From: Synechococcus sp. Cruz-7E5
GTDB lineage: Bacteria; Cyanobacteriota; Cyanobacteriia; PCC-6307; Cyanobiaceae
Assembly: GCF_024345995.1 (NCBI RefSeq)
Contig: NZ_JAGQCE010000009.1
Location: 1-64,000 of the forward strand
DNA length: 64,000 nucleotides
Direction: 5' to 3'
The notes beneath the pieces are model-generated. The model worked only from the letters and a program-made list of their open reading frames with translations, did not search any database and was not told the origin of the DNA. This document shows positions 1 through 64,000 of this stretch, in pieces. Within the stretch, counting starts at the first letter, position 1; each line of letters opens with the position of its first letter. The translations under genes were made by a program, and so were the position numbers.

Positions 1-367
1 GATCGCCATGGCATTTGTGGTGATGTGTGCAGAGAAGATTCTGAGGCTTCTCCGCCTCTTTTTTGTCTTTATCTTTGCCTGGTTCTACGCCTGGCAAAGG
101 CCAGGCTGCCTCTACGTGGCTCTCAGGAACATTTGCCTGCTTGAGACAGCCGAATCGCTGGTCGCTAGATAACCGTGCTTGCGAGCTGCCTACGCCCTAC
201 TCCTTGGCTGCAATCGAGCCAGCTCGCGATTTGTTTTTTCAGGAGTCCCTACTTAAAGATTGAGCAACTCTTAGAGGCAAACAATAAGAATTCGCAGTTT
301 GCGATGTTCGCCTATCATTTGGCAGCCAGGCAAGAGCTTTCTTACTGTACTATAGAAGAGATCAGGA
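1..367. other. No supported gene; low-GC left edge
   Basis: This stretch has lower GC than most of the window. It contains only two short overlapping open frames (66 and 71 codons) with no recognisable motif, no good ribosome binding site and low-complexity composition. I see no tRNA, repeat or terminator. It is probably the intergenic edge of the accessory island that carries the neighbouring glycosyltransferase and transposase remnants. Confidence 0.4.
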
Positions 368-1519
368 TCAGGATTGCTCGATTATACTAGAAAGAACTTT
401 GCTGGAGTCCAGGTACCTTTCAGCGAAGGCAACTGCCTGCGACGAGCGCTGTTGATAGTTAGATGTGCATGATTGAAGTTGATGGACTGCCTCCTCAGGT
501 GTTGAGAATGTAAGGATTCCATCCCCGAGAGAGATATTAGCTGGAATACCAGTCTTCTCAATGACTACAGGCCGGCCTGCAGCAAGATAGGCTGCTGTTC
601 GATCGCTAAACCAACCTGTTCTAAGTTTTACAAATACTGGTTTTGCACAACCAAATTCTCCGAAGGATTGCTGGATATAGCTCCTGTACATGGTAAGGCT
701 ACGCACTCGAGTATGTGGCATAACCACTGACCATCCGAATTTAGAAAGCTCTGCTCTGTCTCTATTGTCAACCTCCTTAGATCCTATGTTTGCGGCAAGT
801 TCAATTGGTATACCAGCTAGAGACGGAGTCTCAATATAGCGCATGTACGCATCTCGCTTGCTAACACTCAGGCTATGGCCACCCCAGTGGAGCTCACCCC
901 AATTCCATTGGGTAATAGAAGTAAAGGCATTCGTAGGATGAACATTTGCTGCATTCCTCCAATAGTTTAAATGAATGGGAGGGAAGAAGGGCTTCCATTC
1001 AAAACCTAGATGTGGGACCAGACAGTCCTTGCCTAATATGTTTAGACCAACCGAAAAGTATGTGTCATGGCAAGAGATATTAAGGCCACTTTGGGGCGCT
1101 GAAACCTGCAGGTGCCCTGGATCTAAATCCAGCAAGATCTTTCTCTTGAACATTGCCAAGAGCTGTGGGGGCATAGAGGCATGAAAGTTCCAGAGGTAGT
1201 CGGCATCTTCAATGAATCTGTCTACTATCTGCTCAGATACATTAGGGAACTCAAGATCGGAGCGGCATGGCCGATGACAGGAGGCTGGATACGTAGCAAT
1301 GATGATATTCTCATGAAGGTTAAATCGCTTAAATCTCTCGATAAATAAATAGAGCTTTCTTGTGTCACGCTGCTTATCATTACTTCTCCGAAAGAGCTCA
1401 AGCCACCTAAAGTCAATGCCCATATCCCTCAAGCCCAATAAATATTGCAGGCACACCGACCAGTGCCCCCCGCCATGGGGATAATGGGCCATAGTGTTGC
1501 CTGTTAGGACTATTTTCAT
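368..1519 (-). CDS. Glycosyltransferase, GT-B fold (GT1/GT4-like)
   Basis: This 383-residue soluble protein opens with MKIVLTGNTMAHYPHGGGHW, a strand followed by a glycine-rich loop typical of GT-B glycosyltransferases. The C-terminal half has GWFSDRTAAYLAAGRPVV (about residues 305-322), the usual position of the nucleotide-sugar binding region, and a late ERYL segment. No transmembrane helix is visible. The sugar donor and acceptor cannot be read from sequence. The gene is clearly lower in GC than the core genes and lies near transposase remnants and a sulfotransferase, so it looks like part of a transferred surface-polysaccharide or glycan-modifying module. The class is fairly sure, the substrate unknown. 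Confidence 0.75.
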   Translation of the reverse strand: MKIVLTGNTMAHYPHGGGHWSVCLQYLLGLRDMGIDFRWLELFRRSNDKQRDTRKLYLFIERFKRFNLHENIIIATYPASCHRPCRSDLEFPNVSEQIVDRFIEDADYLWNFHASMPPQLLAMFKRKILLDLDPGHLQVSAPQSGLNISCHDTYFSVGLNILGKDCLVPHLGFEWKPFFPPIHLNYWRNAANVHPTNAFTSITQWNWGELHWGGHSLSVSKRDAYMRYIETPSLAGIPIELAANIGSKEVDNRDRAELSKFGWSVVMPHTRVRSLTMYRSYIQQSFGEFGCAKPVFVKLRTGWFSDRTAAYLAAGRPVVIEKTGIPANISLGDGILTFSTPEEAVHQLQSCTSNYQQRSSQAVAFAERYLDSSKVLSSIIEQS

Positions 1520-2097
1520 AGCAATTTAGAGATGGAGATCACTCGGTGCAGGCCTGGAGTCTATTGTTCACAGTGAAAGTAGTTCAGACAAGATAGACAA
1601 TGACTTTCAGGGAAGCTGTGACTCCTTGGCTGCCACTCAGGCGGCCTGAATCAAGGATAGAGCGTGGATCGGCGGCACCTATCAGGAAAGTTGCCCGCTC
1701 GGGGTGCTGAGTTAAGCACCGTGATTGAGCTTACTGCAGGTTAAGGATCAGGGCCGCTAGGCTCGATCATCGTCGTCATCTCGATACGGGACTGTGGTTG
1801 AGGATGGACCTGCCACGGGGGCCTGAAGTGTTGAGGGCCAGGCAGCGACAGGTTGCTGCGGGCGGGGATGGTGTCAAGCGTCTGTGATGATCCAGGGAAC
1901 CCCAGCAGACCAGGCCTGACTCCTCAAGCGACCGACCCGGTTGCGGCTGTTGTCCTCCGCATGATCTGTCGTCCTGGCCTGATGGGGCCGACCAGCAGGA
2001 AAGGTACGTGACCTGATACGAGCCTGGTCGAGAGGCCCCATCACAGTCCTGTCCGTCTTCCCGGCTGATCGCTCCTCCCCACCACCATCACACAGCG
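1520..2097. other. Intergenic region without supported gene
   Basis: These roughly 580 bases separate the divergent glycosyltransferase and the IS110 remnant. GC rises toward the right, which fits the 5' non-coding flank of an insertion sequence starting somewhere before 2098. One 81-codon frame on the minus strand (1874-2119) lacks motifs and overlaps the transposase start, so I treat it as spurious. No exact terminal repeats were recognised. Confidence 0.35.
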
Positions 2098-2835
2098 ATG
2101 GCACCATCAACCCTTGCACAATCTGCGATCAGCAGTAACCCCGACGTCGTGATCGGCGTCGACACCCCCAAAGACATTCATGTGGCGGTCGCCCTAGCCC
2201 CCAACGGCGGCAGGCTGGGCGAATGTCGGATTCCTACCACCCGGAAGGGGTATGACGAGCTGATCGGCTGGACCGAGCAGTTCGGCTACTCCCCCCTGTT
2301 TGCCATGGAAGGCACCGGCTACTTCGGTGCTGGGCTTTGCCGCGAGCTTGTTTACGCTGCCTTCCCAGTCGTGGAGGTCAACCGCCCCGATCGCTCCACG
2401 CGTCGCCGACTGGGCAAGGATGACGCCATCGATGCGGAGGCCGCCGCCAGGTCCTGGATCTCCGGTTCTGCGACGGTGATTCCAAAATCGGGGGGCGAGA
2501 AGGTGGAGATGATCCGGCTTCTGAAATGCGCCCAGGATTCGGCCACCGAGAGCCGCACCCGAGCGATCAACCAGATCAAGGCGATCCTGGTGACGGCACC
2601 GGCTCCGCTGCGTGAACGACTGGAGCCCTTGCGCCGCAGCGCCCTGATCACGGCCTGTGCCGCTCTCCGACCAGGCCCGCTCAACGGCCCGACGGCCGCC
2701 CCGCCAAGCGGGCACTCCGCACCCTGGCTCGCCGCATCCAGGCCCTCGAGCAGGAGATCCTTGAGCTTCTGGCCGACCTGGATTCCCTGACCCAGGCCGT
2801 GTGCCCTGGCCTGCGTGTCCGACGACAATCTGGTT
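2098..2835 (+). pseudogene. IS110-family transposase, frameshifted and truncated
   Basis: The intact first frame (2098 to about 2670) encodes the N-terminal RuvC-like DEDD domain of IS110 transposases. It shows GVDTPKD, the acidic residue in AMEGTGYFG, and the KDDAIDAEAAA motif with its paired aspartates. Between about 2670 and 2716 the reading frame slips: the continuing IS110 protein (RIQALEQEILELLADLDSL, then QAVCPGL) is found in another frame to about 2820. The C-terminal serine-containing domain (Transposase_20) is absent, because the sequence runs straight into an IS256-type transposase tail at about 2836. Non-functional. Confidence 0.8.
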
Positions 2836-3293
2836 GAGCGCTGGTCAAGGTTCCCAAGGGCAGTCAGGACATGGTGGCTGCCGCCCTGCGCTCGGTGTTC
2901 GTTCAGCCCGAGGCCCAGGCGGTCGAGCAGCAGTGGGAGCAGGTGATCACGATGCTCATCGAGAAGTTCCCGGCGGCCGCTGCCTTGATGGAGCAGGCCA
3001 AAGAGGACGTGCTGGCGTTCCGGGCCTACCCGCCGGAGCACTGGCGGAAGATCTGGAACACCAATCCCATGGAGCAGCTCAACAAGGAGATCAAGCGCCG
3101 CACCCGCGTCGACGGCATCATCCCCAATGGCGCCGCGATCACCCCCCTGGTGGGAGCGCTGCTGCTGGAGCAGCAGGAGGAATGGCAGCTCGATGGCCGC
3201 AGCGTCTTCTCTGAACTCTCGATGACCAAGCTGGACAACACCAGCGATCAGGTCAGAGATCAACCAACAGCTGCACTCGGTGCGGCTGCCTGA
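2836..3293 (+). pseudogene. IS256 (mutator)-family transposase, C-terminal fragment
   Basis: Starting just after an in-frame stop at 2835, the frame reads VKVPKGSQDM and continues through FRAYPPEHWRKIWNTNPMEQ and LNKEIKRRTRVDGIIPN to GALLLEQQEEWQ. These are hallmark C-terminal segments of IS256/Transposase_mut proteins, including the conserved W-x-TNP-E-LNKEIKRRT block. Only about the last 150 of some 400 residues remain, so the DDE catalytic core is mostly missing. It abuts the broken IS110 gene with almost no spacer, which points to one element inserting into, or recombining with, the other before decay. Confidence 0.85.
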
Positions 3294-3415
3294 TCATTGA
3301 TCTCCGATCAGATCACAGGCCTCGGATTTTAAACCACTCCAAGGGACGCAACCCTGCGATAGCAATCTGGCAGGCTTCTAGAGCTATAATATGTTGAATC
3401 GCTAGCGTCTTCGCC

Positions 3416-4117
3416 ATGTTCTCAATTCCTGGCTTGATAATTGGTGGCTCCCCACGCTCAGGGACAAGCCTGCTGATATCAATCCTCTCTTCTCACCCAG
3501 GTATTTATTGCATCCCAGAGGAGGCATGGGCCTTCTATCCAACTGATCATAATGATGAGTTTGAGGCATTTGTGAAACGATACCTTGTTCCACGCCTTAA
3601 CGAGGCAGGCTCCTCCTTAAGTGATTACACGATATGGTGCGAAAAGACCCCGCGCAATGTGCTTGCTTTCCAGAATATAATAAACTTTTTTGGCCCTGAA
3701 GTAAGGCTGATCCATCTAGTTCGCGATGGCCGAGATGTTATCACTTCTAGGCATCCACATGACCCATCTAGATACTGGGTCTCAGAGGCTGAGTGGGTGT
3801 GGTATGTCACTGAAGGGCTGAAGTTTCGAGCTCATCCGCAGGTCTTTACATTGAAGTATGAGCAACTGGTATCACAGCCAACTTCTACGATGAGCGAGAT
3901 TCAGGAGTTTCTTGGTCTCAAGGAGGGATTTGAATTGTCTACGTGGCTTGAGCACTCAACAATTCAAGAGCACAGTGCTTGGTATGATGGAGTTCGCCAA
4001 ATTCATGCAGGATCAATCGGCAAATGGCGAGACCCTGTTCATGCCACTACAATTAAAAAGTTTAATCAGAATGAGCATGCGAGGCTGCTTATGGAAAGCC
4101 TGGAATACGAGATATGA
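3416..4117 (+). CDS. PAPS-dependent sulfotransferase
   Basis: This 233-residue protein shows both phosphoadenosine phosphosulfate binding elements of the sulfotransferase superfamily. The 5'-phosphosulfate loop is GGSPRSGTSLL near residue 10. The 3'-phosphate motif is LVRDGRDVITSR around residues 100-111. The length is at the short end for bacterial sulfotransferases of the Sulfotransfer_3 type, but both ends look complete. It would transfer sulfate to a carbohydrate or peptide hydroxyl; the acceptor cannot be told. It sits alone between two insertion-sequence remnants, is low in GC, and with the nearby glycosyltransferase may have modified an extracellular glycan. Probably horizontally acquired. 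Confidence 0.85.
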   Translation: MFSIPGLIIGGSPRSGTSLLISILSSHPGIYCIPEEAWAFYPTDHNDEFEAFVKRYLVPRLNEAGSSLSDYTIWCEKTPRNVLAFQNIINFFGPEVRLIHLVRDGRDVITSRHPHDPSRYWVSEAEWVWYVTEGLKFRAHPQVFTLKYEQLVSQPTSTMSEIQEFLGLKEGFELSTWLEHSTIQEHSAWYDGVRQIHAGSIGKWRDPVHATTIKKFNQNEHARLLMESLEYEI

Positions 4118-4258
4118 ATATTTAGCCCTTCTTTGTGGCTTAGTCAGTCTACCCAGCCTTCTCCTCATCGCCTAATTATGGGCACCTCGAAAAATCCTCT
4201 CCACTGCCTGACAGCTTGATGAATATGACATAGAATCAGTTCAGTTCAATACAGCTGA

Positions 4259-4746
4259 ATGGGACAGAGTAGGTTCTGGGATGAGGAGAAGCATATCCAC
4301 AGGCTTCAGCAGAAGAAGCCCACGTTTGCGACCGTATCTGAAGCGATACCCTGGGAGACATTCCTGCCACTGCTGGAGCAGGGTTACAGCCATGAACGCA
4401 AGAGCAATGCCAGCAGAAAGCAGATCGATCCGCTCATCCTCTTCAAGATGCTAGTGCTGCAACAGCTGTTCAACCTCAGCGATGACGAGCTGGAATTCCA
4501 AGTCAACGACAGGCGCTCGTTTGATTGCTTCCAGACATACCAGAAGGCAGGCTTCTGGATGTGATTGAGACTGCTAAAGCCAACTTCCTCACCAAAGTGT
4601 AGCATCCATTTCGGATCATCAAATGTCAGTTTGGCTTTCGCAAGGTCTTCTACCGAGGCATCCGCAAGAACGACCTCAAGCTGAAGCTGCTCTTTGCCTT
4701 AGCAAACCTCTGGATGGTACGGGAACGGATACCTGATCCAGCGTAG
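4259..4746 (+). pseudogene. IS5-family transposase with internal deletion
   Basis: The left part (4259-4564) encodes the DUF772-type N-terminus of an IS5/IS1182-like transposase (PLILFKMLVLQQLFNLSDDE, then NDRRSF). It stops after 101 codons. In another frame, 4603-4746 encodes the usual C-terminus, with HPFRIIKCQFGFRKVFYRGI and LLFALANLWMVRE before the stop. The central DDE catalytic region, normally about 150-200 residues, is missing. The element is therefore internally deleted and frameshifted, unable to make transposase. The flanking 4747-4934 contains nothing I can identify. Confidence 0.8.
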
Positions 4747-4934
4747 TGCAAGAGTTCAGCATGTCTTAAAGCCGACAATCATCTAGGCACCCAGGCAAAA
4801 AGCATGGTGGAAGCTGCATGAATGCCACTGCCAGGACTAATGTGGGTGAATGGGGACAAATTCTGCTTAATATCGTATCATTGACAAGAAGGAGACTAGG
4901 TTTTTATGATTAAGGTGACTTGATCAGAGCTTCC

Positions 4935-6740
4935 TTAAAGCTTGGTAACACTTGAATGCTTAAGAGCGCTGTAGTGCCCATTTAGCCGGGATAGTTCAGA
5001 AGGCGTTCCTACCTCTTGAACTCTACCCTTCTGTAAGACTACGATTCGGTCCGCACAATCAGCAATCGCAAGTCGATGTGTCACAAGGATTGTAGTCCGC
5101 CCTCGCGCCAAACGCACCAGCGCTTTTGAAATCCTAGCTTCCGTCGTATGATCAAGTGAAGACGTTGGCTCATCCAAAAGAAGGATAGGTGAATCCTTAA
5201 GGAATGCCCTTGCAATCGCAATGCGTTGCCGCTGACCTCCACTCAACCTAACTCCACCGTCTCCAACTATTGTGCTGTATCCGTCGGGAAAATTGCAAAT
5301 AAAGGTATGAGCATCGGCCTGCTGAGCAGCTTTGACAATCTCTACATCAGACGCCCCCGGCTTCCCGTATACAATATTTTCTGCTATAGAGCCAGTAAAT
5401 AAAATTGAGTCTTGCATGACAATAGAAATGAACGATCTCATGCTTGTACTATTAAAGTTGGTTATATCTTTTCCATCTATAAATATTCTGCCAAAAGTAG
5501 GGGCATAGAATCCTAGCAACAAGTTTAGGAGAGTACTTTTTCCCTGGCCAGATGGGCCTACAATTGCAACTAACTCACCAGGGCTCACATTAAGAGAAAA
5601 GTCAAACAAGACTTGGGGTCCCTTTTGATAAGAAAAGGAGACATTATCAAGAAGAATTTCAGCGCGTGAAATTGGCATGACAGGCTTCGCTGATGCTAGC
5701 TTCCCTTCTTGCTCGTAGCTGTCAAGAATCTGGAAACTTCGTTGCAAGCCTGCCTGCGCACCAGCCATGGTTGAGACTACGCCACTAAGTGATTCAATCG
5801 GCCTGTAGAGCTGGGCAAGATAGTTAGCAAAAACAAGAACACTACCAAGAGTCAGAGTTTGAGCCAGAACCTGAAGTGATCCTGCAAGATAAAGAAGCGC
5901 TGTACCTAGAGACATAACAGTACTTACAACAAAAGTCGACTTCATCTGAGTCTTGGTGAGTAGAAAGTTGGACCTAAGGCTTTCTTTGGCAGAACCCAGA
6001 AATCGTTCGACTTCATCGGACTCTCTAGAGTGAGCCCTAACATGCCTTACCGAAGAGAGGACTTCTTGCGCAACTCTCTGCAGAGAGCTTTCTGTTTCTG
6101 ACCTCCTCTTGTGATAAGCAGAAATACTCTTTCGATAGTATTGGAGAGCACAGTAGACGGGTGGGATGACAAGGCAGGATACAAGCGTTAGAGGTGGATT
6201 AAGCTGAATCATAATAACGAGTGCACCGATTAGCGTCATGCCTGACCGCACAATCGGCAGAACTACACCACTATAGAGAGTCTGTATCGCTTGAGTGTCG
6301 TAAGCGACTCGATAAGTCAGATCAGCGGTGGGGACAGAATCATGATACCTCAGCGGGATATATTGAAGTGATTCGTAAAGCTCAGTACGCAATCTCAAGA
6401 CTGCTCGCAAACCAACATTGTTTGATATTTTTCCTGATAAGTATCCAAGAAGACCTGAACAAAAACTCAAAACAGCCATTGCTGCACAAAGCAGGGCTAT
6501 CTGCCCAACTTGCGGAAGCCATCCAAGCCAACTATCAACCAGTTGTCGCCAGAGTAGCGTGTCGGAGACTCCTGTATCTTGAAGAATACCATCTACAATT
6601 AGCTTAAGGGGCCAGGGTGTTACCAATGCAAAAAGTATTCCCGTAAACTCTAACGCTAGAACAGTAAAACATGAGAAAAGGTCAGGCCGATAATATACAT
6701 AACATTTTCGAAGAAAAGCTGAAGGGAAAGACGCTCTCAT
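4935..6740 (-). CDS. ABC exporter, fused membrane and ATPase domains
   Basis: This type IV ABC exporter half-transporter of 601 residues has an N-terminal six-helix membrane domain (about residues 20-310) and a C-terminal nucleotide-binding domain. Visible motifs are Walker A GPSGQGKST, the signature LSGGQRQR, Walker B ILLLDEPTSSLD and the H-loop VTHRLA. I chose the ATG at 6740 (MRASFPSAFL) because an upstream extension would run through the permease gene; this start lies five bases after the permease stop. Family members flip lipids, glycolipids or peptides as homodimers. Position at the end of a UDP-sugar and HlyD cluster suggests export of a glycan-linked product. GC is lower than in the upstream sugar genes. 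Confidence 0.88.
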   Translation of the reverse strand: MRASFPSAFLRKCYVYYRPDLFSCFTVLALEFTGILFALVTPWPLKLIVDGILQDTGVSDTLLWRQLVDSWLGWLPQVGQIALLCAAMAVLSFCSGLLGYLSGKISNNVGLRAVLRLRTELYESLQYIPLRYHDSVPTADLTYRVAYDTQAIQTLYSGVVLPIVRSGMTLIGALVIMIQLNPPLTLVSCLVIPPVYCALQYYRKSISAYHKRRSETESSLQRVAQEVLSSVRHVRAHSRESDEVERFLGSAKESLRSNFLLTKTQMKSTFVVSTVMSLGTALLYLAGSLQVLAQTLTLGSVLVFANYLAQLYRPIESLSGVVSTMAGAQAGLQRSFQILDSYEQEGKLASAKPVMPISRAEILLDNVSFSYQKGPQVLFDFSLNVSPGELVAIVGPSGQGKSTLLNLLLGFYAPTFGRIFIDGKDITNFNSTSMRSFISIVMQDSILFTGSIAENIVYGKPGASDVEIVKAAQQADAHTFICNFPDGYSTIVGDGGVRLSGGQRQRIAIARAFLKDSPILLLDEPTSSLDHTTEARISKALVRLARGRTTILVTHRLAIADCADRIVVLQKGRVQEVGTPSELSRLNGHYSALKHSSVTKL

Positions 6741-6745
6741 TGAAC

Positions 6746-7963
6746 CTATGCAGCACGAAGTGCAACAATTGGATCGAGTCTTGAAGCTCGCAATGCAGGG
6801 GATACACCCGAGATGACACCAATAGAAGTTGATAGCAGTACAGACACTAGGATTGCCCAATAAGAAACAATAAAGGGAAGTGGGGTGACGATTGCTACAA
6901 GCACGACACCACCTACACCAACCACGAGTCCAATCAAGCCCCCAGCAGCAGAAAGGAGGGTGGACTCAATCAGAAAGTTCACCAGAATCGACCTGTTCGA
7001 CGCTCCAATAGCCTTGCGCAAGCCGATCTCCCTGGTGCGCTCGCTCACCGTGACTAGCATCACATTCATGATGCCGATACCGCCAATGATCAAAGAAATA
7101 CCGGCGAGCACAGCCAGGAAAATGGTGAGCGTGGAGCTCACCTGGGCAATCAGATCCTTATAGGGGATATTCGGGGCAACGGCGAAGTCGCGAACCCCGC
7201 GCCTGGCGGCCAGGAGGTTGGTGGCTTGAAAGATGGCATCATTCACTTGCTGCTTGCTGGCAGCGGCGATCTCGATGTAATCCACGGGAATTCCGATCCC
7301 AGCCACAGTTCCCCTCAGAAAGAGCGAGAACGTGGAGAGAGGCACATAGACAAACTCATCCGGGCTGGTCTTGTCTAGGCTTCCCTTGGATCGCATCACG
7401 CCGATCACACGAAAGGACATGTTCTTGATGGTCATCGTCTCACCAACAGGCTTTCCATCGGGGAAGAAGCGCTTGGCGATGCTGCTCCCCAGGACAGCAA
7501 CACGTGCCGTTTGTGCCACTTCTTCCTGCGAAAAGAAGCGACCCTGAGCAACGGCCTCATTCTTGACGCCTAGATAAGCCGCTGTGGTTCCCGTTACCCA
7601 CAGGAACTGGCTTTGCTCACGGACGCGACCCAGGAAAGTGGCCCCCACCACGGGAGCCACGGAGCGAATGGCGGGCGTCCCCGCCCCGAGGGCCAGGGCA
7701 TCACCCAGATACAACTTCGGCTCCCGGGTGATCTTCTGCCCCGGCTCGTTGGCAGTGGCATAGGCAATCAGACGATTCGGGCCATGGAACGCCTCGAGCC
7801 GCTGCACCGTGTACACCTTCGCCGCTTCACCGAGGGAGGCCATGGCCACGAAGCTGGCATTGCCGATGATCACACCCAGCATCGTGAGGCAGCTGCGCAG
7901 TGGATGGGCCACGAGCGACTGGGCCGCCGATTGAAACGTATCCCGCAGACTGAGCATTGTCAT
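6746..7963 (-). CDS. MacB/FtsX-type ABC permease without ATPase domain
   Basis: This 405-residue permease has one N-terminal helix, a large periplasmic MacB_PCD domain and the C-terminal three-helix FtsX core, with MNVMLVTVSERTREIGLRKA as its diagnostic motif. It ends with PALRASRLDPIVALR, the usual coupling tail. Unlike full-length MacB it lacks an ATPase domain, so it needs a separate LolD/DevA-like ATPase, and none is seen in this window. The start ATG at 7963 lies a few bases after the HlyD stop, indicating translational coupling. The 3' end (roughly 6746-7000) is poorer in GC than the rest of the gene, as if a recombination breakpoint lies inside it. Confidence 0.85.
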   Translation of the reverse strand: MTMLSLRDTFQSAAQSLVAHPLRSCLTMLGVIIGNASFVAMASLGEAAKVYTVQRLEAFHGPNRLIAYATANEPGQKITREPKLYLGDALALGAGTPAIRSVAPVVGATFLGRVREQSQFLWVTGTTAAYLGVKNEAVAQGRFFSQEEVAQTARVAVLGSSIAKRFFPDGKPVGETMTIKNMSFRVIGVMRSKGSLDKTSPDEFVYVPLSTFSLFLRGTVAGIGIPVDYIEIAAASKQQVNDAIFQATNLLAARRGVRDFAVAPNIPYKDLIAQVSSTLTIFLAVLAGISLIIGGIGIMNVMLVTVSERTREIGLRKAIGASNRSILVNFLIESTLLSAAGGLIGLVVGVGGVVLVAIVTPLPFIVSYWAILVSVLLSTSIGVISGVSPALRASRLDPIVALRAA

Positions 7964-7967
7964 GGGA

Positions 7968-9179
7968 TCACTTAGGCCGCACGTAGCCGGGGATCTGCAC
8001 ATCAGCAGGAGGGGCCGAGAGCAGAACCCTCTCGCCCTGTTGAAGGCCCTGGATCACCTGAACCTGCTCACCACTGACCCGGCCCACCGTGACCGGCACG
8101 AACTCAATCCCACCGCCTGGCCGTAGGCGAAGCACTCCCTTGGTGTTTTTCTCTCCGGTGGTGAGGGCTGCCAGTGGAACCACCAAGGCACCACGGATCG
8201 GTTCGGCCAGGAAGCGCACCTGCACGTTCATCGCGGGCTTGAGCTTCCTCAGACCGGTCTCGATCTCCACAGCCACCGGAAAGGAATTGACCTCATTCTC
8301 AGTCACGGCTCGCGGTGACACCATCTTCACCAGACCCTGGAACACGTCTTTGGGGAAAGCATCCGTGGTGACCTCAACCCGTTGACCCGGAACGATTTCG
8401 GTAAGGCTGGCTTCGGGGATCTTGCCCACCACCTCAAGACCGCTGGAGAGTTCGGCAATCGAGGTGGAGGTGGCACCATCCTGCTCGGAAGCGGAGGTGG
8501 TGGGGGTAACGAATTGGCCTTCCTGCGCGAACTGCCGCGTGATGATGCCGGAGAAGGGCGCATACACTCTGCTGTTGCTGAGTTCCGCCTGCACTTCCTG
8601 GAGCTGATACTTCGCTTCCTGCACCTTGATCGAGGCCTGCCGCTCCTCGTTGCGGAGTTCCTCCATCAGTTCCAGGGAGATGGCTCCGCTGGCCAGAAGC
8701 GTTTCATGCCGCCTGCGCCGTGATTCGTTGGCATTGAGAGTGGCCCTTGCAGCTTCCAGCTGGGACTTCACCTGATTCGCCTTGGCTGCGAGCTGCTCGC
8801 TCTCCATCTCCGCGATCAGTTGCCCCCTGGACACCCGATCTCCCTCCCGCACGTACAGGCGGGCGATGCGGCTGGCGACATTGGGACTGAGATTCACCTT
8901 GCGCACAGCCGTCACCACACCGCTCGCTTCGGTCGAAGCGCCAAGGTCTGCGGTGGTCACGGCCACCGTCTGCAGGTTCTCAAGTGCAAGCCGAGCTTCC
9001 TCTGGCTGCCTGAAGGCTCTGTCGTAGGTGGTCCAGCCCGCCAAGCCAGCACCAACGACGAGTGCGGCCACAAGCGCCGTCTTCCAGGCCGACCGAGCTG
9101 GTTTTCGAGCTGGGATTGGTGGCGCCATGGGTTTGACCGGCATCGGCTGGGCTTCGGGAAAGCCTGATCGAGTTGTCAT
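7968..9179 (-). CDS. HlyD/RND-type periplasmic adaptor (membrane fusion protein)
   Basis: This 403-residue protein has a cytoplasmic proline-rich N-terminus and one membrane helix (about residues 31-50, TALVAALVVGAGLAGW). A lipoyl/barrel-sandwich half-motif follows (NVASRIARLYVREGDRVSRG), then a coiled-coil hairpin (about 120-195), the returning half-motif (SNSRVYAPFSGIITRQF) and beta-barrel domains. This is the classic adaptor layout that links an inner-membrane transporter to an outer-membrane channel. The start overlaps the galE stop by four bases, so it is coupled to the sugar genes. Its natural partner is the downstream MacB-like permease; no TolC homologue is present here. Confidence 0.9.
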   Translation of the reverse strand: MTTRSGFPEAQPMPVKPMAPPIPARKPARSAWKTALVAALVVGAGLAGWTTYDRAFRQPEEARLALENLQTVAVTTADLGASTEASGVVTAVRKVNLSPNVASRIARLYVREGDRVSRGQLIAEMESEQLAAKANQVKSQLEAARATLNANESRRRRHETLLASGAISLELMEELRNEERQASIKVQEAKYQLQEVQAELSNSRVYAPFSGIITRQFAQEGQFVTPTTSASEQDGATSTSIAELSSGLEVVGKIPEASLTEIVPGQRVEVTTDAFPKDVFQGLVKMVSPRAVTENEVNSFPVAVEIETGLRKLKPAMNVQVRFLAEPIRGALVVPLAALTTGEKNTKGVLRLRPGGGIEFVPVTVGRVSGEQVQVIQGLQQGERVLLSAPPADVQIPGYVRPK

Positions 9180-10206
9180 CGTGCCGAAGACTGCGCCCCA
9201 TGCTGTTGCCAGGACCAGGCCTGCTCGATGATCGTGGCCAGATCCGGGAACTCAGGCGTCCAGCCGAGCTCCAGCCGTGCCTGGTCAGCACTGGCCACCA
9301 GGACTGGAGGGTCCCCTTCCCTGCGTGGTGCGATCCGCACCTGCAACTCCCGTTGCGTCACGTGCCGAGCTGCCTCCAGCACCTCCTGCACCGAATAGCC
9401 CGTACCGTTGCCCAGGTTGTAAACGTGCTGCCCGCCCCTGGCCAGAAGCTGCTTGAGCCCCAGCACATGGGCATCCGCCAGATCGCACACATGGATGTAA
9501 TCCCGGATGCAGGTGCCATCCGGTGTGGGGTAGTCGTCGCCATACACCTCAACGCCTGAACGCCGCCCCGCCATCGCCTCGAGCACCAGCGGAATCAGGT
9601 GGGTTTCCGGGGTATGGTCCTCGCCCAGATCTCCGGCGGGATCGGCACCGGCGGCGTTGAAGTAGCGGAAGATCACGCTCGGCAGGCCATAGGCGGCGCC
9701 GAAGTCGGTGAGGAGTTGCTCCACCATCCACTTGCTGCGGCCATAGGGGTTGATCGGCCGCTGGGGAGTGTCCTCGCTGATCGGAACCGTGTCGGGAATG
9801 CCGTAGGTGGCACAGGTGGAAGAGAACACGATCGGGATCGCGGGCCCTGTTCCCGCCCGCACCGGCTCCACCAGAGCTTCCAGCAACGTGAGGGAATCGG
9901 CCAGATTGTTGCGGTAGTACTTGGCGGGGTCCTGTACGGATTCGCCCACGTAGGCATAGGCGGCAAAGTGCAGCACAGCCTGAACCGGTTCACCGTCGCA
10001 GGCGGGGTGTTCGCCACTCAGCACTTGATCCAGCAGGGACTGGTCACCCACCTGCCCCACCACCAGGGGTACGCCGAGCACCTCCTCCACGATCCGACGG
10101 TGTCCGTACACGAGGTTGTCGAGCACCACCGGCTTGAAGCCAGCCTTCTGGAGGGCCCGAACGGTGTGGCTGCCGATGTAGCCGGCACCACCGGTTACGA
10201 GCAGGG

Positions 10207-10210
<4 letters not shown>
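9176..10210 (-). CDS. galE: UDP-glucose 4-epimerase
   Basis: This 344-residue extended short-chain dehydrogenase begins with the Rossmann motif GGAGYIGSH (residues 7-15). It carries the catalytic YxxxK in [11 protein letters not shown] and the conserved SSTCATYG serine region. The [18 protein letters not shown] segment is typical of GalE and distinguishes it from the UDP-glucuronate decarboxylase next door. It interconverts UDP-glucose and UDP-galactose (possibly also the N-acetyl forms). The ATG overlaps the stop of the uxs gene in an ATGA, so it is in one transcript with ugd and uxs. A second galE-like gene lies at 55.8-56.9 kb. Confidence 0.93.
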
Positions 10211-11157
<947 letters not shown>

Positions 11158-11160
11158 CGC

Positions 11161-12576
11161 TCAGCCTTCTCCGATACGCCAGACCCTAAGCCCAGCCGCC
11201 CGGGCTGCTGTGGCGTCGGTGATGGCACGCACATCGAACAGCCAGGCTGGCCGTCGCATGCGGGAGGCAATCACCGCCCAATTGATATCACGAAAACTCG
11301 CCCATTCGGTCAGAACAATCACAGCATCGGCTCCCTCCACGGCCTCCAGATCCGACGCCGACGACTCCCAGCTGCCGTCACCTCCCAGGTCGTCTGCTGA
11401 GGCCGATGCCGCACAGCCCAGGTCCCGGGCAATCTGGCTGGGATCCACCTTCGGGTCATGGATGGCCAGATGAGCACCCTCCTCCAGCAGGTCGCGGCAG
11501 ATGCCGATGGCTGGCGATTCCCGTGTGTCGTTGGTGTCGGCCTTGAAGGCAAAACCCAGCACCGCCAGTCGCTTGCCACTCACAGTGCCGAACAGCTTGC
11601 TCACCACCAGCCTGGCGATGCGCTGCTGCTGCCAGCTGTTGAGATCCACCACCTGCTCCCAGTAATGGGCCGCCTCCTCCAGGCCGTAATGGCGGCACAG
11701 ATAGACCAGGTTGAGGATGTCCTTGCGGAAGCAACTGCCCCCGAAGCCCGGACCGGCGGAGAGGAATTTCGGCCCAAGTCGCGAATCGGCCCCGATGGCG
11801 CGGGCCACCTCCTTCACATCCGCACCCGTGGCCTCGCAGAGGGCGCCGATGGCATTGATCGAGGAGATGCGCTGGGCCAGGAAGGCATTGGCCGTGAGCT
11901 TGGAGAGCTCGCTGCTCCAGAGGTTGGTGCGCAGGATCCGCTGCGGACTGACCCAGTGCTGGTAAATCTCCGCCAGGGCTTCGATCGCCTGCGGGTCCTC
12001 ACCGCCGATCAGCACCCGATCGGGATCCTCCAGATCGGGGATGGCAGTGCCCTCTGCCAGGAACTCGGGGTTGGAGAGCACTGAGAAGCTTTTGGCTTCG
12101 CCGTTGCCCATCGACTGCGAGGCCGAGAGGATCTCCTTGATCGCTTCTGCGGTGCGCACCGGCAGGGTGCTCTTCTCCACCACGATCGTGTGGCCCTTGG
12201 CCTGGGCCGCCACCGTGCGCGCCGAGGCCTCGATCCAGCGCAGATCGGAAGCCTGCCCGGCCCCCAGACCCCGGGTCTTGGTGGGTGTGTTCACCGAGAG
12301 GAACACCATGTCGGCGTCTGCGATCGCCCCTTCCACTTCGGTGGTGAAATGAAGGTTGCGGCCCCGGCAGCGACCCACCACTTCCGCCAGGCCAGGCTCA
12401 TACACCGGCAGCCGGCTCAGGTCGTCATCGTTCCAGGCCGCAATCCGCTCGGCGTTGAGATCCACCAGGGTGACCTGGATCTGGGGGCAGCGATCGGCGA
12501 TTACAGCCATGGTTGGCCCGCCCACATAGCCCGCGCCGATGCAGCAGATGCGACGGACTGATGTGACGTCACCCAT
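11161..12576 (-). CDS. ugd: UDP-glucose 6-dehydrogenase
   Basis: This 471-residue enzyme oxidises UDP-glucose to UDP-glucuronate with two NAD. The NAD-binding motif is CIGAGYVGGPTMAV near residue 10. The catalytic cysteine lies in GPGFGGSCFRKDI, and the C-terminal UDP-binding domain has LGFAFKADTNDTRESPA. I start it at the ATG at 12576 (MGDVTSVRR), because the longer frame adds 22 residues not typical of the family. The protein resembles the longer eukaryote-type UGDs, common in cyanobacteria. First gene of a six-gene minus-strand cluster that leads through UDP-xylose and galactose epimerisation to export genes. Confidence 0.93.
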   Translation of the reverse strand: MGDVTSVRRICCIGAGYVGGPTMAVIADRCPQIQVTLVDLNAERIAAWNDDDLSRLPVYEPGLAEVVGRCRGRNLHFTTEVEGAIADADMVFLSVNTPTKTRGLGAGQASDLRWIEASARTVAAQAKGHTIVVEKSTLPVRTAEAIKEILSASQSMGNGEAKSFSVLSNPEFLAEGTAIPDLEDPDRVLIGGEDPQAIEALAEIYQHWVSPQRILRTNLWSSELSKLTANAFLAQRISSINAIGALCEATGADVKEVARAIGADSRLGPKFLSAGPGFGGSCFRKDILNLVYLCRHYGLEEAAHYWEQVVDLNSWQQQRIARLVVSKLFGTVSGKRLAVLGFAFKADTNDTRESPAIGICRDLLEEGAHLAIHDPKVDPSQIARDLGCAASASADDLGGDGSWESSASDLEAVEGADAVIVLTEWASFRDINWAVIASRMRRPAWLFDVRAITDATAARAAGLRVWRIGEG

Positions 12577-12681
12577 AGGGGCGTGGCTGGCCAAATGTGA
12601 CAAGATTTTTCCATGCACCCCTTGGGGACCCCTCAGTTGCAATTCGGACTGACAGGTGTCACAACCCAGCGGGAAAGTGGC

Positions 12682-13950
12682 TTAAAAGCTGCTTAGAGCA
12701 CGCTTCAACTGCTCTGAGGAAAGTCGTTGCTCCTCACCGTCACCGCGCAGGTCCTTAAGCAGCACCACCCCCTGCTCGGCCTCACCCTCGCCGATCAGCA
12801 CGGCCCAGGGGGCGCCACAGCGATCGGCACGCTTGAGCTGTTTGCCGAAGGCCGCGCCGCTGAGATCGAGCTCCACGCTTCGGCCGGCCTGGCGCAACTG
12901 GCGGGAGAGCAGCAGCGCCTGGCGCTCGGCCTGCTCGCCGCGGCTGACCAGATAGACGTCTGGAGTCGGTGAGGTGAGGGCCGCTATGTCGGCGGCCTGG
13001 GCCTGGGCCAGCAGCAACACCAAGCGCTCCAGGCCGATCGCCCAGCCGATCGCCGCCGTGGGCGATCCGCCCAGCTGCTCGATCAGGCCGTCGTAGCGGC
13101 CGCCGCCACAGACGGTGGCCTGGGCGCCGAGCTGGCTGCTGGTGATCTCGAAGGCGGTGTGGGTGTAGTAGTCGAGGCCGCGCACCAGCCTGGGGTTGAG
13201 CCGGTAAGGAATCTCCAGAGCGTCGAGGCAGCCGCGCACCGCCTCGAACCGCCCACGGCTGGCCTCGCTCAGGCTGTCGATCAGCAGCGGGGCCTTGGCC
13301 AGAACGGCCTGGGTGTCGGGGTTCTTGCTGTCGAGGATGCGCAGGGGATTGGTCGTGATCCGCTCCCTTGAATCGGCATCCAGTTGCTCCTGGTGCTCCT
13401 CTAGCCAGCCCACCAGGGTGGTGCGGTAAGCGGCGCGATCGGCGGGATCACCGAGGGAATTGAGCTCCAGAGCCAGCCCACCCACCCCCAGCTCGCTGAG
13501 CAGATCCCAGGCGATCGCGATCGCCTCAGCGTCGCTGCGGGGGTCGGCGAAGCCAAGCAGCTCGATCCCCACCTGGTGGAACTGCCGCTGACGGCCTGCC
13601 TGGGGACGCTCGTAGCGGAACATCGGCCCCGTGTACCAGAGGCGCTGGGGGCCCTGGCTGAGCAGGCCATGCTGCAGTGCCGCGCGCACCACCGAGGCGG
13701 TGCCTTCGGGCCGCAGGGTGCAGCTGCGCTCTCCACGGTCCTGGAAGGTGTACATCTCCTTGCCCACCACATCGGTGGCCTCGCCGATGCCGCGGGCGAA
13801 CAGCTCGGTGACCTCCAGCAGCGGCGTGCGGATCTCCCGCAGGGCGGCCCGCTCGAACTGGGAGCGGAACGTCGCTTCGATCAGCTGCCACAGGGGCATC
13901 TGCTCCGGCAGCAGATCCACCATCCCCCGAAGGCTCTGCAGCTTCTCCAC
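12682..13950 (-). CDS. hisS: Histidyl-tRNA synthetase
   Basis: This is a class II aminoacyl-tRNA synthetase charging tRNA-His. Motif 2 is seen around [20 protein letters not shown], the histidine-specific motif as [15 protein letters not shown], and motif 3 as [13 protein letters not shown]-terminal anticodon-binding domain follows with [17 protein letters not shown]. The preferred start is the GTG at 13950 ([15 protein letters not shown] follows), which matches the family N-terminus. A GTG at 14019 would add 23 residues and overlap queE by 19 bases. Complete, with core-like composition. Downstream of queE on the same strand. Confidence 0.92.
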
Positions 13951-14000
13951 ACCCGCGCTTCTCACTGGCTCACAGTTTGCGGGATCGCTGAGGCCGGCCT

Positions 14001-14651
14001 TCAGCGAACGCCCAGCCACTTGTGGCTCTGCAGGCTGAGGCGCCAGGCCGGATTGCGCCGCACGTGCTGGATCGCCAGTTCCTGCCCCGCCGCGCTCCCC
14101 CAGCCAGGCTGCAGCAGCAGCTGGGGGGCCTTGCTCTCCGCCGGGCGGGCAGCAAGGGCTGCGTCAGCCATCGCCTCCGCGAAGGCCAGATCCGCGGACC
14201 CGTTCACCACCACCTTGAGTTCGTGGCAGGCGGCCAGCAGCTGGGCGGTGGGCGGCCGGTGGGGCTTGGGCGAAAGGGTGATCCATTCGAAGCGGCCGCT
14301 GAGCGGGTCGACGCCGCTGGTTTCCAGGTGCAGGGGGAGCGGCGAGGAGCCAGCGCCGGATCCTTGCCGCAGGGCCGCGCAGAGCGGATCGAGGTTGTGA
14401 TGCAGGGGTTCACCACCGGTGATCACCACGAAGGCAGCACCCTCGGCTGCCGCCAAGGCGGCGCTCTCCGCCAGATCCTGGAGGTGGCGGTGGGGATGGG
14501 CGTCCGCCGGCCAGGAGTGCTTGGTGTCACACCAGCTGCAGCCCACCGAGCAGCCGGCCAGCCGGATGAAGAAGGCGCTGCGGCCAGCGTGAACTCCCTC
14601 ACCCTGGAGGGAGTGGAAGGTTTCCACCACCGGGAGTCCGGCTGGGGGCAC
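14001..14651 (-). CDS. queE: 7-carboxy-7-deazaguanine synthase (radical SAM)
   Basis: This 216-residue enzyme has the radical-SAM cluster motif [14 protein letters not shown] (Cx3Cx2C, about residues 34-41). The substrate-recognition start is [15 protein letters not shown], and [10 protein letters not shown] serves as the SAM-binding GGE motif. It converts 6-carboxytetrahydropterin to 7-carboxy-7-deazaguanine in queuosine biosynthesis. Length fits the family. The C-terminus ends [14 protein letters not shown], as in many QueE proteins. No other queuosine gene is in the window, so the pathway is dispersed. It ends near the hisS start. Confidence 0.92.
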
Positions 14652-14671
14652 GGCCAGGGCGCAAACGAAAC

Positions 14672-14857
14672 TCAGCCTAGGAAGCTGAGACCGGACGCCC
14701 AGCGGAACACCGGCAGACCTGTTCCATCCACTGTCAGCCCATCGCTGTCGGCGGGCGCAGACCCTGATGTGCCGCCATGAAGCCCCTGACGGATGTAATC
14801 AGCCACTAACTCGTTGAGCACGAGATGATCCGGCAGATCCGAGATGGTTTTCATCAC
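14672..14857 (-). pseudogene. Degenerate VapB-type antitoxin remnant
   Basis: The frame reads MKTISDLPDHLVLNELVADY and then IRQGLHG, clearly homologous to the intact antitoxin at 15748-16047 (MKTTLDLPDHLVYQ, later RELVAEYIRQGLHG). It lacks the roughly 15 residues between the two conserved blocks, which form part of the ribbon-helix-helix DNA-binding domain, and has a shortened C-terminus. No toxin gene follows. Its upstream inverted repeat resembles that of the intact copy, so this looks like an eroded duplicate of a toxin-antitoxin module. Confidence 0.6.
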
Positions 14858-14860
14858 GCC

Positions 14861-14900
14861 TCCTTGCTGGTTGCCCAGCTTGCTGAGTAGCCAGCAAGGA
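14861..14900 (-). promoter_or_regulatory. Inverted repeat, likely antitoxin operator (decayed locus)
   Basis: TCCTTGCTGG at 14861-14870 and CCAGCAAGGA at 14891-14900 form a perfect 10-base inverted repeat with a 20-base spacer, ending a few bases before the decayed antitoxin start. The CTTGCTGG/CCAGCAAG core recurs upstream of the intact vapB at 16089-16096. The shared core in front of two related genes supports autoregulatory binding sites. Confidence 0.5.
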
Positions 14901-15295
14901 AGTAGGCCCTCCGATTAATCGGTTCCACCAAGCGACCATTCGGCCACGTCCCCACCATCCTGGCTCGAAAGTGTTATTGATTATCTGGATCCAACAACCG
15001 CAGAAGTCTTGAGGGCACTTCCAGCCTGAGGCGTGATAACAAGCCATGCCCATTCACCTCGAAGAGGGACGCAGTCAACTGGCATCAGAAGATCTGGTTG
15101 CCGATTACTTCACCGACTTCAACCTCTGAATGGGTGATCGGTTGGATCCCTCGCCCTGACTCCTGGCGGCGATTGACTCGGCTCTGTGCGGGGTTGGAAG
15201 CTGGCGATCGGCAACCCGCCTTGGTTCGGAGACCGCAACTGGGTTCGGCGGTACGAAGATAAAGACAAAGAAAGGGCTGTCCCCAGGAGGTGTTC
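14901..15295. other. Intergenic region, probable gene debris
   Basis: This stretch has no convincing gene. A 27-codon plus-strand frame at 15046-15129 (SQLASEDLVADYFTDFNL) is too short to call. GC is lower than in flanking genes. Together with the neighbouring decayed vapB and truncated vapC it looks like a scar of lost accessory genes. A good Shine-Dalgarno (AGGAGG, 15285-15290) at the right edge belongs to the following small gene. Confidence 0.35.
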
Positions 15296-15586
15296 ATGAC
15301 AATTCCTATCGCAAGGGAACCGGAACGCTGCAGCGTGTTCGCCGAGCCGCTCACGGCCGATGTCCGCTTCGGCGACGATCCCACCGGCCCGCTGGAGCGC
15401 GCTGATGTGCTGTCCATCTGTGACGACCACCTTGAGTTGGCCATGCCCACCAACGCCTTCCATCAGCCAGGCGAGACCTGTGAGGTGCGTTTCGAACTCA
15501 ACGGTGCGCAGAGGGTGCTCGCCTGCACGCTGCTCTGGTTCAGCATGCATGAACTGGTGAGCGTCATGGGCGTCGGCCTCAGCTGA
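15296..15586 (+). CDS. Small PilZ-like beta-barrel protein (hypothetical)
   Basis: This 96-residue protein uses the ATG at 15296, preceded at five bases by AGGAGG. It alternates strands in the pattern of PilZ-like domains: an N-terminal charged segment, RADVLSICDDHLEL, CEVRFELNGAQRVLACTLLW and the terminal VMGVGLS, which resembles the usual PilZ end G-V-x-F/L. The c-di-GMP binding RxxxR and D/NxSxxG motifs are not clear, so ligand binding is doubtful. It lies between two vapB-like loci and overlaps the truncated vapC tail by eight bases. Function unknown; PilZ similarity is inference. Confidence 0.5.
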   Translation: MTIPIAREPERCSVFAEPLTADVRFGDDPTGPLERADVLSICDDHLELAMPTNAFHQPGETCEVRFELNGAQRVLACTLLWFSMHELVSVMGVGLS

Positions 15587-15767
15587 TCTGGCTTGCGCCT
15601 CCGCTCACATCGGCCTGCAGCAGGAAGCTCTGCTGGGGGGCACGGCAGAACAGGGCCGGAGCCGCGGGTGTGGATCGAACCAGTACCGCTTGGGCGGTGC
15701 GATGGGCAGGATGGGCTTCGAAGGCCGCCGCCAACCACACATTCACATCAAGCAGGCAGGCCGGCAC
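15579..15767 (-). pseudogene. VapC PIN-domain toxin, truncated
   Basis: The GTG at 15767 overlaps the vapB end by 20 bases, the normal vapBC arrangement. The frame starts VPACLLDVNVWLAAAFEAHP, with the first PIN-domain aspartate (LLDVNVWLA), and reaches APQQSFLL, matching the start of the second PIN segment. It then diverges and stops after 62 codons; intact VapC proteins have about 130-140 residues with three further acidic residues. These are missing, so the nuclease is inactive. Confidence 0.7.
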
Positions 15768-16047
15768 GGCAGCGGTCCTCCTGTGCAAGACATTCCTGTT
15801 CCTGTCGCAATGCCGTCGCCAGATCGATCCTGGGTTGGTCGCTGACGGGCTTACAGCGGAACATCGGCAGCCCCGCCAGATCAACGCTCACCCTGTCGCT
15901 TGCTGCGGATGCAGAGGCTGCCGTGGAGCCATGGAGCCCCTGACGGATGTACTCAGCCACCAGTTCCCTGAGCGTGCGCCCCTGCTGGAGGGCTCGTTGC
16001 TTGGCCTGGTACACGAGGTGGTCCGGCAGATCCAGAGTCGTTTTCAT
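15748..16047 (-). CDS. VapB-type antitoxin (orphaned)
   Basis: This 99-residue protein has an N-terminal ribbon-helix-helix/DUF2191-like segment (MKTTLDLPDHLVYQ, AKQRALQQGRTLRELVAEYI) and a C-terminal tail likely to bind toxin (LPMFRCKPVSDQPRIDL). ATG at 16047 is chosen because the strong inverted repeat lies just upstream and the longer frame would read into it. It is followed with overlap by a truncated VapC, so it is now an antitoxin without a working partner, yet the open frame and operator are intact. It may remain as an autoregulator or as an antidote to a related toxin elsewhere. Confidence 0.75.
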   Translation of the reverse strand: MKTTLDLPDHLVYQAKQRALQQGRTLRELVAEYIRQGLHGSTAASASAASDRVSVDLAGLPMFRCKPVSDQPRIDLATALRQEQECLAQEDRCRAGLPA

Positions 16048-16050
16048 TGC

Positions 16051-16106
16051 CGCAACCCAGCTTCCTGGCAACTAAGTTTAGTGGTTAACCAGCAAGCTGG
16101 GTTGCG
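16051..16106 (-). promoter_or_regulatory. Long inverted repeat upstream of vapB (operator)
   Basis: CGCAACCCAGCTT (16051-16063) and AAGCTGGGTTGCG (16094-16106) are perfect 13-base arms. With one mismatch the arms extend to CTGG/CCAG, giving about 18 bases per arm around a central AT-rich spacer that contains ACTAA and TTAGT. The site ends three bases before the vapB start, the usual place for an autorepressor operator. It shares the CCAGCAAG core with the decayed locus at 14.9 kb. Confidence 0.6.
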
Positions 16107-16229
16107 GAATCGATCCGCAGGAAGTCCGCAACAGGCCAGTCCACTCCACCTGGAGGGCGTCATCGGGAATGGGTAGGCCCTCATTGATGGGCACAGCCAG
16201 CAGCCGCTCCATCCCCTCCAGCTGGGCGC

Positions 16230-17930
<1,701 letters not shown>

Positions 17931-18033
17931 CTATCGAGCCCTCCCCAAGGCTCCTTGCCGAATCCCCTTGGCCTGGCGACAGGCCGTATTGCCCGCGCAG
18001 CGGGCGCGACGGCCAGAGCCAGGCTCAGGTGAT

Positions 18034-18531
18034 TCAGGCCTCAAGGAGACTCCGCAACATCCAGGCGGTTTTCTCGTGGATCTGCAGCCGCTGGGTGAGC
18101 AGGTCGGCGGTGGGTTCATCCCCGGCCTCCGCCACCAGCGGGAAGAGGCTGCGGGCGGTGCGGGCCACCGCTTCATGGCCCATCACCAGCTCTCGCACCA
18201 TCTCCAGGGCCGGGGGCTGACCCTGAGTTTCGGGAATCGAGGACAGGGCCGCGAAGCGGGAGCCACCGAAGGGGGCTGGACAGCCCAGGGCCCGGATCCG
18301 CTCGGCGATCACATCGAGGGCCATCCAGAGCTCGGTGTACTGCTCCATGAACATCAGGTGGAGCGTGTTGAACATCGGCCCGGTCACGTTCCAGTGGAAG
18401 CCGTGGGTCTTGCCGTAGAGGACGTAGCTGTCGGCCAGCACCCGGCCAAGGCCGGCCGCGATCTGCTGGCGCTGGTCATCGGAGATGCCGATGTCGATCG
18501 GAGGAGCGGTGATGGCTGGGGCGTTACTCAC
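18034..18531 (-). CDS. dps: Dps-family ferritin-like protein
   Basis: This 165-residue four-helix protein has the inter-subunit ferroxidase ligands of Dps in [20 protein letters not shown] and the following [14 protein letters not shown] segment. The N-terminus is short and not lysine-rich, so DNA binding is uncertain. Start is the GTG at 18531 ([10 protein letters not shown] follows), because the longer frame runs into GC-rich sequence before the sigma factor gene. It would oxidise and store iron and detoxify peroxide in the cytosol. It follows the group 2 sigma factor, which may reflect joint stress control. Confidence 0.9.
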
Positions 18532-18616
18532 GGAACCAGGGCGGAATGATTCCGGTTTAGCCCAGCACCGGCGCCGGCGTCCAGGGGGGGGCCGTGGGGC
18601 GTGCGCGCGGGCTGCC

Positions 18617-19786
18617 TCAACCGTCGAGGCTGGCGAGGTAATCGTGAATCCGGCCGCGCCGGGCCGGCTGGCGCAACTTGTGCAGGGCCCTGGTCTCGAT
18701 CTGGCGCACCCGCTCCCGCGAGAGCTGCATCCCCTCGCCGATCTGGGCCAGGGTGCGGGGGGTGTCATCGCTGAGGCCGTAGCGCAGGCGGATCACCTCG
18801 GCCTCCCGCTGGCTGAGTTCATCGAGCAGGGCGTCAAGGTCGCTCTGCAGGTGCTGGCGGGTGAGGCGTTGCTCGGGGGTCTCTGTGGGGTCCTCGAGCA
18901 GGTCCCCCAGAGGCGTGTCCTGGTCGTGGCCAACCCTGGTCTCCAGGGAGATCGAGCGGGGCACCCGCAGCAGGGTGAGGCGCACGGCATCCTCACTCCA
19001 CTGCAGCGCCTGGGCCAACTCGCTGAGAGTGGCGGTGCGGCCATGGTCACTGGCGAACTGGCGCTGAGCTTTCTTGATCCGGTTCAGCTTCTCGGTGACG
19101 TGGACCGGCAGGCGGATCGTGCGGCTCTGGGTGGCGATCGCCCGGGTGACACCCTGGCGAATCCACCAGTAGGCGTAGGTGCTGAAGCGGAAGCCACGGG
19201 TGGGGTCGTATTTCTCCACCGCCCGCTCCAGGCCCAGGGTGCCCTCCTGAACCAGATCGAGCAGTTCCATCCCTCGCTTCTGATACTTCTTGGCCACCGC
19301 CACCACCAGGCGCAGGTTGGCCTGGATCATGCGGTCGCGGGCACGGCGACCGCGCAGCAGCCGTTGCTGGAGATCTCCGAGGCTGAGCTCCAGGCAAGCG
19401 GCCCAGGTTCTGTGGCCCTCCTGCAGGATTCGACGCAGCTCGGCCAGGGGCAGGCCGCATGCTTCCGCCCACTGGCCATGGGAGGGCTGGTGGGTGAGGC
19501 GACTGGCAAGCCGCTGGCGCACCAGCTCCAGATCGACCATGGTCTGCAGGATCGGCAGCTCGGCTGCCTGCGCAAGCCGCTGGCTCAGCAGATCCTCACG
19601 GGCCTGCACCTGACGGGCCAGCAGCAGCTCCTCCTCCTGGCTGAGCATGTCCACCCGGCCGATGTCCTGGAGGTAGAGCCGCACCAGATCGGCGCTGGCC
19701 CTGCTGGGGAGACGGGATTGGTTCCGGGCCACTCCGGGCTCGTGATCCCGGGTGCCTTGAAGCGCTGCTGTTGACCCTGCCGACAC
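18617..19786 (-). CDS. Group 2 RNA polymerase sigma-70 factor
   Basis: This 389-residue sigma factor has region 1.2 ([20 protein letters not shown]), region 2 ([20 protein letters not shown], then [16 protein letters not shown] for -10 recognition and melting) and region 3. Region 4 includes a helix-turn-helix ([20 protein letters not shown]). It is RpoD-like but short, with no long region 1.1, which fits the cyanobacterial alternative group 2 factors (SigB-SigE class). These act in stress, nitrogen, dark or sugar-metabolism responses. The exact paralogue cannot be decided from sequence reading alone. Downstream dps is on the same strand. Confidence 0.92.
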
Positions 19787-19882
19787 GAACCCTGGATTGC
19801 ACTGCCATCACCATCGGGTTTGCGGCGATGGCCGACCTGAAACAGATGGTTTCTCTTCGGGATCAGCCGTGTCTCGCGGCGG

Positions 19883-21703
19883 TCACTCCGGCTCCATCCA
19901 GGTGCTGGCCACGTGCAGATCCTCCAGTTGCTGGGGGGCAACGTCGGCGGGGGCCTGGGTGAGCAGGCAGCGGGCCTGCTGGGTCTTGGGGAAGGCGATC
20001 GTGTCGCGGATCGACTCCTCGCCGGCCAGCAGCATCACCATGCGATCGATCCCGAAGGCCAGTCCGCCGTGGGGCGGAGCGCCAAGGTCGAGGGCTTCCA
20101 TCAGGAAGCCGAACTGGCGCTCGCCCTCCTCCGGGGGCAGACCGATGGTCTGCAGCACCTGACGCTGCAGGGCCGAATCGTGGATGCGCAGGGAGCCGCC
20201 CCCCAGTTCCAGGCCGTTGAGCACCAGGTCGTAGGCCTGGGCGCGGGCGCTGGGCAGGGTGGCAGCCCACTGGGCCGGATCGCTGCCGAGGTCGTCGGTA
20301 TTGGGGGCGCAGAAGGGGTGGTGCAGCGCCTCGAAGCGGTTCTCGCCGGCGTTGAACTCGAACATCGGAAAATCGACAACCCAGAGGAAGTTCCAGGTGT
20401 CGTTCTCCCGTTCGGGCGGCACCAGCTTCAGCTCGCGGGCCAGGAACTGACGCACCCGGTCGAGAGCCTTGTTCACCGTGGAGGTGTCGCCGGCTCCGAA
20501 GAGCAGCAGGGTGCCGGGCACGGCGCCGGTGCGCTGCAGCAACTCAGCCTTGGTGGTGGCGCTGAGGTTGTCCTTGATGGCGCCGATCGTGTCGATCTCG
20601 CCGCCCTCGCGCACGCGGATGAAGGCCAGACCACCGGCGCCCGCGGCCTGGGCCTCGCTGAACACGTCACCGCCGGGCTTGATGCGCACATTGCTGAGGG
20701 CGTCATTGCCGCCGGGCACGGCGATGCACTTCACGGAGCCGCCGGCCGCCACCGCGCCTGAAAACACCTTGAAGCCCATGCCGGCCACCAGGTCGCTCAC
20801 GTTGGTGAGCTCCATGCCGTAGCGGGTGTCGGGCCGGTCGGTGCCGTAGCGCTCCATGGCCTCATGCCAGCTGAGCCGGGGGAAGGGCCGCGGCAGCTCA
20901 ATCCCCTTCACAGCCTTCCAGATCGAGGCGATCAGGGCTTCGTTGAGCTCGAGGATCTCCTCCTGGCCCATGAAGCTCATCTCGATGTCCAGCTGGGTGA
21001 ACTCCGGCTGGCGGTCGGCGCGAAGGTCTTCGTCGCGGAAGCAACGAGCCACCTGGTAGTAGCGCTCGATGCCGCCCACCATCAGCAGCTGCTTGAACAG
21101 CTGGGGCGACTGGGGCAGGGCGAACCACTCGCCGCCACACACCCGCGATGGCACCAGATAGTCGCGGGCACCCTCGGGGGTGGAACGGGTGAGCACCGGG
21201 GTTTCCACCTCGATGAAGCCCTGGTCTTCCAGGAAGCGGCGGGCGGCCTGGATCGTGCGGGCCCGCAGACGCAGGTTGCCGTTCATGCGCTCGCGGCGCA
21301 GGTCGAGGTAACGGTGACGCAGCCGCAGCTCCTCGCGGGTGTTCTCCTCGTCGTGCACCGACACGGGGAAGGGCAGGGGCTTGCGCACCACATTCAGCAC
21401 CGTGAGCCGGCTGGCGAGCACCTCCACCTCACCAGTGGCCAGGCGGGTGTTCAGCGACTCCTGGGGCCGCAGCCGCACCCGGCCCTGCACCTGCAGCACC
21501 GTTTCATTGCGCAGGTGTTCCGCCACGGCGAAGGCCTCGGGCCCCAGATCGGGATCGACGGTGACCTGGACGGTGCCGCTGCGGTCTCGCAGATCGACGA
21601 AGATCACCCCGCCGTGGTCGCGGCGGCGGTCGACCCAGCCACTCAGCTCAACGACCTGATCGACGCTGCTGCTACGCAGATCGCCGCACCCGTGGCTGCG
21701 CAT
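19883..21703 (-). CDS. aspS: Aspartyl-tRNA synthetase
   Basis: This 606-residue class II synthetase has an N-terminal OB-fold anticodon domain ([19 protein letters not shown]) and motif 2 ([20 protein letters not shown]). The bacterial GAD insertion domain occupies about residues 290-430 and motif 3 is [14 protein letters not shown]. Length matches bacterial-type AspRS. Whether it discriminates tRNA-Asp from tRNA-Asn cannot be judged here. The start MRSHGCGDL is a common cyanobacterial N-terminus. It lies about 54 bases after gcvT on the same strand. Confidence 0.95.
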
Positions 21704-21757
21704 CGTGAAAGGAACTCAATCCGAGAGTGTCCCATGGCGGCCGCCTGGCCGGAGACC

Positions 21758-22894
21758 TCAGCCCCGCCGGTAGAAGGGCCGCTTCACCACCACGGCAGGC
21801 TCCGCCCTGCCGCGGATCTCCACCGCCAGTTCGGTCCCCACCCGGGCGGCATCGGCAGGCACGTAGGCCAGGGCGATCGCCTCGCCCAGGCTGGGCGACC
21901 AGGTGCCGCTGCTGACCTCCCCCACCACCTGGTCCTCACGCAGCACCGCATAGCCATGGCGCGCGATCGCCCGGCCCTGCAGCTTCAACCCCACGAGCCG
22001 CCGACTCACCCCCTCAGCGCTCTGGCGCTCCAGCACGTCACGGCCGATGAAATCGGCCGGCATCTCCAGGTGCACGAGCCAGCCCAGGGAGGCCTCCAGC
22101 GGCGTGGTGGCGGCATCCATGTCGCTGCCGTAGAGGTGCATCGCCGCCTCCAGTCGCAGGGTGTCGCGGGCGCCGAGGCCGCAGGGGGTCACCCCCTCCG
22201 CCAGCAGCTGGGCCCAGAGGGCACAACCGGCGGCGCGATCCAGCAGCAGTTCCACGCCGTCTTCACCGGTGTAGCCCGTGCGGGCCACGAAGACGCTGGC
22301 CCCGGCGGCATCCCCGGAAGCGGTGCCGCTCAGGTGGATGGTGCGGTGGCCGAAGCGGGGCAGGCCACTCAGATCGGCGCCGGCCAGGGTCTCCAGCCGG
22401 GCGATCGCCTCAGGACCCTGCAGGGCCAGCAGCACCCCATCGGCCTTGCGGTCGCTGATCACCAGCCCGATGGGCTCCAGCTGGCTGCGCAGCCAGGCAG
22501 TGTCGGCTTCAGCGCAGCCGGCGTTGATGATCACCAGCAGTTCATCTGCTGGGCCTTCACTGTCTTCAGGCCGGCCGAGGTCGTAGACGATCAGATCGTC
22601 GCGGATGCCTCCGGCCTCATTGAGCAGCACGGTGTAGGTGGCCTCGCCCGGGCCGATTCGGAACAGATCGCTGGGCACCAGCGCCTGCAGGGCGTCCTTG
22701 GCTCCATCACCCCGCAGGCTCAGCACACCCATGTGGGAAATGTCAAAGACACCGCAGGCCTGACGCACCGCCTTGTGCTCCTGCACCAGCCCCTGGAATT
22801 GCACGGGCATCTCCCAGCCCTCGAAAGGCACCAGGCGGGCGCCGGCATCGCGACAGGCCCCATGCAGAGGAGTTCGCTTCAGGGAGTCCGCCAT
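21758..22894 (-). CDS. gcvT: Aminomethyltransferase, glycine cleavage T protein
   Basis: This 378-residue protein is the folate-dependent T protein of the glycine cleavage system, central to photorespiration in cyanobacteria. It starts [19 protein letters not shown]. It shows [16 protein letters not shown], the folate-binding [15 protein letters not shown], and [18 protein letters not shown] with the catalytic aspartate. The ATG at 22894 is preferred over a longer frame because LKRTPLH is the family start. I looked for a glycine riboswitch upstream and saw none. gcvH and gcvP are not in the window. Confidence 0.94.
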
Positions 22895-23062
22895 GGGATG
22901 GGCCGTCGCGTCTGCTGGCGGGATCCTATGGACACAGCTCCAGTGGACGGAGGCCCCGGGTGCGCCTTTCCGGCAATACCGAAGACTTCCAGCAGGTTCG
23001 GTTTTCCCCTGGTCCAACAATCAAAAGCTCCTTACCTTGGGTGCCCTGAATGGGTCGTGCCC

Positions 23063-23314
23063 ATGGGCCAGCGCCCGAACTGTCGTAGCTGCAATCACTG
23101 CCAGACGCCTGAGCCAGCCTTCGGCGGCACTGAGCAGAGCTGGTGCCAGATGCGACGGCTGGCGATCCACCCCGAGCTGGCCGCGGATCTGTGGTGCCAC
23201 CACTGGACCCCCCGTCCACCCCGCCTCCCCAGCGTCGACCATGCTCCCGTGGCGATTCCGTCGCTTGCCAACCGCCAGCTCGCCCTCACCGACCTGCTGG
23301 TGGCCGCCAGCTGA
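23063..23314 (+). CDS. Small cysteine-rich protein (hypothetical)
   Basis: This is an 83-residue protein starting at ATG 23063. The N-terminus has CRSCNHCQ followed by two more cysteines ([14 protein letters not shown] and DLWCHHW), a possible zinc or Fe-S ligand set. The rest is proline-rich (RPPRLPS) with a helical end. The open frame extends upstream, but that part is the antisense of gcvT. Coding potential is supported by the stop placement and the ordered cysteine/histidine spacing; no family name can be given. It is divergent from gcvT and precedes the cNMP-binding protein gene on the same strand. Confidence 0.5.
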
Positions 23315-23444
23315 CCTACCCCCCCCCCCCCGGGGGCGGCTTGAATTCGCTGCATCTTCTCTGCATTGTGTAACGCAGTTAGCCAGAAAAGGCAGGCAGC
23401 GCACGCCATGCTGAATGTTCTGATCCCTGAATGGAGGTGGATGA

Positions 23445-23840
23445 TTGGTTGCACTCGCACCCGCAACGCCGGTTGAACTGATGGCTTCCCAGGTGGACGG
23501 TGAAACTCTCACCCTGCCCACCGGCTCTCATGTGTTTCACCCAGGTGATCTCGCCCGCGCCATCTACGGAGTCCGCAAGGGCATCGTCGAACTGATCGAC
23601 GCCACGAGCAATCGCCTCTGCTATCGCCACGGCGAGCTGTTCAGCTACGAAGACATCGCCTGGCGCGGTGGGTACTTCCGCAATGAGGCCATCGCCCGCA
23701 CCCCGGTGGAGCTGGTCAAGCTTGACCGGCTGAATTTTCTCAACCTGCTGCACAACCACCCCACGCTGGCGGTGGTGTTGATCGGGCAGCAGCACGAACG
23801 GCTGCGGGAGCAACGCTCCAGCGGTTCGTATTCCTACTGA
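23445..23840 (+). CDS. Stand-alone cyclic-nucleotide-binding (CRP-like) domain protein
   Basis: This 131-residue protein matches the beta-roll sensor domain of CRP/FNR regulators (LPTGSHVFHPGDLARAIYGV, GIVELIDATSNRL, then GELFSYEDI) and ends in the dimerisation-helix region with LLHNHPTLAVVLIGQQ. There is no C-terminal helix-turn-helix, so it probably does not bind DNA itself. Start is a TTG at 23445 preceded by GGAGG at 23433-23437. It could be a sensor partner or a shortened regulator. The 3' end overlaps the speB stop region by seven bases in convergent orientation. Confidence 0.65.
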   Translation: MVALAPATPVELMASQVDGETLTLPTGSHVFHPGDLARAIYGVRKGIVELIDATSNRLCYRHGELFSYEDIAWRGGYFRNEAIARTPVELVKLDRLNFLNLLHNHPTLAVVLIGQQHERLREQRSSGSYSY

Positions 23841-24760
23841 ACCTGGCCCAGCAGCAGCAGCAGGCTGCGGGTCACCTTCGCCGCCAGCACCGCGCTAACG
23901 CCGCTGGGATCCAGCCCCGGGGCGAGTTCGACCACATCGGCCGCCACCAGCCGCTGGTGGCGCAGCTCCTCCAGCAGCCCCGCGAAGTGGCCCCAGTGGT
24001 AACCACCGGGTTCGGGGGTGCCGGTGCCGGGCAGCACGGCGGGATCAAACCAGTCGAGGTCAACGGTGAGGTAGATCGGCCGACCCCGCAGTGGGGCGAG
24101 AGCTGCCGCCAGCTCCGCCTGCAGCCGCTCTGGCTGCAGCGACAGACCCGGGCCCTGCCCCACCAGCCGGCCACTGCGGCGCAGTTCCTCGAACTCGTCA
24201 CGGGTGCCGCTGCGGATCGCCACCTGCAGCAGATCACCGGACGGGAGCACCTCCAGGCAGCGGCGCATGGCACAGGCATGGCTGTGGCGTGCCCCCAGCC
24301 AGCTCTGGCGCAGATCGGCGTGGGCATCGAGCTGCACCAGGGCCAGGTCGGGATAGCGGGCGGCCACGGCGGCCACGGCGCCACTGCTGATCGAGTGCTC
24401 ACCACCGAGCATCAACGGCCGCAGCCCCAGCTCCTGCACCGTCCGGGTGGCCTCGCCCACGGCCTCCAGCACCGGCTCCGGCGCGCCGAAGGGAATGGCC
24501 ACCGCCCCCAGGTCGCAGAAGGGAAGGTCATCGAGATCGAGATCCAGCTGGGGGTCGTAGGTTTCCAGCCCGCTGCTCACCTCCCGGATCGCCGCTGGCC
24601 CGAAGCGGGTGCCCGGCCTGAAGGAGGTGGTGCCGTCGTAGGGCACCCCGAAAAGGCCCACCCGGCAACCCTCGGGGTCGCGCCGCGATCCCATGAAAAT
24701 TGCGCCGTCTCGGTCAAACAGGTCGCCCTTGAGCAGGTTCAGCGCAGCGGACAGGGACAT
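23834..24760 (-). CDS. speB: Agmatinase (ureohydrolase family)
   Basis: This 308-residue ureohydrolase has the manganese-binding motifs GGEHSIS (GGDHS variant), QLDAHADLR and the VDLDWFDPA metal-ligand block. The substrate loop is GTRFGPAAIREVSSGLE. Start is the ATG at 24760, four bases after the speE stop. It would hydrolyse agmatine to putrescine and urea. Adjacency to spermidine synthase supports agmatinase over arginase. It differs from the guanidine-operon ureohydrolase at 41.3-42.5 kb, which has DRHVD in place of DAHAD. Confidence 0.85.
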   Translation of the reverse strand: MSLSAALNLLKGDLFDRDGAIFMGSRRDPEGCRVGLFGVPYDGTTSFRPGTRFGPAAIREVSSGLETYDPQLDLDLDDLPFCDLGAVAIPFGAPEPVLEAVGEATRTVQELGLRPLMLGGEHSISSGAVAAVAARYPDLALVQLDAHADLRQSWLGARHSHACAMRRCLEVLPSGDLLQVAIRSGTRDEFEELRRSGRLVGQGPGLSLQPERLQAELAAALAPLRGRPIYLTVDLDWFDPAVLPGTGTPEPGGYHWGHFAGLLEELRHQRLVAADVVELAPGLDPSGVSAVLAAKVTRSLLLLLGQVQ

Positions 24761-24764
24761 CAGC

Positions 24765-25625
24765 TCAGGCCTGGGGATGGGCCAGGGCCCGCTCAATGCC
24801 GGCCGGGACGGCATCGAAGGCACCTCGCTGCCAGCGGGGCGACCAGATCTCACAGCCGGCCGCCACCGCCGCCGCCCGCTCGGCGATGGGCTCCCGGTAG
24901 CGGGGGCCATCGGTGGCGGCGAAGGTCCAGCTCCACCAGCCGCTCGGATACATCGGCACCCAGCCATAGAGCGGATCGGCATGGCCGAACACCTCCCGCA
25001 GCAGTCGCACACTGGCCAGGTGCACCTCGCGGAAAGCCTCCGGGGATTCGCTCTGGGTGGCGAACACACCGCCAGGCCGCAGCAGGCGGCGGCAGTGCTG
25101 GAAGAAGGCGCGATTGAACAGGCCTTCGGCGGGGCCAGCGGGGTCGGAGCCGTCCACGATCACCACGTCGTAGCTGGCGGCAGCCGCCGCGGACACCCAG
25201 CCGATGCCATCCCCCACGGTCAGATGGAAGCGGGGATCGTCCCAGCAGCCGCCCCCCAGGGAGGGCAGGTAACGCTGGGCGCACTCCACCACCAGTGCGT
25301 CGATCTCCACCAGATCGAGGTGGCGCACACCCTGGTGGCGCAGGCACTCCCGCGCCGTGCCACCGTCGCCGCCGCCGATCACCAGCACCCGCTCGATGGC
25401 GGCGGCGGAGCAGAGGGCCGGATGAACCAGAGGCTCGTGGTAATGGCGCTCCTGGCCTTCGGCCGTCATCCAGCAGCCATCGAGCAGCAACCCCTTGCCG
25501 TAGCGCTGGCTGTCGATGATCGTGACCAGCTGGTAGGGGCTGGCCTCCTCCAGCACCACCTTGGCTTCGAGGCCGTAGCGCACGCCCTGGTGAATTTCAT
25601 CGACCCAGCCAGCACTTGAATCCAT
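24765..25625 (-). CDS. speE: Spermidine synthase
   Basis: This 286-residue aminopropyltransferase has an N-terminal beta domain ([20 protein letters not shown]) and the decarboxylated-SAM binding core [14 protein letters not shown]. The acidic [13 protein letters not shown] motif covers the catalytic aspartate, and [11 protein letters not shown] follows. It transfers an aminopropyl group to putrescine. It forms a coupled two-gene unit with the agmatinase, together covering agmatine to spermidine. Start [14 protein letters not shown] is the normal cyanobacterial N-terminus. Cytosolic. Confidence 0.93.
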
Positions 25626-25721
25626 GGCTGCTGACGCTCGGAGCGGTCCTAGCTAAGCCTCCAGAGGAGCACCCTGTCACCTGGGCATCCCTGGGCCCGC
25701 ACCATCCATGAGCCTGAGCCG

Positions 25722-26465
25722 ATGACGCTGACCCGACGGGAGTGGCTGCAACGCGCGGGCCTGGCGGCCAGCGTCCTGGCCCTGCAGGAGCTGGGCCCGG
25801 CCCGGGCGGAGGCCGGCGCGCTTACGCCCGAGCTGGAGCAGAGCCTCTCGGCCTGCACGCCCCACGACGACCCGCTCGGCAGCCTGCTGCGCCGCAATCG
25901 CCAGTTCAGCCGCGCCTGGCAGGCCGCCGCCACTGCCGGCAGCGCCCAGGAGCGCACCGCGCTGATGAACGGCCTCTGGCAGAGCAGTTGTCAGTTGGAC
26001 CCTAGCGCCATGGCCAGCGGCCAGAGGCCCTGGGCCGCACTGCTGAGCTGCGCTGATTCCCGGGTGTCGCCGGAGTGGATCTTCGTGTCGGGGTCCGGGG
26101 AGCTGTTCGATGTGCGCTGTGCCGGCAACACCGCCTTCGACGACGGCATCGCCTCGCTGGAGTACGCGGTGGCGGAGCTGGCGGTGCCGCTGATCCTGGT
26201 GATGGGACACAGCGGCTGCGGCGCCGTCACCGCCGCCCTGGCCGAGGCACCGCTCACCCCGCTGCTGGAGCACCTGGTGACGCCGATCCGGGCGGCGCTG
26301 GAGCCGGGCGACGACCTCAGCCTGGCGATCCGCCACAACGCCTGCCATTCCGCCCGGGAGCTGAGCCGGCGCAGCGCCCTGCTGCGGGAGGCGGTGAGTT
26401 CCGGGCGGCTGCGCATCCAGCCCGCCTGCTTCGACATCGCCAGCGGCGCGGTGACGCTGCTGTGA
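25722..26465 (+). CDS. Beta-carbonic anhydrase with Tat-type signal
   Basis: This 247-residue protein begins TRREWLQRAGLAASVLALQE and ends the leader at PARA, a twin-arginine signal with a hydrophobic core and an AxA-like cleavage site. The mature part is a beta-class carbonic anhydrase: zinc ligands in SCADSRVSPE (Cys, Asp, Arg) and GHSGCGAV (His, Cys), plus FDVRCAGNTAFDD. It interconverts CO2 and bicarbonate. The leader implies periplasmic or lumenal placement, as for EcaB-like enzymes. Divergent from speE, followed closely by arfB. Confidence 0.88.
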   Translation: MTLTRREWLQRAGLAASVLALQELGPARAEAGALTPELEQSLSACTPHDDPLGSLLRRNRQFSRAWQAAATAGSAQERTALMNGLWQSSCQLDPSAMASGQRPWAALLSCADSRVSPEWIFVSGSGELFDVRCAGNTAFDDGIASLEYAVAELAVPLILVMGHSGCGAVTAALAEAPLTPLLEHLVTPIRAALEPGDDLSLAIRHNACHSARELSRRSALLREAVSSGRLRIQPACFDIASGAVTLL

Positions 26466-26483
26466 TGAACCACGAGTTGATCG

Positions 26484-26918
26484 ATGCCTGACCTGCCTCT
26501 GAACGAACGGCTGGTGATCCCGGCAGCGGAGCTGAACTGGCGCTTCTCCCGCTCCTCGGGGCCGGGCGGCCAGGGGGTGAACACCACCGATTCACGGGTG
26601 GAGCTGGTGTTCGATCTGGCGGCCACCTCGGCGCTGCCTCCCCTGCTCAAGGCCCGGGCGCTGAGGCGGCTGGAGGGACGGCTGCGGGATGGCGCGCTGG
26701 TGCTCACCGCTTCGGAGCACCGCTCCCAGTGGCAGAACCGTCAGGCGGCCCTGCGGCGGCTGGCGGAGCTGCTGTGCTCCGCCATCAAACCGCCACCACC
26801 GCCCCGCCGGCGCACCAAGCCCACCCGGGGTTCGGTGGAGCGCCGCCTGAGCGCCAAGAAGCTGCGGGGAGCGATCAAGGGCCAGCGCCGCTCCCAAGCT
26901 CCCCGTCCCGACGACTGA
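26484..26918 (+). CDS. arfB: Peptidyl-tRNA hydrolase ArfB-like (GGQ domain)
   Basis: This 144-residue protein carries the GGQ peptidyl hydrolysis motif in SSGPGGQGVNTTDSRVEL and lacks codon-recognition domains. A basic C-terminal tail (PPPRRRTKPTRGSVERRL, then KKLRGAIKGQRR) resembles the ArfB/YaeJ tail that reads the empty mRNA channel of stalled ribosomes. It should release nascent chains on non-stop ribosomes. It starts 18 bases after the carbonic anhydrase and is convergent with mazG. Confidence 0.88.
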   Translation: MPDLPLNERLVIPAAELNWRFSRSSGPGGQGVNTTDSRVELVFDLAATSALPPLLKARALRRLEGRLRDGALVLTASEHRSQWQNRQAALRRLAELLCSAIKPPPPPRRRTKPTRGSVERRLSAKKLRGAIKGQRRSQAPRPDD

Positions 26919-26936
26919 GCCGCAGGCTCCAGCAGC

Positions 26937-27812
26937 TCACGCTGGTGGGTTGGAAGCTTCGGCCTCCGCACGGATCTGGGCCTTGGCCTGCTGCCAGAGC
27001 CCCTCCAGCTCAGGGAGGCTCTGGCCCTGCAGGGTCCCGCCCAGGGCCGCCTCGACGCGGGAGAAGCGATCGAGAAAGCGGCGGTTCGTGCCCGCCAGGC
27101 CGGCATCCGGATCAAGGCCGCACCAGCGAGCCACGTTCACAAGCGTGAACAGCACATCCCCCAGCTCCTCCTGGGCGTGGACCCGGTCGCCGCTGGCCAC
27201 CGCCTGCTTGAGCTCATCGAGCTCCTCATGCACCTTCTCCCACACCCCCTCGATCGAGTCCCACTCGAAGCCGGCGGCGGCGGCCTTGCGGGAGATGGTC
27301 ATGGCAGCAGCCAGGGCGGGCTGGCCGCGCACCTTGGCGGCGAGGCGATCGCTGAGGGGACTGGGGGAGGCTCCGGCCGTTCCCTCGAGGGCCTTGATCG
27401 CTTCCCAGCTGGCCTTCACCGCGGCGCTGTCGCCGCTCAGGCCCCGGTTGGTGGCTGTGGCGGATTCGGGGGCGGCGAATACGTGAGGGTGGCGCCGCAC
27501 CAGCTTGTCGTGGAGACCACGGCTGATCTGGGTGAGATCGAAGCGGCCTGCCTCGCTGGCGATCTGGGCGTGCAGCAGCACCTGCAGCAGCAGGTCGCCC
27601 AGTTCCTCGGCGAGGTGCCGGTCGTCGCCATGACGGATGGCGTCAGCCACCTCATGGGCCTCCTCCAGCACGTAGGGCAGCAGCGAGGCATGGGTCTGCT
27701 CCAGGTCCCAGGGGCAGCCGTTCTCGGGGTCGCGCAGCTGAGCCACCACGGCCATCAACCTGGCGAGGGACTCCAGGGCAGCAGGATCGAGCGGGGAATC
27801 GGGACCGGTCAC
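26937..27812 (-). CDS. mazG: Nucleoside triphosphate pyrophosphohydrolase
   Basis: This 291-residue protein has two MazG repeats. The N-terminal one has RDPENGCPWDLEQTHASLLP, then the EEAHEVADAI and LAEELGDLLLQVL metal-binding helices. The C-terminal one has a second E-x2-ELG-D helix (AQEELGDVLFTLVN). Full-length MazG cleaves NTPs to NMP and PPi, cleansing the nucleotide pool. Both EExxE-type helices look intact. Convergent with arfB. Confidence 0.93.
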   Translation of the reverse strand: MTGPDSPLDPAALESLARLMAVVAQLRDPENGCPWDLEQTHASLLPYVLEEAHEVADAIRHGDDRHLAEELGDLLLQVLLHAQIASEAGRFDLTQISRGLHDKLVRRHPHVFAAPESATATNRGLSGDSAAVKASWEAIKALEGTAGASPSPLSDRLAAKVRGQPALAAAMTISRKAAAAGFEWDSIEGVWEKVHEELDELKQAVASGDRVHAQEELGDVLFTLVNVARWCGLDPDAGLAGTNRRFLDRFSRVEAALGGTLQGQSLPELEGLWQQAKAQIRAEAEASNPPA

Positions 27813-27839
27813 AGGCCGATGGGCCGCAGGATCTCCGTC

Positions 27840-28382
27840 CTAACGCCGGCTTCTGCTCCACCGCCGCTGCCTTCGACTCCGCTTGCGGCGCCATAGCGGC
27901 CGCAGCAGCCGGGGCAGACGCGGCAGGGGGTCCCCGTCCTGGAGCAGGTGCAGCCAGCTGCTGGCCTCCACCCCCACCAGCGCCGCCAGCAGCAGGGGCC
28001 GCTGCTCGCTCCAGAGCCCATGGGCCATCTCCAGCAGCCGCCCGGGGCCCGTTGCGCCCAGGGGAGAGAGCAGTGCACTCAGCGCCAGCAGCAGCGCCGC
28101 CAGGTAGGCCAGCCGCAGCGCCGAACCCAGCAGCGGGCTGTGGGAGAGCAGGGAGCGGTGGCGCAGCCCGCGGCGGTAAGGCCACCAGAGCAGGGCGAGC
28201 GGACCCCAGCGCCGGCTGGGGTTGGAGCGGGTGTCGAGATCCGGCGAGAGCCACAGGCCGCCCACCAGGAAACCAGCGGCGGCACTCGCCACCCCTGCCA
28301 GCCCCAGCCACGGCATCCACAGCAGAGCGAAGGGCAGGCTCAGCAGCCAGGTGGCGCGGTCATGGCTGCGGCCACTGGCCAT
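27840..28382 (-). CDS. DUF2227-like membrane metal-binding protein
   Basis: This 180-residue protein has two or more hydrophobic segments (about residues 10-45 and 85-110). Conserved polar blocks between them are SGRSHDRAT near the start, LSPDLDTRSNPSRRWG, and RGLRHRSLLSHSPLLG. The H, D and SH residues are typical of DUF2227 and related YdjM-like predicted metal-binding proteins. The C-terminus is very basic (RRKRSRRQRRWSR). Biochemical role unknown. It precedes mazG on the same strand. Confidence 0.75.
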   Translation of the reverse strand: MASGRSHDRATWLLSLPFALLWMPWLGLAGVASAAAGFLVGGLWLSPDLDTRSNPSRRWGPLALLWWPYRRGLRHRSLLSHSPLLGSALRLAYLAALLLALSALLSPLGATGPGRLLEMAHGLWSEQRPLLLAALVGVEASSWLHLLQDGDPLPRLPRLLRPLWRRKRSRRQRRWSRSRR

Positions 28383-28423
28383 GGCGGAAGCAGGCGGCTG
28401 GTGTGGGGGCAGAATGGCGCTGC

Positions 28424-28495
<72 letters not shown>

Positions 28496-28510
28496 TTCCT
28501 CTGCTGGCCT

Positions 28511-28535
28511 GAATGCCTGCTGATAGCAAGCATTC
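28511..28535 (+). terminator. Hairpin downstream of tRNA-Val
   Basis: GAATGCCTGC and GCAAGCATTC flank a five-base TGATA loop with a single wobble-capable mismatch, 15 bases after the tRNA 3' end. There is no T-run, so it may be a processing or weak termination structure rather than a classical intrinsic terminator. The rest of 28536-28767 holds nothing I recognise. Confidence 0.35.
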
Positions 28536-28767
28536 GAAAGGAACAACGAGCAACGAAGCGAATGGCTCCGCGGCGCCATCACGGCAGCTGAGAATCTCGT
28601 TCTCAAACCGGCCGAGTGGACAGGCTCCGTCGTAGAGATCAGAGAGCTCGGGAGTGGGCAGCGATTGACCGCAAGGTCGAATCTTTTCGGCGGAGGCTGG
28701 ATCCAGGGCTCGCTCAACGCCACATGACCACCCATCCCCCAAGCACCAATTTCAGCGGAACTGGCTC

Positions 28768-29397
28768 ATGACGACTCAAGACACTGACCTGACACCAAAT
28801 GCCTGGGATCAGCGTTATCTGGAGGGTCGTGATGGCTGGGACCTGGGCCGGGCCGCTCCGCCGCTGCGGCATTTTCTTCACGAACATCCGCTGGCACCCC
28901 AGCCTCCGGGCAGGGTGCTGGTGCCAGGTTTTGGCCGCGGCCATGACGCACGTCTGCTGGCCAACCTCGGCTTCAAGGTGACCGGGATCGACATCAGCGC
29001 CGAAGCCCTGCGCGAGGCCCGTCGGCTGGATCAGCCCGAAGCGTCATGTCAGTGGCTGCAGGTGGATGCCCTCGACCCCATGGCACTGCACAAGGAGGGA
29101 TTGGCAGCAGGCAGCATGATCGGCGTGGTGGAGCACACCTGCTTCTGCGCGATTGATCCATCCCTGCGGGAGGCCTACGCCAACAGCATGGGGGAAATGG
29201 TTGCCGCAGGGGGGTGGCTGCTGGGCCTGTTCTGGTGCCACTCCCGCAGCGGAGGACCTCCGTTCGGCTGTCAACCGGAGCGGGTGAATCAGCTATTAGG
29301 GGGGGCTGGATTCGAGGCCGAGGTGTGGGGGCCCGCTCAAAACGGGCTGCCCAGCCGAGATAACGAATGGCTCGGACTCTGGCGCCGCAGGGGCTGA
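28768..29397 (+). CDS. TPMT-family S-adenosylmethionine methyltransferase
   Basis: This 209-residue protein resembles the thiopurine/thiol/halide methyltransferase family. It has the N-terminal WDQRYLEGRDGWDLGRAAPP, the SAM-binding VLVPGFGRGHDARLLANLGF, the VTGIDISAEAL acidic strand and the characteristic VVEHTCFCAIDPSLR. Plant and bacterial relatives methylate halides, thiols or bisulfide, producing methyl halides or methylthiol. Which acceptor applies here is not readable. The ATG at 28768 gives the family's usual N-terminus. Convergent with the AbrB gene. Confidence 0.87.
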   Translation: MTTQDTDLTPNAWDQRYLEGRDGWDLGRAAPPLRHFLHEHPLAPQPPGRVLVPGFGRGHDARLLANLGFKVTGIDISAEALREARRLDQPEASCQWLQVDALDPMALHKEGLAAGSMIGVVEHTCFCAIDPSLREAYANSMGEMVAAGGWLLGLFWCHSRSGGPPFGCQPERVNQLLGGAGFEAEVWGPAQNGLPSRDNEWLGLWRRRG

Positions 29398-29475
29398 GGC
29401 CAGGAACCGAAGAGCTGGCGCCCTCAACCGAAGGCTCCAGCTCTCAGATAAGAGATGGCAGGTGGCAAACCCCTG

Positions 29476-29503
29476 CCACTGCAGGGTTAACGTCCTGCAG
29501 TGG
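29476..29503. terminator. Bidirectional terminator-like hairpin
   Basis: CCACTGCAGG and CCTGCAGTGG form a perfect 10-base stem with the eight-base loop GTTAACGT, between the convergent methyltransferase and AbrB genes. The stem lies nine bases from the AbrB stop. No T-run follows on either strand, so termination strength is uncertain, but position and perfection favour a shared terminator. Confidence 0.5.
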
Positions 29504-29511
29504 TCAGACGA

Positions 29512-29880
29512 TCACTCGTCTTCGTCGTCGCCTCCGACAGGAACGAGACGGATCTGCTTCCGGCCCAGCTTGATCTGGAACTCATCGCCGGGCTTGAGGT
29601 CGATCAAGGCGGTGTAGGCCTTGCCGATCAGCAGGTTGCCGTTGAACTGAACCTTGGTGACGTAGCTGAGCTTGCGGCCACTCTTGCCGGCACCGGCTCC
29701 ACCGCCGACGCCGAGGCTAACGCCCTTGGCTTCCAGCAGCGCTTCGTAGAAGGCCGTGAAGTTGAGCCGCTCGCTGCCGTCTTTCTTGGAACTCACGTAG
29801 CCACAGCTGCGCACCAGGTCGGATTTGGAGGAATCACCCATCTCCTTCACCTTGGCGAGCAGGTCAGGTCCGGTGAGCAT
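29512..29880 (-). CDS. cyAbrB-type transcriptional regulator
   Basis: This 122-residue protein starts MLTGPDLLAKVKEMGDSSKS and continues DLVRSCGYVSSKKDGSERLN, the conserved N-terminal signature of cyanobacterial AbrB proteins. The C-terminal swapped-hairpin DNA-binding domain follows (KVQFNGNLLIGKAYT, KPGDEFQIKLGRKQIRL). Members such as Sll0359 and Sll0822 of Synechocystis influence nitrogen, carbon and hydrogenase genes. Start is the ATG at 29880; a longer frame has no family support. Acidic tail GGDDEDE. Its regulon is unknown here, though a nitrogen-related operon lies 6 kb away. Confidence 0.9.
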   Translation of the reverse strand: MLTGPDLLAKVKEMGDSSKSDLVRSCGYVSSKKDGSERLNFTAFYEALLEAKGVSLGVGGGAGAGKSGRKLSYVTKVQFNGNLLIGKAYTALIDLKPGDEFQIKLGRKQIRLVPVGGDDEDE

Positions 29881-30185
29881 GACGTTCGTGTCTTGGATCA
29901 ATCGAATGATAGCAATCGAACAGATGCTTTGACCAGCAAACAGCTGCCAGTTCAGGCCAACAACCCCCGCCAACTGATGACCGAATGCAAGCCGCAAGCC
30001 GCTTGACGGAAAGCCACATCGTTCCAACGGTTTTCCCTGGGCCGGCTCACCACCGGGATGGATCTTCGAGCCGGATCAACTCACCAGCTCCCCAGGCATC
30101 CAGCTGGAGGCCATCACCAGCCCCAGACCTGAGCACAACGAATCGGCCATGATGTCGGCGATCGGGCATCCCAGGGGTCGCCGCA
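29881..30185. other. Divergent intergenic region upstream of cyAbrB and GNAT genes
   Basis: These roughly 305 bases between divergent genes must contain both promoters. The AT-rich stretch near 29885-29935 (ATGATAGCAATCGAA) is a plausible promoter region for the AbrB gene, but I cannot fix -35/-10 boxes with confidence. No small gene, repeat or riboswitch was recognised in the GC-rich remainder. Confidence 0.3.
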
Positions 30186-31097
30186 TTGGTCGCCAGTCCT
30201 GATTTCACGATCCGGCCGATGGTCGAGTCCGACCTGCCCCTGGTGACGGAATGGGCCCGGCAGGAAGGCTTCTGCCCTGGACTGGGGGACGCCGGTGTGT
30301 ACCGCCATACCGATGGCGCTGGCCTCTGGGTGGGGTGCCTCGGCGAGGAGCCGGTGGGATGTATCGCAGGAATTCGTTACGACGAGCGCTATGGATTCAT
30401 CGGCCTGTTTCTTGTGCGCCCGGCCTTCCGCGGACGGGGCTACGGCGTGGCGCTCTGGCGTCAGGCCCTCGCACACCTCGATGGGGTGGCCTGCATCGGC
30501 CTGGAGGCGGCGCCCGAGCGGCTGATCGACTACGGCCAGTGGGGCTTCGAGGCGGCCTATGACACCCTGCGCTGGCGCCTTGCCGCCGCCCGCCGCCCCC
30601 GCTGCAGCGGGGGCCAGCTGCCACCGGGCTATGGCGTGGTGGCCGCGGCTCAGCTGGGAGCGGATGCCGGCAGCCATGAACTGGTGCTCAGCTACGACGC
30701 CCGTCACGAAGCCACTCCGCGCCCCCACTTCCTGGGGGAATGGCTGGGGCAGGGCAGCGGCACCGTGGAACTGGTGCGCGATGAACTGGGTTGTTGCCGC
30801 GGTTTCGGGCGGATCAGGCCCTGCCTGCTGCCCGATAGTGCCGGCGCCGTGGGCTGGCGGCTGGGCCCGTTGCTGGCGGATGCCCCACCGCTGGCCGGGG
30901 CCCTGCTCGATCGGCTCTGCTCCGAGCGCACGGGACCCGTGCTGATCGATGCTCCCGAGGCGAATCCCAGGGCCCATCGCCTGCTTGAGCAGCGCGGCTT
31001 CCAGATCGCCGGGCGCACCGTGCGCATGTATCGCGGCACCCCTCCCGAGCTACCCCTGCAGGACATCTACGGTCTGGCCTGCCTGGAGCTGGGCTGA
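30186..31097 (+). CDS. GNAT-family N-acetyltransferase (two-domain)
   Basis: The N-terminal half of this 303-residue protein is a GNAT domain: FTIRPMVESDLPLVTEWA, the beta4 strand FIGLFLVRPAFRGRGYGVAL with the acetyl-CoA loop R-G-x-G-Y-G, and IDYGQWGFEAAYD. The C-terminal half, about residues 135-290, resembles the Acetyltransf_18/YitH-type extension with a degenerate second domain ending RLLEQRGFQIAGRTVRMYRG. The start is TTG at 30186, or possibly ATG at 30219. The substrate is unknown. Confidence 0.83.
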   Translation: MVASPDFTIRPMVESDLPLVTEWARQEGFCPGLGDAGVYRHTDGAGLWVGCLGEEPVGCIAGIRYDERYGFIGLFLVRPAFRGRGYGVALWRQALAHLDGVACIGLEAAPERLIDYGQWGFEAAYDTLRWRLAAARRPRCSGGQLPPGYGVVAAAQLGADAGSHELVLSYDARHEATPRPHFLGEWLGQGSGTVELVRDELGCCRGFGRIRPCLLPDSAGAVGWRLGPLLADAPPLAGALLDRLCSERTGPVLIDAPEANPRAHRLLEQRGFQIAGRTVRMYRGTPPELPLQDIYGLACLELG

Positions 31098-31193
31098 GGG
31101 ACAGCCAAAAACCCCTGACTAGTCTGGGCAGGCCCGGCTGGCGATGGTGCCCTCTGCCTGGGAGCGCTCCCCTGCCTCGCCATCGCCGACACC

Positions 31194-32105
<912 letters not shown>

Positions 32106-32521
32106 ACCAAGAACGATCCAGCTGGTGTTCGACGGTGGCTGTCCCTTTTGCAGCACCTTTGCCGCCATGGGCGAACTGCGTGGCGGGCTGCCCCAGCTGC
32201 AGATCATCGATGGCCGCGCCGATCACGAGTTGCGCCGGCGGCTCAAACAACGGGGCTTCGATCTGACCACCGGGGCCGTTCTGATCGAGGGCGAGCGCTG
32301 CTGGCATGGGGCCGAAGCTGTGCAGCGGCTCTGCGCCCAGTTGCGGCCAAGTTCCGCCCTGCTGGGACTGCTCAAGGCGGTGTTCGGCGAGGAGAAGCGC
32401 AGCCGCACGCTCTATCCCCTCCTGCTGGCCGCCCGCCGTGGTGCCCTGGCGCTGCGGGGGCTGCCGCTCGATCCGGACGACAGCGCTCGGCCTAACCTCT
32501 GAAGTCAGCGATCGCGGCGCC

Positions 32522-32971
32522 ATGAGCTATCTGCGCGAGATCATGAATCGGCTGCGGGAACGCTCCGGAAATGGCCACTTCGGGCATGAGCCTCCCGCCA
32601 TGCCTTACAGCCCCCTCAGCGAGCGGGTGCTCGAGGAGCATCTGCACACCTACCGCGAACACCTGCAGGCCTGCAGTGACGCCATGCTCCCCTACGAATG
32701 GGCCTGGCTCGAGGACCACCTCGCCACTCTCCAGCTCTCGAGCGGCCAGGGAGCGATGCAGAAGGTGCTGGGGGGGCCGCAGCGGGTGGCCGATCTGCTG
32801 CGCGAGACCCAGTGCTTCCAGGCCGAAGTGCGCGGGGAACTGAGCCGGCGGGGCCTCGAGCCCGGCACCCGCACAGCACCGCTGGCGGCCCAGGAGCACG
32901 CCTGGGAGCTGAGCAACCCGGCCATCCGCCAGGAGTGGGGCATCGATCAGGCAGAGCCCCATCCCGGCTGA
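32522..32971 (+). CDS. Hypothetical protein
   Basis: A 149-residue, mostly helical, charged protein (MSYLREIMNRLRERSGNGHF; ERVLEEHLHTYREHLQACSD; AMQKVLGGPQRVADLLRETQ). It has no membrane segment and no recognisable catalytic motif. The ATG at 32522 lies 19 bases after the DCC gene stop, so it may be cotranscribed with the Kir and DCC genes. Codon use is like the neighbouring core genes. I do not recognise the family. Confidence 0.65.
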   Translation: MSYLREIMNRLRERSGNGHFGHEPPAMPYSPLSERVLEEHLHTYREHLQACSDAMLPYEWAWLEDHLATLQLSSGQGAMQKVLGGPQRVADLLRETQCFQAEVRGELSRRGLEPGTRTAPLAAQEHAWELSNPAIRQEWGIDQAEPHPG

Positions 32972-32995
32972 GGCGAGGCAACACGCGATCGCCCG

Positions 32996-33832
32996 ATGTC
33001 GGAGCACGTATTCGTCTACGGGAGCCTGAAGCGGGGGGAGCCCAACCACCCCTGGCTCGACGGGAGCCGCTTCCTCGGGAGGCGGCGCCTGGGGGGAGCC
33101 CGGCTGCACGACCTCGGCCCCTACCCGATGGCGGTGGCCGCCACTGAACCGGAAGCTCATGACGCCCAGGGACCACAGGAGCCGGCCCTGATCCATGGCG
33201 AGCTGTATGCGCTGGAGGCGAGCGGCCTGGAACGGCTCGATCTGCTCGAAGACGTGCCCCGCGAGTACCAACGTCAGCGCTGTCAGCTCAGCGACGGCAG
33301 CCGGGCCTGGGTGTACGTGGGCCGCCATGGGCAGGTGATCGGTCTGCCGCTGGTGCCCTACGGCGACTGGAGAAGCACCCCGGTGTTCAGCTACGGCTCG
33401 AACCTCTGCCCCTCCCAGCTGGCGCGGCGCTGCCCCCGCTGGGATGGCAGCGGCCTGGTGGCACGGCTGGAGGGCTGGCGCTGGGGGATCAACAAGCGGC
33501 GCCTTGGCCGTGCTCCGGGCGAAGGGGCCGCCGGTCTCGTGCGCCACAGCGGCGCCCACTGCTGGGGAGTGGTGCACCATCACAGCCCGGATGATCGGGC
33601 CGCCCTCGACCGCTGCGAGGGCGTGGCGGCCGGTCACTACCACCATCAGCGGGTCCGGGTGATCACCGGCGCCGGCGAACCTCTCGACGCTCTCACCTAT
33701 GTGCCCACTCCCGCCTGGCGCGCGCCAGGGCTGAGCGCCGGCTGCGACTACGCCGCGGCCATCCTGCGGGGAGCCCGCCACTGGCAGCTGCCGGAGGCCT
33801 GGCTGGGCCTGCTGGAGGCGGAGCTGCGCTAG
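32996..33832 (+). CDS. Tandem gamma-glutamylcyclotransferase-like (AIG2/GGCT) protein
   Basis: This 278-residue protein consists of two gamma-glutamylcyclotransferase-like domains in one chain. The first starts VFVYGSLKRGEPNH and has the catalytic glutamate region LDLLEDVPREYQR. The second starts VFSYGSNLCPSQLARRCP, with ALDRCEGVAAGHYHHQR as the equivalent region. Both YGSxx substrate loops and both acidic residues are present, so both may be active. Family enzymes release 5-oxoproline from gamma-glutamyl compounds or act on gamma-glutamylamines. The pairing of two different subtypes in one protein is unusual. Confidence 0.82.
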   Translation: MSEHVFVYGSLKRGEPNHPWLDGSRFLGRRRLGGARLHDLGPYPMAVAATEPEAHDAQGPQEPALIHGELYALEASGLERLDLLEDVPREYQRQRCQLSDGSRAWVYVGRHGQVIGLPLVPYGDWRSTPVFSYGSNLCPSQLARRCPRWDGSGLVARLEGWRWGINKRRLGRAPGEGAAGLVRHSGAHCWGVVHHHSPDDRAALDRCEGVAAGHYHHQRVRVITGAGEPLDALTYVPTPAWRAPGLSAGCDYAAAILRGARHWQLPEAWLGLLEAELR

Positions 33833-34047
33833 GGCCATCACAGGCCACAGGCCATGCGTCAGCTGCAGGTCCTTCAGCGATGGAATCAGCCGCTGCCGCT
33901 CACCACATAGGTGGGGCCGCGGCCACGGGGATGGCCCGCTCAACGCCGTCGCCAGAATGATCTGGCTGGTGGGCTGGCGCCCCTTCAGCCTGGGAGAACT
34001 CTCGGTAGGGTTATGGGTGTGAAAGCCCGGTCAAGACCGGTGCAGGA

Positions 34048-34254
34048 ATGATCGCCATGGCCCCCACCACCCAGGATCCCCGTCATCAGGCCCTGGTGTT
34101 GTCGCTGCGTCAGCGCATGGCAGAAGCCCGTGCCTGCGGCGATGCCGAGACCCGCCAGGCCCTGTTCCGCGAGGCGGTCTACCTCGGCATCCAGCCCGAT
34201 CTGTTGGAAGATGGGCAGGCCACGGCAGCAGGGGGGCCAGGCGACGGACGCTGA
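34048..34254 (+). CDS. Small conserved-looking helical protein
   Basis: A 68-residue protein, or 65 residues if it starts at the second ATG (34057). It is predicted to be two helices (ALVLSLRQRMAEARACGDAE and QALFREAVYLGIQPDLLED) with a flexible glycine-rich tail. Its stop (34252-34254) is directly followed by the ATG of the TIM-barrel gene at 34255, so the two are almost certainly cotranscribed and coupled. No known motif; function unknown. Confidence 0.6.
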   Translation: MIAMAPTTQDPRHQALVLSLRQRMAEARACGDAETRQALFREAVYLGIQPDLLEDGQATAAGGPGDGR

Positions 34255-35112
34255 ATGCGGGCCCTGATCCTGCACAGCCTCTGGGGATTTCAATGCGACC
34301 TGCCCTCGGCCATCCACCAGGCACGCCAGGGCGGCTTCGATGGTGTGGAAGCCAACCTCGACCATCCAGCCCTTGCCGGCACTGATCCCGAGGCGCTTGT
34401 CGACGAGTTCGGCCGCACCGAGCTGGCCCTGATCGTGGAGCTGGTCACCGGCAACGGCTACGTGCCCGATCTCGCCATGACGGCCGCTGAGCATCTGCAG
34501 CAGCTGGCCAGCCAGCTGGAGCGCTGCCGACCGTTGAACCCCCTGCGGATCACAGTGATCAGCGGCAGCGACAGCTGGAGCTGGGCGGAGCAGCAATGGT
34601 TCTGGGATCGGGCCCTGGAGCTGGCCGCCGCCGCGCCGGCACCGGTGAGCTTCGAAACCCACCGCTCACGCAGCCTGGCGGACCCCTGGCGCATCCAGGC
34701 ATGGCTCAACCGTTACCCCACCCTGCGCCTCACCGCTGATCTGAGCCACTGGTGTGTCGCCTGCGAGCGGCTGATGACCCCTGATCTGGAGCCCATTCAG
34801 GCGATCGCTGACCGGGTCGATCACATCCATGCCCGGGTTGGCCATGCCCAGGGCCCCCAGGTCAGCCATCCCTTCGCGCCCGAGCACGCCGAGGCCCTGG
34901 CGGCGCACCGTGCCTGCTGGGAGCTGTTCCTCAAGCGGGCCCGCGCACGCGGCAAGGAGTGCATCACGCTCACGCCGGAATTCGGCCCCGACGGTTATCT
35001 GCCCACCCTCCCCTTCACCAACCAGCCCGTCGCCGATCTGCTGGAGATCAACACGGCCATGGCCAGCTGGCTCAGGCGGAATCTGACAGCGGCGGCTGCT
35101 CCAGGCCCATGA
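34255..35112 (+). CDS. Sugar phosphate isomerase/epimerase-like TIM-barrel protein
   Basis: This 285-residue protein of the xylose-isomerase-like TIM-barrel superfamily shows a glutamate in GFDGVEANL and metal-ligand candidates in FETHRSRSL, LTADLSHWC and HIHARVGHAQGPQVSHP. The final glutamate is in ITLTPEFGPDG. These match the E-D-H-E metal set of AP-endonuclease-2 family epimerases. The substrate is unknown. The 3' end overlaps the Rieske oxygenase gene tail-to-tail by about 41 bases, so it is not part of the guanidine operon transcript, although it is adjacent. Confidence 0.82.
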   Translation: MRALILHSLWGFQCDLPSAIHQARQGGFDGVEANLDHPALAGTDPEALVDEFGRTELALIVELVTGNGYVPDLAMTAAEHLQQLASQLERCRPLNPLRITVISGSDSWSWAEQQWFWDRALELAAAAPAPVSFETHRSRSLADPWRIQAWLNRYPTLRLTADLSHWCVACERLMTPDLEPIQAIADRVDHIHARVGHAQGPQVSHPFAPEHAEALAAHRACWELFLKRARARGKECITLTPEFGPDGYLPTLPFTNQPVADLLEINTAMASWLRRNLTAAAAPGP

Positions 35113-36154
35113 TCCGCGCATAGAGCGCCTGCTGGTGCAGGATGCGACCCTCCAGCCGATGGGCGGGGCCAGGCTTGAGGCCACTGGCATACCCCCGCTG
35201 GGCCGACTCCACCAGGGCCCGGTCCTCCTCCAGGAAGGCGCCCAGCTCCTCGATCCACTCCTGGCCGCGGTGCAGCTGCGAGGGGTCCCCCAGCAACCAC
35301 ACCTGCAGGCGGCAGCGGCCTGGATCGAGGGGCGGAAAGCTGATCAGGGCCAGGCGGCCATCCGGCCAGGCCAGCAGATGAATCCAGGGCGGCGCTCCGA
35401 AGGTGAGGAACTCCGCCGCAGCTGCAGGGCCACCATGGCCATGGGTCGCCACCGGTGTGGCCAGCAGATTGGTGTGCGCAGCGAAGCGGTGGCGGTAGTG
35501 GCGCACCGGCCCCTGCTGGCGGTGCAGGGTGGTGGGGTGGGCGATCGCCACGTGGTAGTCGTCGAGGGTGTTGTCGTGGGCGATCTTCCAGTTGCAGGCC
35601 AGGTCGCGCTCCAGGCTGGCCAGCAGCACCCGTGGCCGCTCCAGCTCCGGACCCAGCTCCTGCACCACCAGGTCCAGCTGCTGCTCCAGCGGCAGCGGAT
35701 CGGGACCGATCGCCACCCACAGCATCGAGGCGCGCACTGCGCAGGTCAGACCGGTCAGGGGCCAGTCGCTGCGCACGAAGGGATCGAAGAACTCAGGCTC
35801 CCGGGCCGCGGCTCGCAGGCGGCCATCTAGGTCATAGGTCCAGCCGTGGTAGGTGCAGACCAGACGGCGGCAGGGCTGGGCGCCGGCCGCAGGCGGCAGC
35901 AGGGCCACTCCGCGGTGGGGACAGCGGTTGAGGAACGCCCGAGGCGGCCCGCCGGGGGGATGGCTGAGCAGCAAAGGCAGGTCCAGAAGCTCCAGCGCCA
36001 GAACCGTGCCCTCCGGCAGGCTGGAGAGGGGCACCACCGGGTGCCAGAACCGCGGTGCGTAGACCGCCCGCTCATGCTCCGCCACGGCGGCCGAGCCGTA
36101 ATGCTCGACCGCCAGGAACGGGCGACCGGGGAAGGAGGCCCCGTTGCCGGCCAT
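35072..36154 (-). CDS. Rieske non-heme iron oxygenase, alpha-subunit type
   Basis: This protein of about 360 residues has the Rieske [2Fe-2S] ligands in NRCPHRGVALL (Cys, His) and LVCTYHGWTYD (Cys, His), spaced as in aromatic-ring hydroxylases and N-demethylases. The mononuclear iron site is in NWKIAHDNTLDDYHVAIAHP (the two histidines). I chose ATG 36154, ten bases after the ATPase stop; ATG 36181 would overlap it by 17. It is the last gene of the riboswitch-led guanidine operon. No reductase gene is beside it, so it would use a general ferredoxin. The substrate is not known; oxidative removal of an N-alkyl group from a guanidine compound is an inference from context. Confidence 0.85.
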   Translation of the reverse strand: MAGNGASFPGRPFLAVEHYGSAAVAEHERAVYAPRFWHPVVPLSSLPEGTVLALELLDLPLLLSHPPGGPPRAFLNRCPHRGVALLPPAAGAQPCRRLVCTYHGWTYDLDGRLRAAAREPEFFDPFVRSDWPLTGLTCAVRASMLWVAIGPDPLPLEQQLDLVVQELGPELERPRVLLASLERDLACNWKIAHDNTLDDYHVAIAHPTTLHRQQGPVRHYRHRFAAHTNLLATPVATHGHGGPAAAAEFLTFGAPPWIHLLAWPDGRLALISFPPLDPGRCRLQVWLLGDPSQLHRGQEWIEELGAFLEEDRALVESAQRGYASGLKPGPAHRLEGRILHQQALYARIMGLEQPPLSDSA

Positions 36155-36164
36155 GGCAACCGCG

Positions 36165-36932
36165 TCAGCTGGCGGCTGCATCGAGGTTGCGCAGGCTGGT
36201 GACCAGTTCTTCCCGCAGCTCCAGGAACGGCGGGGACATCCGCAGGTGAGCCAGGTTGGAGCGGTCCAGATCCGCCTCCACCGTCCGCACGATCCGCCCG
36301 GGGCTCGGCGCCATGATGTGAACCCGCTGGGCCAGCAGCAGCGCCTCCTCCAGATCGTGGGTGATCAGCAGAGCGGTGATTCCGGAGCGCTGCCAGAGCT
36401 CATAGAGGAACTCCTGCATCGTTTCGCGAATCTGCAGATCCAGCGCGCCGAAGGGCTCATCCAGCAGCACCACCTTCGGGTCAGCGGCCAGGGCACGGGC
36501 GATCGCCACCCGCTGCTGCATTCCCCCCGACAGTTCCTTCGGCAGACGCCGGGCGTCGTTCTGCAGGCCCACCACCTCAAGGAAATAGGCGGTGCGCTCG
36601 CGCACCAGGGCCCTGGGCAGTCCCTGCAGCGACATGCCGAAGGCCACGTTCTGGGCAGCCGTCATCCAGGGGTAAAGGCTGTATTTCTGGAACACCATGC
36701 CCCGGTCGGAGCCTGGCCCGCGCACCGGCTTGCCGTCCATTGCGATCACCCCCGTACTGGGGCGCTCCAGGCCGGCGATCAGGCGCATCACCGTGGATTT
36801 GCCCGAGCCGGAGCTGCCCACCAGGGCCACGAATTCACCCGAATCGACCGAGAGGGTGATGTCATCGAGCACGAGCTTGGCGTGGCGGCCATCGCCGAAG
36901 GTCTTGCTGACGCCACTGACGGAAAGGTGCAT
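36165..36932 (-). CDS. ABC importer ATPase (SsuB/TauB type), guanidine operon
   Basis: This 255-residue ATPase has Walker A GSSGSGKSTV, a Q-loop (VFQKYSLYPWM), the signature ELSGGMQQRVAIARA, Walker B VVLLDEPFGALD and the H-loop LITHDLEEAL. The family energises importers for small organic anions, cations or amines. It lies one base from the permease gene and ten from the Rieske oxygenase gene. In Synechocystis the homologous gene set beside the guanidine hydrolase serves guanidine uptake, so guanidine is the likely cargo. Confidence 0.9.
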   Translation of the reverse strand: MHLSVSGVSKTFGDGRHAKLVLDDITLSVDSGEFVALVGSSGSGKSTVMRLIAGLERPSTGVIAMDGKPVRGPGSDRGMVFQKYSLYPWMTAAQNVAFGMSLQGLPRALVRERTAYFLEVVGLQNDARRLPKELSGGMQQRVAIARALAADPKVVLLDEPFGALDLQIRETMQEFLYELWQRSGITALLITHDLEEALLLAQRVHIMAPSPGRIVRTVEADLDRSNLAHLRMSPPFLELREELVTSLRNLDAAAS

Positions 36933-36933
36933 C

Positions 36934-37680
36934 TCAGCTGGCCCAGCGACAGCTGCGCCGCAGCACGGCGCGGAAGCCCAGATCGATAAGAAGACCGATC
37001 AGGCCGATCACGATCAGGCCCACGAAGATCTCATCGGTGCGCAGAAAGCGCTGGGCCAGGCTGATCCGCTTGCCCAGACCCTCGTTAGCGGCCACCAGCT
37101 CCGCCACGATCACCAGGTTCCAGGCCGAGGCCATGTTGATGCGATAGGCATCGATCACCTGGGGGGCGATGTACGGGGCCACCACTCGGGTGAGGATCGG
37201 CAGCTTCCGGCCTCCGAGGGTGAGGGCGGTTTCAAGCAACTCCCGCGGCACGAATTTCACCGCATCCATAATCATCAGCGTGTTGAAGAAAAAGGTGCCG
37301 ATGAAGATCAACAGCACCTTGGGCAACTCCCCCAGGCCGAAATAGATGATCAGCAGGGGAATGAAGGCCGGAGCCGGCATGTAGCGGATCAGCCCCAGCA
37401 GGGGCTCCAGCAGGCGACAGATCAACGTGTTGCTGCCCATGGCGATGCCCAGGGGCAAGGCCAGGGCAGCCGAGAGCGCGAAACCGAGAAACACCCGCCG
37501 GACACTGGCGATCGCGTCGGCCACCAGGATTCCTCCCCGGAACTGGTCGCCAGCTGCTTGCCAGACCGCAGGCGGGCTGGGCAGGAAGAGCGGATCCACC
37601 GCGCCGCTGAGGCTGATCAAGGACCAGGCCAGCAGCACCACAGCGATCCCAAGCGGACCCAGTAACCAGGGGGAGCGCAT
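36934..37680 (-). CDS. ABC importer permease (SsuC/TauC type), guanidine operon
   Basis: This 248-residue protein has about six transmembrane helices and the cytoplasmic EAA-like coupling loop (ELLETALTLGGRKLPILTRV). Helix segments include LLGPLGIAVVLLAWSLISL and KVLLIFIGTFFFNTLMIM. Start ATG 37680 (MRSPWLLGPL) lies ten bases after the substrate-binding protein stop; longer frames overlap that gene. It forms the inner-membrane pore of the importer, working with the adjacent lipoprotein and ATPase. Confidence 0.9.
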   Translation of the reverse strand: MRSPWLLGPLGIAVVLLAWSLISLSGAVDPLFLPSPPAVWQAAGDQFRGGILVADAIASVRRVFLGFALSAALALPLGIAMGSNTLICRLLEPLLGLIRYMPAPAFIPLLIIYFGLGELPKVLLIFIGTFFFNTLMIMDAVKFVPRELLETALTLGGRKLPILTRVVAPYIAPQVIDAYRINMASAWNLVIVAELVAANEGLGKRISLAQRFLRTDEIFVGLIVIGLIGLLIDLGFRAVLRRSCRWAS

Positions 37681-37690
37681 GACGGATCGC

Positions 37691-38761
37691 TCAGGGGGCC
37701 GCATCGACGAAACGGGAGTCGAAGAGCCTGGTGAGATCCGGCGGTGTCTTGGCCAGGCCCACCTCCTGCAGGAAGGTGCTGATCTCACTGGCGGCAAAAG
37801 GCAGCGAGGCCATGGTGTTGCCGGGCTTGAGCGCCTCACGGTTCTGCTCGAGCGTGAAGATCGTGGTGCCGAGGTCGTACTCCTTGTATTCGGCCTCGCT
37901 CACTCCAGCCCGGGCCGCCAGGATCGTGAGGCTGGGGCCCGGGTTGGCCTTTATCTCCTGGAGGGTGGCGAACCAGGCGTTCACCACCTTCTGCAGCTGC
38001 TCGGGGTTCTTCTCCACGAACTCACTGCGGCAGACCAGGTGATCGCTGATGGCGCCGGGGAACTCCTTGGAGGAGAACAGGGTGGTGCTGCCGGGGCGCT
38101 TGAGCGCCTGGGTGGTGAAGGGCGCGAACACGCCCACCGCATCCACCCTCTCAGCCACAAAGGCCGCTGCTGCTGCTCCGGTTTCCAGGGGCACGAACTC
38201 GATGTCCTTGGCCGTGAGGCCCGCCTTCTTCAGGCCCAGGAGCAGCAGGTAGTGATCAACGGTGCCCTCTTCAGCGGCCACCTTGCGGCCCTTGAGCTGG
38301 GGCACCGCGGTGATGCCCTGGGCGGCAATGATCTGATCATTGCCGGTGGAGTTGTCGTTGGTGAGCACCACCCGCAGGTCGGCACCACCGGCGATCGAGC
38401 TGATCGTGTCGTTGAGGGTCTGGCTGTTGCAGTCGAGCTGGCCGGCGTTGAGGGCGTTGATCGAATCGAGATAGCCGTCGAACCACTGGAGAGTCACGGG
38501 GACGCCTGCGGCCTTGAACAGGCCCTTCTCCTCGGTGACCTGCCAGGGAATCCAACCGGGCCAGGCACTGAAGCCGATCCGCACGGGCGTGGCTCCCGTC
38601 TGCGGCGGGCTCTGGCAGCTCGACAGCAGGCCACCGCCCAGAACCGCCAGCAGACCGAATCCGAGCAGCCGCTGCCGCCTGCGTCTAGAAACCTGGGAAC
38701 GCTGTGTGCAGGACGTGGGGCTGGAGATGGAGTCGAAGGAAGAAGGGGGGATGGAGGTCAT
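37691..38761 (-). CDS. ABC importer substrate-binding lipoprotein, guanidine operon
   Basis: This 356-residue protein has a twin-basic, hydrophobic leader (SRRRRQRLLGFGLLAVLGGG) ending in the lipobox LLSSC, followed by an NMT1/SsuA-like binding fold (VRIGFSAWPGWIPWQVTEEK, GLFKAAGVPV). It resembles the cyanobacterial Sll1080-type proteins found beside guanidine hydrolase. The binding pocket cannot be defined here. It lies 66 bases after the glutamine-synthetase-like gene, the largest gap inside the operon, which could hold a secondary promoter or processing site; I see no clear motif. Confidence 0.88.
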   Translation of the reverse strand: MTSIPPSSFDSISSPTSCTQRSQVSRRRRQRLLGFGLLAVLGGGLLSSCQSPPQTGATPVRIGFSAWPGWIPWQVTEEKGLFKAAGVPVTLQWFDGYLDSINALNAGQLDCNSQTLNDTISSIAGGADLRVVLTNDNSTGNDQIIAAQGITAVPQLKGRKVAAEEGTVDHYLLLLGLKKAGLTAKDIEFVPLETGAAAAAFVAERVDAVGVFAPFTTQALKRPGSTTLFSSKEFPGAISDHLVCRSEFVEKNPEQLQKVVNAWFATLQEIKANPGPSLTILAARAGVSEAEYKEYDLGTTIFTLEQNREALKPGNTMASLPFAASEISTFLQEVGLAKTPPDLTRLFDSRFVDAAP

Positions 38762-38827
38762 CGGTTAAGTGGCGAAGGAATAGGGGAAGGCATCAAGAAG
38801 CGGGAGAGATCAACATCTGATCGTTGT

Positions 38828-40213
38828 TCAGAGGAACTCGAGATAGCGCGCCAGTTCCCAGTCGGACACGCAGCCGTGATAGTCGGCCCATTCGGCTCGT
38901 TTGTAGTCGATGAACGCGTCGGCCATGGCATCACCGAACACCAAGCGGGAGAGTGGATCAGCGGCAAAGGCCTCGATCGCCTCCCCGAGGGTCCGCGGCA
39001 ACACCTTCAGACCCCGCTCGGCCCTCTGCTGGGGGCTGAGCCGGTAGGCATTGACGAGATTGGCAGGGCCTGGATCCAGGCCCTCCCGGATACCTTCCAG
39101 CCCCGCCGCAAGGATCATCGCCGCACCGAGATAGGGGTTGCAGGCACTGTCGGCGGCACGACATTCGACCCGATCGGCAGCTGATGGAATCCGCAGCATG
39201 TTGGTGCGGTTGTTATTGCCGTAGCAGATGAACACCGGCGCCCAGGTGAAGCCGCTCATCGATCCCTGAGCCACCAGCCGCTTGTAACTGTTCACCGTGG
39301 GGGCGATCACGGCGCAGATCGCCGGCGCATGGCGCAGGATGCCGGCGATGAACTGCTCCGCCAATGGGCTGATGGTTCCAGGGGTGTCGGCCGCGAAGAG
39401 GTTGCGGCCCGTGCCTGGGTCCGCCAGCGACATGTTGAAGTGGGCACCGCTGCCAGTGCGATTACTGAAGGGTTTGGGCATGAAGCTGGCGATCAACCCA
39501 TGGCGGTGGGTGATCTCCTTGAGCATCAGCCGGAAGAAGGTCAGTCGATCCGCCATGGTGAGCGCCTCGGCATAGGCGAAGTCGGTCTCGAACTGGCCAT
39601 TGCCATCCTCGTGATCGAAGGAATACACCCCCCAGCCCAGATCATTCATCGCCTGAACCAGCTCATCGAGCCAGGGCAGATTGTCGAGCAAGCCGGTGAG
39701 GTCGTAGCAGGGTTTCTCGAGGTTGTCGCGGGAGCTGGCGGGCCGAAGAACGCCGTCATCACCGCGGCGCAGCACAAAGAATTCGGTCTCGATGCCGAGG
39801 TTGAAGCGGAAGCCCAGCCGCCCGGCTTCATTGAGGGCGCGGATCAGGATGTTGCGGCTGCAGGCCTCGAAGGGCTGCCCGTGCAGGTGCAGGCTGCTGG
39901 CCAGCCAGACCACGTCGCGGCGCCAGGGCAGCACCGTGGCCGTGGCCAGATCGGGGATGGCTGCCACCTCGTCGTCGCTGACATCCTGGGGAACGCCATC
40001 GAGGGCGGCACCGGTGAACAGTTCGGAGCCTGCCAGCATCGACTCGAAATGGTCGAGCGGCACCGCCTTGGCCTTGCTGGTGCCGTGCAGATCCACGAAG
40101 CTTGCCAGGGCATAACTCACCCCCTGGCTGAGCAGATCCAGCTTGCGCTGCTGCCAGCTCAGCTGGGGTTCAGTCAGCGGATCAGCGGTGGCCAGGGAGT
40201 GAAGGCTGCTCAT
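38828..40213 (-). CDS. GlnT-type glutamine synthetase homologue (glutamate-amine ligase)
   Basis: This 461-residue member of the glutamine synthetase superfamily has an N-terminal beta-grasp domain ([20 protein letters not shown]). The active-site set appears intact: [52 protein letters not shown] and [16 protein letters not shown]. It looks like the GlnT/'type III' group that also contains gamma-glutamylmethylamide synthetases (GmaS), not the main GlnA; there is no classical adenylylation NLYDLP site. Its ATG overlaps the hypB stop. In this operon it may ligate ammonia or an alkylamine released from a guanidine to glutamate. Amine specificity is an inference. Confidence 0.85.
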
Positions 40214-40914
40214 CCCACCTCCACCAGAGCCGCCTGGCGGGTGTGCTCCCTGGTGGTGGCCAGCACCCACTGGTGCCAGGCATCGAGCCCGGCGCCGCTG
40301 CTGGCCGACACCTGGAAGACCTCGGCGGCCGGGTTGACCGAGCGGATGTGCGTTTCGATGCGCTGGACCGCGACGGGCAGATAGGGCAGCAGATCCACCT
40401 TGGTGATCAGCACGCAATCGGCCTCGCGGAACATCACCGGGTACTTGAGGGGTTTGTCGTCGCCTTCAGTGACACTCAGCAGGGCCACCTTGAGGTGCTC
40501 GCCCACCTCAAATTCAGCTGGACAGACCAGGTTGCCCACGTTCTCCACCCAGAGCAGATCGAGAGCGGCCGGATCCAGCTGCGCCTGGAGCTGACACAGG
40601 CCGCCGCTCACCATCGCCGCATCCAGGTGGCAGGCGCGGCCTGTGGTGATCGGCACCACCGGCACCCCCACCGCTTCGAGGCGCTGGGCATCGAGCTGGG
40701 TGGTCATGTCGCCCTCCAGCACCGCCATCTCCAGATGGGGCGCAAGTGCCGTGATCGTGCGTTCCAGCAGGGAGGTCTTGCCGGCGCCGGGGCTGCTCAT
40801 CACGTTGAGGCAGAGCAGGTTCCAGGCGTCGAAGTGCTCGCGGTTGTGATCCGCCTGGTGCTGATTGGCGGCCATCAGATTGAGGCCGAGGGTGTCGCTG
40901 AGGGGCATGTGCAT
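40210..40914 (-). CDS. hypB: HypB-like nickel-insertion GTPase, guanidine operon
   Basis: This 234-residue SIMIBI-class GTPase has P-loop [26 protein letters not shown], the metal-binding CH pair in [24 protein letters not shown] (second Cys) and the guanine-specificity [10 protein letters not shown]. It lacks a His-rich N-terminal nickel store. ATG 40914 sits just after the hypA stop and the end overlaps the GlnT-like gene. No hydrogenase genes are present, so nickel is most likely delivered to the neighbouring guanidine hydrolase, as known for the Synechocystis homologues. Confidence 0.92.
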
Positions 40915-40918
40915 GGGA

Positions 40919-41311
40919 TCAGCGCGAAGGAACGGCGGCGGGGTCTGAGGTCTGTTGCGGCAGGCTGTAGTCGACAGAGCGGATGCGCAGCTCACGGCCG
41001 CTGACGATCTCCTCCATGGGCCGATCGCAGCAGGGGGAGCGGTAGGCCTGAGCGGAATCGGGGCTGTAGACGCTGGTGCAGCCCAGGCAACGGGCCCGCA
41101 GGGGAACGGTTTCGATCTCGAGCGTCGAGCCGTCGAGCCAGGTGCCCTCCACCGCGGCAGCGAAGGTGAACCGCAGCGCCTCCGGTTCCACACAGGTGAA
41201 GTCCCCCACCTGCAGGTGCACGGCTGCCACCACGGGAGTCAGGGGCTCCTGCCCACGCTTCCACTCCTGCAGGGAGAGCAGCAGGCACTTGGTCATGTCG
41301 ACCTCATGCAT
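40919..41311 (-). CDS. hypA: HypA-like nickel metallochaperone, guanidine operon
   Basis: This 130-residue protein starts [18 protein letters not shown], with the Met-His-Glu nickel site. The zinc site has [11 protein letters not shown] and RSPCCDRP (two CxxC-like pairs). The C-terminus is longer than in standard HypA ([15 protein letters not shown]). It would bind nickel and pass it with HypB to the guanidine hydrolase. It begins three bases after the gdmH stop. Confidence 0.92.
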
Positions 41312-41314
41312 GGC

Positions 41315-42520
41315 CTATCTCCACTTCTGATCGACGGCCATGTTGCAGGCTTCATGCAACCAGGGCGGCTTGCTCCTGCGGGGCAGCTGGCCGCTCACCA
41401 CCAGATGGGCCATCACATCGCAGATCACGCGGGTGGCCATCAGCGAGGTCATGTCGCTGATGTCGTAAGGCGGGGAGACCTCCACCACCTCCAGGCCGCA
41501 GACCGGCACGTTGCGCACGATCAGCTCCAGCAGCTTGAGCGCCTCGCGCGGCAGCAGACCGCCCGGTTCGGGCCAGCCTGTGCCGGGCACGAAACCAGCG
41601 TCGATGCAATCAATGTCGAAGGAGATGTAGACGCAGTCGGTGCCGTCGGTGGCACGCTCGATCGCGAACTGCGCTGCCGCCTCCAGGCCCATGTCGCAGA
41701 TATCGGTGACGGTGAGCACGTTGGTGCCCCGCTCCCGGCAGACCTTCACCCCTTCACGCGGCACCTGCCAGCCGCCGATGCCCAGCTGCACCAGGTTCTC
41801 GGCCGGGGCGTTGGCCATGTTGGTGGCATGGAACCAGGGGCAGGTATGCATGCGCTCGTCGAGGTCGATCTCCTGGGTGTCGACATGACGATCAAAGTGG
41901 ATGATGCCTACCTTCTTGTCACCCAGATGGCGGCAGACGCCACGCACGGTGGGAAAGCCGATCGAGTGATCTCCACCAAGAATGATCGGGAAGGCTCCAC
42001 TGGCGAAGACGTGCGCCACGCCCTTGGAGATCTGATCGAAGCTCTTTTCGTTGTTGGCCGGAATCGTGAAGATATCGCCGACATCGCAGAGCCTGATCGA
42101 CTCGCGCAGATCGACGCCCATTTCGTAGTTGTAGGGCGTATAGAGGGCCGAGATGCGCCGGATCCCCTGGGGCCCGAAGCGGGTGCCGGGGCGGTAGGTG
42201 GTGCCGGAGTCATGCGGCACGCCCATGATCGCCACATCGAACTCACCGACGCGGTTCACATCCTCGATGTAAGGCGCCTTCATGAACGTGTTTATCCCCG
42301 CGTAGTGAGGCAGCTCACCACGGGAGAAGGTGGAAATGCGCCGATCGACGATGCTCTCAGCCGCCTCAAGGCCGTAAAGCAGACCCTGATCCACCTCCTG
42401 CTGCCAGCCGGTAAGCGGCAGGCGGGCTTCCTTCTCAAGGGCCTCGGCGCCCTGGCGGCCGGCAGGCGGCGCCTGGGTACGCCGGTCGAAGGCCCCTTCC
42501 GGGCCTGGGGATGCTGTCAT
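41315..42520 (-). CDS. gdmH: Nickel-dependent guanidine hydrolase (ureohydrolase family)
   Basis: This 401-residue ureohydrolase has metal motifs LGGDHSIGFPT, IIHFDRHVDTQEIDLDERMH and SFDIDCIDAGFVPG. The DRHVD form, the long N-terminal extension (KEARLPLTGWQQEVDQGLLY) and the HypA/HypB neighbours match GdmH (Sll1077 of Synechocystis), which hydrolyses guanidine to urea and ammonium with nickel. I place the start at ATG 42520, since a longer frame would run through the riboswitch. No Shine-Dalgarno is seen near it; an in-frame GTG at 42529 is an alternative. First gene of the operon, directly controlled by the upstream riboswitch. Confidence 0.9.
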   Translation of the reverse strand: MTASPGPEGAFDRRTQAPPAGRQGAEALEKEARLPLTGWQQEVDQGLLYGLEAAESIVDRRISTFSRGELPHYAGINTFMKAPYIEDVNRVGEFDVAIMGVPHDSGTTYRPGTRFGPQGIRRISALYTPYNYEMGVDLRESIRLCDVGDIFTIPANNEKSFDQISKGVAHVFASGAFPIILGGDHSIGFPTVRGVCRHLGDKKVGIIHFDRHVDTQEIDLDERMHTCPWFHATNMANAPAENLVQLGIGGWQVPREGVKVCRERGTNVLTVTDICDMGLEAAAQFAIERATDGTDCVYISFDIDCIDAGFVPGTGWPEPGGLLPREALKLLELIVRNVPVCGLEVVEVSPPYDISDMTSLMATRVICDVMAHLVVSGQLPRRSKPPWLHEACNMAVDQKWR

Positions 42521-42540
42521 GGCAAACACGGAGGTGGGGG

Positions 42541-42660
42541 TTGCGGTCTCCCGGGCTTTTATCCCTCCGTGCAACCGGGTGACCCCGGTGAGCTTCTCTC
42601 GGACCAGACGCCGCATCCGGCTCGCCGAAGCGAACTGATGCCAACCGGAACCCTAGAAGC
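42541..42660 (-). promoter_or_regulatory. Guanidine-I (ykkC) riboswitch
   Basis: On the minus strand three strongly conserved blocks of the guanidine-I aptamer occur in the right order. CTAGGGTTCCGG (42656-42645) is the 5' strand, GGTCCGAGAGAAG (42605-42593) the middle, and GGGATAAAAGCCCGGGAGA (42565-42547) the 3' block, separated by variable GC-rich helices. The aptamer ends about 20 bases before gdmH. An alternative stem CACGGAGG (42571-42564) with CCTCCGTG (42534-42527) overlaps the conserved 3' part and the start region, suggesting an expression platform. A possible -10 box TATAAC lies at 42736-42731. The RNA should turn on guanidine import and hydrolysis when guanidine is present. Confidence 0.95.
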
Positions 42661-42731
42661 TGCTTCCGCCACAGAACCCTCACCCCACCCGAAGCGTCGC
42701 GTTGTGGCGGTTGCTACTGGGTCGCATCTGG

Positions 42732-43580
42732 TTATAGAAGCTGATACCGGCAGGCCAGCCGGCAGGTGTCACCGGGAGCCACCTCCAGCCGCCTCTCCCC
42801 ACTCACCAGGGCGCCCCGTGGAGCCGTCCAGGGCTCCAGGCAGACCATCGAGCGGGGGGGATCGCTCCAGACCACGGCCAGATCGAAGGGGGGTTCGGCC
42901 TCGAGCTCCAGGGCCACACCCGCCTGGCGGTCCAGCAAACGCACCGGGCCAGCTGGCTGAGCCAGCAGATCCACCCCCTGCTCCAGCCGCTCCAGCAGCG
43001 GGGCGGTGGCGGCGGGCGCCATGGTGCCGTGGTCGAAACAGTGCTCCGGCAGCCCCTCCAGCGACGCCATCGCCAGGGAGGTGACCGCGAAATACGGGTG
43101 CAGCCCGAAGGCGAACGGCAGCGGATCCACACCGGGGTTGTGCAGCTCCACCTCGATCGCCAGAGCCCCTGGCAGTGGGCGCAGCTCCAGCTGCAGCCGG
43201 AAGGGAAAGGGGAACATGGCCTGGCTGGCAGGGCTGTCGGTCAGGGTCAGGCGCACGCCCTCATCTCCTGGCAACTCCACCAGATCCCAGGGCAGATCGC
43301 GGGCAAATCCGTGCTGTTTGAGCGTGAAGGTCCCCTGCGGCAGCGGCAGCTGATCAGCGGGGAGATTGCCGCAGATCGGAAACAGCACCGGCATGCCGCC
43401 GCGCACCGAAAGGGCCGGATCGGCGAAGCGGGCCTCATCGAGATACAGGAGCTCACGGCCGTTGCAGCGCCAACCGCTGAGCAGTCCGCCTCGCTCCGGC
43501 ACCAACCGCAGCAGATCACCGCCAGCTGCGGCGCTGAACTCCCAGTGGGGGTAGGGCGTGGTGCGGTGGGTCAGGGGCAT
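42732..43580 (-). CDS. Aldose 1-epimerase/hexose-6-phosphate mutarotase-like protein
   Basis: This 282-residue galactose-mutarotase-fold protein has RGGMPVLFPICGNLPADQLP and the catalytic histidine regions LKQHGFARDLPWDL and FAFGLHPYFAV. A late glutamate lies near SMVCLEPWTAPRGAL. These correspond to the YeaD/D-hexose-6-phosphate mutarotase group. It equilibrates sugar anomers in the cytosol. It ends 70 bases before the guanidine riboswitch, and is followed upstream by a hydrolase gene six bases away in the same direction. Confidence 0.87.
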   Translation of the reverse strand: MPLTHRTTPYPHWEFSAAAGGDLLRLVPERGGLLSGWRCNGRELLYLDEARFADPALSVRGGMPVLFPICGNLPADQLPLPQGTFTLKQHGFARDLPWDLVELPGDEGVRLTLTDSPASQAMFPFPFRLQLELRPLPGALAIEVELHNPGVDPLPFAFGLHPYFAVTSLAMASLEGLPEHCFDHGTMAPAATAPLLERLEQGVDLLAQPAGPVRLLDRQAGVALELEAEPPFDLAVVWSDPPRSMVCLEPWTAPRGALVSGERRLEVAPGDTCRLACRYQLL

Positions 43581-43586
43581 GGGACC

Positions 43587-44504
43587 TCAGGCAGCGGGCA
43601 GGCTCGCGAGCCAGTCCAGCAGGGCGGCGTTCACCTGCCCGGGCACTTCATCGTGGGGGCAGTGGCCGGCGTCGAGCACCACCTCGGTCGTGGCGGCCGG
43701 AGCGTGCCGCTGGAAGGCGGCGCGGCGGCCGGCGGCGTTGATCCAGGGGTCGCGGATCCCCCAGAGCAGCAGCAGAGGGGCCTGAAGCTCGGCGAATAGT
43801 TCATCGAGCGGCTGGCCACGGGGAATGTCGAAGACGGTGCGGAACACCCCGAAGGCCCCTGGATCAAGCGAAGGCCGCCGGATCGCCTCCACCAGCTCGT
43901 CGTCCACGTTGCTGCGGTCGATATAGACCTGATTGAGGGTGCGCCGGATTGTTGACGGGCGCCGCAGGTTCTCGAACAGCAGACGCTGCAGCAGCGGGCT
44001 GCGCAACAGAGCGCCGCCGATCGTGCGCTTCGTGATCGCACCCCAGCCCTTCGGTTCGGCCTGCTCGTCGCTGAAGGGGCCAGCGGCATTGATCAGCACT
44101 ACCCCGGCCGCCTCGCTCCCCAGTGCCGCCCCCGCCGCCAGTGCGGCAAAGCCCCCGAGAGAATTGCCCACCAGCACCGTGGGCCGACCGATCCGCTCGC
44201 GCACGTAAGCCACCAGCTGATCCCGCCAGAGCCCTCCGCCATAGGAAAGACCAGAGGGCTTGGCACTGCGGCCGAAGCCCAGCAGGTCGAGGGCATGCAC
44301 CTCATGCCGTTCGCTCAGCACCGGGATGTTGTACCTCCAGTGGTCTGTGGAGGCACCGAAGCCGTGAACCAGCAGCAGGGCCGGACCCTGGGGCTGCTGC
44401 GGTCGGCTGGCCAGGGCATGGACCCCATGACCGTCATGGGTCCAGGGCTCGGGGCGGATGCCGATCAACGCAGGCTTGGCTTGGTCGTCGATGCTAGGGA
44501 TCAC
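43587..44504 (-). CDS. Alpha/beta-fold hydrolase
   Basis: This 305-residue hydrolase has the oxyanion region LLLVHGFGASTDHWRYN, the nucleophile elbow VLVGNSLGGFAALA (serine), an acid near LWGIRDPWINAAG and the histidine in DAGHCPHDEVPGQ. A lid domain lies between about residues 140 and 210. Start is the GTG at 44504, 17 bases from the divergent small gene. The substrate is unknown; cyanobacterial relatives are general esterase-like proteins. Probably cotranscribed with the mutarotase. Confidence 0.85.
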   Translation of the reverse strand: MIPSIDDQAKPALIGIRPEPWTHDGHGVHALASRPQQPQGPALLLVHGFGASTDHWRYNIPVLSERHEVHALDLLGFGRSAKPSGLSYGGGLWRDQLVAYVRERIGRPTVLVGNSLGGFAALAAGAALGSEAAGVVLINAAGPFSDEQAEPKGWGAITKRTIGGALLRSPLLQRLLFENLRRPSTIRRTLNQVYIDRSNVDDELVEAIRRPSLDPGAFGVFRTVFDIPRGQPLDELFAELQAPLLLLWGIRDPWINAAGRRAAFQRHAPAATTEVVLDAGHCPHDEVPGQVNAALLDWLASLPAA

Positions 44505-44521
44505 TTCGGTAGGTTCGCTCC

Positions 44522-44818
44522 GTGCTCGACTCGTCCAGCCTGCTGCCGGGAACGGCCCTGTGGGCTCTGGCGTTGTATCTGCCCCTCTCTCTGCCGCTGG
44601 CCCGTCTGGATGAGGCCCTCGCGGAAGGACCACTCCCCGAAGGTCTGCGCGTGATCGTGCTGCTGCTGAGCAGCGTGTTGCTGGCGTTCGCCGTTGGGGG
44701 GATCACACAGCTGGGGCTGAGCTGGGCCCTGAGCCCGAGCTGGGCCGCCAGCCTCGGGCTGATGGCAGTGCTGGCCGGCGGGTTCTGGACCCTCGCCTCC
44801 CGGCGTGATGAGAGCTGA
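44522..44818 (+). CDS. Small membrane protein (hypothetical)
   Basis: A 98-residue protein with three hydrophobic segments (ALWALALYLPLSLPLARL; VIVLLLSSVLLAFAVGGI; AASLGLMAVLAGGFWTLA) and a charged end (RRDES). GTG start at 44522. It is convergent with, and three bases from, the antiporter gene stop. No family recognised; the membrane topology is direct from sequence. Confidence 0.65.
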   Translation: MLDSSSLLPGTALWALALYLPLSLPLARLDEALAEGPLPEGLRVIVLLLSSVLLAFAVGGITQLGLSWALSPSWAASLGLMAVLAGGFWTLASRRDES

Positions 44819-44821
44819 GCC

Positions 44822-46159
44822 TCAGGCCGGCTGTTCAGCCAGCTTCTCCTCGCGGCTGAGCACCACACGCAGCAGGATCGGCGAGAGGAACGTGGTGCCG
44901 ATCACCATCAACAGGATCGCCGCCTCCAGGGCCGGGGTCAGCAGCCCGGCCTGAGTGCCCAGACCCAGGAAAATAAGGCCCACTTCACCACGGGGCATCA
45001 TCCCCAGACCCACCACCAGGCGGTTGGTCTTCTCCTTGCTGAAGTAGGTCCAGCCGGACGCCACCTTGCCGATGATCGCCACCACCAGCAGGAAGGCGGC
45101 CATCACCAGGCCGGGGCGGTTGGCCGGATCCATCGGGTTGAGCACCGTCAGGTCCATGCTGGTGCCGATCAGAACGAAGAAGATGGTGGCGAACAGCGAC
45201 ACCAGGGGCTTCACCGTTTCCTGAATGGCGTGGGTGTTGCGCGATCCGCTCAGGATCAGGCCAGCGGCAAAAGCCCCGAGAGCCGCCTCCAGGCCGATGG
45301 CCTGGGCCGCGAAACAGCAAATACAGAGCACAACGAAGGAGGCCACCACCACCTCACCGGGGGCCTTGAGCCGATCCAGCAGCCAGTCGAAGGCAGGGGC
45401 GGCCGTGCGGCTCAGAAACAGTGAAACACCGACAAACATGGCGGCGGCCACGAGCAGCTTCACGATCGGGCCGATCTCGAAGGCACCTCCACCAGCCACC
45501 GCCACCACCACGGCCAGGATGACGATGCCGAGAATGTCATCGAGAACAGCGGCGCCGATCACAGTCTGACCTTCGCGGGTCTTGAGGTATTTGAGTTCGC
45601 CGAAGACGCTGGCGGTGATGCCGATGCTGGTGGCGGTCATGGCCGCACCGGCGAAGATGGCTGGAATCAGCGGCACATGGAAGAAATACAGCAGACCTAA
45701 TGTGCCCAGCGCAAAGGGCAGGACCACACCAGTGCAGGCCACCGTGGTGGCCTGGGCTCCCACCGCCACCAGCTCATCAAGCTCACTCTCGAGTCCAGTG
45801 AGGAACAGCAGGGCGAACAGGCCAAGGGTGGCCACCGCCTGCAGGTTGGGAAAAGTTTCGATGTAGATCGACTCGACCGCATCGGGCGACATCGACGAGA
45901 GGGAAGCCACCGCGGAAGTGAACCAGTTGCTCAGCTCCGCCCCGGTTTCAGGAGGGAGAATCAGATGCAGGCCCGAGAGCCCGATCAGCACCCCCGCCAC
46001 CAACTCACCAAGGATGGTGGGGAGCTGGAGCCGAACCATGATCTCGGCCAGGGTGCGCGCAGCCAGGAAAATCAGCAGAAAACGGCCCACCCCGATCAGG
46101 GTTTCGGCCACCTCCCCATTGTGATTGCCGATTTCGAGCAGGAGAGTCGGGAAAGTCAT
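44822..46159 (-). CDS. CPA2-type Na+(K+)/H+ antiporter
   Basis: This 445-residue protein has about 12-13 membrane helices. It carries CPA2 motifs: LQLPTILGELVAGVLIG near the N-terminus, the discontinuous-helix AGAAMTATSIGITASVFGEL and the ion-binding region VLDDILGIVILAV (paired aspartates). It resembles NhaS3-like cyanobacterial transporters, which lack the C-terminal TrkA-N domain seen in KefB. Whether it sits in plasma or thylakoid membrane, and whether it prefers sodium or potassium, cannot be told. Start ATG 46159. Confidence 0.9.
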   Translation of the reverse strand: MTFPTLLLEIGNHNGEVAETLIGVGRFLLIFLAARTLAEIMVRLQLPTILGELVAGVLIGLSGLHLILPPETGAELSNWFTSAVASLSSMSPDAVESIYIETFPNLQAVATLGLFALLFLTGLESELDELVAVGAQATTVACTGVVLPFALGTLGLLYFFHVPLIPAIFAGAAMTATSIGITASVFGELKYLKTREGQTVIGAAVLDDILGIVILAVVVAVAGGGAFEIGPIVKLLVAAAMFVGVSLFLSRTAAPAFDWLLDRLKAPGEVVVASFVVLCICCFAAQAIGLEAALGAFAAGLILSGSRNTHAIQETVKPLVSLFATIFFVLIGTSMDLTVLNPMDPANRPGLVMAAFLLVVAIIGKVASGWTYFSKEKTNRLVVGLGMMPRGEVGLIFLGLGTQAGLLTPALEAAILLMVIGTTFLSPILLRVVLSREEKLAEQPA

Positions 46160-46435
46160 GCAGTCCGTTGTGGCGGCACGTTGTTGAAGTTGGCGGTGAC
46201 GTTAGACGGGATCTGCGGCAGGCATTGGCTTCTGTCCAGATCGAACTCTGACCACCATGCGTGAATCCACACCGATCGGGGGCTGGTCAGGCTCGTGCCG
46301 AACTGCCTGGTCGGCATGCGGAGCGTCCGCGTCGGGGCTGAGCCAAACTGGTCCTGCGCACGGATCGGACCGGCATCGCGTTTCACAGCCGACCGTTGTT
46401 CAGCTTCGCCGCTCCACCCCCTTCGCCCCACCTCC

Positions 46436-48958
46436 ATGACCGACGCTCCGCCCAGCCAGCTGAGGCTGCCCACCCCAGGCTGCTTTGCCGACCCTGATCG
46501 CAGCGGCCTGACGGCCGATGGCGTCTTCGACGGCATGACCGAGCACCTCTTCTACACGCTGGGCCAGCTCGCCCCCACCGCCAGCCACCACGACCTCTAC
46601 GTGGCCCTGAGCTACGCCGTGCGCGATCGGCTGATGACCCGCTACCTGGCTGGAATCGAGGCGATCTCGGCCACGCCCACCCGAGTGGTGGCCTACCTCT
46701 CCGCCGAATTCCTGATCGGCCCCCAGCTGGGCAACAACCTGCTGATGCTCGGGATCCAGGACGAAGCCGCCGAGGCCCTGCGCCGATTCGGAATTGACTC
46801 GCTCGAGGAGATCCTCGAGGTTGAAGAGGAACCGGGCCTGGGGAATGGGGGGCTCGGCCGCCTGGCCGCCTGCTACCTCGAATCCCTCTCCAGCCTGGAG
46901 ATCCCCGCCACCGGTTATGGCATTCGCTATGAGTTCGGAATCTTCGACCAGCTGATCCGCGATGGCTGGCAGGTTGAGATCACCGACAAATGGCTCAAGA
47001 GCGGCTGGCCCTGGGAACTGCCCCGCCCCGACCAGGCCTGCTTCGTCGGATTCGGCGGCCGCACCGAGAACTACCGCGACACCCAGGGGGACTACCGCGT
47101 GCGCTGGATTCCCTCCGAGCACGCCATCGGTGTCCCCCACGACGTGCCCGTGCTGGGCTACAGGGTGAACACCTGCAACCGCCTGCGGCTGTGGTCAGCG
47201 GAGGCCTCTGAGAGCTTCGATTTCTACGCCTTCAACATCGGCGACTACTACGGCGCGGTGGAGGAGAAGGTGGGCTCCGAGACTCTCTCCAAGGTGCTCT
47301 ATCCCAACGACGGCACCGATGAAGGCCGGCGTCTGCGCCTCAAGCAGCAGCACTTCTTCGTGAGCTGCTCCCTGCAGGACATGCTGCGCAGCCTGGAACT
47401 GCGTGACCTGCCGATCACCGACTTCCCGGAGCACTGGTCGGTGCAGCTCAACGACACCCACCCGGCGATCGCGGTGGCCGAGCTGATGCGGTTGCTGATC
47501 GATCACAAACAGCTGAGCTGGGATGCCGCCTGGGACATCACCACCCGCTCGTTGGCCTACACCAACCACACACTGTTGCCGGAAGCCCTCGAGAAATGGG
47601 GGCTGGATCTCTTCGGCTCACTGCTGCCGCGACACCTGGAGCTGATCTTCGAGATCAACCGACGCTTCCTGCAGATGGTGCGGCTGAAGCATCCAGGCAA
47701 CGAGACGATGCTGCGGCGGGTTTCGATCATCGATGAGAACGACGGCAAGGCGGTGCGGATGGCCCACCTGGCCACCGTGGCCTCTCACCACGTCAACGGT
47801 GTGGCGGCCCTGCACAGCGAACTGGTGCGCACCCAGCTCTTCCCCGAATTCGCCTCCCTCTGGCCCGAGAAGTTCACCAATGTGACCAACGGCGTCACAC
47901 CACGCCGCTGGATCGCCCTCGCCAACCCGCTGCTGCGGGAGCTGCTCAATGAGGTGATCGGCCAGGACTGGGTGCGCAACCTCGACGACCTGCGCCAGCT
48001 GGAGGCCTTCCAGAACGACGCTGGCTTCCTGGAGCGCTGGGGCCAGACCAAGCTGGCGGTGAAGCGTCATCTGGCCCAGTACATCCACCGCCAGAGCGGA
48101 CTGCTGGTGGATCCTTCCTCGCTCTTTGACGTGCAGGTGAAGCGGATCCACGAATACAAGCGCCAGCACCTGAATGCGCTGCAGGTGATCGCCCAGTACC
48201 TGCGCATCAAGAACGGCCTCGGCGACAACTTCGCCCCGCGCACCGTGATCTTCGGAGGCAAGGCAGCACCTGGCTACTACATGGCCAAGCTTATTATTCG
48301 TTTTCTCAACGGCATTGCCGAAACGATCAACGCCGACCCTGACATGGACGGACGCCTGCGGGTGGTGTTCCTGCCTGACTACAACGTCAGCCTGGGTCAA
48401 CGGGTGTATCCGGCCTCAGACCTCTCCGAGCAGATCTCCACCGCTGGGCTGGAGGCCTCCGGCACCGGCAACATGAAATTCGCCATGAATGGGGCGCTCA
48501 CGATCGGCACTCTCGATGGCGCCAACGTGGAGATCCGCGAGCAGGTGGGCGCCGAGAACTTCTTCCTCTTCGGCCACACCACCGACGGCATCGAGGCCCT
48601 GCGCGCGGGGACCTACCGCCCCTGGGAGCTGATTCCGAGCATCCCGGAACTGCCGGAGGTGCTGCAACTGGTGGAGCAGGGTCACTTCAGCAATGGCGAC
48701 ACGGAGCTGTTCAAGCCCCTGCTGCAGAACCTCACCGGCCGGGATCCCTACTTCGTGATGGCGGACTTCAGCGACTACATGCGCGCCCAGGACGCGGTCA
48801 GTCAGGCCTGGGGTGATCGCACCACCTGGAACCGGATGTCACTGCTGAACACGGCGCGCACCGGCTTCTTCAGCAGCGACCGCTCAATCCGCGAGTACGC
48901 CAAGCGGATCTGGCAGGCAGAGCCGTTCCCGGTGACGATCAGCTGCGTGATCGACTGA
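46436..48958 (+). CDS. glgP: Glycogen phosphorylase (copy 1)
   Basis: This 840-residue GT35 enzyme releases glucose-1-phosphate from glycogen using pyridoxal phosphate. It has GNGGLGRLAACYLESLSSLE, QLNDTHPAIAVAELMR, the KFTNVTNGVTPRRW active-site block and the PLP-lysine block EASGTGNMKFAMNGALTIG. ATG 46436 is used; it lies after the non-coding leader. It is the most divergent of three phosphorylases in this window: tandem copies 2 and 3 are much closer to each other. Convergent with a small gene six bases away. Confidence 0.95.
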   Translation: MTDAPPSQLRLPTPGCFADPDRSGLTADGVFDGMTEHLFYTLGQLAPTASHHDLYVALSYAVRDRLMTRYLAGIEAISATPTRVVAYLSAEFLIGPQLGNNLLMLGIQDEAAEALRRFGIDSLEEILEVEEEPGLGNGGLGRLAACYLESLSSLEIPATGYGIRYEFGIFDQLIRDGWQVEITDKWLKSGWPWELPRPDQACFVGFGGRTENYRDTQGDYRVRWIPSEHAIGVPHDVPVLGYRVNTCNRLRLWSAEASESFDFYAFNIGDYYGAVEEKVGSETLSKVLYPNDGTDEGRRLRLKQQHFFVSCSLQDMLRSLELRDLPITDFPEHWSVQLNDTHPAIAVAELMRLLIDHKQLSWDAAWDITTRSLAYTNHTLLPEALEKWGLDLFGSLLPRHLELIFEINRRFLQMVRLKHPGNETMLRRVSIIDENDGKAVRMAHLATVASHHVNGVAALHSELVRTQLFPEFASLWPEKFTNVTNGVTPRRWIALANPLLRELLNEVIGQDWVRNLDDLRQLEAFQNDAGFLERWGQTKLAVKRHLAQYIHRQSGLLVDPSSLFDVQVKRIHEYKRQHLNALQVIAQYLRIKNGLGDNFAPRTVIFGGKAAPGYYMAKLIIRFLNGIAETINADPDMDGRLRVVFLPDYNVSLGQRVYPASDLSEQISTAGLEASGTGNMKFAMNGALTIGTLDGANVEIREQVGAENFFLFGHTTDGIEALRAGTYRPWELIPSIPELPEVLQLVEQGHFSNGDTELFKPLLQNLTGRDPYFVMADFSDYMRAQDAVSQAWGDRTTWNRMSLLNTARTGFFSSDRSIREYAKRIWQAEPFPVTISCVID

Positions 48959-48964
48959 GAGGCC

Positions 48965-49438
48965 TCAGGGCCGGTGGTCCGGCAGGTCGGGGGTCTGGTG
49001 GAGCAGACGGTTCAGCCGCAGACGGTCGGCATTGAGGGGGTCGGGGGCCAGCTCTCCGGCCAGCTCCCGGAATTTCTGCTCCACATCCTCAGGCACACGC
49101 ACATCAAAGATGCGCTCCATCAGCGCTTCGATCGAGAACAGGTGGGCATTGATGTTCTCCAGATCGGCGATCGCCTGCTGCAGGCTCTCCTCCTCGGGGG
49201 AGCCGGTGGCATCTGCGGGGGTTGAAGCCACGGGCTGAGGCGTGGACGGCTCGGCCTCACCATCGCCATGGGTTTTCTGCAGCTCTTCCAGCACCCGGCC
49301 TGCCAGGGTGCGGAACGACTGCAGCGCAGCCCAGTTGAGTTCCTGCTGCTGCCGCAGAGTGGGATTCTCCCGGATCAATCGGTCATGTTCCCGATAAAAT
49401 CGCTGACAGTCAGGGCATTGGCAGGGCTCTTCGGGCAC
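48965..49438 (-). CDS. Hypothetical protein with N-terminal cysteine motif
   Basis: A 157-residue soluble protein beginning MPEEPCQCPDCQRFYREHDR, a CxCxxC cluster that could bind a metal. A helical segment, a low-complexity middle (GEAEPSTPQPVASTPADATG) and a helical C-terminal region (LENINAHLFSIEALMERIFD) follow. Family not recognised. Convergent with glgP. Function unknown. Confidence 0.7.
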   Translation of the reverse strand: MPEEPCQCPDCQRFYREHDRLIRENPTLRQQQELNWAALQSFRTLAGRVLEELQKTHGDGEAEPSTPQPVASTPADATGSPEEESLQQAIADLENINAHLFSIEALMERIFDVRVPEDVEQKFRELAGELAPDPLNADRLRLNRLLHQTPDLPDHRP

Positions 49439-49511
49439 CGCGCTCCCTTGGTTCCTTGACGCCCATCATGGCATTGGAAGTCCGGGGCTGCCGCTGGGAG
49501 CTCCAGCAGCC

Positions 49512-49868
49512 TCAGGCCAGGCGATCGAAGGGGCCCAGCAGGTCCAGCTGATCGTCATCCCCATCAGCGTCGTCGCTGTCGCCGCCGTCCTCCTGGAGGC
49601 TGGGCAGGGGGATTTCGATCGAACTCACCAGCTGGATCACATCGCGCAGGCGCATCGAATCGGCAAACCAGCCCATCGCCTGCTCCATGTCGCCCCGTTG
49701 CTCCGCCTCGACCGACTGTTCCTGATGCACCTCGGCCAGCAGGGCCAGCCAGCAGAGGCAACGGGCCTGAACGACGGAGAGGTCGAGTTCATCAGGCTGG
49801 CTGCGGGCGATCCGCTCACCCTCCTGCTGAACCAGCAAGCGCAGACGCAGATCGTGAAGCTCGTTCAT
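49512..49868 (-). CDS. Hypothetical helical protein with acidic tail
   Basis: A 118-residue protein, mostly helical (ELHDLRLRLLVQQEGERIAR; AMGWFADSMRLRDVIQLVSS), with a very acidic C-terminus (EDGGDSDDADGDDDQLDLLG). No motif, membrane helix or signal. It is on the same strand as the preceding small gene and upstream of it. Family not recognised. Confidence 0.65.
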   Translation of the reverse strand: MNELHDLRLRLLVQQEGERIARSQPDELDLSVVQARCLCWLALLAEVHQEQSVEAEQRGDMEQAMGWFADSMRLRDVIQLVSSIEIPLPSLQEDGGDSDDADGDDDQLDLLGPFDRLA

Positions 49869-49952
49869 GCAGGGATCACGGCCTTCTCAACGCTAGCCAG
49901 GGAGCCCTGCTTGGGAAGGCCACCACCGGTAGCGTTCCCTACCAAGTGAGTA

Positions 49953-50026
<74 letters not shown>

Positions 50027-50089
50027 CAGGCTGTTCATTATCGGCATGGGGCGTTCCCTGAGGCCAGACCCCTCTGCCTACAGTCGGGA

Positions 50090-50500
50090 GTGAAAGCAGG
50101 CGAGGTGGTCGCGATCGAAGGGGGGAGATCAGTTTCGGCTGGTGACTCCGGCTTCGGTTGAGGAAAGTCCGGGCTCCCCAATGGCCAGGCTTGCTGGGTA
50201 ACGCCCAGTGCGGGTGACCGTGAGGAGAGTGCCACAGAAACACACCGCCGATGGCAGGGGGCTCGCTCCCTGATCAGGTAAGGGTGCAAGGGTGCGGTAA
50301 GAGCGCACCAGCAGCATCGAGAGGTGCTGGCTCGGTAAACCCCGGCTGGGAGCAAGGCCCAGGGACAACGGTTGGCCATGACACCCGTCCCGACACAAGT
50401 GCGCCGCTCGAGGCCGTCGGTAACGGCGGTCCCAGACAGATGCCCACCCTGGTCCGCTGCGGCGGGCCGGAACAGAACCCGGCTTATGTCCTGCTTTCAC
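50090..50500 (+). ncRNA. rnpB: RNase P RNA
   Basis: The closing P1 helix is visible as GTGAAAGCAGG (50090-50100) with CCTGCTTTCAC (50490-50500), a perfect 11-base match. The core signatures are TTGAGGAAAGTCCGGGCTCC (50159-50178) and GTGCCACAGAAACACACCGC near 50230, followed by the GGTAAACCC-type segment and the 3' conserved ACAGAACCCGGCTTA before P1 closes. Length about 411 bases, type A architecture. It processes tRNA 5' ends with the protein RnpA. Ends are good to a few bases. It lies directly upstream of rnc. Confidence 0.95.
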
Positions 50501-50526
50501 CCTTTCAAGCCTCCGCAGGGAGGCCA

Positions 50527-51291
50527 ATGGTCCTCCGCGAAGCCCCCGTGCCCCTGAGTGACGAGCGCCGCCTCCGCCTGGTGGGGTTCCTCGCGGTCCT
50601 CGGGCTGGCCGAGGCCAGGTGCCCCGACCTCGACCTCGCCCCGATCGAGGAGGCCCTCACCCACAGCTCCGCCGGCCGGCCCTGCAACCACGAACGGCTG
50701 GAGTTTCTCGGCGACGCCGTGCTGCGGCTGGTGGCGGCGGAATACCTGGAGCGCCACCACCAAGCCCTGGACGTCGGCCAGCGCTCGGCCCTGCGGGCCC
50801 AGTTGGTGAGCGACCGCTGGCTGGCAGAGCTGGCAGAGCGCTGCGGCATCGAGGCGATGGTGCACCTCGGACCGGTGGCTGCAGGCGACAGTGCAGCACG
50901 GCAGACGATCCGCGCCGAAATCTGCGAAGCCCTGATCGGCGGGCTCTACGAGGCCACAGGCAGCCTGGCGCCGGTGCACAGCTGGCTCACACCCCACTGG
51001 CAACGCAGCGCCAGTGAGCTCCTGGCCGATCCCTACCGCCACAACTGGAAGACGGGTCTGCAGGAGTGGAGCCAGGCCCGGGGGCTCGGCCTGCCCCGCT
51101 ACCTCTGCGAGGAACGCAGCCGTCTCCACGGCGACCCCAGACGCTTTCACTGCTCCGTGAACCTGAACGGCCAGCCGCTGGGTGAGGGCTGGGGAGGCTC
51201 AAGGCGCGACGCCGAGCAACAGGCGGCCCGCATGGCCCTGTCAAAGCGGCAGGGGTTCAGCTCGCTTCCAGCGTCGTCAGAGGCATCGTGA
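50527..51291 (+). CDS. rnc: Ribonuclease III
   Basis: This 254-residue enzyme has the RNase III signature ERLEFLGDAVLRLVAAEYLE, the second acidic cluster in RAEICEALIGGLYEATG and a C-terminal double-stranded RNA binding domain (HCSVNLNGQPLGEGWGGS, RRDAEQQAARMAL). Start is the ATG at 50527, because the longer frame lies inside rnpB. It cleaves structured RNA, including rRNA precursors. Its end overlaps the ndhS gene by 35 bases tail-to-tail. Confidence 0.94.
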   Translation: MVLREAPVPLSDERRLRLVGFLAVLGLAEARCPDLDLAPIEEALTHSSAGRPCNHERLEFLGDAVLRLVAAEYLERHHQALDVGQRSALRAQLVSDRWLAELAERCGIEAMVHLGPVAAGDSAARQTIRAEICEALIGGLYEATGSLAPVHSWLTPHWQRSASELLADPYRHNWKTGLQEWSQARGLGLPRYLCEERSRLHGDPRRFHCSVNLNGQPLGEGWGGSRRDAEQQAARMALSKRQGFSSLPASSEAS

Positions 51292-51472
51292 CCAGCTTGT
51301 CCCAGTTCCCCCCCTCGAACAGCACCGCCGCCTGGCTGCCGCTGATGCGCTGCACGAAGCCCCGGTAGCCGTTGTAAATGGAGCGTTGATCACGGACAAC
51401 GACGGTGGTGCCAGGCAGCACCAGCGGCGCCACAGGCTGTGCATCCACTGAAGAGGAATCAGCCGCAGCCAT
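51257..51472 (-). CDS. ndhS: NAD(P)H dehydrogenase subunit S (NDH-1)
   Basis: A 71-residue protein matching the small SH3-like NdhS of the photosynthetic NDH-1 complex: LPGTTVVVRDQRSIYNGYRG and AAVLFEGGNWDKLVTMPLTT are the family's core blocks. NdhS helps dock ferredoxin on the cytosolic arm for cyclic electron flow. It is short and lies convergent to rnc and divergent to rimM. The identification rests on the FEGGNWDKL motif and size. Confidence 0.8.
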   Translation of the reverse strand: MAAADSSSVDAQPVAPLVLPGTTVVVRDQRSIYNGYRGFVQRISGSQAAVLFEGGNWDKLVTMPLTTLEAS

Positions 51473-51527
51473 GGAGGGAACGCACGAGTAAGTCCATTAT
51501 CGAGCTGATCGGCAGGATGGGGCGCAG

Positions 51528-52106
51528 ATGCGCGGCGGATCAGTCGATGGTGGGTCGATGGTGAGCGAAGGGGACGGGCCCGAGGCGTGGCTGGTGGTAG
51601 GGAAAGTGGTGGCGGCCCAGGGGCTGCAGGGGGAGCTGCGGGTGGTGCCCCGCACCGATTTTCCTGAGCGCTTCACACGGCCTGGACAGCGCTGGCTGCG
51701 CCGGGCCCTGGAACCCGCCCGTGCCGTGCAACTGCTCTCGGGCCGTCAATTGCCCGGCCGGGAGCTGTTCGTGGTGCGGCTGGAGGGGGTCGGCACGCGG
51801 GAGGAGGCCGAGGCTCTGGTGCACCAGGATCTGCTGGTGGAAGCAGGCGATCGGCCCCGCCTGCAGGAGGGGGAGTTCCACCTTCTCGACCTGCAGGGAC
51901 TGCAGGTGCGCCTGGCCCCCCAGGGCGAGGTGATCGGCACCGTGGTGGATCTGATCCATGCCGGCAACGACCTGCTGGAGGTGGAGCTCAACGGTGAGCC
52001 GACCCGGCGGGCGCTGATTCCCTTCGTGGAGGCGATCGTTCCGCGGGTGGACATTGCCGGCGGCTGGCTGGAGATCACCCCACCTCCGGGGCTGCTCGAC
52101 CCGTGA
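51528..52106 (+). CDS. rimM: 16S rRNA processing protein RimM
   Basis: This 192-residue protein has an N-terminal RimM domain ([28 protein letters not shown]) and a C-terminal PRC-barrel ([39 protein letters not shown]). It aids 30S maturation through ribosomal protein S19 and the 16S 3' domain. Start is ATG 51528, or MVSEG at 51558. Divergent from ndhS by 55 bases. Confidence 0.94.
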
Positions 52107-52187
52107 GGGTCTGGCTGACGGCTGACGCTCCAGGGCGTTCCCCATAGGATTCGAGCCAGCATTGCCCTGACTCAGGTGGATCCGACG

Positions 52188-53672
52188 ATGAGCCCAGCGG
52201 CTTCCCTCGTTCCAGTGATCCTCTGCGGCGGCACCGGCACCCGCCTCTGGCCCCTCTCGCGAGCCAGCTATCCGAAGCAATACTGGCCTCTGGCCGGCAG
52301 CGGCGAGGAGACCCTGCTGCAGCAGACCCAGTTGCGGCTCAAGGGGCTGAACCAGCTGGGCGCTCCGCTGCTGATCTGCAACGAGGATCACCGCTTCATC
52401 GTGGCCGAGCAGATGCGCCAGATCGGGGTTGAGCCCGGCGCGATCCTGCTGGAGCCCCTCGGTCGCAATACGGCGCCGGCCATCGCGGTGGCGGCCCTGC
52501 ATGCCACCAGCCGGGGGGAGGATCCCCTGCTGCTGGTGCTCGCCGCAGATCACGTCATTCAGGATGGAGCGCGCTTCCGCGCCACTGTCGAGGCCGGCCG
52601 CGCCGCCGCCGAAGGCGGACTGCTGGTGGCCTTCGGCATCGTGCCAACGGCTCCGGAAACCGGGTACGGCTACATCGAGGCGGTGGAACCCCTGCCCCAG
52701 GCCACCCCTGGTCGGGTCGAGCCGTCGATCCCGGCCCCCACTCCGATCGCGCGCTTCGTGGAGAAACCCGATGCGGCCACGGCGGAGGCCTTTCTGGCCA
52801 GTGGCCGCTTCACCTGGAACAGCGGCATGTTCCTCTTCCGCGCCAGCGCCATCCTGGCTGAGCTGGAGCGGCTGGCGCCGGAGGTGGTGAGCTGCTGCCG
52901 CGGGGCCATCGACCACGACAGCGCCGACCTTGATTTCCTGCGCCTGGAGCGGGAGTCGTTCGCCAGCTGCCCCAATGTCGCCATCGACGTGGCGGTGATG
53001 GAGCGCACGGGGCTGGGCGCTGTGCTGCCACTGGAGGCGGGCTGGAGCGATGTGGGCAGCTGGAGCGCCCTCTGGGACACGGGAGAGCGCGACAGCGACG
53101 GCAACGTCCTGCGCGGACGGGTGATCAGCGAGGGCTCTCGCAACTGCTACCTGCGCAGCGAGCACCGGCTGGTGGTGGGTCTGGGAGTGGAGGATCTGGT
53201 GGTGATCGAAACCGATGACGCCGTGCTGGTGGCCCACCGCGACCGGGCCCAGGACGTGAAGACGATCGTGAACCGCCTCGCCGCCAGCGGCAGCCCCGAG
53301 GGCAAGGCTCACCGGCGCATCTACCGGCCCTGGGGCTCCTACGACGGCATCGTCGAGGGGAGGCGCTGGCAGGTCAAGAAGATCGTGGTCAATCCCGGCG
53401 CCAGCCTCTCGCTGCAGATGCACCACCACCGCGCTGAGCACTGGGTGGTGGTGCAAGGCACGGCCGTCGTGGAAAAGGACGGCGTCGAGGAACTGGTGGG
53501 TGAGAACCAGAGCACCTACATCCCCCTGGGCGCCAAGCACCGGCTCAGCAATCCCGGCAAGATCCCCGTGGAGATGATCGAGGTGCAGAGCGGCCCTTAT
53601 CTCGGCGAAGACGACATCGTCCGCTTCGAGGATCGCTACGGGCGCTCGGACATGAGCCTTCCGGTCCGCTGA
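52188..53672 (+). CDS. manC: Mannose-1-phosphate guanylyltransferase / mannose-6-phosphate isomerase
   Basis: This 494-residue two-domain protein has an N-terminal nucleotidyltransferase (VILCGGTGTRLWPLSRASYP, YPKQYWPL, FVEKPDAATAEAFLASG, NSGMFLF). A C-terminal cupin of the type II phosphomannose isomerase follows (RPWGSYDGIVEGRRWQVKKI, LQMHHHRAEHWVVVQGTA). It yields GDP-mannose for polysaccharide, glycoprotein or GDP-sugar synthesis. ATG 52188 fits the family better than the GTG at 52176. It complements the UDP-sugar enzymes elsewhere in the window. Confidence 0.94.
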   Translation: MSPAASLVPVILCGGTGTRLWPLSRASYPKQYWPLAGSGEETLLQQTQLRLKGLNQLGAPLLICNEDHRFIVAEQMRQIGVEPGAILLEPLGRNTAPAIAVAALHATSRGEDPLLLVLAADHVIQDGARFRATVEAGRAAAEGGLLVAFGIVPTAPETGYGYIEAVEPLPQATPGRVEPSIPAPTPIARFVEKPDAATAEAFLASGRFTWNSGMFLFRASAILAELERLAPEVVSCCRGAIDHDSADLDFLRLERESFASCPNVAIDVAVMERTGLGAVLPLEAGWSDVGSWSALWDTGERDSDGNVLRGRVISEGSRNCYLRSEHRLVVGLGVEDLVVIETDDAVLVAHRDRAQDVKTIVNRLAASGSPEGKAHRRIYRPWGSYDGIVEGRRWQVKKIVVNPGASLSLQMHHHRAEHWVVVQGTAVVEKDGVEELVGENQSTYIPLGAKHRLSNPGKIPVEMIEVQSGPYLGEDDIVRFEDRYGRSDMSLPVR

Positions 53673-53703
53673 CATCTCCGGTACGCCGATCTCTGCGACC
53701 CGC

Positions 53704-55839
53704 TCAGTCAGGGCCGGCCAGCACGGTCCCGATCAGCTCGGCCCACCGAAATCCGGCTGCACGCACAGCTGCCAGAGCCGCCTCCGCCTCGGACTCCGGC
53801 ATGGCCGCCAGCAGCGGACCGCAGGTCTGGGGGTCGATCAGCAGCTCCTGCAGGGGGGCCGTAATCGGCACGGCCTGAACCCTGCCGCTCTCCAGCTCCT
53901 CCCAGGCGCTGCGGTTGGCGGGCGCCAGGCTGCTGGCGAAACCCTGCTTCAGCAGCTCCACCGCCCCGGGGAATGCCGGCAGCACCTCCAGCTTCAACTC
54001 CACCCGCAGAGGCCCCGGCGAGGCGCGCAGCATCTCACTGAGGTGCCCCAGCAGCCCGAACCCGGTGACATCGGTGCAGGCACGGCAGCCATGGGCGGCC
54101 AGCAGCTCCACGAGCGACTGCTGGCTCTGGGCCATCACCTCCAGAGCCCCATCGATCCACTCCGGCTCCGCCGCTCCGGCCATGGCGCCCGCGAAGAGCA
54201 CGCCGCTCCCGATCGGACGGCTGAGCAGCAACCGATCACCGGCGGCCAGATCGCCCTTGGCCCAGAACCGGCCCGGCTCACAGCGGCCGTTCACACTCAG
54301 GGCAAGGCTGAGTCCCTCAGCGGCGCTGCGCTGCTCCAGGGTGTGCCCCCCCACCAGCCGGGCACCGAGGGAATCGAGCACTGAGCGCACCCCGGCCAGG
54401 GTCTGCAGCAACCATTCCTCCTGCAACGCCGCCCTTCCCCGCGGCAGAGTCACCAGGGCCTGGACACTCTCCACCCGGGCGCCACAGGCCCAGAGGTCGG
54501 AGCAGGCATGCAGGGCGGTCAGCCGCCCGTTCAGCCAGTCGTCACCTACCAGGGCGGGGAAGCCATCGAGGCTCTGCAACACCAGTCCTTCCTCAGGGGA
54601 ACCGGCGATCAAGGCGGCATCGTCAGCGCCAATCGGAGCCCCATCCGCCTGTCCGGCTCCAGCTGCGGCCCCACTCAGCCGCTCCAGGGCAGCGCGCAGG
54701 GGAGCGGCGCCCAATTTGGCGGCGCAGCCCCGGCAAGGGCTCTGCTCGGCCATCGGAGCCAGAGCCTGGAAGCGGGTGATGAAGCGGCGGTCGATCCAGG
54801 CCTTGCACCGCCACAGCCAAAGGGAGGGACCCAGGCAGAGCGGTCCCCACAGGGCCAGAGCACGCGGTTGGCCATCGACGGCCCCACCATCCCCCAGCAG
54901 CTGCAGAGCATGGCGTGGCGGGTTCCAGCGGCGCAGGGGTTCAGAGCGCAGGGAGCGGCGCAGGTTGAACGCCAGCACGGGAGCCACCCGCACGGCCCAC
55001 ACCCCGCTGGGGGGGCGTGGCAGCGAGCGCACCAGGCCGCAGTCGCCGCAGGCGAACACACCGGGATGGCCCTCCACCTCCAGGCTGGCCTCCGTGAAGA
55101 CCCGTCCCGTGAGCGGGTCGCAGGGCAGACCGCCGGCCGCCAGCCAGAGCGGAGCCCGGCTGCCGGTGCAGCGCACAAGTGGACCCGATCCATGGGCCGA
55201 GGCCCTGGCATCAGCCCCGGGGTCCAGGCTCTGCAAGGGCACGCCCGCCGCCGCCAGCATCCGCTCCCCGGCCCGGTTGGCCGCAGGCGTCCCCAGGGCA
55301 AGGCTTTGCCCTCGCCGCACCAGCTCCACCCGCAGTCCCCGGGCCTTCAGGGCCAGGGCCACCTCCACCCCGGCCGCCCCGCCGCCCAGCACCCGGCAGG
55401 GAGTCGGGCCAGGTACAAGCGACTCCCACCAGTCCAGGAACGGCTCCAGCGGCTTGATCGCCATCCCACCCGTGCCCGTGGTGACAGCCCCCACATCCAG
55501 GCTGAGCCGGTCCCAGCACAGGGGGGGACGGCCGGCCAGCTGCAGCTCACGCTTGGCTGGATCCAGGCCGGTGATCTCGGCCCGCACGAAGCGCACCCCA
55601 GCACGATCGCAAAGGCGGCGGAGATCGATGGAGGCTTCGCGGCGGCTGTAAAGCCCTGCGATCAGGCCCGGCACCATGCCGCTGTAGAGAGCTGTGCTCG
55701 CACGACTCACGAGGGTGATCAGCGCCCCCCGGGGCAGGCCCTCCATGGCCCAGCGGCGCAGCAGCAGGGCATGGCTGTGGCCACCCCCGGCCAGGATCAG
55801 GTGCTGCTGGAGTGTCTCCTCAGTCCCCACGCGGCCCAT
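53704..55839 (-). CDS. selD: SelD fused to NADH-dehydrogenase-like flavoprotein
   Basis: This protein of about 711 residues combines two domains. The N-terminal pyridine-nucleotide-disulfide oxidoreductase-like domain has LILAGGGHSHALLLRRWA, CRVLGGGAAGVEVALALKAR and FACGDCGLVRSLP. The C-terminal selenophosphate synthetase has SPCRGCAAKLGAAPL, GADDAALIAG, DVTGFGLLGHL and LLIDPQTCGPLLA. The catalytic position is cysteine, not selenocysteine. Such NDH-SelD fusions are known in cyanobacteria. It would make selenophosphate for tRNA selenouridine or other uses. Start ATG 55839 overlaps the galE2 end by 20 bases, so it is coupled. Confidence 0.9.
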   Translation of the reverse strand: MGRVGTEETLQQHLILAGGGHSHALLLRRWAMEGLPRGALITLVSRASTALYSGMVPGLIAGLYSRREASIDLRRLCDRAGVRFVRAEITGLDPAKRELQLAGRPPLCWDRLSLDVGAVTTGTGGMAIKPLEPFLDWWESLVPGPTPCRVLGGGAAGVEVALALKARGLRVELVRRGQSLALGTPAANRAGERMLAAAGVPLQSLDPGADARASAHGSGPLVRCTGSRAPLWLAAGGLPCDPLTGRVFTEASLEVEGHPGVFACGDCGLVRSLPRPPSGVWAVRVAPVLAFNLRRSLRSEPLRRWNPPRHALQLLGDGGAVDGQPRALALWGPLCLGPSLWLWRCKAWIDRRFITRFQALAPMAEQSPCRGCAAKLGAAPLRAALERLSGAAAGAGQADGAPIGADDAALIAGSPEEGLVLQSLDGFPALVGDDWLNGRLTALHACSDLWACGARVESVQALVTLPRGRAALQEEWLLQTLAGVRSVLDSLGARLVGGHTLEQRSAAEGLSLALSVNGRCEPGRFWAKGDLAAGDRLLLSRPIGSGVLFAGAMAGAAEPEWIDGALEVMAQSQQSLVELLAAHGCRACTDVTGFGLLGHLSEMLRASPGPLRVELKLEVLPAFPGAVELLKQGFASSLAPANRSAWEELESGRVQAVPITAPLQELLIDPQTCGPLLAAMPESEAEAALAAVRAAGFRWAELIGTVLAGPD

Positions 55840-56860
55840 AGCCCTGGGGATTGGCACTCTGCCAGGCCCAGCCATCGCGGCAGATGGCGTCGAGGTCGCG
55901 GTGCGTCCGCCAGGCCAGCCGCCGCTCAGCCAGCGATGGATCCGCCACCGTGGCCGCCACATCTCCTGACCGCCTGGGCACCAGGTCATAGGGAACGGGG
56001 GAGCCGCAGGCCCGCTCGAAGGCGGCCACCACCTCCAGGACCGAATGGCCCCGGCCGCTGCCCAGGTTGAGGGTGAGCAACTGGGGGGGCTCGACCATCA
56101 GCACCTCCAGGGCCGCCCTATGACCGTCGGCCAGATCCATCACGTGGATGTAATCGCGGACGCCGGTGCCGTCAGGGGTTGGCCAGTCGGAGCCGAACAC
56201 CTGCAGCCGGGGCCGACGCCCCACCGCCACCTGGCTCAGAAAGGGGAAGAGGTTGTTGGGGATGCCGCCTGGATCCTCGCCGATGCGGCCGCTGGGGTGG
56301 GCACCGACGGGATTGAAATAGCGCAGGCGCGCCACCCGCCAGCCCGGCTCGCTGGCCCACACATCGGCCAGCATCTGCTCCACCGCCGCCTTGGTGTAGC
56401 CGTAGGGGTTCACTGGAGCGACCCGGGCGCATTCGGCGATCGGCACCGTCTCCGGGGCGCCGTAGAGCGTTGCACTGCTGCTGAAGACGATCGTGCGGCA
56501 GCCGGCCTGAACCATGGCCGCCAGCAGAGCGCGGCTGCCGCAGAGGTTGACGTCCCAGTAGCGCAGGGGATCGGCCACCGATTCAGCCACGGCCTTGAGA
56601 CCGGCGAAATGAACCACGGCCTCGATCGGCGCCGCAGCGAAGGCCCGCTTCAGGTCGGCGCCGCTGCGCAGATCGCCTTCGATCAGCTGCAGCCGTGGGG
56701 CGGCCAGCGGGCCGGCCAGCTCCTGGACGCGTCTGAGGGCTTCGGGTGAACTGTTGGAAAAGTCGTCGAGCACCACCAGCTCATGACCCGCCTCCAGCAG
56801 CACCAGGCAGGTGTGGCTGCCGATGAAGCCAGCACCGCCGGTGATCAGCAGCTGGCTCAT
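55820..56860 (-). CDS. galE: UDP-glucose 4-epimerase (second copy)
   Basis: This 346-residue extended SDR has GGAGFIGSHTCLVLLEAG, the catalytic serine/tyrosine regions SSSATLYG and NPYGYTKAAVEQML, and WPTPDGTGVRDYIHVMDLAD. It is clearly a different paralogue from the galE at 9.2-10.2 kb. The ATG at 56860 overlaps the stop of the DUF2126 gene in an ATGA, and selD begins within its end, so it belongs to the glgP-DUF2126-galE-selD run. Probable role in galactose or glucan metabolism. Confidence 0.92.
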   Translation of the reverse strand: MSQLLITGGAGFIGSHTCLVLLEAGHELVVLDDFSNSSPEALRRVQELAGPLAAPRLQLIEGDLRSGADLKRAFAAAPIEAVVHFAGLKAVAESVADPLRYWDVNLCGSRALLAAMVQAGCRTIVFSSSATLYGAPETVPIAECARVAPVNPYGYTKAAVEQMLADVWASEPGWRVARLRYFNPVGAHPSGRIGEDPGGIPNNLFPFLSQVAVGRRPRLQVFGSDWPTPDGTGVRDYIHVMDLADGHRAALEVLMVEPPQLLTLNLGSGRGHSVLEVVAAFERACGSPVPYDLVPRRSGDVAATVADPSLAERRLAWRTHRDLDAICRDGWAWQSANPQGYGPRGD

Positions 56861-58962
56861 GCCAGCCTCAGATCGAGGGTGCGCAGACCGGCCGCCGGAG
56901 CGGGCCATGGGGCGCCGTGGACGCCCCAATCATCTTTGGGGTCAGGGGCCTCATTGGGCTCGAAGCTGATCCGATCCGATCCCTCTGCCCCCAGCTGGAA
57001 GCGAGCCGGGTCGGCGGCCGGGCCGCTGATCTCCAGCCGCAGCGGCAGGTGCGGATCGATGCAGGGGTGGAGGGAGGGATAGAGGCGGCTGTGGCGGTAG
57101 CGCAGGCCGAGCCAGCCGTCGCCCAGGGGAAGTTCCCGGCCGTTCAGTCGCAGCGAACAGGACTGCAGGAATGCCGTGTTGGCCTTCAGCTCAAGGCGCT
57201 GCAGGGAACTGTCCACGAAGCGGCTGGTGTTGCCCCCCTGAACCGGGGTATCGCAGAGCAGGGGCCATGGCTCGAGAGCCCTGCGAATCTCCAGCCTGGC
57301 TCCCTCCTGCTCCCAGCTCAGCAACAGCGGAAAACGCCACTCCCAGATGGCACGGAAAGGTTCAGGCTCCAGCACCAGGCCATCGCGCGCCAGCAGATCC
57401 AGCACCCCCTGGAGGTCGGACCAGATGGCCTGAGGCAGCTGCATCGCATCGTGGAGACGATCTCCGAAGGGCTCGAGCCGGGTGGGGCGGTGGGCCGGAT
57501 CGAGCAGATGGGCAGCCAGTGCGCTCCAGAGCAGGGCGATGGCCGCTGTCCAGTCGGGATCGGGCAGCGTTTCGATCGCCCGGAACTCGATCAGGCCCTG
57601 GCATCCGGCCGCCCAGGCGGGATTCCAGAACTTGTCGAAGCTGATCTCGCTGCGGTGGGTGTTGCCGCTGCGGTCGGCATGGAGGTGGCGCAGGGTCTCG
57701 CTGATCAGGATCCGCTGATCCCCCTCAGGAAGAGATTCGATCGCCCGGTGGGCCAGCTGCAGATCAAGGGAACTGGCGCTGCCTTCATCGAGGCGGGGGG
57801 CCTGGGACGCAGGTCCGACGGAACTGTTTCCGAACAGGTAGGAGAGGCTGGGGTGCCGCTGCCAGAAGCGCAGGATCCCCACCAGCCAGGCCGGTCTTGA
57901 AAAGAAAGGATTGGTCTCGAGGCTGGGGCCACCCCAGAGCAGATGGTTGCCACCGCCAGTTCCTTCCTGTCGATGATCCCCCACCTGCTTCCAGCTGCGC
58001 AGCCCCACCGCTTCCGAGGCCTCGCTCAGGGTACGGATCCAGAAGCTGTATTCAGCCCAGCCGTGGCAGACCGGCAGGTTCACCTCCAGCACGCCGGGAT
58101 CAGCCGTCAGGCCCAGCACGTTCCAGCGACCGTCGAGATCGTGAGGGAGGACGCCGCTGAGTTCGGGCTGGCTCCAACCGGCACTGGCCTCGGCGATCAG
58201 ATGCAGCAGCTGCTCCAGGGGCTGGCGGTGCAGGGGAGGCAGGAACAGGTTCCAACCACGGGGGCTCACCTCCAGGGTGAGCACCTGGCGCAGCACTCCC
58301 TCAGGAAAGTGCTGCAGCGGCAGGCGCAGCCCCGCCGGGCCGCTGGCTGGAAGCAGCTGGCGCAGGGGTTTGGCCAGGGGCCAGCGGGCCGCCTGCCAGC
58401 CTTCGGGGAGATCGGGTTCCTCCTCTGTCGGGATGCTGTGGGACAGGGGGACAGCCCAGACCTTGGAGCTGGGATCGAGGGGATCCTTGAGCCGCAGGGG
58501 GTGGACCTCATGGCCGAGGGCCTTGCCGATCCCATGGAGAAACTCCTCGGCCCGCTTGGCCGGCAGGGGGATGGGAGCAGCCTGATCGGCCGGGGATTGG
58601 GCCGATGCCTGCTGGGGCCATGGCACCAGCGGGCTGCCATCGAGGCCTGTGATCAGCCTCAGCGCCCAGCGTGGGTTGACCTCGCCGTCGTAGCGCTTAC
58701 CCGGGCAGTACATCAAGGTGCTGCCGGGCCAGACCCGCCGCTGCAGTTCGGCGGCCAGACGCCGAGCGTAGCTCAGCTTGGTGGGGCCATCGGCCGCCAC
58801 CGACCACTCGGCACCCTCGGGGTCGATCGGCACCACCGTGGGCTCACCGCCAAGGGTGAGCTGAATGCCTTTGGCACTCAGGCGCCGCTCCGCCTCCGCG
58901 GCGGTGACGGCCATCCAGCCGGGATCCACGGATGCGGGCCGGATCGACTCAGTGACCACCAT
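56857..58962 (-). CDS. DUF2126 protein (putative amidoligase-related)
   Basis: This 701-residue protein starts near ERRLSAKGIQLTLGGEPTVV, the signature opening of DUF2126, with GPTKLSYARRLAAELQRRVW and PGKRYDGEVNPRWALRL. Later blocks are NVLGLTADPGVLEVNLPVCH and GTGGGNHLLWGGPSLETNPF. DUF2126 is normally fused behind, or encoded beside, a transglutaminase-like protein; here no such domain is present in the chain or next door. It would be expected to act on peptides, as an amidoligase or peptide-modifying enzyme. The start (58962) is four bases after the glgP2 stop. Confidence 0.8.
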   Translation of the reverse strand: MVVTESIRPASVDPGWMAVTAAEAERRLSAKGIQLTLGGEPTVVPIDPEGAEWSVAADGPTKLSYARRLAAELQRRVWPGSTLMYCPGKRYDGEVNPRWALRLITGLDGSPLVPWPQQASAQSPADQAAPIPLPAKRAEEFLHGIGKALGHEVHPLRLKDPLDPSSKVWAVPLSHSIPTEEEPDLPEGWQAARWPLAKPLRQLLPASGPAGLRLPLQHFPEGVLRQVLTLEVSPRGWNLFLPPLHRQPLEQLLHLIAEASAGWSQPELSGVLPHDLDGRWNVLGLTADPGVLEVNLPVCHGWAEYSFWIRTLSEASEAVGLRSWKQVGDHRQEGTGGGNHLLWGGPSLETNPFFSRPAWLVGILRFWQRHPSLSYLFGNSSVGPASQAPRLDEGSASSLDLQLAHRAIESLPEGDQRILISETLRHLHADRSGNTHRSEISFDKFWNPAWAAGCQGLIEFRAIETLPDPDWTAAIALLWSALAAHLLDPAHRPTRLEPFGDRLHDAMQLPQAIWSDLQGVLDLLARDGLVLEPEPFRAIWEWRFPLLLSWEQEGARLEIRRALEPWPLLCDTPVQGGNTSRFVDSSLQRLELKANTAFLQSCSLRLNGRELPLGDGWLGLRYRHSRLYPSLHPCIDPHLPLRLEISGPAADPARFQLGAEGSDRISFEPNEAPDPKDDWGVHGAPWPAPAAGLRTLDLRLA

Positions 58963-58966
58963 CGGC

Positions 58967-61420
58967 TCAGCGGGTGCCCGGCTGGGCCGATGACAGAACC
59001 GTGCAGGCATTGATGGGCATCGACTCCACGTTCCAGATCCGTTCTGCATAGTCGCGGATCGAGCGGTCGCTGCTGAAGAAGCCGCAACGGGCAGAGTTCA
59101 GCAGAGACATCCGGCTCCAGCCGACGGCATCCACCCAGGCCGCATCCACGGCGTTGTGAGCCTGGCGGTAATCGCCGATGTCGGCCATGACCCGGAAGGG
59201 ATCGCTGCCACAGAGGTTGGCCAGCAGGGGGTGGAACAGGTCGCGATCGCCCTCACTGAAATGTCCCGAGCCGATCAGATCGATGGCCTCCCGTGCGATC
59301 GGATCATTCTCCAGCCATGGCATCGGGTGATATCCGCCTCTGTTGATCGCCTCCAGCTGCTCAGCGGTGTGGCCGAACAGGAAGAAGTTGTCGTGGCCGA
59401 CGAGATCCCTGATCTCGATGTTGGCGCCATCGAGGGTGCCGATCGTGACGGCCCCATTCAGTGCCATCTTCATGTTTCCGGTGCCGGAGGCCTCCAGGCC
59501 AGCGGTGGAGATCTGCTCGGAAAGGTCGACCGCTGGGTAGACCTTCTGCCCCAGGCTGACACTGAAGTTGGGCAGGAACACCACCCGCAGGCGCCCGTCC
59601 ATGGCCGGATCCATGTTCACGATCTCGGCGATGCCGCCGATCAGGCGAATGATCAGCTTGGCCATGGCGTAGCCAGGCGCAGCCTTGCCGCCGAAGATGA
59701 AGGTGCGCGGCGGCAGGTCCTCGCCATTGCGGATGCGCAGATACCGCTCCACGATCTGCAGGGCAGCCAGGTGCTGGCGCTTGTATTCGTGGATCCGCTT
59801 CACCTGCACATCAAACAGGGAGGAGGGATCCACCAGCACGCCCACCTGCTGGTGGATCAAGTTGGCGAGGCGTTGCTTGTTCAGTTCCCGCACATCGCGC
59901 CAGCGCTCCAGGAAGCCTTCGTCATCGGCATACGACTCCAGACGCGAGAGCTCGCCGAGGTCGCGGCGCCAGGTGCTGCCGATGGTGTCATCGAGCAGGC
60001 CCGAGAGGGACTGATTGGCCACGGCAATCCAGCGCCTGGGGGTGACTCCGTTGGTGACATTGGTGAACTTCTCCGGCCACAGCTCCACGAAGTGAGCGAA
60101 GAGGTCCTTGCGCACCAGCTTGCTGTGCAGCTCCGCCACACCGTTGACCCGGTGGCTGCCCACCACCGCCAGGTTGGCCATGCGCACCTTGCGGTAAGGC
60201 CCCTCCTGGATCAGTGACATCCTCTCCAGCAGAGCCGGCTGGCCGGGGTTACGGATGCGCACCATGCGCAGGAAGCGGGTGTTGATCTCGAAGATGATCT
60301 CCAGCTGTCGAGGCAGCAGCTGCTCGAACAGGTCGACTCCCCAGGTCTCGAGGGCCTCCGGCAGCAGGGTGTGGTTGGTGTAGCTGATGCAGGCTGTGGT
60401 GATCGACCAGGCCGTATCCCAGTCGACGCCGTGTTCATCGATCAGCAGCCGCATCAGCTCGGCCACCGCGATCGCCGGGTGGGTGTCATTGAGCTGAACG
60501 GCAAACTTGGTGTGGAACTCCGTGACCGGCAACCCCTGACCCTTGAGGATGCGGAACATGTCCTGCAGGGAGCAGCTCACGAAGAAGATCTGCTGACTCA
60601 GGCGCAGTTGCTTGCCCTGGTCGGTCTCATCGTTCGGATAGAGCACCTTCGAGAGGGTCTCCGAATTGATCTTCTGCAGCACCGCCCGGGTGTAGTCACC
60701 GGCATTGAAGGAGGCGAAGTCGAAGGACTCCGGCGCCTGGGCCGACCACAGCCGCAGGGTGTTGGCGGTGTGAACCCCGTAGCCCAGGATCGGGGTGTCG
60801 TAGGCCACCCCAAGCACAGTGTGACCGCCGATCCTGACCGGATAGGACCATTCAGCGCGTATCACCTCCCAGGGATTGCCCTGGGCCAGCCAGGGATCGG
60901 TGCTCTCGACCTGGCAGCCCCGCTGGATCTGCTGGCGGAAGATGCCGAATTCGTAGCGGATGCCGTAGCCGATCGCCGGCAGCTCAAGGCTGGCCATCGA
61001 TTCCTGGAAACAGGCGGCCAGACGACCGAGGCCACCGTTGCCCAGACCAGGCTCGGGCTCCTCGGCGATCAGGTGCATCAGGTCGAGGCCCAGCTCATCG
61101 CAGGCGGCCTGGGCCGCCTCACGCAGACCCAGGTTGACCAGGTTGTTCTCCAGGTGAGGGCCGAGAAGATATTCGGCTGAGAGGTAGGACACCGTGCGCA
61201 CCCCACTCTGGGTGTAGGCCTCGGCCGTATCCACCCAGTTCTGCAGCAGCTGATCGCGCACGGCCATCGCCAGGGCGCAGTAGTAATCGTGGTTGGTGGC
61301 CAGTGACGGGGACTTGGCCTGGGTGAAGAACAGGTGCCGGCGCATCGCCTCGGCCAGGGCGTGGCCATCCAGGGATGGCGACGCGCCAAGGTCGGTGGGA
61401 GGGACGGTACTTGCTGCCAT
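58967..61420 (-). CDS. glgP: Glycogen phosphorylase (copy 2, tandem)
   Basis: This 817-residue GT35 phosphorylase has GNGGLGRLAACFQESMASLE, QLNDTHPAIAVAELMRLLID, KFTNVTNGVTPRRWIA and the PLP-lysine region EASGTGNMKMALNGAVTIGT. ATG 61420 (MAASTVPPTD) is preferred over a start six codons upstream. It is collinear with copy 3 at an offset of 2,617 bases, with stretches of identical DNA. Followed four bases later by the DUF2126 gene, so likely cotranscribed. Confidence 0.95.
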   Translation of the reverse strand: MAASTVPPTDLGASPSLDGHALAEAMRRHLFFTQAKSPSLATNHDYYCALAMAVRDQLLQNWVDTAEAYTQSGVRTVSYLSAEYLLGPHLENNLVNLGLREAAQAACDELGLDLMHLIAEEPEPGLGNGGLGRLAACFQESMASLELPAIGYGIRYEFGIFRQQIQRGCQVESTDPWLAQGNPWEVIRAEWSYPVRIGGHTVLGVAYDTPILGYGVHTANTLRLWSAQAPESFDFASFNAGDYTRAVLQKINSETLSKVLYPNDETDQGKQLRLSQQIFFVSCSLQDMFRILKGQGLPVTEFHTKFAVQLNDTHPAIAVAELMRLLIDEHGVDWDTAWSITTACISYTNHTLLPEALETWGVDLFEQLLPRQLEIIFEINTRFLRMVRIRNPGQPALLERMSLIQEGPYRKVRMANLAVVGSHRVNGVAELHSKLVRKDLFAHFVELWPEKFTNVTNGVTPRRWIAVANQSLSGLLDDTIGSTWRRDLGELSRLESYADDEGFLERWRDVRELNKQRLANLIHQQVGVLVDPSSLFDVQVKRIHEYKRQHLAALQIVERYLRIRNGEDLPPRTFIFGGKAAPGYAMAKLIIRLIGGIAEIVNMDPAMDGRLRVVFLPNFSVSLGQKVYPAVDLSEQISTAGLEASGTGNMKMALNGAVTIGTLDGANIEIRDLVGHDNFFLFGHTAEQLEAINRGGYHPMPWLENDPIAREAIDLIGSGHFSEGDRDLFHPLLANLCGSDPFRVMADIGDYRQAHNAVDAAWVDAVGWSRMSLLNSARCGFFSSDRSIRDYAERIWNVESMPINACTVLSSAQPGTR

Positions 61421-61583
61421 GGAGGCGGATCGAGTCAACTTCTCCCTTCATGCTGCGGGAGCCCACCCCATCGCTGCTGGAACGGTTACCGATTCAGGTT
61501 CATTCCAGGTTCCCTGAAGATTCAGCTCAGGCAAGCAGCAGGCTGCCTCGCCAGACACGGCCGTCGTCGCGCTCACCGCCGCC

Positions 61584-64000
<2,417 letters not shown>

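Follow-up and report, generated by a model that had tools for sequence, protein, structure and literature searches.

A Rieske oxygenase and a convergent TIM-barrel protein as candidate N-alkylguanidine-degrading partners in a picocyanobacterial guanidine operon

Described systems closest to the locus

Breakdown of methylguanidine in two steps, hydroxylation and fragmentation, has been described for Vreelandella boliviensis. The 2OG/Fe(II) oxygenase MgdH hydroxylates methylguanidine, and MgdL then splits N-(hydroxymethyl)guanidine, a compound stable for more than 1 h, using residues D49 and R51 (Sinn et al. 2025, PMC12508155). MgdL is narrow for N-(hydroxymethyl)guanidine, and the guanidine-I (Gd-I) riboswitch of the same organism binds guanidine but not methylguanidine (PMC12508155).

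In marine picocyanobacteria, a cluster consisting of a guanidinase, hypA/B, an ABC transporter and a riboswitch is known as Pro-eCAG_004/Syn-eCAG_001 and corresponds to the locus analyzed here (Dore et al. 2023, PMC10119275). According to the available text of that study, the cluster is absent from low-iron waters, and the Rieske gene CK_00002251 is located downstream of it in most Synechococcus and Cyanobium genomes that have it. The same text speaks of a putative Rieske Fe-S protein, gives no substrate for it and does not mention a TIM-barrel protein. Among the papers listed by a search of the open-access literature, none assigns guanidine or methylguanidine as a Rieske substrate.

The locus was found in Synechococcus sp. 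Cruz-7E5 (Cyanobiaceae; GCF_024345995.1, contig NZ_JAGQCE010000009.1, positions 1 to 64,000), the whole 64,000-nt stretch being referred to as the window. Similar to the MgdH/MgdL system, it combines an oxygenase and a second protein with a guanidine-riboswitch operon whose products include an ABC importer and an enzyme that degrades guanidine. The components themselves differ: the V. boliviensis system relies on a 2OG/Fe(II) oxygenase, a beta-barrel hypothetical protein as lyase and a guanidine carboxylase, whereas a Rieske protein, a TIM-barrel protein (TIM) and GdmH are encoded here. The two-step logic of the described system is proposed for the present locus from gene context.

The guanidine operon and its terminal Rieske oxygenase

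On a single strand, eight nearly contiguous genes form an operon with the order gdmH-hypA-hypB-GS-SBP-permease-ATPase-Rieske (Table 1; GS, glutamine-synthetase-like ligase; SBP, substrate-binding protein). A guanidine-I riboswitch aptamer is located on the same strand, 25 nt ahead of the likely gdmH start at 42520, which was set at the ATG following the riboswitch; the ORF itself is open from 42616. The Rieske gene thus ends a guanidine-riboswitch operon, as the original prediction had it. Elsewhere in the window, apart from this operon, ORFs on the minus strand (23834-25625) resemble agmatinase-family and spermidine-synthase-like genes by eye.

Table 1 Features of the guanidine operon and the convergent TIM-barrel gene in the window.
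Feature	Position	Strand	Evidence
TIM-barrel protein (xylose-isomerase-like), convergent	34255..35112	+	Co-occurrence, fold, partners elsewhere
Rieske oxygenase alpha subunit, terminal operon gene	35072..36181	-	ORF, ligands, Pfam, distribution
ABC transporter ATPase	36165..36932	-	Pfam ABC_tran
ABC transporter permease	36934..37704	-	Pfam BPD_transp_1; start codon inferred
ABC transporter substrate-binding protein, SsuA/NMT1-like	37691..38761	-	TIGR01728 207 bits (cut-off 163.5)
Glutamine-synthetase-like ligase	38828..40213	-	TIGR03105 550 bits (cut-off 469.6); start codon inferred
hypB-type nickel chaperone	40210..40914	-	TIGR00073 275 bits (cut-off 121.2); start codon inferred
hypA-type nickel chaperone	40919..41311	-	Pfam HypA
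gdmH-type guanidine hydrolase, ureohydrolase family	41315..42520	-	Pfam Arginase; name by homology and PMC10119275
Guanidine-I riboswitch aptamer	42546..42667	-	Rfam RF00442, 77.9 bits (gathering score 63)

The Rieske gene is intact and encodes 369 aa. It had been placed at 35072-36154; the end at 35072 holds, while the ORF opens further upstream at 36181, the first in-frame ATG, a start that gives a 17-nt overlap with the end of the ATPase gene (stop at 36165). Position 36154 is the second in-frame ATG and thus the other start candidate.

Based on its sequence, the encoded protein is a Rieske oxygenase, scoring above the Pfam cut-offs for both Rieske (50.4 bits, cut-off 20.3) and Ring_hydroxyl_A (57.5 bits, cut-off 24.9). 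Alignment with 19 other sequences, 33-80% identical to it, confirmed that both iron sites are intact, as had been claimed: the Rieske cluster ligands of the CxH...CxxH type (C87-P-H89 and C109-T-Y-H112) as well as D207, H210, H215 and E319-D320, representing the two histidines, the carboxylate and the bridging acid of the mononuclear site, are invariant in 20/20 sequences. The assignment of the carboxylate that binds the mononuclear iron follows the pattern of the family. Two features could instead be read as pointing to an iron-sulphur protein that assists guanidine use and is not an oxygenase, namely the published wording of a putative Rieske Fe-S protein and the suggestion, in the available text, of no more than a cofactor role for Fe in the system (Dore et al. 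2023, PMC10119275). We consider such a role very improbable, given that the mononuclear iron ligands and the bridging Asp persist down to 33% identity and that the partner TIM adjoins other oxygenase families elsewhere.

All solved relatives of the Rieske oxygenase are distant, the best being carnitine mono-oxygenase CntA (135 bits by profile), followed by 3vca and 4qup. The latter was deposited as a demethylase and is presumably stachydrine demethylase. Among NCBIfam families, glycine betaine mono-oxygenase GbcA scores highest, with 62 bits against a cut-off of 670. CntA, GbcA and stachydrine demethylase act as Rieske mono-oxygenases on small cationic N-methyl compounds; the window protein differs from CntA and GbcA by scores far below the family cut-off and by the lack of an adjacent reductase. 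Specifically, a scan of ten proteins, those of the eight operon genes and of two flanking genes, revealed no reductase, which agrees with the original prediction. A further difference from CntA concerns its Glu205, which we take to be the bridging residue there and which aligns with the bridging Asp207 of the window protein. The NCBIfam and solved-structure comparisons gave no sign that the protein is an orthologue of a chlorophyll or aromatic oxygenase, which had been named beforehand as contrary evidence. The Rieske oxygenase stands outside the GbcA and CntA families by score and outside MgdH/MgdL by homology, but it may work in the manner of the latter system. The genome contains another Rieske match (G000:C10; 36.7 bits, 33% identity over part of the protein), which represents a different protein, and an AlphaFold2 model of the window protein was set aside (pLDDT 50.5; four input sequences, close orthologues left out).

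Distribution of the Rieske oxygenase and its linkage to gdmH

In the order-level set, 283 of 399 genomes contain some Rieske match. Requiring a best match of at least 145 bits for orthologues leaves 107 genomes, which separate into 67 main genomes (48-100% identity) and 40 others, namely 38 with full-length proteins at 33-35% identity (Prochlorococcus-like genus g2) and two with fragments (G275 and G362). gdmH is present in 136 of the 399 genomes (E <= 1e-60). The Rieske gene is found 2.3-5.5 kb downstream of gdmH and on the same strand in 93/107 genomes; of the remainder, seven carry gdmH on a different contig, five have no gdmH match and two (G044 and G156) show a distance of more than 140 kb. 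This recurrence is far above chance, and the neighborhood survey suggested alongside the original prediction does not place homologues mainly beside unrelated pathways. Guanidine-I aptamers are present at loci L036, L038, L056 and L051; with a threshold relaxed to E <= 1, still none was detected at the loci of G044 and G156 or at the Prochlorococcus-like locus L048.

Within the phylum sample, 26/386 genomes match the Rieske-family profile (E <= 1e-30). All 19 genomes scoring above 250 bits encode gdmH, compared with 58/386 overall; 14 of these 19 belong to the family of the window, so only five are new. gdmH is present in two of the seven weaker matches (108-120 bits). Of the five new genomes, G452, G517 and G713, which are outside the order, carry a Rieske gene of about 35% identity at the end of a gdmH-hypA-hypB-SBP-permease-ATPase-Rieske operon, in G460 it follows the transporter without gdmH at that position, and in G561 it stands alone. 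The G460 operon (L102, 7363-11906), which lies apart from the gdmH of that genome, comprises SBP, permease, ATPase, the Rieske homologue and a 197-aa ORF that resembles an isochorismatase-family hydrolase when its sequence is read by eye. A 169-aa ORF beside the Rieske gene in G452 (P0002) shows neither a significant Pfam match nor a DxR motif.

A total of 34/136 gdmH genomes lack the Rieske gene, as might be expected of a passenger with an unrelated function. We give this explanation almost no credence: the gene is linked to gdmH in 93/107 genomes, travels as a unit with the transporter and TIM and, in three genomes from beyond the order, occupies the same place in the operon despite about 35% identity. 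Another explanation starts from the neighboring ligase, whose closest solved structure is glutamate--methylamine ligase (PDB 9qur, 393 bits). If this ligase used methylamine, the Rieske substrate could be a methylated amine or guanidine itself and not an alkylguanidine. This is improbable, because the ligase does not follow the Rieske gene: it is missing from shorter Rieske operons (e.g. L051 and L063-L066) and present in the Rieske-less operons L039, L041 and L043. The ligase gene was rejected as a Rieske partner for the same mismatch in distribution.

A TIM-barrel protein as genomic partner of the Rieske oxygenase

The 3' end of the convergent TIM gene overlaps the 3' end of the Rieske gene by 41 nt. 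TIM is encoded in 67/399 genomes of the order-level set (E <= 1e-20). Outside the Prochlorococcus-like clade, it is present in 66/67 Rieske genomes and, conversely, the Rieske gene is present in 66/67 TIM genomes (Fisher 1.6e-73, a value that ignores the relatedness of genomes). Of the 67 main Rieske genomes, 54 carry the TIM gene next to the Rieske gene in convergent orientation and 10 carry it divergently upstream of gdmH; it is located elsewhere in two and absent in one (G204). In G044 and G156, the entire SBP-permease-ATPase-Rieske-TIM block was relocated as a unit, away from gdmH-hypA-hypB. The TIM match in G201 is partial and broken, and the protein of the single TIM-only genome, G064, misses residues 59-90; no credible Rieske remnant was found in G064. 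The Prochlorococcus-like Rieske genomes yielded no TIM match.

The AlphaFold2 model of TIM (pLDDT 87.3) adopts a xylose-isomerase-like fold (Foldseek best E 1.2e-9), with epimerases as structural neighbors and C-glycoside-cleaving enzymes further down the list; a solved relative was not found by sequence. Residues E134, D162, H190 and E242 are invariant in 28/28 sequences and may serve as metal ligands (Glu/Asp/His/Glu), as in the superfamily. TIM shares its fold with the sugar epimerases and C-glycoside-cleaving enzymes of this superfamily but is only about 10-16% identical to xylose-isomerase-like barrels, and it is accompanied by oxygenases and guanidine genes instead of sugar genes. While the link between the Rieske gene and gdmH has been published (Dore et al. 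2023, PMC10119275), the TIM-barrel partner is new here. It went unnoticed in the original prediction and adds support to the N-substituted guanidine substrate suggested there.

TIM relatives and their oxygenases outside the order

A scan of 84,980 species returned 479 TIM relatives, and the best 80 of these 479, a selection biased to Burkholderiaceae, were analyzed. An oxygenase gene is located within 1.7 kb of TIM in 73/80 of these loci (median gap 67 bp) and shares its strand in 72/73; these are uncontrolled counts, for which marker oxygenases were partly drawn from the same loci. The nearest oxygenase among the best 80 of 479 loci is of the fatty-acid-desaturase family in 38, a 2OG-Fe enzyme in 32 and a Rieske protein in three. 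The same best 80 of 479 encode a urea/guanidine carboxylase in 34 loci (urea and guanidine carboxylases are not distinguished by the markers), a ureohydrolase in four, a substrate-binding protein in 62 and a glutamine-synthetase-like ligase in 16, the latter being 51-64% identical to the ligase of the operon. Of eight loci scanned for guanidine riboswitches, three are positive (L117, L149 and L166), and none was found at the Verrucomicrobia loci L171, L174 and L192 or at L155 and L167. A single TIM family is therefore associated, in settings related to guanidine, with oxygenases of three unrelated types. In a tree of 99 TIM proteins, built by a quick method, at least five changes of oxygenase type are needed; well-supported branches alone force fewer, specifically, three for desaturase and two for 2OG.

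The three Rieske-TIM loci found elsewhere are those of Verrucomicrobia, with Rieske proteins about 27% identical to that of the window, and look like an independent Rieske recruitment. Their neighborhoods contain a transporter, a GS-like ligase and a polysaccharide-deacetylase-like gene, and a urea/guanidine carboxylase operon is present in two of the three. At L149, L155, L167 and other proteobacterial loci, a desaturase-family membrane oxygenase directly follows TIM or is located near it, possibly representing a third guanidine-related oxygenase type. Clusters of a ureohydrolase-family gene, TIM and a 2OG oxygenase without carboxylase were observed in Klebsiella (L113) and Pseudomonas (L180, L181, L183 and L190) and may act on a substrate other than methylguanidine. 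More generally, TIM and 2OG oxygenases in Klebsiella, Kozakia and Pseudomonas are found beside ureohydrolase, aldolase or arginine-deiminase-type genes, and the TIM substrate may thus vary.

Proposed pathway

Judging from gene context, the Rieske oxygenase probably hydroxylates an N-alkylguanidine, most likely methylguanidine, and TIM would free guanidine for GdmH. The ABC transporter would import the N-alkylguanidine, and the Rieske mono-oxygenase, supplied with electrons by a general ferredoxin, would hydroxylate the carbon next to the nitrogen, in the likeliest case the methyl group of methylguanidine. This would yield N-(hydroxymethyl)guanidine, a hemiaminal of unusual stability, and the convergently encoded TIM would cleave it to guanidine and an aldehyde (formaldehyde). 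Guanidine would then be converted to urea and ammonia by the nickel enzyme GdmH and would also bind the riboswitch, the operon being induced by the product; such product induction is expected because the published V. boliviensis riboswitch discriminates between guanidine and methylguanidine.

Hydroxylation followed by fragmentation through TIM is proposed on the grounds of the TIM partnership, the oxygenases accompanying TIM elsewhere and the parallel to MgdL. Methylguanidine is favored because no aldehyde dehydrogenase or other aldehyde-handling gene is found among the eight operon genes and two flanking genes scanned, while the genome encodes an S-(hydroxymethyl)glutathione dehydrogenase (692 bits, cut-off 544) and, just outside the window, a urease alpha subunit (G000:C31:67618-69327; 962 bits, cut-off 680). 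The nearest solved Rieske relatives, acting on small cationic N-methyl compounds, also favor it. With urease present, the urea released by GdmH should be usable. If correct, the pathway would provide a function for a marine picocyanobacterial gene that had been noted but left unexplained, and would make methylated guanidines a nitrogen source for marine picocyanobacteria. It would also fit the absence of the cluster from low-iron waters, as given in the available text of Dore et al. 2023 (PMC10119275).

MgdL-like proteins and TIM

TIM was ruled out as an MgdL homologue, showing no BLASTP similarity to the MgdL-like protein P0003. At roughly even odds, in our estimate, TIM would found a second family of hemiaminal lyases, unrelated to MgdL and serving Rieske, 2OG-Fe and desaturase-type di-iron oxygenases, with the Rieske version allowing picocyanobacteria to use methylguanidine nitrogen. 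The stable hemiaminal would then have a second lyase family, exchanged between oxygenases of three different chemistries.

In Acinetobacter (L196) and Novosphingobium (L197), a 2OG oxygenase 48-52% identical to a TIM-paired one is followed by a hypothetical protein in place of TIM. These hypothetical proteins (293-295 aa, with D57-x-R59 and E127-D128-W129) are provisionally taken as MgdL-like. G204, the sole main Rieske genome without TIM, encodes an MgdL-like protein as well (178 bits, 2e-52), with DLR and YVEDW kept. No MgdL-like gene was found in the other seven of eight TIM-less Rieske genomes tested (two Prochlorococcus-like and five outside the order), and therefore either a lyase is not always needed or another protein takes this role. 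Likewise, 0/12 control genomes, 11 of which encode both Rieske and TIM and which do not include the genome of the window, contain an MgdL-like gene; this 12-genome search had no positive genome within it, G204 serving as the positive for the profile elsewhere, and one of the searches behind the seven TIM-less genomes likewise lacked a positive. The alternation of TIM and MgdL-like proteins seems striking, its basis being one cyanobacterial genome and two plasmids. In a 2OG oxygenase tree, the MgdL-paired enzymes are not nested among the TIM-paired ones, a placement that is unsure due to long branches and is given no weight.

The alternation bears on whether the same chemistry could act on a larger N-substituted guanidine, such as agmatine, guanidinobutyrate, arginine or taurocyamine, with guanidine and a longer-chain aldehyde as products. 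Release of guanidine from arginine and homoarginine is known for 2OG enzymes (PMC12508155), the ureohydrolase, aldolase or arginine-deiminase-type neighbors of TIM in Klebsiella, Kozakia and some Pseudomonas would suit such substrates, and the operon transporter is of the sulphonate/taurine type by NCBIfam. However, a longer aldehyde would be formed in an operon where the scanned genes include no aldehyde dehydrogenase, and the lyase type that seems to alternate with TIM is narrow for N-(hydroxymethyl)guanidine. We therefore regard a larger guanidine as rather unlikely and favor methylguanidine as the substrate.

The MgdL-like gene of G204 (L200, 8993-9964) is located about 1.4 Mb from the Rieske gene of that genome, and by eye the ORFs near it resemble CobW-type GTPases and a hydrolase of the amidase/nitrilase type.
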